A DNA stretch of 64,000 nt from Styela clava (taxonomy: Eukaryota > Chordata > Ascidiacea > Stolidobranchia > Styelidae), in NCBI RefSeq assembly GCF_964204865.1, contig NC_135252.1, positions 6,035,383 to 6,099,382 on the forward strand. The letters run 5' to 3'. The number at the start of each line of letters is the position of its first letter. Position 1 is the first letter of the stretch. The position numbers were made by a program, and so were the translations under genes. The notes under the pieces are model-generated. The model searched no databases. It was not told the DNA's origin and saw only the letters and a program-made list of their open reading frames with translations. Shown here piece after piece: positions 1-64,000 of this stretch.

Positions 1-620
1 AAATTGACGTGCAAATTTTGAAAAATTTTTGGGGTTCATCAAAGAGAACGCAGCAAGGTGTTCAGTGCGCAGACGATCGCCTATTTGATTCACCAGAATG
101 TCACAGCATTCCTTTGCAGACAAAATCAAACGCTGCGTTGTTTGCCCGCGGCGTAAAGAAGCACTCCATGTGTCGTCGTATTTTATTGTTTCCCAGATAC
201 GAGATACAGCATCGCAGAAGTCTGAAATACACGACTGCACAGACGCTCCATCCATTAGCCTTGACTGCAATGCGCCGTATGTATAATACATCCACGTGAT
301 AGAATATTGTGGAGTAAAATGAAAACTCACCATCTTCTAGCAGACGCTTTAGACCTGCCGCCTCCCTCACAGAGCGTTCGTCCCAAACCGGAGAGCTTGA
401 AACACTCAATGAGCTCAGACCTAATTTCGGACACGCCCTGCACCACGCGTGATTGGAAGTTCCAACGTGTTGGTGCACAAGCAGGGAGACGGCGGTTACA
501 TATCTGGCGAAGGAGGTCAGAGCGCTTCGGCGAAACGGAAAAAAATGAAGAAAACCCCGAAAGAAGTGAGGAGCTCAAAAGGAATGTGGAAAATCGAAAG
601 CAAATGGACTAAAGGTCTCT
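1..620 (-). pseudogene. Decayed hAT / ZMYM1-like transposase fragment (runs off the left edge)
   Basis: On the minus strand, translation across more than one frame gives hAT-transposase-like blocks: a C-A-P-T-R-W motif near 460-490, then a region resembling 'REA.GL..LED.EF.F', then 'LQSRLMDG' and 'DFCDAVSRIWETIK'. This order is typical of the RNase-H-like and insertion region of ZMYM1-like or P52rIPK-like hAT proteins, which move DNA by cut-and-paste transposition. The frame is broken at least once (near 330-340) and no intact start is seen, so I call it a pseudogene. It continues past the window edge. Family assignment is from motif memory and the sub-clade is uncertain. Confidence 0.6.
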
Positions 621-1187
621 AACTGATTCAAATAGCGAAACAAGCGACAAAAACGAAGGCGAGGAAACAATCAACTCTTCAAGCAACCAACGAACGAGAA
701 GGAATGCGTGAATATGTCAACACGTTGTTGTAAGAAACGTCGGCATTGTGTCGTCATAATTTCGGGGCTAGCCCCGATGATTTAGTAAAAGAAACAGAAA
801 ACAAACGAGACAAACGCGGCGAGTGAAAGATAAAAGAGAGAATACGATATACAATGAGCAACCGGGGCAAAATCGGCGTCGCCCCGTCGACGTTCGGCGA
901 AGGCTTTGCGGGCGAAAAATGAACCATGTCGGGAGAATATGGCTAGTGTAGACAGTCTGTGCAACCGATATTGAGGTATTTTTCGAACATTTTTTATTAT
1001 ACCGAAAAAACAACCGGGGCATTGCCCCGGTTGGCCCTATTGACGCGCCGCCACTGCAATTTACCTACCTCTGTATCATACCGCCCTAATTTTAATTATG
1101 ATTACCGGTACTGTTATTGATTAATAGTATTTAAAATAATATGGACGTTATTTGGCTTGTTGTGGCTTCTATTTGATGAGTGCAGCA
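621..1187. other. Intergenic, probable transposon flank with short palindromes
   Basis: No coding support. Contains two GC-rich short palindromes, GGGGCTAGCCCC near 762-774 and GGGGCATTGCCCC near 1015-1028, standing out from AT-rich surroundings. They may belong to the 5' flank of the decayed hAT element to the left. Otherwise nothing recognisable. Confidence 0.4.
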
Positions 1188-1702
1188 GGTCTAGCCCACA
1201 TCTTCATACATCCAACTTGGCAATTCTGATTGGGCAATTCGGCATTAGGTGACTCCAATTATAATCAGCTTGACGATATCTTTTGAGGAATACTTTTTCT
1301 ATCCACAGTACATTACTCTTGTTGACTAATTCGGTATCCAATTTGGCAATTCTCATAAAATCATTAATTTGGTGTGGCAAAATAATTTATTCATTTTTTT
1401 TCATTTGTTTGTATATTTTCCTTTTTAATGAGTAATTTAATTGATCTTAAGTCTCGCTTTTTTCACTTCCGACAGTATCATGTCTCGATGATTGTGTGTG
1501 TGTGCGTGCCTTAATTAGTTTTTTTTTTTACTTTTGGGTGAGCGAACACGTACTACTTCTTTTATCAATACCTTTCCATATAAAATCTGTACGTTTCAAA
1601 CCTTACTCGAGGTTTTGTTCGCTCTCCCGATTCTGTAATCAGTTACTTTTATCTATTATTATTATCGTCTATTGCTGATTATGGAGTCGAAATAAACTTA
1701 TA
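1188..1702 (+). repeat. Dispersed repeat family A, copy 1
   Basis: This ~515 bp stretch matches 45672-46149 in the same orientation, with scattered substitutions and indels. Both copies start GGTCTAGCCCAC, share the phrases 'TGTGGCAA', 'GAGTCGAAATAAACTTATA' and a TGTG-rich middle, and end at the same AATAAA-containing tail. A fixed 3' end with a polyadenylation-like motif suggests the 3' end of a retroelement, but no reverse transcriptase is visible, so the class is open. Confidence 0.7.
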
Positions 1703-2334
1703 CTTACATACCCCGGGAAATGTTGACGGCCCTACTCGCTAAATGATTATTATTTGTGATTATTCCAGCAGACAGTACCACAAGCCGATTTTGTCTTTCC
1801 TGCATATTAAATTTATTTTTGATCCACCGAGAGTAATAAAGGTGAAAAAGAAAACAGCAATTACAAAACAGAAACCACCGCCGTTCATCACTGGACAGGA
1901 CTGAAGATTAAGGAACCATTCTTTAATGAAAGATTCCAGAACTTACTGTTAGGTAGCGGATTCTAGCGACAGCACCTCGTGTTATAAGTATTAAATATAT
2001 TCACATCAGCGGTCAATAGGTGAAAAACAAACATTTACACGAAACAATCAATGAGTGTAAATACAAAATATGCCACCAATACCCGGTATGTGTTAGAATG
2101 ATGAATAATATTTATGTTCGTTTTCTGAACGAGACAGACCATTGGCAAGCTGCCAATTGTATTTAGTTAAGGATACTGTGATTGATATAGTGATGTGCTG
2201 CATCAACGACCTGAATTGGGCTCATGCTTAAAGTTCAATCAGATAACTGCCATGTGAAGATTCTGTAGTCATCTCCACAAACGAAGTAAAGATTTTCTAC
2301 TAGACCCACACTTTAGGAAATTGACTAAACTTTC
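1703..2334. other. 3' flank of the MBOAT7 gene, no recognised feature
   Basis: AT-rich sequence downstream of the MBOAT7 stop codon on the minus strand. It probably holds that gene's 3' UTR, but I did not find a decisive polyadenylation site. No coding or repeat signal beyond simple AT-rich runs. Confidence 0.4.
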
Positions 2335-5300
2335 CTACTCTTCTTTTTTAACCCTTTTAGGCTTTGACAGTAACAATTGTACTACAGTGCATGATAAAAT
2401 AACTAATAGGCAAACAACGTGACCAATGAAATAAACAGACTTCCACCATCTGTAAAAAAAATATTTTCACATACATGACATAATCACAATTAATTAGAAG
2501 CACAAGTGCCATATTACTGGAGTCTAGCTCTAGCTATTGATCCATGATTCAATACTTCGAAAAACGTGGGAATCAGAATTTGACTATGTAATTAATTCCA
2601 CTATGAGAACACATTGCATTACCCTTCATTATATATCCATATATATTTGAAATAAACTGTGCTTAAACGGTTAAAATTGATGTCAACCATAGCTTGCAAT
2701 CTTTCAAGATTCTGCAAAATTATCTTTGCATAGCATAGACCTCATTTTATAAACGTTATAAAGTGGTTATTGCTGTTTTAATATTACATTTTCCTGCAGC
2801 AAAATTGTATCAAGAGCTCACTAAAATAAGATAGATTTACCTGTAAGTGTCTTCCCATGTTAACAAAGCAAACGCCATGTACATATACTCAAAACTTCTC
2901 ATTTTAAAAAACCAATTCAACCTGAAAAAAAAATAGAAAAAAATATTCCTGATTTTTTTTCAAGTTCTTCGACAATTGAAATTGTGCAAAATAAATATCA
3001 ACTTACCAATCATATTGTAATTGATTTCCTTCATTTAATTTCTGCCGGACCAATTTACTTAACAAGTCTTCAGCAAACATGACAAAAGGCATTGTAAGGA
3101 AAGCACCGAAATATCCAGGGGCAATACCATGCCAATACGCACTGCAACCTAGCACAGCAGCTGTCCTAAGCAGAAAATTATTAAACAATGTTTAATTTTT
3201 CACATCCGTAATACACTACACTTTAGCATTGAACACATTGGCTTGATCAGAGCTGTTGCAAGTTAGTTATTATAGGAACATGGTACAGGCAACTTAAAGC
3301 TGAAACAGGTGTTTTGGGATCCTTATGATGGCAATACCGTCTTTAAATGGAATTTGTAATTTCTTATGATGGCATTACTCTATTATCCATCTATATACCA
3401 AGACAAATAATTGCACTCTTGCATTTTGATGGCTGTTGTACACTAACAATATTATAGTCATCAAATAATATTGTCATCAAACTAGCTTGGAATTTTTAAA
3501 TGCAATTTTGAACTTGAGCAACAGTTTTATCTATATTGATGGTTGTTATTATTTTGCTGAAATTTACACAAAAATACATAAAGACTAGTGAATAGGATTA
3601 AAATAGCATCTACAGGCTTTATATGTCCTATTAAAACTGAATCCATCAAAATTGAGATTGCAATTTTTGAATAGTGCAATTTTTACTCTTAACACTCAAC
3701 AGTCTTCGAGACCCAAATTTTGGAGTTCTCCAATTTTTTTGACCAGTTCATACAAGCGTGTGATCTCCTTTGATGTAACTGCACATACGTTACCACAACA
3801 TCGAAGGGCAGGCGTTTATTGTATAATAGAGACAGATTCACTATTGCGCAATAATAATCGATTATTCGTTTCGATTCGGCGAAAATATTCGATTCGAATC
3901 AAAAAATTATTCGATTTTGGACAGCCCTACAGTGACGGGCCATGTAAGCGTCAAGTATAAAGTTGCATTTTATGAACAATATTTACAGTGTGTACAGAAA
4001 AGTGGAAAGCGATAAGCCTCATAACGAAACTAAATTTCATCGAAATTCCAACAAATTCCTTTTTTAGTTAAAACATCAAAATTTGGTTTTAGTTTGATTG
4101 TCGTGACAGCATCAGGCGGGCCAGATTGAAGTACCCAACGTGACGGATTTGGCCCAATTGTAGTTTGCCCATGTCAGATCTAAATAGTAATCTTTACAGG
4201 GCTCATTACACTGATGCAACAAAAATTGTGAGGACAGATTAGATTAACCATTTCCAGGATTATTTATTTCATTGCTAAGAGGTACATCTTGTTGAAATAT
4301 ACGATTATACCATAGAAAAAAAGAAACCTTGTATAAGATACCTAAAATGTTTGAGATGTGCTGGCCACCTTTTCCCCACATAATTGGCAAGCCACCATTG
4401 AACTGTCATATTCCAGTTTCTCATACCATCCCGAACAGTTTTGCTCCACTCACTTCCCTCTGGATTTATGTTCCGTATTGTCTCAAAGCTATATTCAATA
4501 CTCTCAGACTCTTCAGTGCTGAAAACATATTGTAATAATTGACATATCGAAATTATATAGGAACATGCAGAATAGGAATAATAGTAATGTTGGGTTTTTA
4601 TCACTGTAGAAAATTTGGTACTCCTGTAATGTGTGTACCAGGTTAGGGTTAGGCCATAATTTTATTCTGATTTTCCTTATTTTAGTTATATTACGAGTTC
4701 GGGGACTGTCTGTGTTAGCCAAGTGAATATACTCTCTGCCCATAGCTCTTACCACAACTTGATGTGAAGTAGGCAAACAAAATCAGTTACCTCCATATTA
4801 GTACACACACTTTTGGTGTGCCGAAAATTTGATAACTAACAAAATATGGGGGAAAAAACAGAATCCACAAATTCCTAAACTATTTTTACGATAATGAAAA
4901 AAAATCATCTTATTCTGTTTGTGGGCATCTCATTTATGACTTGAACCCCTTGGACAGCAATAACAAGAGAAATTCCCATAGAAGAGTGTTTGTGACTGAT
5001 TGACAATTTTGCGAATCAAAAGCAAGTCTGTCTTTGATGAGGAGGATATGGCATTTGGAACATATAACATACTTTTTATGTAAAACATCCTAGATTTCTG
5101 AAACTTTTGGGTACAATCAGAAGTTGTAAACAAAATTAAATAATATACTCTATTTTCCCCACAACCTGTTCAAAATATTCCATCATAGCAGGTGGAGTAT
5201 GAGACTATGTTTGCAAATTTACATTATATCATTTCAAGTGCAGAAAGCAACACTTAGAAATGATAAGATTTCTTCATCTGCCAAACATATTCAACTCTCA

Positions 5301-8300
5301 CCTATCATACTCCACAGTTGGACCATGTCCTGGTTTAGGATTACTTGACTTTGGATACGCACCAAACGCAGCTGTTATAAAGGAACATTCTGCAAGAAGC
5401 CATGCTGAATAAAACCTCATTCTTCCCAGGAAGAAGATTGGAACCATGTAAACCAGTCTAAACATTAATTGTTACATTGTTAACAAACTGTATAAAAATA
5501 AGACTCTGAAGACCATATATGCCTACAATGATGAAAAAAAGTTGAAAAATAAGAAGAATTTAGGGTGATTTTCTTTCAATTTATAAGATATTGCAGTCAA
5601 ATAAGATAAGAAGAGTGGGGCAGATAAGATAACTTATCATACGGCGAGCCACAGTCTCTCCTCTGGTCACTAGTCCATCTCAGGTATGGGAATAGTTATT
5701 TGTTTTAGAGGCATGAACTTGATGATGGAATAAGTCATAACCATCTTACGACAATGAGGAGTCAAGGAATCCTACCTCACAAACCATTCCCATTAGGATT
5801 TAAACCTACACACAGGCTAATGAAAGGTGCGATGGCAAGTGTGCTTCTAGTGCTCAGTCTACACATGAATATACCTATGTGGGAAATTTTGCAGTAATGA
5901 ACAACTCTGAGGGCCGGTGTCTGCAACCCATTTTTTCAAAATTACAGTAATCATAAATCATCATGAATCATTTAATAATCTTTACAGCACATCCTGTTAA
6001 AACAATTTGGCTTGAAGTAATGGCTGCAGATTGCAGACTATAATTTATGATTGCAAAATTAATCAGTAGGCAATACTTGACTGAAATTTCCCAAATAAAC
6101 TTTGTCTGACTATGCAACTAATACAGTATATTTGTGAATGCAAAACTCTCAAGAGAAGATATAACAAACAAGCATGCTCGTTTTATTTAGGACTTCCGAA
6201 TCTCACATTCGTATAATATGGATGACTACTCAAACAATTTACCTGTACAGGAAAGAGGATTCATAAAATGCATCAGATCTGACATGGTCCACGCTAAAAA
6301 GAACTGTAGCAATAAAATACATCACAGCATAAAAGCTGATCTGCTTGAACCGAATCAAAATTTCTTCTTTCCATGGAATAACTTGAGACTGGTGTACCGT
6401 TTGGTCCAAGAAATCTTGATAAGTGCGAAATTTATAAAATGGTCCTAAAAGTAGAAAAATAAAACCATTCTAATATATCCTATCAAAGTTGGCTGCTCTC
6501 CCTTTGAATTACCCAGTAATCTGCCTGCATCAGAGCTAAAGTTTAAACTTTGCAGTAGAACAAACGCAGATGATACTGCTTGTGACAATATCACTTAGCA
6601 GCTTAGAAATGGGGAAATAATGTTCAACCAATTAGAGTAGCTTGGTGAGATACCTTTTTATCATAGAACTATAATTTTGGATATAACTGTGCAAAGCCAA
6701 CAAAATGTTTCCAACTTTTATACTTCATATAGACAGAAGCATCAGAGGCAAATTAAGTTAAGAAATAACATTTAATTTTGTTTCCTCCACAAGACTAGAC
6801 ACAGTTGAGGTATTAAATCAGCCAGACATTTGAGTAATCAAGATAATTATGCACTGGTCACATTTTTTCTGGGTAAACTTTCCCACTTTAACAGTGCAGT
6901 TTGGTTTATGTTAAATATTACACACTAACAGTAAAAAGCACATTCCTATATCGTAATTAATTTTTGGTATAAGGTACATTTAAAAAACCTTATATCTGCT
7001 TCACAACCTAGGTTGATAACCACAATACAGAAATTCATTAGTAGAACTCACCAGTAAAGAGTCCTACGTAACAATAAGAATAACAAATAATATCATAAGT
7101 ATTTGGTTCCTCCTGTAATGAAAGTTGAAATCGAGATGACGGAGTGTCATCTTTGCTTTTTTCTCGAGATTTCCTCTGTCTGTAATCATGAATTTCTATC
7201 GCAACACTAATGAGCTGAAATGTAGAACGAATAGGAATTTATCACAAATTGATACTCAGCTTTAATAGAGCATGATTAGATAATGCTGAGAAACGGACAT
7301 TTGCGTGATGGTTTTGTTTTGAACTACATCAAGTCCTAAGTAAGTCATTTTGGCACATAATACACCATCCTAATTCTATATAGTTTCAGTAACTCTCGTC
7401 ATAAACCAGTATCAATGGTCAAACGTTACTTCGCTCAGATATTAGTCCAGTGGTTTTCAAACGGTGAGACCCACAAGAGAATTTTTTGAGGAGGCATGAA
7501 GCTAATTAAAAATAAAAATAATTTGGATTTTCACATTCCCTTATTTTGGATATTTACGTTCCATCCATGTATTTTATGGGGGTCGCAAGACTTGACAATG
7601 GTTGACAAATTCTAAAAAAGGGGCGTGGCTTAAAAAGTATCGAGAACCACTGCATTAGTCTCGTTTACTTCTGAATGGAAAAATAATACAACCTTACTTT
7701 GAGCTAATCATCTGAGAAAAATAGAGTTATTGATGAATCATCATCAAGCTTACTTTTAATGTCAGTAACAGTTGTACAGCATTCCCAACAGCAGAGCTTT
7801 TCGGCAATCCAAAAAGCGTTGAACATCGAAAGAATAGTAAATATGAAAATACGAAGATAAATGCAAGCAATGGTGTCTGCCTGTAAAAAACACAAGGAAT
7901 TCAGTCATTAACAAATTCCATATAAAAAGCAAGATAAAATTCACACAATTCACCCACTTGTTATGAGATTTGATAATGCATAGCGTTCCAATAATGGATA
8001 AGATTGAATGAAGAGTTTCCCATCCACATAAAAATAAGACAATGAGCAGACCAAAACTCGATGAAAGAAGCTGAAAATTTATCATGTGAAATATTAAACC
8101 TATAAGTAGGTAATTTAAAACCAGTAAAATAAGTTTTGTAATTATTTTATTACTGTAAAAATCTATAAGAAGGGCCAAAATATCTTTATTATATGTCAAT
8201 AACAGTCTAAATTACAAAAAAAAAATGCAAATATTAATTTCGATTTTAGCAAAAAAATATATTCATGGTACCTGTTTAATCCGTGAGTTCTCAACACTTC

Positions 8301-8370
8301 TTAGAAGCAAACCAGATGCCACGGAAGAGGATAGGATAAGAACATATACAATCTCATCATAAAATGTCAT
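2335..8370 (-). CDS. MBOAT7: MBOAT7-like lysophosphatidylinositol acyltransferase, 10 exons
   Basis: Exons (coding order): 8272-8370, 7958-8070, 7754-7880, 7052-7214, 6243-6444, 5302-5457, 4342-4518, 3007-3165, 2841-2921, 2335-2449. The joined frame is 1392 nt, 463 residues, close to vertebrate MBOAT7 (about 470). MBOAT enzymes are multi-span ER proteins; MBOAT7 re-acylates lysophosphatidylinositol with arachidonate. Family marks seen: SYCYVGLFTGPFYKFRTY (exons 4-5), RNWNMTVQWWL with the candidate catalytic Asn323, and SAYWHGIAPGY with His358 about 35 residues on, matching the Asn/His pair of human MBOAT7. The last exon ends in a Lys/Glu-rich cytosolic tail (KPKRVKKEE). The start at 8370 is chosen because the first 24 residues align without gaps to the human N-terminus; the frame stays open upstream into a hAT element. 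The exon 2 donor (7958) has an alternative (TGG|GTGAAT) that would shorten the protein by one residue. Confidence 0.93.
7448..7652. mobile_element. 205 bp hAT MITE in MBOAT7 intron 3
   Basis: Ends are CAGTGGTTTTCAAAC at 7448 and, as reverse complement, CAGTGGTTCTCGATAC at 7652. The flanks are TATTAGTC (left) and CATTAGTC (right), an 8 bp target duplication with one mismatch. CAG-starting ends plus an 8 bp duplication are the hAT signature. Non-coding. Confidence 0.85.
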
Positions 8371-8424
8371 AATTAATATTATTACAAACTCTAAATTGTC
8401 TAACATAGAGACAATTATAAAAGC

Positions 8425-9075
8425 CAGGGATGGCGAACCACTGACCAGCGGGTCACAAAGTGACCCACCGCGTTTTATTTGTGACCCGCCAAGCGGAGGC
8501 ACGAATGAAATAAAAAAAATGCTAACATATCAGTCAAAAAATGATAAAACCGGCTTTAAATTAATCTAACAATTACTAAACTATTATAATGTACCGTCAG
8601 TTGTACAGTCAGGGAGGGCTGCGATCGCTCATGTTCAAAATGTTGATTTTCGGGCCGGTATGGTGATTCCTAATCTTGTACGCATGTATGCACCGCTGTG
8701 TACCGTTATTCAGCAATTGGGCCTGACATCATTTATGACATAACAATGCAATTGATCCGTTCATTTTTCACAGCGCCTGTCTTTTTTAAAAGTGCATCTG
8801 CAGACTGTTTTAGGGGTTATACGAGAACTAGATGCTACTTTGCATTTTATTAGTTTCTCGCCTACAATGCCGTTATAAAAACAAAAACTTTCAGACTTGG
8901 AAATAAAAATCTACCGAATGCCATAAAAAGTCCCTGATAGAAGTGCTGATAGAATTTGTTTCAGAAGTTTCTTATAAATACAAACGTGAATTAAATATCT
9001 GTGACTCACTTTCTTCTGTTCCGCGATAAAATTATAGTTTTTAACCCATTCATTGAAAAAGGTTCGCCATCCCTG
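8425..9075. mobile_element. 651 bp non-autonomous hAT element beside the MBOAT7 5' end
   Basis: Perfect 15 bp inverted ends CAGGGATGGCGAACC at 8425 and GGTTCGCCATCCCTG ending at 9075. Flanks are ATAAAAGC and ATATAAGC, an 8 bp duplication with one mismatch. The interior has no intact ORF. It ends 55 bp upstream of the MBOAT7 start codon, so it lies in that gene's 5' UTR, a 5' UTR intron, or promoter. Confidence 0.88.
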
Positions 9076-9562
9076 ATATAAGCAATTGTTAAAATATTTT
9101 TAAATATGAAAAATTTAAGAAATATTAGTGAAAATCAATTAAGAAAAAGCATAATGTAAGATATATATTTGGCATTAGGTGCTTAGTTAAAATATAAGTT
9201 TTGATTCTTTAGAAAGACTAATGAACAAAGGGAGGTAGATATTGGCAATGGTTTATAAATATAATCCTCAAACATTTTCCATTCCAGTGGCTTGGTAAAA
9301 ATTGAGGAACATCCTTTGATATACAGCTAGAAAACAAGAAACAATTACAACAAAGAGAGCTGTGCTGGCCTTATTAGTATCATGGAATAAGAATGGAATT
9401 TTGCATAATTAACAGTGTTACTATACATGCGACATCTGATTGAAGAAGTAATATATTACTCAATAATAAAGAGCTTATTGAAAGGCTGAAAAATACTATG
9501 TTGGAACAACACTGTTTTACTTAACTTGCATATTGATATAGAAATATTAGAGGTAAATGAAG
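9076..9562. other. Intergenic between MBOAT7 5' side and HDAC11 paralog 1
   Basis: AT-rich, no coding or repeat evidence. The right part should contain the 3' UTR of the HDAC11 paralog, which is transcribed leftward. Confidence 0.4.
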
Positions 9563-10594
9563 TTAGGAAAGAACATTTGATTTTGGGCCTTCCACAAGAC
9601 CACACTCGTGCAACTGAGTTATTGAGTCTGCCACAATGCCTGCAGTATTTCGTGTGAAACCTCCTGACAGAACCATGGCAATAGGTATATCACGTCCTCG
9701 AACTTCAGTGAAAACAATTTTATCCCTTTCCTTGACACCATTAGGTGATATATTTAATTTTCCAAGCGGATCTCCTTTCAGAATATCTGTACCTGCGTTG
9801 TATAACACATACTGTGGATCAGCTTCATCTAACACTTCTTTGATGTTAGACTTTAAAAGATTGATATATTCATCATCTTTCATGGCATTTTTCAACTCAA
9901 CTTTACGCTTTATAGCCTTTTTTGCTGTTTCATCACCAGGAAATATCATGCAATTATACATGTCAAAAATATATACGGTTTCATCATTCATAAAATCATG
10001 AGCATATCCATTCCCTTGATGCACATCCAAGTCAATAATCAGTACTCTATTCACGCTTGGAAAATTCTTGCACAAATATTTAATGTTTAAAGTCACATCA
10101 GCATAAGGTGAAAAACCAGAAGGTTCTGATTTTCCTGCACTGCAATGATGTTGCCCACCACCAAGATTTATTGCCCATCCATGTTCCATAGCAAGCTTTC
10201 CAGCTAAAATTGAACCACTAGCTTGAACTCGAAGTGGTCGCATTATTGACTTTTCAATAACAGAGTATGGAAAAATTGCTAATCCAGATATTCCTGTTAT
10301 TTTTGCAATGGTCTTGGATCTTTTCAAGCTCTCCATATATTCCTGGGTATGAACTTCTTTCAACTCTGCTTCCGTAATTTCAACAGGAGTGGAGAATGAA
10401 TTAACTGTCAAAATTTTTTGTGCAATAAGTATCTGACGAATATTATTTCCTTTCAATAAATCAAATTTGCCCATTTTTTCTAATCCCATGAAGCGTAGAT
10501 TATATTCCGGACAATGAACCATAGGCCACAAATCATTTTTGTGCAGGTCAGAACTGCCATCCTCCCTGAGTTCAGTACTTGCACCTTGGCCCAT
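9563..10594 (-). CDS. HDAC11: HDAC11-like deacylase, divergent paralog lacking the catalytic Tyr
   Basis: A single uninterrupted 343-codon frame, the usual HDAC11 length (human 347). HDAC11 is the sole class IV histone deacetylase and an efficient lysine defatty-acylase. Visible marks: GGGQHHCS (His149-His150), IIDLDVHQGNG with zinc ligands Asp190 and His192, and YNAGTDIL with Asp270. The family's catalytic Tyr in SGGY is Phe here (LSGGFTRN, Phe313). The Gly-rich loop after the His pair (RGGGFCAYAD in the family) is KSEPSGFSPYAD, two residues longer and with fewer Gly. The N-terminus MGQGAST fits an N-myristoylation signal (Gly2, Ser6). It lies 1.1 kb downstream of its paralog, same strand. 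Zinc binding looks intact, but deacetylase chemistry is probably impaired (inference). Confidence 0.95.
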   Translation of the reverse strand: MGQGASTELREDGSSDLHKNDLWPMVHCPEYNLRFMGLEKMGKFDLLKGNNIRQILIAQKILTVNSFSTPVEITEAELKEVHTQEYMESLKRSKTIAKITGISGLAIFPYSVIEKSIMRPLRVQASGSILAGKLAMEHGWAINLGGGQHHCSAGKSEPSGFSPYADVTLNIKYLCKNFPSVNRVLIIDLDVHQGNGYAHDFMNDETVYIFDMYNCMIFPGDETAKKAIKRKVELKNAMKDDEYINLLKSNIKEVLDEADPQYVLYNAGTDILKGDPLGKLNISPNGVKERDKIVFTEVRGRDIPIAMVLSGGFTRNTAGIVADSITQLHECGLVEGPKSNVLS

Positions 10595-11734
10595 ACTGAT
10601 ATACTATGATTATTAATAATATAAAATGAAGTGACAGTGATAAAAATTTAGTGCATAAATGTGTAAAACTTTGTAATAATCATTTTATACAGTATATAAT
10701 AAATGAAAAATAAAATTGTAAGAGGGAAAATGGGTATCAACGTTGAACACTTCAATTCCATTCCACAAGCACTTAAAATAACAAGTGCTTGAAAAATAAT
10801 GGAGAGTAAGGTTTTGGCGAAACAATTGAAATTTTGAAAACTAAAAGAAATATAAAACTAGCATTTACATCAACATAAACTCAAATACAACTTATCACTT
10901 ATTATTTTTTTTTATTGCAGATTTATGCATACTATTGACAAATGATAAATGCTTTCACATTGACAGTGAAATTGATACAAATATCCAAATCTGACTGCAC
11001 ATTTCTAATCATAAACTATGTTTTTAGGCATATAACATATGGCTGTCCTCGATAAGCATATGAAAATGACCATATCATTGTCATGTGTATATTCATGTGA
11101 TGAAAATTAATATTGAAAACTATTTTTCAAAGATGCGATAAGCACAAATCAAATTCATCAATCAAATCAATCAATCAAATCCATAAACTCAAAAATATGT
11201 AAAATCAACAAAACCAAAATTTTTGGAAAGAGCATTTACTAGAGAAATGAATAAATACTGTAGTCTGTAGGTATTGCATTTAATCTAAATTTCATGAAAC
11301 AAACAGAGAAAAATGCAAAATCGCCAATAAGGTTTCGATTTTGATACCGAGTTCGTTTGTTAAAGATTTACCACAAGAAGAATTATGATTGTAAAATATG
11401 AGTCAAATTAGTCTGACCACTTAGTTCAAATCAGATTAATTTTGTCATTTTCAATTGAACACTACATCCAATGAGGCAATTTGGGCTCCATAAGACATTT
11501 GTTAGTTGAGTTATGGATTAAAGTTGAGATGATGTAAGTGACAAACAAAAGAATAATATAATTTATGAATAATATATGTCAATAAACACAGTAGGCTTTT
11601 TCATATGAGGTCATTCGAGATATTTCAGGTATCAACTATAAATGTATATTATGATCATGGATGGAGTTAATGATTGCAAAAGGAAGTATGAGAATCACTG
11701 TATAGAAAGCTTCCTGCAACTGATATCACATTCA
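10595..11734. other. Intergenic between the two HDAC11 paralogs
   Basis: AT-rich, with no coding, RNA or transposon signature I can support. It must hold the promoter of paralog 1 and the 3' UTR of paralog 2, both read leftward. Confidence 0.4.
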
Positions 11735-12826
11735 TTATTCAGAATGCAAAATATTTTTAGGTCCAGTTATAAATCCATGACTATTGAGATTGAAAATTGA
11801 ATCTGCTATTATTGCTGCAGTTGATCTTTGGTATCCACCAGACGTGAACATAACAATTGGAATTTTGTTTCTGTGGGCCACTTCAAAAACTATTTGATCT
11901 CTTTCAACAATGCCATTAGGTGATATATCAAGACAACCAAGTGGATCGCCGCTGAGAATGTCTGTTCCAGCATTGTACACAATATATTCAGGATTGAACA
12001 GTTCAATGACTTCAGAAAGGTTTTTTCTCACAAGTTCCAGATACTTTGAATCACTCGTTCCATGCACCAATTCCACCGGACGAGAAATGGCTAATTTAGC
12101 ACGCTGATCATTCGGATATATTAAACGATTATACACATCGAAAATGAAAACTCTTTCTTCACCCATGAAATCATGAGCATATCCATTTCCCTGGTGAGCA
12201 TCAAGGTCGACAATCAGGACTTTGTTTATGTCTGGAAAGTTTTCCCACAAATAACGAATGTTTAAGGTTATGTCAGCATAAGCACAAAATCCTCCTCCAC
12301 GCTCAGCAGAGCAGTGATGAAATCCACCACCAATGTTAATGGCCCATCCTCTCTCCATTGCCAACTTCCCTGCCAAGATTGAGCCACCCGTTTGCAATCT
12401 AAATGGTCGCAGAACTGAGCGTTGAACAAAGTAATTAGGCAGCATTGCAACTGGTGGAACTTCCGTGATCATTGCTACATTCGCACTCCATTTTAAACTA
12501 TTCAAGTATTTCTGGCTGTGTACTTTTTGCAATTCCTCTTCTGACGCTTCTAAAGGCTCAACAAATTCCCCAGGCAATAACATTTTCTTATCTATCAGCA
12601 TCTGATGAACTCTTCCCCATTTGCCAGCATCAAATGGATGCAACTTTTCCATGCCTCCAAAACTTACATTGTAGCCAGAACTGTAGACTAATGGCCAGGC
12701 TTGATCCGAAATATTTAGATACAATCTTGGAATTCTTTCATTCGACTTATCAAAGCTTCTACTGTTGGGTTTATGTTGATTCCTGCTGGGTTTTAAAGGT
12801 CCTTGCCCCATATTTCGTACAGTCAT
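11735..12826 (-). CDS. HDAC11: HDAC11-like deacylase, catalytically complete paralog
   Basis: A single 363-codon frame without introns. All HDAC11 catalytic positions are present: GGGFHHCSAERGGGFCAYAD (His170-His171), VDLDAHQGNG (zinc ligands Asp209, His211), YNAGTDIL (Asp289) and TSGGYQRS (Tyr332). The predicted activity is Zn-dependent removal of acetyl or long-chain acyl groups from lysine. The frame opens with MTVRN before MGQG; paralog 1 starts directly at the aligned MGQG, so Met6 (358 residues) is a credible alternative start. Together with the gene at 9563-10594 it forms a tandem pair in the same orientation. The absence of introns in both suggests retroposition or intron loss before the duplication. 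Confidence 0.96.
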   Translation of the reverse strand: MTVRNMGQGPLKPSRNQHKPNSRSFDKSNERIPRLYLNISDQAWPLVYSSGYNVSFGGMEKLHPFDAGKWGRVHQMLIDKKMLLPGEFVEPLEASEEELQKVHSQKYLNSLKWSANVAMITEVPPVAMLPNYFVQRSVLRPFRLQTGGSILAGKLAMERGWAINIGGGFHHCSAERGGGFCAYADITLNIRYLWENFPDINKVLIVDLDAHQGNGYAHDFMGEERVFIFDVYNRLIYPNDQRAKLAISRPVELVHGTSDSKYLELVRKNLSEVIELFNPEYIVYNAGTDILSGDPLGCLDISPNGIVERDQIVFEVAHRNKIPIVMFTSGGYQRSTAAIIADSIFNLNSHGFITGPKNILHSE

Positions 12827-13359
12827 ATAATCCTATGCAGCTATAAGCATTAAAACAACTACTGCACTGTGACTAGGGGTGGGAAATGTTGAATAATTTA
12901 TTACGGTATTTTAGAATACTCAAATCAAATCCAGAATACTGAATCACGAAATGGACGTATATATAGATAGTTTTGATATTATGTTCCTGTGGAATAAAAT
13001 GTAAAAAAAAATTGTAAATGTATCAGTCTTCGCGTGTAATTGAAAATGTTCCGATCATTGGCTCAGGCCAATGAAATTCGATAATTTCTGCAATATTTTT
13101 TTTTTATGTAAAAACAAAATTTTATAATTAGTCACAAGTTATCACATTTTTTTTTTGACCTAAATTGCTTAAAAATTTTCCTGGCAGCATTACCGCTCGG
13201 TTATTGAGAAGACAAAGTTTTGCTGCATTATTAGGCACTGTATTGGGAGTTTTGATATATATGTGTGGTGATGTTTTGTCCACCACGGCACCTTCACCAC
13301 AGTATATGCACGGCCAGTCCGAGACAACTGCAACTTATGCGCCGTAGCGGGTACCGCGC
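12827..13359 (+). other. Upstream of HDAC11 pair; one weak candidate exon at 13189-13347
   Basis: Mostly AT-rich and unremarkable. After a pyrimidine run and TTTTCCTGGCAG ending at 13188 there is an open frame to a TAG at 13345-13347, encoding a short peptide with a hydrophobic stretch (AALLGTVLGVLIYM). It is more GC-rich than its surroundings. No upstream exon on the plus strand can be tied to it, so I list it only as a possibility. Confidence 0.2.
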
Positions 13360-13702
13360 GGCGGTGTGGCTCAACGGGCTAAGCGTTAGGAATACGCTCG
13401 CCAGCGCACCTCTAATTACTCTGCGTGGGTTCGCATGTTAGAATCCCATGCAGGGATGGTTATGTGCGAGAGGATTGCTGGACTCCTCGCCGTCGTTGGG
13501 TGGTTCACGTAACCGCTGGTCGGTTACGGCTTCCTCCACCACCAAGTCCATGCTTCCGAAAACAAACAATACAGTAAAAACTAATCCCATACCCGACTTG
13601 GAATGGTAACCGGACGAGAGGCCGTGGTTCGCCATATGGATAAGCCGTCTTATCGGCTTTCCTCTACCCCGGGATAAATATGTAAATCCTATCCTTCCTT
13701 CC
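13360..13702 (+). repeat. tRNA-derived SINE, copy 1
   Basis: Starts GGCGGTGTGGCTCAACGGGC, an RNA polymerase III A-box-like tRNA head. A degenerate B box lies near 13427-13447 (GGGTTCGCATG...GAATCCC). A conserved body follows with TTCACGTAACCGCTGGTCGG and GGACGAGAGGCCGTGGTTCG, and a CCTTCCTTCC tail. Closely matches 23505-23811 and, more distantly, 30095-30384. Confidence 0.85.
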
Positions 13703-14112
13703 TAGTCTTCGCGTCAATTACGGGTGCAAACTATTGAATTTAATCGTAGTAGTATATATTTACGATTTAACCACTATCAATTATAATCAAGCATGGGTCA
13801 GCGTGTTTATTCTGTGAGATTAAGACCCGTAAAATAAAGTTACCGTAATCGTGATTTCGTACTTAACATGTAATAACATCCGATAACGAATCGCAGATTC
13901 CCGAGAAGGATGTAATTATTTGGGAGTGCAAAATAAATGTGACCAATATTTTGTTTGTGATGAAACTTTGTATTTTCGGAAGAGGCTTGTCGTAAATGTA
14001 TTAAATCATTGTAAATAATATTTGATATAAATTAATCGCAAATAATGTTATAACATTTAACGTCTGGCTTTTGGTTTAGAATCTAATCTAATCTCTGATC
14101 TAAACTTCAGAT
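13703..14112. other. Intergenic, nothing recognised
   Basis: AT-rich sequence with no coding frame or repeat boundary that I can support. Confidence 0.35.
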
Positions 14113-14909
14113 CAGGGGTGCGGCCCGCAAGGGAATATTGTGCGGCCCGTAGAGAATTTTCAATGGTGTGCGGCTAAATTAGTTTTTACTTTATTTTGAT
14201 CTGGTTGGGCTTCAAAGATAATATCCGAGTCCAATTTGCTATCTGTGCCTATGACGTTACAACGTCTCAACAGCAACGCGATTCACAAAGCTGCCACTTG
14301 CTGAACTGCGAAAAACTTGAAAGGAAATGCGGAGCAGACGCTAATGAACTTGTATGAACGAGCAATCGAAGATCAGGAAACTGGAAAGCAGTTTAAATTT
14401 TTAATATCAAGAGATGCAAAAACTAAATTGAGTTTGGTTCCAGTCTATCAGTTGATTTTGTCCAAATCTAATCAAGAATAAAATTTGACAGCAAATTATT
14501 CGGAAATGAATCTTGGCGTACTTTACCGAAAACATTTCAACCAAGATAACTTCCCACATTTGAAAAAGGTCATGGCTTCAAATAGGGCACTTTTCGATTA
14601 CATCTTTTTGTTCAAAAACGGGCTCCATATCAAATTCGTATCACTTTCATTTAAGCAAATTTGGATAAAGAATCTAGCAGCAAATTTCTTACCGAATTCG
14701 TATAAAATGGATGTAACGATATATTTGAACTACAGTTTAACTCATCATTCCTGCAAGGACCCCCAATAATGACGATTTAGAATCAATAACATATAGACAC
14801 TATTATGTGCCTACAGCTAATAGAAAGCCTATTGTAATGAAAGTGCGGCCCGCGGTTTTACCCCGTTATTGATATTTGGCCCGTCTACGAAGAAGGTTGC
14901 ACAATCCTG
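14113..14909 (+). mobile_element. 797 bp hAT element with a transposase C-terminal relic
   Basis: Ends CAGGGGTGCGGCCC (14113) and, reversed, CAGGATTGTGCAACC (14909), flanked by CTTCAGAT and CTTTAGAT (8 bp, one mismatch). Inside, frame +14485-14769 encodes a relic of the hAT C-terminal dimerisation region: LYRKHFNQDNFPHLKKVMAS followed by NRALF, where active elements usually read FGSTYLCEQ. The rest of the transposase is deleted. GCGGCCCGC boxes recur at both ends. 39403-39625 is a truncated relative. Confidence 0.82.
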
Positions 14910-16379
14910 CTTTAGATCATTGTTCTCGGTAGAACTCGTAGGCCGCGAAAAATCATTTAATCTAAAACGGAGCATGGTACGTCTGTGAGAAATTAAATTT
15001 TGTGGGTCATATGACATGAATAAAAATTGGTATACAAAATTGGGCTAGATTGTTGAAATCAATCACTAACTAGGTCGTAAAGCTGGAGAAAGAGAAAATG
15101 GTGCAACAACAAGTCTTCGCCGTGAGGCGTTTGTTCATTCATGGGAGTCTTCTTGATCTGAAGCGCTAAGATTTCCGTGTTTGACGTCTACCGCTTTTAA
15201 TCAAACGAGAGAAATTTTGACGCAAGACGAAAAGCTCATCTCTGATTAATAAATTATAAAACCGGAAATACAAAAATTGACGAATGCTTTTAAAGAAGCG
15301 GAAACCAAATTCAGTTATCTGATCCCCTAATTGGATCCGAATCCTCCAGATTCGATATTCTGAATTGCCCATCCCTAACTATGGCACTTAAGTGCCACGG
15401 ACAGAGGCTATTAATTATAGTAGCAGGGAATGGCAATTGGGGCGATTAGGTACGCAGGGCTGGATTAACCTTTTGGAAATATAAGCACGTGCTTAGGGCT
15501 CCAAGGGAGAGGGGGCACCGCAGAAAAGTACTATCGAAAAATCTATATTGGTGCCTTAGTAATGGCTATCAAGTTATTTGATTTAAAACTAGTTTTTGAG
15601 AATGCACTTGAAAACTGACTCACGCACAACAATGAAAACGAAGCAAGGTTCACAACGATGCTTAGATTAGAGATATACATTTCACAGGTTCTTGTATATA
15701 CTTAAAACTAACTTAGACTACTTGATAATTTCATCTGATAAAATGGAGGGGAAATTTGATCATAAATGTGTCATTTTTCACAATAAATTCCCAACCCTGA
15801 TTAGATGAATCCAAAATTTATCCTCGTTTTGTAAATAGTTCTCTATAAACTGAGAGTTAAAAAAAAAGAACCTGTATCAATTTATGTATTTATTCATGTG
15901 TTGTATTGGGTGGTAACTGACTCAGATGACCGTAACTGGTCGTATCGTTACCTCCCAGTCATACCGAAGACTTTTGTTTCACTTATTATGTTATTATTAT
16001 ATTTAATATTATGTGTTTTCTGGTTGACGAAATAATAAATTCTCTCTCTCTCTCTCGGTACCGACTAAATGTAGACCGATATATTTAGATTTGAATCTGG
16101 TCCAGAATGTTTTAAAAAATTATTTAAAATACGGATGTTGAAATTATTTGTTGCGTGGAGGGATTTTCCAATTTGTAAAATACCAACATATATATTATTG
16201 GTGATGTTGACGTTATCTCCCATTCATGTCACTTTTTAAAATGATCACCCGCTTCAACAGCCTGTTGTACAGGCTAATGTCCAGCTTCTTGGACGAAAAT
16301 AAGTGCACGGAGTCGGAATCCGCAGATTTCAAGATTGTTCAGAGTAGAGCGCGATAGTTTATTGCCCTCAATCTACGTT
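14910..16379. repeat. Repeat-rich intergenic: hAT-end candidates and a (CT)n tract
   Basis: No gene. Around 15150-15380 is a degenerate repeat ending CCCATCCCTAAC. At 15455 a CAGGGCTGGATTAACC end could pair with TTCCCAACCCTG ending at 15800 as a ~345 bp hAT remnant, but its flanks match poorly. A (CT)n microsatellite sits near 16042-16056 just after AATAATAAAT, resembling a retroelement tail. Each assignment here is weak. Confidence 0.45.
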
Positions 16380-16639
16380 ACCACTGTGAAGCTAGCAGCA
16401 CTTTCAGCCAGAATATTTTTACACATTGAATATAGGTTCCACGCGCATATAGTGTTCACTTATAGGTAAATATGAAAATTGAAAATGCTGATCAAAATAT
16501 AATATTGTCACGAAAATAGATGAAAATTTTTTAAACTGAATGAATACATTAAATTTAACAAGAAAATAGTGTTCAAAAAAAGACTAACTAAGCGAAAAAT
16601 GAATTTTCAGGTATTCCGCAAATACAAAGTTTCGGAAAA

Positions 16640-18720
16640 TTATCCTTTTCGGAACCTCGATTCCTCGAAAACCGCCAATAAAGGCAGCACCACGACACAT
16701 TTGGAGAAAAGCAGATACCATATTAATTCAATTTTTCTATAACAGAACAGTAGCAGTACGTTTTGGCTTGACCATATATATTACCAAACATATCGTGTAA
16801 TCTAAATTTTAAAAACGGCATGGACGTAACAAATTTAAAATTGATTTTGTATTTCAACTATATTTGCTAGATAATGGATAAAATATCATTTTCTTTTTGT
16901 CACACATTAATACTGTACATCTTTTAAACTTGGAATACGTTGCGGGAAGTATAAAACAGCAAAAAATCATTTGCGACTCCAGGTGGATTCTGTCCTGGAT
17001 TACAAAAAATTATCGTTTTTAAAATGGCGATTTTTCGAAAACCGCCAATAAAGGCAGCACTACGACATATTCGGATAAAAGCACATACATTATAGATTCG
17101 ATTTTATTATGCCAGAACAGTAGCAGCACGTTTTGACTTGGCCATATATAATACCAAAAATAGCGTATATTCCTCGATTTTTAAAACAAAGGTACGTAAC
17201 ATATTAAAAAAGGGTTTGTATTTCAACTAAAGTTGCAGGATAATTGATCAAATATCTTTTTCTCTTTGTCGCACATCAATACTGTACGTCTATTAAAGTT
17301 AGAATAAGTTTCAGAAAGTATAAAGTAATAATAAAAAAAATTTTGCGCACCCCCTTGAATTAGGTTGAGAATTTCGAAAATTATCGTTTTTGGATTAGTG
17401 ATTTCTCAAAAACCGCCAATAAAGGCAGCATCACGACACATTCAGAGAAAAGCACATACCTTATAGATTCAATTTTATTATGTCAGAACGGTAGCAGAAC
17501 GTTTTGACTTTGCCATATATAATACCAAACATAGCGTATACTCTTCAATGTTATGAACAATGTGGACGAAACAAATTTAAAAAGGAATTGTATATCAACT
17601 AAATTTGCTGAACAATTGATAAAATATATATTTTTCTCTTTGTCACACATTAATACTGTACGTCTATTAAACTTAGAATGATTTGCAGAAGAAAAGTATA
17701 AAATACCAAAAAAATATTTTACGCCCTCTTCGTGGATTCTTTTCAAAATTTCGAAAAATTATCGATTTTGGAAGGGGAATTTCTCGAAAACCGCCAATAA
17801 AGGCAGCACTACGACACATTCGGAAAAAAGTATATACCCTATATATTTGATTTCACTATAACAAAACAGTGGCAGCATGTTTTGACTCGGCTACATATAA
17901 TACCAAAATAGCGTGTATTCTCAGTTTTATAAACATTGTCGACGTAACAAATTTAATAGGGATTTGTATTTCAACTGGAGCTGCGGGAAAATTGATCAAA
18001 TATATTTTTCTCTTTGTCACAAATGAATACTGTACGTTTATTAAACTAAGAATTAATTGGGAAAGTTTAAAATATAAAAAAAAACATTTTACGCTCTCTA
18101 TAATGGGTTCTTTTCTGAATTCCGAAAAATAATCGTTTTTGAAAGGGCGATTTCTCGAAAACCGCCAATAAAGGCAGCACTACGACACATTCGGAAAAAA
18201 GCAAATTCCTTTTAGATTCGACTTCACTATACCATAACAGTAGCAGCACGTTTTGACTTGGCCATATATAATTCCAAACATAGCGTATATTTTCAATTTT
18301 ATTAAAAAATGTAGATGTGACATATTTAAAATCGGTTTGGTATTTCAACTAAATTTACTGGAAAATTCATCAAATACTTTCTTCTCTTGGGTATGCAACA
18401 AAACTGTACGTTCATTAAACTTGAAATTAGTGTGCAAATCTTAAAATGCCAAAAAATGATTTGACGCGCTCTTGTGGATCCTTTTCGGAATTTCGAAAAA
18501 TTATCGTTTTTGAAAGCGCGATTTCTCAAAAACCGCCAATAAAGGCAGCACTACGACACATTCGGAGTAAAGCAGATACCTTATAGATTTGATTTCATTG
18601 TGTCACAACAGTAGCAGCACGTTTTGACTTGGCCATATATAATACCAAACATGGCGTGTATTCAAACTTTTATAAACAATGCAGACGTAACATATTTAAA
18701 AACAGTTAGGTATTTCAACA
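16640..18720 (+). repeat. Satellite array, plus-oriented half (6 units of ~370 bp)
   Basis: Six copies of a conserved 30 bp core beginning ACCGCCAATAAAGGCAGCAC at 16671, 17041, 17412, 17790, 18161 and 18532. Spacings are 370, 371, 378, 371 and 371 bp. Around the core, further conserved blocks recur: AGCAGCACGTTTTGACTTGG, CCATATATAATACCAAACAT and an ACTGTACGT box. Units are diverged from each other, so the array is not newly amplified. Confidence 0.93.
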
Positions 18721-20990
18721 AAATCTATGGAGTATCTGCTATTTTTCGAATGTGTCGTAGTGCTGCCTTTATTGGCGGTTTTGTGGAAATCGCCACTCCA
18801 AAAACGGTATGTTCGAGATATTAAACAAAATTACTATGGGGCGTGAGTCATTTTTTTGTTGTTTTATACAATTTGCAACTTATTCCAAGTTTAATGAACG
18901 TTCATTATTGGTGTACGTCCAAAAAAAAAGATGTTTGATGAATTATCCAGTAAATTTAGTTAAAATACGAAATCTTTTTACAATATGTTACGTGTACATT
19001 GTTTATAAAATTGTAAATACACGTTATATTTGGTATTATATATGGCCAAGTAAAAACGTGCTGCTGTTGTTCTGACATAATGAAATGGAATCTATATGGT
19101 ATTTTCTTTTCTCCGAATGTGTCGTAGTGCTGCCTTTATTGGCGGTTTTTGAGAAATCGCCCTTTTAAAAACGATATTTTTACAAAACTTCAAAAAAAAA
19201 CCACAAGAGAGCGTCAAATCATTTTTTGTTATTTTAGGATTCGCCGTCTTATTCCAAGTTTAATGAACATACAGTTTTGATGTATGACCAAGAGAGAAAA
19301 GTGTTTGGTGAATTATCCAGTAAATTAAGTTGAAATACCTAACCGTTTTTAAATATGTTACATCTACATAGTTGATAAAATTATATATGACCAAGTCAAA
19401 ACGTGCTGCTACCGTTCTGACATAATGAAATCAAATCTATAAGGTATCTGCTTTACTCCGAATGTGTCGTAGTGATGCCTTTATTGGCGGTTTTTGAGAA
19501 ATCGCCTTTTCAAAAACGATAATTTTTCGAAATTCCGAAAATAATCCACAAGAGGGCGTCAAATCATTTTTGGCATTTTAGGATTTGCACAATAATTCCA
19601 AGTTCAATGAACATACAGTTTTGATGTATGACCAAGAGAAAAAAGTGTTTGATGAATTATTCAGTAAATTAAGTTGAAATACCTAACCGTTTTTAAATAT
19701 GTTACATATACATGGTTGATAAAATTAAAAATTATACGCTATGTTTGGTATTATATATGGCCAACTCAAAACGTGCTGCTACTGTTCTGACTTATTAAAA
19801 TCGAATCTATAAGGTATCTGGTTCTCTCCAAATGTGTCGTAGTGCTGCCTTTATTGGCGGTTTCCGAGAAATCGCTATTTCAATTACGATAATTTTTTGA
19901 AATTTTGAAAAAAATCCACAAGAGGACGTAAAATGCTTTTTGGTATTTTATACTTTCCGCAACTTATTCCAAGTTTAATGAAAGTATAGTATATATGTAT
20001 GTCCAAGAGAAAAAGATGTTTGATAAATTATCTAGAAAATTTATTTAAAATACCAAACCGTTTTTAAATATGTTACGTCTGCATTGTTTATAAAAGTTTG
20101 AATACACGCTATGTTTGGTATTATATATGGCCAAGTCAAAACGTGCTGCTACTGTTCTGACATAATAAAATCAAATCTATTAGGTATCTGCTTTACTCCG
20201 AATGTGTCGTAGTGCTGCCTTTATTGGCGGTTTTTGAGAAATCGCCCTTTTCAAAAACGATAACTTTTCGAAATTCCGAAAAGGATCCACAAGAGGGCGT
20301 CAAATCATTTTTTGGCATTTTAACATTTGCACACCAATTCCAAGTTTAATGAACGTACAGTTTTGTTGTATACCCAAGAGAAGAAAGTATTTGATGAATT
20401 TTCCAGTAAATTTAGTTGAAATACCAAACCGTTTTTAAATATGTCACATCTACATTTTTTTAATGAAATTAAAAATATACGCTATGTTTGGAATTATATT
20501 TGGCCAAGTCAAAACGTGCTGCTACTGTTCTGACATATTAAAATCGAATCTATATGGTATCTGCTTTTCTTCGAATGTGTCGTAGTGCTGCCTTTATTGG
20601 CGGTTTTTGAGAAATCGCCCTTTCGAAAACGATAATTTTGTGAAATTTATCAAAGAATCCACAAGAGGGCGTAAATTTTTTTTCAGTATTTCAGACTTTA
20701 CTCAACTTATTCTAAGTTTAATGAAGTGCATTATTGTTGTGTGACAAAGAGAAAAATATCTTCTTTGATGAACTATCCAGTAATTTTAATTGAAATACAA
20801 AATCAGTTTCAAATTTGTTGTATATACATTGTTTTAAAAATTGAAGAATATACGCTATGTTTAGTATTATATATGGTCAAGTCAAAACGTGCTGAGACTG
20901 TTCTGACATATTGAAATCGAATCTTTGAGGTTTCTACTTTTCACCAATGGTGTTGCAATGCTGCCTTTATTGGAGGTTTTCATGAAACGA
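18721..20990 (-). repeat. Satellite array, minus-oriented half (7 units)
   Basis: The same unit read on the other strand. Cores lie at 18750, 19117, 19462, 19832, 20202, 20575 and a degenerate one near 20948. Spacings are 367, 345, 370, 370, 373 and 373 bp; the 345 bp unit carries a ~25 bp internal deletion. The switch of orientation falls near 18715-18730, inside a unit, where 'TATTTCAAC' of a plus unit passes directly into 'AATCTATGGAGTATCTGCT' of a minus unit. Confidence 0.93.
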
Positions 20991-21452
20991 CCATGTTACA
21001 CGACGAAAATTCAGTCATTTTTAAACATCTCTCAAAGAATTATAAAAAAATTTTGTGCACTGTAACAGTCGCTTTAGCTTGTTTACCATATATTAACAAT
21101 ACGAGGAGTGTAGTTGATGATTGTTTTGCTTTAATTGCTATTGTGAAACTAATCAAAATATACACTTTCTTATAAAAATCATTGGGAACATTTAATTTTA
21201 CGCGTGGGTATTTTCTTCGATTCTGTCAGTCACAATTTCGTGTTTTGCTGCTAGCTTCACAGAGGTATCTACGTTTGCTGTTTTGTTTCAAATGATTTGA
21301 CCGTTTTATATTTTTCTCTTCATTGAGGACATTAGATAGATATAATAGTTTGTTTGTAACCTTAATTAGACTCGATCAATTTTTGTATTAGTGTTGTATG
21401 ACTCTCCAAATAACCGCCGTCGCATGGCGAGTGGTCCATGGCGAGTTAGCCC

Positions 21453-23277
21453 CAGGGTTACGGTACCATATTGCTGTATTGGCTTTTTTAACGCCAAATT
21501 TGTCATTTTTGGCTTTTTTCAAACGTGTTTGGCGTCAGAATTTCCGTTTGGCATTTTGGCGTTTTTTTTTGGCTTTTTTCAAGTCTATTCTAGTGTCTAT
21601 TATTGAAATCATATGAAATACAATATTTAGTGTGTAACAACTGAACAATACCGGTAGCCTATTACCTGTACTTAGCTACCGTACTTAACATTAGGATTTC
21701 CTGGAGCATCGATTTCTTTGTTTGTTACATTAACTCTTAACCATACCCAATAATTGCAGTTTCTGCAGCTGCTCAGACATATGTTCAAGCCGGGTTGTAA
21801 ACATTGCCTCGTTTTTATAGTTTTCGGTGTTGTTGGCAGTTTTACGTTCTGTTTCCAAAAAATAGTTGTATAACATTATATTTCATAATGCCTGATATGG
21901 TTTATATGATATCAGTGGTCCACCTGTGAGCGGCAGGGGGTTAGGTAATTTTTTAATAAAATTGATGGTTTATAAATTTTGAAAGTGAAAAAATTTTCAA
22001 TAGTCAGATAGTAAAGTACGATATACAGATATAAGGAGAATTTTTTAGAGGCGCAGTTCTTACCACTTCATGGCAGCTCCTGCCACGAACGAACCGCGGC
22101 AACTCTTGCCATGGTTTTATAGCGCTGTTCTGTATTCAGTAATCAGGGGTCTTACTGAATACAGCGCGAAACACCGCAAAGAGCGCGAAACAGCGCAAAA
22201 CAGAGGAAACCAGCGCGAAACAGAAGGAAACCAGCGCAAAACAGAGGGAAACGGCGCAAAACAGGAGACGCAGTCATTACCACCTCCTGCCACGAAAGAA
22301 CCACGGCGCCTCTGGCCATGGCTTTATGGCGCTATTTCCGGCATATTTACAAGGTTATGTACCGGATTATAGGTCATCATGCAAAATTTTATCTACCTTT
22401 TTGGTGCTCCAGAAATATGTGCAGCAATATGTCGCACAACCTGAATCCGCTACACACACACACACACATACTATTTTCAGGTTGTGTGCCATCTTGGTGC
22501 ACATACTTCTAGAGGTCCCTTTTTACCTAACCCTAACCCTAAAGCCAATCATATCCATGTGGAAAATGTTCTAAATTATGGTACCCAAAATGTGTCACCA
22601 ACAGGGGCAGACTTGCCATTACAGCATTACTGGCTACACACGTTGGTTTGTGTTTTTAATTTGCTGCCGTGGCACTCCAACTCAAAACGAGGTGCCCCAA
22701 ACTCTTTGCAAAATTTTTTTCTGCTTCACACTGTTTCCCTCTGTTTTGCGCTCTTTCGCGCTGTTTCCACACTGTTTTGCGCTGTTTCGCGGTGTTTCGC
22801 GCTGTAATCAGTAAGTAGTAAGAACGTTCCGGAGGTCCCTTTTTACCTAACCCTAACCCTAAAGCAACCATATCCACATGGAAAATGTTCTAAATTATGG
22901 TACCCAAAATGTGTCACCAGCAGGGGCAGACCTACCATTACAGCATTACTGGCTACATACGTTGGTTTGTGTTTTTAATTTGCTGCCGTGGTAATCCAAC
23001 TCAAAACAAGGTGCCCTGAACTCATTGCAAAATTTTTTTCTGCTTCACACTGTTTCCCTCTGTTTTGCGCTCTTTCGCACTGTTTTCCCACTATTTTGCG
23101 CTGTTTCGCGCTCTTTGCGGTGTTTCGCGCTGTATTCAGTAAGTAGTAAGACCGGTACCGTACGTTGCCAAGGGCTTAAAATCTGACAAATCATGGGGCT
23201 TTTGTACTTAGTAAAATTGTTGGCTTTTTTTATGTCTTGGTTTGGCTTTTTTTGATCGCTGGGGTCTGGCAACCCTG
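21453..23277. mobile_element. 1.8 kb non-autonomous hAT element with perfect 8 bp target duplication
   Basis: Left end CAGGGTTACGG, right end (reversed) CAGGGTTGCCAGACC, flanked on both sides by the identical 8 bp GTTAGCCC (21445-21452, 23278-23285). No transposase. The interior contains GCTTTTTT-rich ends, a tandem duplication of ~320 bp (22512-22822 and 22832-23150), an array of short GCGCAAAACAG-type repeats near 22150-22270 inverted relative to the GTTTTGCGC repeats in each duplicated unit, and an (AC)n run near 22453. Confidence 0.85.
22512..23150 (+). repeat. Tandem duplication inside the hAT element
   Basis: Two units starting GAGGTCCCTTTTTACC at 22512 and 22832 are alike over their whole length with few differences. 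Each contains two TAACCC copies, AATGTGTCACCA.CAGGGGCA, and ends in a run of CTGTTTTGCGC-like short repeats followed by AGTAAGTAGTAAG. The copy count may vary between alleles. Confidence 0.9.
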
Positions 23278-23504
23278 GTTAGCCCTCATGGCGAGTTAGC
23301 CTCCACCCCTTCAGATTGTATTTCTACTTTTTGCTGGCCCTGTTGTTGGGATCGATTTGATACCTAATGAAACCATGTCTGCATGTGACCCCATTTTATT
23401 CAAAGGCATACCGGTACTCAATTTTGTTCCAAGAGCTCAATGTATACTATTCAATAGTTAGAGAGTCAGGGGATTCAATGCTTTGCTCTGAGTACAGTTG
23501 GCTC

Positions 23505-23811
23505 GGCGGTGTGGCGCATCGTGCTAAGCGTTAGGAATACGCTCGCCACCACAGGTTCGAATCCCATGCAGGGATGATCATGTGTGAGAGGATTGCTGGA
23601 CTCCTCGCCGCAGTAGGATGGTTCACGTAACCGCTGGTCGGTTACGGTTTCCTTCACCATCAAGTCCATGCTTCCGAAAACAAATAACTGGCTAACTAAT
23701 CCCATACCCGACCTGAACTGGTAACCGGACGAGAGGCCGTGGTTCGCCATATGATTAAGCCGTCTTATCAACTTTCCTCTCTCCCGGGATAAACATGTAA
23801 ATCCTTCCTTC
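23505..23811 (+). repeat. tRNA-derived SINE, copy 2 (best preserved)
   Basis: The head GGCGGTGTGGCGCATCGTGC and a textbook B box GGTTCGAATCC (near 23551) show descent from a tRNA gene. The body and CCTTCCTTCC tail match copy 1. It lies about 270 bp upstream of the start of the 24080 gene. Confidence 0.9.
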
Positions 23812-24079
23812 CAGTTAGATATTTTTCCTACAGTCTGGCAGTCAGATAATAGAACTAAGTTTCGTAAAATATAAGCACAGAAGTGAAATTTACACTAGGC
23901 AGCTAGGGTTTGGCATTCTTTAAATCTTCAAAACTAATTTTATACTGCTTTTTAATCCAGTTCAACAGTAAGTGTGATAGCTGATGCTTTTCTTCAGCAT
24001 TATGCAACGATAAAAATATTAGGTACCTGTGCACATATTTTTAATAAAATTTTGGTATCTCATACCATTACATGAGAAA

Positions 24080-31022
<6,943 letters not shown>

Positions 31023-34000
31023 TTGATGTCGACTTTTTGAAAAGTTTCTTTATAAATATTATATTATCTTTGGTGTCTATATGTTTCAGTTGTATTGTTT
31101 CTGAAGATAAATTTTTTTTTTATCTAGTATATATTGTGCTAAGATGCTTGCTTTGTAAGAAATTAATTAGTAATTAGTACTGATTAATCAATTAATTTGA
31201 ACTCTTGGATTTAGAACTAAGGGCAATAACCCACACACCGTTTATCTTTCATTTATTGGAAATTATCCCATTGAAATACAATACAGTATTGATAAATAGA
31301 AAATGTCTATCTCAAGTTACGGCTTGACAGGTCCCATGTTTTCTGATTAAATTGTAGGTACGTAAAAGTTTGATGAAATTGGTATTTGATTTTCCTACCT
31401 CTATCCAAATTCACCATCGTGTAGCAACAAACACGGAACTGCCACAAGGTGCATTGTTTTTAATTTTCATGACATCATCTCACAAACAATAAAAACAAAT
31501 TCCATAGAGACCACAAAAATTTTTTGAAATAAATAATTGTGATAGCCTTCTAGTGACAACAACAATCTTTAACCACTGAAAATGTCAAAGCAATTGGTGG
31601 AGTAATTAAAAAGAAAAGAATTTTTTCGTAACAAGAAGAAAAATACTTAAATAGAAAATAGCAATCACAACATAATAACAAAATGATCCATGGGGCCACT
31701 TTGTGTCCAAAAATATATGTCCTCGGTCATTTCAAGATTTGAGATTTTTTTAGTGATTCAGAAATCAAGAGTGCTGCAATTCCTTAATTTTTTACCAATA
31801 TTCACATTCAAAATTTTTTTTTTATATTGCGAATTTACACATCTATCGTTTTGTCAATTTATAAAATGTAACTGATGTTGCTTTATGTGTATAAAACCAT
31901 GAATGTACTGACTGCCATCCCATTAATTATATAAAATGTATTTTATATTATATTCTTAGGCAGTAGATTTTAACATATTGACCAAACTCGCCCTGCAGAC
32001 TAAATGCTTTTTACTTGCTTTACAGTAAAATCCAATGAAATAATGTCATATACCAATTAACTACAAAATAATTTTAATGTTTCATCCGAGTATTGTCCAT
32101 GAGCTACTTGAAATATGAAAGGAGTTGATTTTTAAACGAGCCTTCAATGTTTGAACCAAAACAAAGTCACAACAAGAATGGCTAGTGCGATTGGACAAAG
32201 ATATGTGTTTATCAATTGTTCATTATTCAGATTCTGTCCTGCAATATTTGTCGTTCTTCAATATTCTAAATGAATATATTTATTATTAAGAAAAGTAGAG
32301 TCATCCAGATTTTATGAAATATCGATATTGTTGTAAAAAAAATGTTAATTTTTCAACAAAAGCAGTAATTTCTGTTATCATTGTAGTTACTTTTTCTGGT
32401 TAGACTGAGTATATCACCAATAGAAACACATGGCTGTGTTTATTTTCTACTCTATTTACACCTTGAAATATAGAATTGTTCAATATATTGCACAGGACTC
32501 AAAACAACTGGTGATTAACACTTCCAACTCTTAGATATTTTTATGTGGTCCGTAAAGAGACTATCCTATCCTTTTTTTATAATATTTTTTACATTCCTAC
32601 AGACTTTCCAAACACACATTAAAATTTTGAATCTTTCTCATTTTTTTACATGGTGTTTTTATCGGTTTGCAAGTTTGCTCTGAGATATGCACTTCGGGGA
32701 AATATGTTAGAATTCCAATTCTTTCAGATATTTCTCTAAAGATCCCAAACTCTTTTCGTGGATATTTAATTTGTAAATATTTTCATGGCACATGCTTGGT
32801 AATATTATGAGGGTACTGAATTAATATTTAGAGTGTCGTATATACATTCCCATTTTTAAATGTTCATTGATTTTTATTTCAATTTTCAATATATTATTCA
32901 AATCTCACTTTAGCCTATAACATTGAAAATATTGTGCGAATTGGATCTCATCTTATTGAATTATATAACCTGGGTGGAATGCAGGGCTCTGAAGACAAAT
33001 TCCATCAAATGCCGATCCATTCGAAAATTTGACTCTTGTGCTGGCCAAAACCATGATAAACTTTTGAATCACAGCAAATGTTTTCCTGTTCGAAAACTTA
33101 AAGTCTTGACTTTCAACATATTATGATGTATGAAACTCCATAGAGATTAAATTCTCAAAAAACATATAGAATACGAATCTTCCAGACTCCCAATGCCAGA
33201 AAAATTGTCCGTTTTTCAATTTTATTTTTTGTGTACATGTATTGCATACCCAATTTTACTTATGTCGATCTTATTATCAATCTCTGAGATTGAGATAATG
33301 TTACAACTCGCTGTTCGAATTCCTGTTTCCTTTGTCATTTGCAGTAGTGTGGTTGCTTGTAGAATATTTTATATTCTGTTTTTGTACTCTTGCATTGAAT
33401 CCAATTTAGGTTGCCTTTACTCTTTTAAGACTGTATGATATGCTGGAAGTGGGGTTCTTAGTTAAAATCGAACAATTTTCCAATGTTAAATGGAACATTT
33501 TAATTCGAATTGAATTCTCAATGATTATCTGCATGTTTCAGTAGCAAACAGTGAATTATCTATCACACATTACGGTATAGATTGGCCAATTAACATTTTT
33601 AACTGTGGTTGAATGTAACTATGGGTCAAACCTAATGCCCAACTGCTCACCCAACATTCATGTAATCAATCAGTCAGTGCCGAACCGGAAAGTTTTCGGT
33701 GCTCCCAATATAGCAGCTTTCTTGAACAGATATTGTATAAAATATTGTTCCAAAACGTTTGGAAAAAAATAATTGTGGTAAATAACACTGGATTATTGAA
33801 ATTGTGGAACAACAATTGGTGTTTCTCTTAGAAATTTAAATAGGTGTTTCGAATTATAGTAACCTTCTTCTGACTATGTTCTTCTACTTAGGACTGCACT
33901 TTTTTAACAATATTTCTGTTTGTTGCTAATATTTACTCAGAATTTTAAATAGTTGTGGAACTTCTGAAACTGTTATTCGACATCGGCACTTAAATTCAAG

Positions 34001-35811
34001 TTGTGCTGCTATAGTAATATTATTTACCACCAGTTGTATCTTTCTAATTCAGTCATTGCGTCCCACAACTTATTCATACACATTGCTTTCTTACAAATTT
34101 ACACACTTTGCATATTGGGGTAAATTGCTACCTATGATAAGATGCCTTTATTATCAAGTCTTTATTCTTGACTACTTACTATCGTATAGTATTTTTTAAA
34201 TGAAGCAATTAACCGCTAAATTTATGCAGCTTTGAAGAACACATTCACAAAGCAACATTCCAATTCCCCTTGATATGAAATTGCTCCAGTGCAGGTGATA
34301 GCATGTTGCAAAAGTTTTATTTTTAACCAAGCGTTCCGTTTTTTTTGTCATAGTATATTAGCAAATGCCACAGACCGTCGTCGTCGGGAAATTGGGTCCA
34401 ATATCATTCATTTATGACAGGTTAGTCGTTGTGTTATATATCTGTGTGCTTATTCCGTCACGTTGTTTTGTTTTATTCTTTGCTTTTTGGTACGTCGCGT
34501 TGTATGGGATTAAATGACTTTGTACGGCTCCCTAACTTCATGTAAATATTGTATTTTGGTTGGGTGGTGTCAGGGCTACCGTATGGTAGATACCAGCAAG
34601 ATTGCCTGAATACAATAGCTAAGCGAGCGGAACATACCCAGTGGGAATCGTGCAAAACTTGTCTTACAACGGCCTCGGCTTGGTCTCTCTGATAAGGAGT
34701 ACAGTGCCGACCAGTCCGGTGACACCTGAATACCTTCAGTGGCGGGCGGCAAAGAAGAGCATTTTTATGCAGAAGTGGATTTTCATACTGGTATTTTTCC
34801 CGGGGAATAATTTCTTTCGATATATATATGGGTATAGTTATACCGTTTTGTTGTAAACCGTACGCCGGCTAGATGTTGTTTGCATCGCTTTGCGACAATA
34901 TAAATGCCCAGCAATTCTTCTGTGCTGAATTATTCCTCATGTAGGATTATGGCTCGTGGCTAAGTCGGTGAAACGCATTACCTTTTATTGGACACAAGTG
35001 GATGGATCGTTGTTCTCGTTGGTATTTTTCTTCTTGTTGTTACCGCATGAAAAAAGTTGCTTTCCACATTAACTACAGGACCAATTTTTCAGTGGCTAAA
35101 GATTGTATATTGCATGAGTCTGTTATAACTTTTATTTCAAAACTTTCTGTGCTGGGCGCCATGTGATTCGACCTCTTGACAATTAATGCAAATTATTTGT
35201 AGTGGTTTTTCGACCTTTTTTGTACTACTCTTTTGCCAAAGTCGGAAGTTTTTTTACGGTACTGGTACTGTAAAAGGTAATATAGAGTTATAGACTATTG
35301 CCTGGTTTTGGTATTCGTATATTTGAGCATCGCTCTCTTGTACCATACATAGAGCAGAAATATATATTTAGCATCTATAGAAACATAAAAGCAATAATGT
35401 GGCTGACATATATATGAATGAATTAAACAAATAGAACTAGAAACTATGTATTCATAATTTATCAAAACTTAAAAATGTAACGATAAGATAATTATATAAA
35501 CGCACGGAAGTAAAACTAGAAACAACACGCGAATCAGAAGCTATGTACATAAGGAATGGTGGTTGGTATACACTGCGGTTCGACTTTCAATAAGTATATT
35601 TGCAACTAAATTCTCGTGCGTTTTTCAGCAGTAACCATGTAGGCTATACCATTGTTAAACCCAATAGAGTTTCTCATAACAGTATCATAGAATATTGGTC
35701 TGTTTTGTGGACTATGGGTTGGTCATTTCGAGAAAGTTCCCTCGTTCGTTGTTAGGGTATTACGTCTCTTTTTTGTAGTATGACGTCGAGTTCGTCGTGG
35801 TAATGTCCTTT
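31023..35811. other. 4.8 kb intergenic region, mainly unexplained AT-rich DNA
   Basis: Contains the 3' flank of the 24080 gene and the 3' flank of the cellulase gene, which converge here. I found no exon with splice support. Short frames such as 32923-33126 and 33193-33438 have no family resemblance. About 34620-34740 is locally GC-richer and open on the plus strand but matches nothing I know. A dispersed repeat occupies 35000-35345. Confidence 0.45.
35000..35345 (+). repeat. Dispersed repeat family B, copy 1
   Basis: Matches 54380-54755 in the same orientation: shared GGATCGTT, GCATGAAAAAA, CCAATTTTT, TGTGATT, GACCTCTTGA, AAGTCGGAAGTTTTTTTACG and GAGCATCGCTCTCTTG in the same order. The copies are diverged. 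No coding capacity; class unknown. Confidence 0.7.
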
Positions 35812-42781
<6,970 letters not shown>

Positions 42782-44768
42782 ATCGGATTATAGTCCTAAA
42801 TAAAATTATTTACCTGAACATAATCATAATAATTGGTGCAAGATATGAATACCATTTTATTAAATCCAGTACATAATTACGGATAAATTTGATTCTTCAT
42901 TTAGTAGCTGTCAGACTGGTGATTTAAAACACATGGTTATACTGAATTACATTTAATATTCTAATTTACGTATTTTTTTTCAGGCCAGCTTCAACTGTAT
43001 TCTAACTGGTAACGATATAATATTCCCTCGGTCAAAGTGATTGCTGTTAGCGTATGCCTATGTTTTCCTTAAACAGCTGACATATCTTCTTATCTAATGT
43101 TGCCTAATCGAGCTGTTTAGCTAAAATTCCAGGACTGATTCACTCACATCAAATATTTTATTGTAAGGCCCGAGGGATATCAAACGCAAGGATGATATAG
43201 CGGAATCACAAGTTTTAGTTGATTCTATCTCTAGCGCCGCGGGGCATTTGCTTGAGGCATTTATTATTTGAGTGAAGGTACAAAGTATTGTGATATTTAG
43301 ATGTGACTAAATGTTTTAACAGAACACTTTTTTATTTCTAGAAGTATGAAATATTTTCCATATTTTATATTTAATAATTTTAATTATTGGTTAATATCTG
43401 TTCAAGGCAAATGAATTTTAGGAGGCTCTTCAAGATGGGATAATTGTTATCGCGTCCTAATATTCAAGAAAATGTCTCGCACAACTTTGAAATAAGCGGC
43501 ATGTAATAACCATACTTAACTCATTCATTGTAATTGAAAAAAAAAAACATACAGAATAACACATCTTCAAAAAAAGAGAAATTTAAAAATTGATCAATAA
43601 ACTTGCCCGACAAAAATGGATGCTTGACTTTTTTGTAATTAGGCGTTGTGGAATATGTGTGCTTATTAATTTAGTAAATAAATATATTTACAAATGTTAT
43701 ATATCAATGAATGGCTGATATATTGAAGGCTGGATGCTAACACGCGGTTGTGTGGATTACGGATTGCATAAACTAGAGTTGAATGGCGTGAGACGGAGCA
43801 TAAATACATAGCGACATCAAAACTAAACCCCGTCTGCCCAAATTCGATAAACAGAAAATACAAAATCGTCAAGCCATAAAACACACAATGTATACATATA
43901 CGTTTATAAATAATAAACGAACAGATGTTTTTAACCTTTATTATACAGTTTTATTATGAAGCAGTTAAATTTACAGTAAATAAGACAGTGTTCATTTACT
44001 ATAAAGACCTATTAACATATATAAGATATTAAGTAGACAAATATGAGTATTTCCGTAAAAAAAAACTTTTTCAGTTTCTTATTGAAAATGTACTTAATGA
44101 AATATCACTCAAAGACTAGGGGAACAAGGCCATTATCATACCGATGTATAAACTTTGGAATTTCTAGTGTATACATATCCCACGGCTGTGGGAATACATA
44201 CTGGTGGTAAATCTGTGAATATGTTACGCGACTTTTCTCTGCAAATGACAAACTCAGCATAAAGCAGCGGTTTGCAGCGGCACCAAATCATCAAGGAAAA
44301 AACTAATGGCGCACCTTCACTAAAAAAATATGCTGCCGCAAAATAAAACACAAGTTTGTCATCGTTAATATGTACTTTATGCCTTTTGAGGTTTATAAAC
44401 ATGTAGGCCTAACTCTGCCTAGCTTTTCTTTAAAATGCTCAAAACTCACTCATGTTCGATAAACTCGGTTCAGCAAATGAATAAACTGCGGCCAACGAAA
44501 TTGCAGCATTAGGGTTTACCTGTTACTTAACAACGTAACAGAAAGTAAATAATATAGAACGGTAAAATGAATTTGATTCATATACACATCATTTGCTTTA
44601 ATGAGAAACAATAAAACATTTGGAATAAATATAATATGTTTCGTGGCGCACTGAGTAAATCGCTTTCCGGAACCCCTAGCTTAGCGTTTAGAGCCGGCAT
44701 TGTTATTTAGGAACGCAAATTGGGTCTAACGATCAGAATACGCATTGTTATGCAAGCGCGATGATTCT
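42782..44768. other. Intergenic upstream of the cellulase gene
   Basis: Holds the cellulase promoter region and AT-rich DNA without coding evidence. Frames such as 43666-43884 and 44136-44402 lack splice support or family resemblance. Confidence 0.4.
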
Positions 44769-45482
44769 ACCGTGTTTCCCCCAAAACAAGTCCAAGCCTG
44801 AATTTTAAAAATGATTTTAATTTAACCGCTCGCCTTGAAAAAAGACTTCGTCGATAGCGCAATTTGTTCACCTAATCCCGTGGAAGTTTCAATTCTGCTA
44901 GGGCGTCGCAAACTTCGTGATGGTGTTATAATAAATAAGTTTAATTCTGAAAATTTGGTTTTCTGTAGATAACGATTATTTTTCCTTGGTTTAAAAAGCG
45001 TTGCGCACCCCATCTCCATGGGGATTTCATATTTATATAAAGCAGGCTTTTCTACCAGCGCCCAATAAATGTGATTTAACTGACTTTTGTTAGATTTTGT
45101 TTGTTCGTTTATATAAAACTCTTTGCAAAAAAGGTAATATATTGAAATGTATCAATACGTACGGTATGTTTCACGGGAAGTCGCAACTTGAGCATATTTT
45201 TGGAGGGCGTCACAATACAATGAAGTTTGGAAACCACTGAGTCCTAGTCGATAAAAAGAAATCTTTTTTAATTTTTAAATGGTTAATTATCTTTATGTAG
45301 CAGCTATTTTAAATGAAAACGTGCTATTAAATTGATATCATATTTAATCATATTATTTATATATTTCGGTATTCATATTTTGTATATTAAAAAAATCTCG
45401 TTATTCTCTACATCCCCCAAAAATGAGCCCCAGTGTTCGAAAGAAAATTGAAGATAATGTCTTATTTTCGAAAAACACGGTA
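44769..45482. mobile_element. Candidate ~710 bp MITE with TACCGTGTTT ends
   Basis: TACCGTGTTTCCCCCAAAAC at the left and, reversed, TACCGTGTTTTTCGAAAATA at the right. Both adjoin runs resembling 'CCCCCAAAA.A' read inward, typical of small TIR elements with this end type. The interior is non-coding and seems to contain an older hAT end (GTTTGGAAACCACTG near 45221-45238). The target duplication is at most TA. Confidence 0.5.
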
Positions 45483-45589
45483 TAATGATGTATATTCACT
45501 CGGAATCGTGAAATTATCGTTTTACACTATTTTTAATATTTGTATTCCAAATCAAGAGTGAAAAAGTGCAAAAGATATAGTACTTTGTG

Positions 45590-45671
45590 TAAAATTGGTG
45601 TTCTCTTCGCGGCCCCTAGAATTCGTTTTGCGGCCCCTTCCAGGGCCGCGGCCCCCAGTTTGGGAAGCCCT
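45590..45671. repeat. Orphan hAT end
   Basis: GCGGCCCC...GCGGCCCCC followed by AGTTTGGGAAGCCCTG: reversed, CAGGGCTTCCCAAACT, a hAT-type end with the GC-rich subterminal boxes seen elsewhere in this window. No partner end located. Confidence 0.5.
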
Positions 45672-46149
45672 GGTCTAGCCCACCTCTTCATGCACCCAAT
45701 TCTGGCAACTTTGGTTGGGCATTTTTGGCAATTGACTCCAACTATAATCAGTTTGGCAATATATTTTTCATAATAGTTTATCACTACTGTTCACTCCCAT
45801 TTATAAAATCTATCAATTTGGCAGTGGCAAACGTTATAAATTTATTAATATGGTGTGGCAAGTAATTTTTATTTATTCATTTATTTTTAACTACCCGTAT
45901 GTAATTTATAACTTCTGTATGGTTGTGTGTGTGGGTGCGTGTGAGCGTGTGTGAAATATTCACATTATTTTAGGTGAGTGAACACGTACCCCTTCTTCTT
46001 GGCGAAACCTTCCATCTTGTATACATTCCGTACGTTTTAAACTTATCTAAAGTTTTGTTTGCTCTCCTGATTTCATAATCAGTTTTTATTTATATTTTTT
46101 ACCAATCATTTTATTGTTATGCTGATTATGGAGTCGAAATAAACTTATA
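45672..46149 (+). repeat. Dispersed repeat family A, copy 2
   Basis: Same family and orientation as 1188-1702: begins GGTCTAGCCCAC, contains a (TG)n-rich stretch near 45920-45955, and ends GATTATGGAGTCGAAATAAA. Divergence between the copies is substantial. Confidence 0.7.
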
Positions 46150-46872
46150 CCTATTTTGTTTTGGCTTACTTCAGGGAAAATTTATGAAAGAAGAGAGCTA
46201 TTTGGTTGGTATATCATTTTGAAGATTTGGCTTAATATAGAGAATATTGGTCATTTCATAACACAGTATACACTGATTAGGAAGTTTGATAACATATTTT
46301 CCGCGTGCATATTTATAAAACAGAGCAAAACCCTATTCCCAATGCAAATTGATTCACACGAGATGGCGCTGCGATAAAAGCCTTATTTCGATTTTCGGAT
46401 GTGACTGTTCATTTTTAAGATGGGAAGATAGATATAGAGAATTAATGAGAGGGGGGGGAGAGAGATTTTGTTTCACAATCAATGTCAACACTAACGTAAA
46501 TATACGGTAACCTAAACCAATATTAAAAGATTGTATGAAAGAAAAGTGAATAATGCAAGTCTCTAAAAATTCAGCCACCAGTCGATTCAGATCCCAGAAA
46601 ATATTAAATTTCAGCTTCCAAGTCTATGGTACGGTACCGGTACCGACTACCGGTAACAGTAGATTTCGTGTCATAAGCAACATTGAAATGGATGAATATA
46701 AGTCACGTTGACTTCGGTCTTGCGTTAAACCAGTATTCCGATAAGGTAATGACAATTATGAAGGTTATCGGTATTGCTGACATTCTGCTGTCCGACTGTG
46801 CTAGTTAATTTTCAATACTTTAATGCAACATATTAATTCATATTGTAAATTCCGCATTTATAAAGCCATATT
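46150..46872. other. Intergenic, nothing recognised
   Basis: AT-rich with a short (GA)n/G-rich tract near 46449-46465. No coding support. Confidence 0.35.
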
Positions 46873-47393
46873 GGGTCTCATGTACTTTCCTACCTAACGT
46901 ACTTCTAGTGGGCATAGCATAACAATTTTTAGGAAAGTACGGTACGTACATGAGACCCCGCCTGTGTCTCATGTACTTTCCTACCTAACGTACTTCTAGT
47001 AGGAGTAGCATAACAATTTTTTTAGGTGTCAATCCTATCCCGCACCTTACCACACCATCCAAAAATTATGTCACTGCAACGTCACAGTGACGTACTAGAG
47101 TCCTTCAAACTATGCGAACTTTCATCCAAGACGCGCAGACGAGAACCCGAAATCGAACAGCCGTTTCTCTCGTTTTCTAGTCGCATCGATCCCGATAGGA
47201 GAGAGAGCGCTGACGTTAGTCAGTTCTTTATCGTCGGCGCCGATGCCATTTCGGGCGATCGTACCAGTATTTTGCAACCTCTATGACATGATTTTTGGAT
47301 GGCGTAGTCAGGTGAGGGTTAGGATTGGCATGTCAAAAGATTGTTATTCTACGCCTACTAGAAGTACGTTAGGTACGAAACTACATGAGACCC
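46873..47393. mobile_element. 521 bp inverted-repeat element with exact 8 bp target duplication
   Basis: Outer ends GGGTCTCATGTACTTTCCTA and (reversed) GGGTCTCATGTAGTTTCGTA continue into a shared CCTAACGTACTTCTAGTAGG-like block. Flanks are exact GCCATATT (46865-46872 and 47394-47401). The left end is itself duplicated: 46873-46955 is a small palindrome and 46963 begins a second copy of the TCTCATG end. It lies about 320 bp upstream of the SYNRG start codon. Confidence 0.82.
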
Positions 47394-47715
47394 GCCATAT
47401 TTTTTGTGCTATCAAGACAGCCACTAAATATCATAACAGAGTTTTGAGTTATACTTACCGTATAGTCTCTCTGGTGGTAAATCGATTTCAAGTCATTTAG
47501 CTGTTTACCTTAAGCTACGGTACCGGTACCGTAATCTTTAAAATGGACGATTTAAACGAAATTAGTACCCATGAATATTTCACGTTCCTCCTATATAAGC
47601 CAAAGCATTTTAACTAATCCAATGGTATTTTTACTCGTTTATATTCTTTTTAGATTTGAGTAATGTAGTCCTATTAGCCTTGAATTAACACAGTGAACCT
47701 ATATTTTGAGATACA

Positions 47716-50700
47716 ATGGCATCGATTGGCAACAGAGCTAGGCAAAATGGAAGTGCTAAAGATCTGGATGCAAAAATAAAGGAGTCATTCAACATTTCGG
47801 GATCAACGCAAAAAGCTTCCTTCAAGTTTCAAGAGCCTGCACGTCGCACTGGGAAAAGGCCACAACACACAGTATATAAACCAAGTTCAACTTCAGCAGA
47901 TTGGAACAGCCTGGCTTTGAAAACAGATGATTTCATTACTCCAGTACACCAATACAATACGAGACCATTAACAATGCAACACGGTGTAACTAATTTTCAG
48001 CAACAACCAAACTATTTGATGGCCATGAACCCATTAACAGGACAGGCTAGTCAAAATCAAATGCCACATAATGCTCACTATCAAAATCAAATGCCGCATA
48101 ATGCTCAGCAGCAATGGGGGCCAAATGTTCAGTCAAGTGCTGGTTTTACACATGGAAACTTCGATTCGTCATTTGAACATTTTAAACATCAACCTAATAC
48201 TAATTCCCATTCATTGTATTATAATATGCCAGGCTGTATGGAGCCATCAAATGAAACTAGATTGACCAACCAACAAGTTGATACTGGTAACACTCCAGGT
48301 GTAAAAGCAAACTCATACTTTGGTCAGTTGCCATCTTGGATGATTAATCCACATGAAATTCCGATTGTTTACAAGGAAGTAATCAAGTTATGTGCATTGC
48401 CAAACAACTATGCTGATACAGCCAAACTGTATCCAATTTTTGTCAGTTCACAACTACCACAAGATGTTCTTGGTCATATATGGTCTGCTGCTAACAAGAC
48501 CACCCCCGGTCAACTTACTTTTTCTGAAGTATATATAGCACTGGCTCTCATAGGGCTCGCACAAATAGGTGAAATGAATCTTTCGGTTGATTTTGTGAAG
48601 AAACTGAAGTCAGCACCTATACCAGCACTTCAGTGCATGCAAAAGGATGTTAGAGCATTTGTTGCGCCAACTATTGCTCCGAATACACCAATTGTCAGTA
48701 ATAACATTGCTGATGACGATTTCGCCGATTTCCAATCTGTTCCCCATGTTCCGGTATCCAAAAATCATTCATCATCCTCTTGGGGGAATAAATCATCAGA
48801 CTTAACAGATGAAAGCTTCCAAGATGAAAGCTTCCAAGATTTTCAATCTTTCACCCCAAGCATTACAAATACAAACTCTATGATGACTCTTGATGATTCT
48901 AATAAACTTTCAGGAACGTTTACCGGTCAAAACAATGCAGAGGTGAAAGAACCGAATCTTAGTTCAAGCATTTTATTTGCAACTTTGCCCACTCCTCCAA
49001 AAAATACCAAAATTTTGAATACAACAAACTCAAAACCTATTTTCGAAAATTTTAGTGTGGTTCCTCCTATTATTCCGACTGGGAATGTGGCTGAAAATTC
49101 TGGCAAAATTAAACCGCTATCACTTTTTGGTGACACTGTTGTAAAGCCCCTGGAAGATAGTACTAGTAAGTCTACTGGATCTTTGCGATCTGAAACACTT
49201 TTAGACAACTCTAAATTTACCATACCATTCCCTTCTAAGACCTCTGTTGGTGATAGCCAAAAGAATGATTCTGCTGGTGACAAATATTCCGCACTTCGTG
49301 ATTTGACATCCATATCATTTTCTGATGCAAAAACGTCTGAGGAATCAGATACAAATTTTGATTTGATAGGCCCAGAGCCAGTAGCAACAGGATCAACATT
49401 ATTCCCAATTGCTAACGAACCAGAAGTGAAGGAAAAGCCATCCACACCAGTTAAGGAACAAAATCAATTTGAAAATGAACAAAATTTATTTGAGAATTTT
49501 TCGAACTTTACTCAAACTCCCCCCATAATGACCTCTTGCGAACCAGCAGCCACCGATGATGGTTTGTATAGTCTTGATGAACCCATTTCACCTTTGTCTG
49601 AGAGAAGAAACAGGAATGATATTAAGCCAATACCAATGTCACCACCTAAATCTCAACGTTTCGTTATTCCAAAACGTATTTCAGAAGCTGATAGTGATGA
49701 CTTTGGCGAGTTTTCTTCGGGGCCACCTCCAATTGACGACCTTGATATTGGAGAGTCTGACATGTACCACAATGGAAACTCTTCCTTGGTTGACTTTGAT
49801 GCTTTTGACGACTTTGAGAGTGCTCAAGAAACAAAGAAGACCAAGGACAGAGAAATAAAGGGAAAACATGATGGCACAGCTTTCAGTGAAATTCTTGTCG
49901 GCCAATCAAGCACAGAAAAATTTACAGCTTCAAATACCACAGTTGATGGTGCTTCAAATGACGATACAAAAAATACTGTGAGTGAAGGGGTTTGGAGTGA
50001 ATCTATTAGCGATTTTAGTGAATATAAAGTAGATGATACAAGCATTCAATCGATTGCTGAGTCCAACAACGACACAGTAAAAAAAAAGAAAATGAACACA
50101 ACTGATGTGAATAATATATCAGGTTGTATAACCCGACCAGAGCTATCAGTAGAAATGAATGAAGGTACTGTTGAAGTTCACCAGTCTATAGAAGAGCCAA
50201 AGTGGGATAGAGGATATGAAGAACTGAGAGCCATTGTTGAAAGTTCAGTTCGTTTAAAACCAATGGAAATATATGCAGATCATTGGGGAAGATGCTTGGT
50301 CATATGCAAAGACATTATTGCTTCCACCAGTAACATTTTTGCTGCTCTTAACAGCCCTCTTGTGTGCCTTGAAATCGTGAATTCCACTCGGGGTAAAGAT
50401 TTTATTTCATGCACGAGTGAGGTATATGGCGTTGCTAGACGAATTCGGAAAGGAATGGAAAGTGTTGGACTTGAAAATGAGGATCTTGAAATGACATTAA
50501 AAGATATTGAAATATCATGGAATAATCTTTTAGGGTTTTGCCCATACACTCCATCTGTACATAAAACACCTGAGCATTGCTGCACACCTTCAGGGAAAAA
50601 CTCAATTGATGTAAACGGTGCAGATGGATCATCTGCGTGTGGGTTATGCCTATTAAGTACTAGTGGTGAGTGGCCAGTTGGTTTGGAATGTGGTGGAAAA

Positions 50701-50781
50701 CTGTATCATGCACCTTGTGCTAATTTATGGTTAAATCAGGTTACTCCTATTTTACCACGTTTACAAGTGCCCACTGTGTAG
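47716..50781 (+). CDS. SYNRG: Gamma-synergin (AP-1 gamma-binding EH-domain protein), single exon
   Basis: A single 1021-codon frame. Gamma-synergin binds the gamma-ear of the AP-1 clathrin adaptor at the trans-Golgi network and endosomes. Seen here: a Gln/Asn/Met/Pro-rich N-terminus with a repeated QNQMPHNA; an EH domain at about 206-285 (PSWMI, DTAKLYPIF, LPQDVLGHIWSAANKTTPG); and acidic-Phe gamma-ear motifs DDDFADFQ (333-340), ESFQDFQSF (371-379), DDFGEF (661-666) and VDFDAFDDFES (692-702). A conserved C-terminal domain holds ISWNNLLGF and a Cys/His pattern (CGLC...YHAPCANLWLN), matching the end of vertebrate SYNRG. Length is below human (about 1300), with shorter linkers. ATG 47716 is the first in frame; TTTTTAG near 47645-47653 may be the acceptor of a 5' UTR intron. 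The lack of introns in a 3 kb frame is unusual. Confidence 0.92.
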   Translation: MASIGNRARQNGSAKDLDAKIKESFNISGSTQKASFKFQEPARRTGKRPQHTVYKPSSTSADWNSLALKTDDFITPVHQYNTRPLTMQHGVTNFQQQPNYLMAMNPLTGQASQNQMPHNAHYQNQMPHNAQQQWGPNVQSSAGFTHGNFDSSFEHFKHQPNTNSHSLYYNMPGCMEPSNETRLTNQQVDTGNTPGVKANSYFGQLPSWMINPHEIPIVYKEVIKLCALPNNYADTAKLYPIFVSSQLPQDVLGHIWSAANKTTPGQLTFSEVYIALALIGLAQIGEMNLSVDFVKKLKSAPIPALQCMQKDVRAFVAPTIAPNTPIVSNNIADDDFADFQSVPHVPVSKNHSSSSWGNKSSDLTDESFQDESFQDFQSFTPSITNTNSMMTLDDSNKLSGTFTGQNNAEVKEPNLSSSILFATLPTPPKNTKILNTTNSKPIFENFSVVPPIIPTGNVAENSGKIKPLSLFGDTVVKPLEDSTSKSTGSLRSETLLDNSKFTIPFPSKTSVGDSQKNDSAGDKYSALRDLTSISFSDAKTSEESDTNFDLIGPEPVATGSTLFPIANEPEVKEKPSTPVKEQNQFENEQNLFENFSNFTQTPPIMTSCEPAATDDGLYSLDEPISPLSERRNRNDIKPIPMSPPKSQRFVIPKRISEADSDDFGEFSSGPPPIDDLDIGESDMYHNGNSSLVDFDAFDDFESAQETKKTKDREIKGKHDGTAFSEILVGQSSTEKFTASNTTVDGASNDDTKNTVSEGVWSESISDFSEYKVDDTSIQSIAESNNDTVKKKKMNTTDVNNISGCITRPELSVEMNEGTVEVHQSIEEPKWDRGYEELRAIVESSVRLKPMEIYADHWGRCLVICKDIIASTSNIFAALNSPLVCLEIVNSTRGKDFISCTSEVYGVARRIRKGMESVGLENEDLEMTLKDIEISWNNLLGFCPYTPSVHKTPEHCCTPSGKNSIDVNGADGSSACGLCLLSTSGEWPVGLECGGKLYHAPCANLWLNQVTPILPRLQVPTV

Positions 50782-53432
50782 TTCTCCGGCTCATAACGAT
50801 GGTGGATAATCATTTTTGTCAGCTAATCATCGTTCAGAGTGCATCATTTTTTTTTTATATAAATTAAATACTTGTGAAATAAGCAAATATCAATCTCTGT
50901 TTCTACTATCTACTCTATCGCTCAATATCTAATAGTATACACAATGAAATAAATCTCTTTGATAAAAAGAACTTGCAGGACTGGCTTGTTTCCAAACCTA
51001 ATTTACTAGTGCTTGTTCATGAAAATATTCATCAAATGATTTTTATAGTTTTTTGGTGAGAAATAGTGTGCTGTCGATTTCGTCAAAGTTAATCTGTGTC
51101 TTATGTTTTCTCAACTGTGTTATATTTGTATGCTTCTCAAACTCATGTAGTGAAGTTAGATTTTTTAATAACAGGATATTGTAACAGAAGATACCGTAGG
51201 TATTTATATAACTGCCCGCAATGATTTAGAGTTCAAAATCTATCTAGATTTTAGTTATATGTAATGTTGTAAATTCCAGTGTTAAAATTATTATTCGCAA
51301 ATTTAGTGCTGGTACATAGGATTGATTTTCTTTTATAAATTCGTCATAAGGTAGTAGTTTAAATTTGAATGTCTGAAGTTAGAGATATACATACATACAT
51401 AACAAGTAATAAGAAGTAATAAAGTCTATATGGAATAAATGCAACATAGAACATTTGCCTATTTCACTTCACTTGCAATCCAATTTACATTTAAATAGGT
51501 AGAAAATGTTGTGATATTTGATTATCTGCATCTCAAGTGGTTTGCATGGTTTATATATCAACTTTACCTGATCATTTCTAATAATTGTACTAATGACTAT
51601 GATATATCTGGTGCCATTGTGTAGGCAATTAATGATCTGACAAAAATCCATCCTACAATATTTGAGAATAATATAATCTAAATCAGATATTTTTGTGTGT
51701 GCTTAGAAATTTCATAATATTTCTGCAATTTTCTAACTCTATATAGTATATTTCTTGGTCTAAAATAATATCCCCATAACCGTTCTTCAGTGTTTAGCTG
51801 GTGTTAGATGGCAAGCAAAATACGATATCACCAAACCCAAATATCTCTTTGATAAATTTAATTAGGTATATGTTGGCTGCTATGTTATATATATAAAAAA
51901 ATATATATTTACCATTAAATGCAACGGTTAATTACATTCAAATAAGGTGCCAGGACTCTCCTTGTGGACCACGTTCCCCCTATTGAAACAGTCTTGATTG
52001 ACAATTTTAACTGCGTTAATTGCAAATGTGGTATCGCATATAACTTTTATTTTATGTTCCAACTTTTTCTCTATTTTATTTTTATCCATCTTGTGCTTCC
52101 ATGTATTCGAGGTATGTGTGGAAGTTTTGTTGATTTTGAACCACCAATCAGATCAAAGCTTCAGCACTGAGCTAACTAGGTCAGTTTGTCAGATGGGCAT
52201 TGTTACTTTGTTTCATACTCAACCGAGAAGTGATAACTATGAGCAATTAGAAGTCTATGTGACTAAGACTTCTGAGATATAACCCACAAAAACTTGGTAA
52301 ATATTTTGATGGCAGGTTCTGTTTTTGTTTTATGAACAATTGCAAATATGTTAGTGCAATTTGTTACCTCTGATTGTTATCACCCATTCACCATGCTCAA
52401 TCTTTTCATTAATATTTGTTTGGCCGTGTGCTTCTTATGAAATGTATAGTGCAATATATTATAAATAAAGTAAAATGTTCAAAGAAACCATTTTAAATGC
52501 ATTTTGTCTCAGCGGGATATCGAGTAAACTGTTTTTATTATTTTGTAAACCACCGGTGTTTACAAATCGGATGACTCATTTAGTGCAGTAGAGTGACACA
52601 GTTTTTGTGATTCCCAAAGGAATAACGTCATCGCATTCAATAATCTTATTGTTTTTCGTCGAGGAAAGGCATGACACAATGGCATCTGTAATCCGTGCCG
52701 ATTATTCCGCCGATGGGTGTTTGTGATGGCCATGATTGGATTCTTACACGGAGCCTTCTTCGTAGTAAAGATGTGATTGTTAGTAAGGGTATTTTATTCG
52801 TTATATAAAACCCCTCGCTTTATTTGTTCCCTGAAGAATAAATATGAAATCATGTTTTATGATGGATGTTTAATTATCGCTAATACCGTGCTTGCCAAGT
52901 CTTCGTCTCACAGTTTCGATTCAAGTATATGAAGTATTAACAATAATTTATTTTGCCGCGAAAACGGCATCAGCTTGCTGTGAAAACTTGCCTGCGTTAT
53001 ATTTACCGTTTGAAAGGTTAAAAAATTAAATAAGACGATTAGCTGAATTCGAAAAAAAAACTCCCCCTCCAATCTTGAAAACAAAATAAGCTAATTCAAA
53101 ATAATTGAACAGCTTTTATCGCCATAATGGCCATTTACTGTAATGAATTTCGAAAAGATATGATAATATAGATATGCACCTATAATTTACCTAAGCAACA
53201 AAGGATATAAGAATTATAATATTTTTTACTACTTCGAATCTCTTTCATCGTAGAACCGTTAATTTGAAATTGGTCCATGCTCCCCTTCTTATACGTATCT
53301 TGCTTGTGAGAGTGAAACAAAAATTTCGTATTTCCCGCAATTTACAAAAAAAATTATAATACAGTAATTTTTACTCCGTGAAAACCCTACTGTTAGGTCA
53401 TAATGAATTCTTTGCGATGTCATTGCCCAAAG
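50782..53432. other. SYNRG 3' UTR and intergenic DNA
   Basis: Follows the SYNRG stop. An AATAAA at about 50949 is a plausible proximal poly(A) signal; further AATAAA motifs occur near 51435 and 52465. Frames at 51964-52170 and 51998-52282 overlap each other and resemble no protein. No other feature seen. Confidence 0.4.
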
Positions 53433-53885
53433 AGGGGCGGGTCGGCAACCTGCCCGCGACTCTTCACTGAATTATAGTAACAAAACAGCTGTTTTGACGA
53501 TCATATTCTTTACGTAACAGACTTTATTGCTGAGACGCACGTGTAGACTAAATGATATTAGAACCTAACAAGTATATAATTCACAATTACTCATTTAATG
53601 AGTCTATAATTTAAATATAATTAGACAAATGGCAACAAAACGCAGAAAAGTTGATGCTGAGTGCAAAGGGTTCAATGGCGCCGAAAATATTCAAATGGAA
53701 TTTTTTGAGATGCAGTGCAATGGGGAAATAAATCGATATTCCATTCGAGAGATGTATCACTACTTGATTTTCATTAAAAAAAGTATCATCTGTTCGGTTT
53801 TAAACTTTCTAAAAATATGTGCGGCCGCCAATGACTTGCAACCCTAAATTTTGGCCCGCGAGCGACAAAAGGTTGCCGACCCCTG
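53433..53885 (+). mobile_element. ~450 bp hAT derivative keeping the transposase start
   Basis: Right end (reversed) CAGGGGTCGGCAACC; left end AGGGGCGGGTCGGCAACC, somewhat decayed. Flanks GCCCAAAG and CCGTAAAG agree at 5 of 8 positions. Inside, 53629 begins MATKRRKVDAEC, a typical start for GTF2IRD2/ZBED5-like hAT transposases, running out into non-homologous codons. The copy at 62607-63054 is the same element in inverse orientation. Confidence 0.75.
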
Positions 53886-54379
53886 CCGTAAAGCCTCTCA
53901 TCATCTAAATCCCGCCCTGGCTACAGCTCATCTCGGGCAAATTTTCTTGGCCCCATATTCTTTACCATGTTTCAACAACAGCGTGAACCCCAACAAATCA
54001 ATCACTTCTTATATGTAATATGGATTAATCCCTAATAACGATTATCGCGCATGGTTGGATATTACATTGTACAGAGATACCCCCTTCAGCACGATACCGA
54101 CGTTCACTAGTTATTGCTTCCAATCCAAAATCCCTCTGCCGTATGGTAAGCTAATTGCAGGATATTTCACCACTACTTTCACAAGTTCAGAAGAACAAGG
54201 AATTGTGTGCGTAATCGACAATTGCCTCCCATCAAGACTGGAGATGTAGCGATACCAGTTTATTTCGTCGATACCTATTACCAAAAAAAAATAAAAATCC
54301 GATACCTATTTGTAATTATCACTTTAGTGTGTACGGGTTAAAACAGTAGTCTGCGAGCATTATGAAACACGAAATGGAC
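53886..54379. other. Intergenic, nothing recognised
   Basis: A short open frame at 54055-54249 has no family resemblance. No repeat boundary is supported. Confidence 0.35.
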
Positions 54380-54755
54380 CTATGGATCGTTTTTTATTAC
54401 GTTGTTGTTCTTATTGATATTTTTTTTGTCCCGCATGAAAAAACCGCTTTTCTCATTATTTACTGGGCCAATTTTTTTGAAATGTTCAGTGGTTAAAGAT
54501 TGTATTTTTCGCTAGAAGGCTATTTTATTTATTTCATACTTTCTGTGGGCTCTATGTGATTTGTTTTTCACTTTGAAATTTTGTGTGATGACCTCTTGAA
54601 AATCGATACAAACATTTGTAGCGTTTCTTCGATCTTTCTCGTGCTAGGCGAAAGTCGGAAGTTTTTTTTACGGTAACGGTACTGAAAAGGATGCAGCCTA
54701 CTACTGCTTCGCTTTGGTCTTCGTGTTCATATATTCGAGCATCGCTCTCTTGTTT
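54380..54755 (+). repeat. Dispersed repeat family B, copy 2
   Basis: Counterpart of 35000-35345, same orientation, with shared blocks GCATGAAAAAA, GATGACCTCTTGA, AAAGTCGGAAGTTTTTTT, ACGGTA and GAGCATCGCTCTCTTG. Diverged, non-coding. Confidence 0.7.
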
Positions 54756-55015
54756 CTAGTAGTGCATGTAATATCAGCTTGGGAATAATAATTTCTAAGA
54801 ACCTAAGGAATTGATGTTTGTGATCTAGATTAGATGCATTAATCGATTCAGGCGCTAGTAATCTCGGTGTTCGATTAGTAAACTCGTAGCGGTTTGGCTA
54901 TACTATAGATGGTAAAATAAAGAAATGTTCATTAAACTAATCGTAAATATATACTACTACGAACTAATGCATTGTGTTGCGTGCGTATAGGTGTTTGTGC
55001 CAATAGGATGTCATC

Positions 55016-55953
55016 TTTTGTATTTTACACATTGGAAAATCCACCAATGTTTGATTGATATTTTTCGACATAATTAGGCCTACCATGTGAAATTCAAAAT
55101 GTTGATATAAAATTTTGGGAGTGAAAATAGCCAAATAAGTTGAGTCAATTTGTCTGATGAATGGCTAAACACAGGTAAGAATCCTGTTCCCGTTTCTACT
55201 CGCGGGGATAGAGACGGGCGTGGCTTACAGTTAACGAAGTGAATACCGAGAACATGATCCCATCATGGCAGATAATGATTTCAACATCATATGAAAATGT
55301 AATCTTGTGTTAAGCGAATGTAAAAATATCCACCAACAATATACCCTACCCTAAGACTTTTTTGAATAAATCGTATGTAACTATGTACCTGTCGCGTGCG
55401 ATACCGATTATGCAACTCAACTGTTCAGTGGCGATAAACGAAATTAATAATTGACAGAAGTTATGCAAGAGATGTGGACAAACATTCTGTAAATGACGGG
55501 TAACATTTTACAATCGTGACCAAATATGGAGTTGCAACGAATACGCACCAGCTTTCAACTTCTATATTTATTTTCGTTTACATTAGGACCAACTACGGCC
55601 CGAAATAGAAGCATTATTTGGAATAATTTGTGCCAACGTCTTAATAGAGATGTACCGATGTATCTGTAATATCGGCCAATTTTCCGGTAATGTTGAAATT
55701 ATTTTTGCATGAAAGGATTATGTTCGTGGTATTTGTCTCGTTAATTCGGAGCCATGCTCGTCCCCACCCTCGCGAGTATGAACGGGAACAGGATTCTGAC
55801 CTGTTTTTAGCTATGTATCAGTCAAATTAGCTTAACTAATTTGGCTATTTTCGCTGCCAAATTTTCACATCGACATTTTTAATATAGCATGGTGATTATT
55901 TAGAAGTATATCTATCGAATATTAGTGGATTTTCCAATGTGTAAAATACAAAA
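55016..55953. mobile_element. ~940 bp foldback-type element with ~240 bp inverted arms
   Basis: Left arm begins TTTTGTATTTTACACATTGG and the right arm, reversed, begins the same way. Both then share AAAATCCAC.AAT, AAATAGCCAAAT, GAATCCTGTTCCCGTT, ACTCGCG and ACGAG.C/GGGCGTGGCT in order. The arms are diverged and the interior is non-coding. No clear target duplication is visible, so the outer limits are approximate. 16150-16190 carries a related end (GATTTTCCAATTTGTAAAAT). Confidence 0.7.
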
Positions 55954-56547
55954 TCCCGCGCACGTGACTCAATGTTTGATAGGTCAAGTAAACATTTATT
56001 TACTTCACCATTTATAAAAGCAAAGCCCTACCAGTTTTCTTCCGAGCTGGAACATCTTTTTCAACCTAAAATAATGTGCACTATTAACAATGCTCAAGAC
56101 TATTTTGTTTTAACCTGTCCGCCCTGCACACTGCAGGTAATAATTACATAGTAACGAAATACCGGCATCGGCTTTTGAAAATAGCGGCCTATGGGTATCG
56201 CCATTCAAACTGCTACCACGTCTTCACACCAGATCATCCCACGATAGGGGCCCACGTACATCACAACTGGCGGCACCTGTCGAACACATGTATGGAAACT
56301 TAATGACACCCCCCCCCCCAACACAGTTTCTACGAAAAACAAGTCAAACGTAATGTGTAATGTATATATTTAGTTGTGTGTCAGCAGAGTTACACAGAAT
56401 CGATCTGGTGGAATGATACCGTAGGAATGCGTCTAATGTTTATTCGAATTGCATAACAGCGCATTTACATTTGTCGCAGATGTACTTATGACATCCGCAT
56501 AGGGTCAAAGTGGGACTGATACTAGCAATAGAAATAAAAATAAACAC
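55954..56547 (-). other. 3' UTR of actin gene 1 and intergenic DNA
   Basis: Immediately downstream (leftward) of the actin 1 stop codon. TTTATT at 56439-56444 is AATAAA on the coding strand, about 105 bp past the stop, and is the likely poly(A) signal. Nothing else recognised apart from a C-run near 56311-56320. Confidence 0.5.
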
Positions 56548-58068
<1,521 letters not shown>

Positions 58069-58885
58069 TTATTAACAGTTGAGTTACCGAATTAGTTAAA
58101 TTAAAGTTGATTCTAATGAACAATTTATAAAAAAAATGTCAAATGCTTGTTCATCTCAAGACAGAAATATTAAGAGAAAAACCTTGGAAGAGTTAATAAA
58201 CTAGTTAATTGTTACCGAAAGCGATGCTCATTTGACAATGTACAATATACCTTTTTAGTGAACGTCCGCACGTAAGTGTACATGAAAAGAAAATATGAAT
58301 TTCAAATACACAATCGAAAACACCACCGTATGCAACGGCTACCTCTTTCAGATGGAGTAGCGGGAACGCCCGACCACGACGTACCAGGTAGACCTTCCGT
58401 CTCGTATTTCCTTTTTTCGTATCTCGGGAGTTTTGTTTTTTTCTTTTATTTCCGTCGCACCTCGTCACGGCCCATATACGGTGAGATCGTTATCCATATT
58501 AGGGAACGTCGAGCACAATGCGAGAGAAATAACGGCGGAGAAACAACGAGAGTCGCCGACTTTTCGTACAAGTAAAATTTGCCGCGCCCAATTTACGACT
58601 TGTATAGGTTTATCGAGTTGAGTCGCATTAGTTGAGAGGCAGCTTTTAAAAAGTGACCTTGATCCCTGTTTAGTTTTAGGTTTATCTATAAAGAGAGCGA
58701 TCTACGAGACTTTCACCTTAGTTTAGTCTAAGCATATTACTTCGATACCTCCCCTTCTACAAACTAAGGTCAGAAACACAAACGTCGCGTCCGGTGGTCA
58801 ATGAGCAACTACCAGCTTGTATCTAAGCCGGATAATAAATATACCTCGAATCGTAATACGTCACATTGTAAAAACCGCCTATCTT

Positions 58886-58895
58886 CCTTATTTGG
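58886..58895 (-). promoter_or_regulatory. CArG box (SRF site), actin 1 side
   Basis: CCTTATTTGG, an exact CC(A/T)6GG serum response factor site; actin genes are classical SRF targets. It lies 824 bp from the actin 1 start codon and shares the extended context CCTTATTTGGCGTG with the other box. Confidence 0.75.
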
Positions 58896-59537
58896 CGTGC
58901 TACGAAATTGAAAATGTAAGCTCCAAACGAAAAAGAAAGAAAAAAAAAGATCGCTGCGGATGCTATCATCTTCAATGTTACAGTACGCCGTTAATGCAAT
59001 AAAGTGCAGTTTAACGTAGTATTGCCCAAAATGGCGCACTGAAAAGATATTAATTACAACAATGTACCAGATGTTGAGTTCTTCTTACATATGTAAAATC
59101 TTTGTTCAATTACACATTCCAATGTGACGAAATGAAATGTATGTCACCCACACTTCCAGCATTTATATAAACAACTTTACTGTACATGTAAACTGAAACC
59201 ATATATAGCCACGCAATAACAACCTTTTAATAATCAGCACTGTGCCATGGATCAGTGGCCCCAAAGCGTGGCCTGTGCTACATCAACTAACTTAGTGAGC
59301 AATAAGTTGCGACTTGAAGCGGACTTAATCCAAGGCTTAGTTGTTTGGTGACATGTTCGGGGCGAAAGTTGGTATCTCATTGTGAAATACATTGGTGAAT
59401 TTACTGTTCATTACTATTAACAATTGGTCAACGAAAGAAAAACGCTCTCTCAATTTGCTTCTCGGTCGTTGGGCGTTGTGTAGGGCTTTTCTCTCACGCC
59501 CTCCTTTTGTTGTTCAATCACATGTGCCGGCACATGC

Positions 59538-59547
59538 CCTTATTTGG
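59538..59547 (+). promoter_or_regulatory. CArG box (SRF site), actin 2 side
   Basis: CCTTATTTGGCGTG again, followed by TCACGATATTGACG (the other box continues CTACGAAATTGAAA). About 1.05 kb upstream of the actin 2 start codon; if the first intron lies in the 5' UTR, this would be close to its transcription start. Confidence 0.75.
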
Positions 59548-60555
59548 CGTGTCACGATATTGACGCGCAATCGGGCGAGGCGGACTTTTCGTAGTTGTAC
59601 CAGGATATACGGCTAGAGCGGCGCATAGTTTACACAGTGACGTGTTGCAGGTATTGAAAGCAGGGTGATTTCATCTTGGGAAATTCTTTTGTAAGTTTAT
59701 TGTCTTGTACGCCTTGATGGATTTATTCCATATGTGTTGATAATGCCAGCAAGAACATGCTAAAAGTCAGTTTGTTATCTCATTTCTACCAAACATTGCG
59801 TTTTTGTTTTATCCGACAATGTGCCTGCAGCGTCATATGCCCCGCGGGTTTAAAATGGCCTCACGCCCATGCCCAAATGACGGATCTGATGGGAGAGAGA
59901 GTATGTGATGATTTGTCGTCGTTTCCTTTTATGGAAAGTAAACCAAGCGTCTTTTCGTAATCATTCAAGCAAAACGGTTGACGGGACCTGCCCGAGAAGC
60001 CGTTGTAAGCATGTCTGAGCAACGCAGGTATTTTCGCTCACAAGTATGTTATTTGATCTCACCTCATCTTGTAGTAGACTCAAGACGAGCAACCCAATAA
60101 GATTCACGTTCAAAGACAATGCTTTCTCCAACATCCTAAAACTAAAAAAGTTGAAAAAAGACCAGAGGATAATTGGTTTATGATTTCCAATTCGGTAAAC
60201 GTTGGCCACACAAGCCTATAAGAAATTTAGTTGAATCAATAAATATTCAGAGACTTCACTTGTAATCCACAGCTGCCGGTTCGCAGTAATGTGATTCCTA
60301 CCAGTCAGTAGAATTCTTTATTACAACGCGTTTGTCGTTTTCGTTTTTTCAAATAACTGTAGTTGGGTGTAATTTGAATTTTCTTTTGAACAGTGTAAAA
60401 GTTGATGATTTGTGTTCGTAATTGGCGCGCAGTTCTAGAGGGTTCCACGGTTGTTCATACCTCCAGACCTCACTTTGAAGTGTTACCACCGTTTGCTAGT
60501 TGGCATTGCTTATGAAATCTGACTGAAAAATTCTGTATCCTCAATTTTTAGGTAG

Positions 60556-63998
<3,443 letters not shown>

Positions 63999-64000
63999 CT

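Follow-up and report, generated by a model that had tools for sequence, protein, structure and literature searches.

A gene-less foldback element with head-on satellite arms in Styela clava, probably derived from a large Rehavkus-like DNA transposon

How satellites are dispersed is an open question, and foldback elements with satellite-built arms, such as Tetris, had no known transposase in the available part of the published account (PMC4079207). The locus described here raises this question directly, as two arrays of a ~370-bp unit run head-on between inverted ends within a stretch of 64,000 nucleotides (hereafter the window; C3:6035383-6099382). Is this satellite a local expansion or the body of a transposed unit and, if it was transposed, which protein moved it? 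We searched the 376.6-Mb genome from which the window comes. It holds a gene-bearing element, many gene-less derivatives with a readable unit order and sister families built on other satellites, a set that makes the mover protein, the binding-site role of the units and changes in arm length and centre orientation testable.

Without its target duplications, the element spans positions 16380-21266 of the window (4887 bp) and is laid out as follows:

16371..16379, no strand: left target site duplication (TSD) ATCTACGTT, an exact match to 21267-21275, with one copy only in the related empty site L060
16380..16400, + strand: left terminal inverted repeat (TIR; A end) ACCACTGTGAAGCTAGCAGCA, from the inverted-repeat comparison and the genome-wide TIR-like sites
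16401..16629, + strand: left subterminal sequence outside the array, from the recurrence of the left 730 bp of the element elsewhere
16630..18724, + strand: A arm, six units of ~370 bp (TRF, 371 bp x 5.6; cores)
18500..18859, no strand: centre with the head-on junction (near 18725), shared by 12 of 24 copies at identities of 93% or above
18725..20980, - strand: B arm, seven units in the opposite orientation (TRF, 19380-20980, 370 bp x 4.3; cores)
20981..21245, - strand: right subterminal sequence outside the array, unlike the left one beyond the TIR
21246..21266, - strand: right TIR (B end) ACCTCTGTGAAGCTAGCAGCA, from the inverted-repeat comparison
21267..21275, no strand: right TSD ATCTACGTT, an exact match to the left one

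The sequence-only reading of this stretch had described near-identical ends, an exact 9-bp duplication and six plus seven opposed units of ~370 bp that meet near 18720, and each of these features was recovered. The TIRs are 21 bp long and identical at 20 of 21 bases, with one difference (chance expectation across the window, allowing 3 mismatches: 0.00), ATCTACGTT is found exactly on both sides, and the head-on junction lies near 18725. At up to 4 mismatches the unit core occurs six times on the plus and seven times on the minus strand; at up to 3 mismatches the counts are 6 and 6, as the outermost right-hand core is diverged and hence seen only at the looser limit. Unique inverted homology at the termini ends after 21 bp, the remaining inverted symmetry being satellite, and the left and right subterminal sequences have no homology to each other past the TIR. 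The unit measures 370-371 bp, with matches of 79% and 82% within the two arrays (TRF). The arms, of 2345 and 2542 nt, are complementary at 79.6% of aligned columns, compared with 63.5% and more gaps for a shuffled arm; on paper, they could form a long imperfect foldback. Within the element, no stop-to-stop ORF reaches 120 aa, and an Rfam scan returned nothing at gathering scores. Viral contigs scanned with a 21-bp piece of the core gave no match, and a 17-bp piece of the TIR matched five of them (L001-L005), a match this short being weak.

The left 730 bp of the element is found in at least 10 other places of the genome at 98-99%, and the TIR pattern (up to 3 mismatches) at 405 sites, compared with 7 for the reversed control. 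Among ~100 exact TIR sites listed, the last on contig C9, we picked by eye 36 convergent pairs no more than 30 kb apart. The copies examined (n = 25) comprise 21 of these 36 pairs and four on C10, C14 and C16 taken from the matches to the left 730 bp; the other 15 listed pairs, including three short ones of 1.4-3.2 kb, were left out of the comparison. One of the 25 is a 28-kb gene-bearing copy, and the remaining 24, window counted, were compared with each other. As the sequence-only reading predicted, the same ends recur at other loci with variable numbers of units: the window element and its 23 further copies all share both ends and the head-on arrays, with all plus cores ahead of all minus cores, and they span 4.7-12.3 kb with 4-21 units per arm.

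We then typed 506 units of these arrays by single linkage at 97% identity. Recent copies have constant outer units at both ends and a variable middle, and several older copies consist mostly of untyped units. Conservation along 426 full units is higher in two blocks, where 20-bp means reach 97.7% and 95.7%, compared with ~77-93% over most of the remainder, and TAGCAGCAC of the TIR is also found in the second of these blocks and in the 195-bp unit of a sister family. In the best of 16 comparisons made between TIR and unit (TIR plus 12 bp), the likeness was equalled by about one in 300 shuffles; between the 60-bp ends and the unit it lacked significance (for the 370-bp unit, 7-74% of shuffles scored as high). 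By analogy with Galileo, whose long TIRs are internally repetitive and contain tandem repeats with extra transposase binding sites in the available part of its description (PMC3688188), the conserved blocks may act as additional binding sites for the transposase.

Among the 12 copies that keep the centre, window counted, eight have it in the window orientation and four inverted relative to the ends. An inverted centre at 82% in a further copy (C4_23613) was excluded from this count, and 11 of the 24 copies have no centre match of sufficient length. The occurrence of both orientations could mean that the centre acts as a switch, flipped again and again when one inverted arm recombines with the other. 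We consider this unlikely because the four inverted centres group together (local support 0.79), have one fixed difference in common and are less divergent from each other (0.009) than the others are (0.031), a pattern expected if a single inversion was then copied. In trees of the two ends, which have poor resolution, the four copies do not all group. Given the clustering and the shared fixed difference of the inverted centres, the simpler explanation is that a single inversion was spread by transposition, and the inverted centre in these 4 of 12 copies probably stems from one event.

Which protein, then, moved these copies? The gene-bearing copy at C1:30735022-30763261 (28.2 kb) has an exact TIR pair and an exact 9-bp TSD GGTACACAT, and runs from TIR through 370-bp array, gene and inverted 370-bp array to TIR. 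Its A-end array matches that of the window at 95.8% over 1968 bp and its B-end array at 87.6% over 1986 bp. This copy was read except for 30737001-30745299 and 30758501-30761299, and no 370-bp unit was found from 30745300 to ~30756970. It contains an open frame of 1875 aa, with the protein-search match at C1:30750253-30754662. Pfam identifies a PHD finger (1.3e-6; 28.8 bits against a cut-off of 24) and a USP domain (5.5e-16) in the predicted protein. A SENP-like region with H1262, D1279 and C1327 was recognized by eye and by its likeness to a 1665-aa protein of a sister family; a profile search at 0.01 returned no SENP. Residues D581, D655, C701-x2-H704 and E916 are invariant in five members of the protein family, and D, D, C-x2-H, E is the order found in Mutator-type DDE domains. 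This DDE-like core has no Pfam match, and PF10551 (MULE) does not find it. The prediction that a Mutator-type transposase with matching ends would identify the driver was borne out with a refinement: a transposase-like ORF lies inside the same ends and arrays, and it resembles Rehavkus and has no match to the Pfam MULE model.

A genome search with the 1665-aa sister protein gave 47 matches, which we merged by eye to 28 loci. For at least 10 of the 28, a listed TIR is no more than 20 kb away, and the other 18 have none of the listed TIRs inside that distance. At 15 kb the count is at least 8, compared with a random mean of 0.34 and maximum of 4 of 28 (5000 draws, 0-20 Mb). Alternatively, the mover could be a classical MULE, Merlin or another transposase that duplicates 8-9 bp, with the Rehavkus-like ORF of the 28-kb copy as a passenger. 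MULE and Merlin also fit the TSD length, the genome contains both (82 matches to PF10551 and 13 to PF12762) and the catalytic core of the 1875-aa protein goes unrecognized by Pfam. However, none of the 82 MULE matches and none of the 13 Merlin matches (IS1595-type) lies within 20 kb of the listed TIRs, against at least 10 of 28 loci for the PHD/USP protein, and a 38-kb sister element, which has an exact 9-bp TSD of its own, encloses the same kind of protein within its matching ends, so that we regard a passenger ORF as quite improbable. A profile of the KDZ transposase (PF18758) gave no match; its control matched nowhere either, so this search is uninformative. The C1 copy with its Rehavkus-like ORF is instead the probable driver of the window element. 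Both the driver assignment and transposition itself are read from sequence, and the action of the 1875-aa protein on these ends is something we infer.

Sister families have nearly the same ends. A TIR pattern built to miss most ends of the window family found 129 sites, against 2 for the control, with other neighbours. A family-2 copy at C8:14565191-14576888 has ~23 units (196 bp each) and ~6 inverted ones around a centre of 4.5 kb that is not satellite, with the TSD CATTCATC. The family-3 copy at C10:16473369-16511692 (L046, L047 and L051) is 38.3 kb long, with an exact 9-bp TSD CTTTACAGT and 196-bp units at one end. It holds the open 1665-aa frame, in which a USP domain (1.3e-10) and a SENP1-like region (2.5e-6) are found and the PHD match is below cut-off (2.6e-4; 21.4 bits), and a separate 197-aa frame with a C-terminal part that resembles, by eye, that of the 1875-aa protein. 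Pfam recognized none of seven other ORFs (six from a family-2 centre and one from a family-3 end) above cut-off. Units of 195-196 bp occur in family 2, in family 3 and in the neighbour of copy L016, and they are mutually related. We claim no kinship of the 370-bp unit with these units; one of six comparisons was marginal (78, where 60 shuffles reached at most 68).

Further elements with related ends were seen along the way. The neighbour of L016 is a sister element that begins 7 bases beyond that copy (from 8474 of L016; C4:20279373 onwards), with nearly the same TIR and a 195-bp tandem unit. At L048 (C5:3220949-3221132), a 184-bp MITE-like copy consists of the two family-3 ends, and 8 of 9 bases are the same in its two flanks. 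On C16, a 46-kb TIR pair (15015913-15061869) encloses a protein similar to the 1665-aa PHD/SENP/USP protein. TIRs ending in CAGCATTTT, for example at C2:18759573, C8:13750019, C14:20108461, C8:8390317, C2:23158683 and C16:2653478, represent a fourth end type, of which six sites are near genes for a protein of the PHD/SENP/USP kind, a further gene-bearing family.

The target sites bear on whether the window element was inserted at all. Duplications of 9 bp had been predicted at other loci; exact TSDs of 8-9 bp flank 17 of the 24 compared copies, window included (14 of 9 bp and three of 8 bp), and as a control none of 552 left-right pairings between different copies matches exactly. Exact TSDs are absent in seven copies: the flanks match partially or nearly in L015, L020, L021 and C4_23613, another TIR lies 7 bp off in L016, the right end is doubled in C3_5176 with a near match at the inner one, and no target duplication was found in C3_7643. 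When the window flanks were joined with one target copy, 38 other places matched, 35 of them spanning the junction, at 72-85% identity. Four empty sites that we fetched align through the junction, and for all four the score with a single target copy exceeds that with two; L060 has ATCTACGTT and the adjoining bases intact, and the other three sites are one base off the target each. Since the joined flanks match other repeat copies through the junction, the window element was inserted into an older interspersed repeat, and the matched empty sites are paralogous, not alleles.

Copies, duplications and related empty sites thus agree with the initial proposal that the satellite is the body of a transposed unit and not a local expansion. 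Although tandem and inverted arrays are difficult to assemble, a local satellite expansion or an assembly artefact with chance flanking repeats has a negligible probability given the ends and head-on layout common to all 24 loci, the TSDs (17 of 24 against 0 of 552) and the single target copy in related empty sites, and the differences among units, and in unit order and number among copies, also speak against assembly collapse. As a separate observation, a copy of the host repeat at C5:24559360-24559522 begins 30 bp past the TIR of another pair of the same family, perhaps reflecting a target preference.

Taken together, the window element is very likely non-autonomous: a gene-less copy, moved in trans, that derives from a large DNA transposon of the Rehavkus-like (Mutator-related) kind. 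Its ancestor would have been a full element such as that at C1:30735022-30763261, with the gene between opposed 370-bp arrays. Loss of the gene region would have left the two arrays head-on, and the transposase of a gene-bearing copy would move the derivative in trans, producing target duplications of 9 bp and sometimes of 8 bp. We infer that the derivative arose through gene loss and that arm length shifts by unequal exchange or gap repair.

We set the element against the published features of Rehavkus. The available text describes a 9-bp TSD, a TIR of 26-400 bp, one ORF, a PHD finger and a minisatellite, with arthropods and annelids as hosts and a position as outgroup to MULEs (PMC6446971); Rehavkus also serves as outgroup in the accessible part of PMC13359780. 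Rehavkus-1_TC, according to the portion available, measures 9.5 kb and has a 164-bp satellite arrayed in its inverted termini (PMC10218199). Shared with these descriptions are the 9-bp TSD (14 of 24 copies and the gene-bearing copy; PMC6446971), the PHD finger above cut-off in the 1875-aa protein and the tandem repeats near the ends, here 370-bp arrays in both arms. With its PHD finger, 9-bp TSD and satellite-bearing ends, the window element is best read as Rehavkus-like. Conversely, the unique inverted homology of the ends covers 21 bp here, against a TIR of 26-400 bp, and the inverted arrays extend the homology to kilobases; the window copy is gene-less and nearly all satellite; at 28.2 kb, the gene-bearing relative is longer than Rehavkus-1_TC with its 9.5 kb (PMC10218199); and the protein has USP and SENP-like regions, of which the available parts of the Rehavkus accounts make no mention (PMC6446971, PMC10218199).

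The window element also has the long inverted arms, internal tandem repeats and TSD of the foldback structural class. Foldback (FB) and TU elements have long inverted arms of tandem repeats with much shorter units, and Galileo has a 7-bp TSD. The likeness to FB and TU, inverted arms built from tandem repeats, is to their general description, not to their sequence. Galileo belongs to the P superfamily and has a THAP domain in the available text (PMC3688188), whereas the protein here has a PHD finger. Tetris of Drosophila virilis is a foldback with variable ~220-bp units in its arms and TSDs of 8-10 bp, and no transposase was found for it in the portion available (PMC4079207). Like the copies described here, Tetris copies are gene-less and carry variable tandem units in inverted arms, and the Tetris unit and flanking domain share a stretch. 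However, Tetris has flanking domains of up to 866 bp and a middle domain, whereas here the arrays meet directly, and no gene-bearing copy is given for it in the same excerpt (PMC4079207), whereas one exists here. The initial comparison with Foldback, Galileo and TU elements, perhaps as a new family, therefore holds for the foldback structure, but satellite-bearing inverted ends were already published for Rehavkus and Tetris, as the available parts of their accounts make clear. A limited literature search found no account of a PHD-DDE-SENP-USP transposase or of a gene-less head-on Rehavkus, which is weak evidence of novelty.

These observations allow a joint reading that we offer only tentatively. 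Satellites might be both made and spread by giant transposases of one kind, in which a single protein combines a PHD finger and a DDE core with SUMO-protease-like and ubiquitin-protease domains. Sub-families with the shared end would each maintain a separate tandem unit, of 370 bp here and of 195-196 bp in the sisters (three related versions), as an array of transposase binding sites that can be tuned, gene-less head-on copies such as the window element would be compact carriers that seed arrays genome-wide, and the protease domains might counter SUMO- or ubiquitin-based silencing by the host.

The surroundings of the element in the window contain other repeats and genes. Just to its right, at 22161-22264, 22727-22805 and 23044-23131, are short tandem arrays that have a period of ~10 bp and units complementary in part (GCGCAAAACAG and CTGTTTCGCGC). 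A perfect two-copy tandem duplication of 194 bp lies at 37567-37956 and is either recent or an assembly effect. Two adjacent single-ORF histone deacetylase genes occupy the minus strand at 9563-10603 and 11735-12832, and other ORFs of the window match an EH domain and actin (Pfam).
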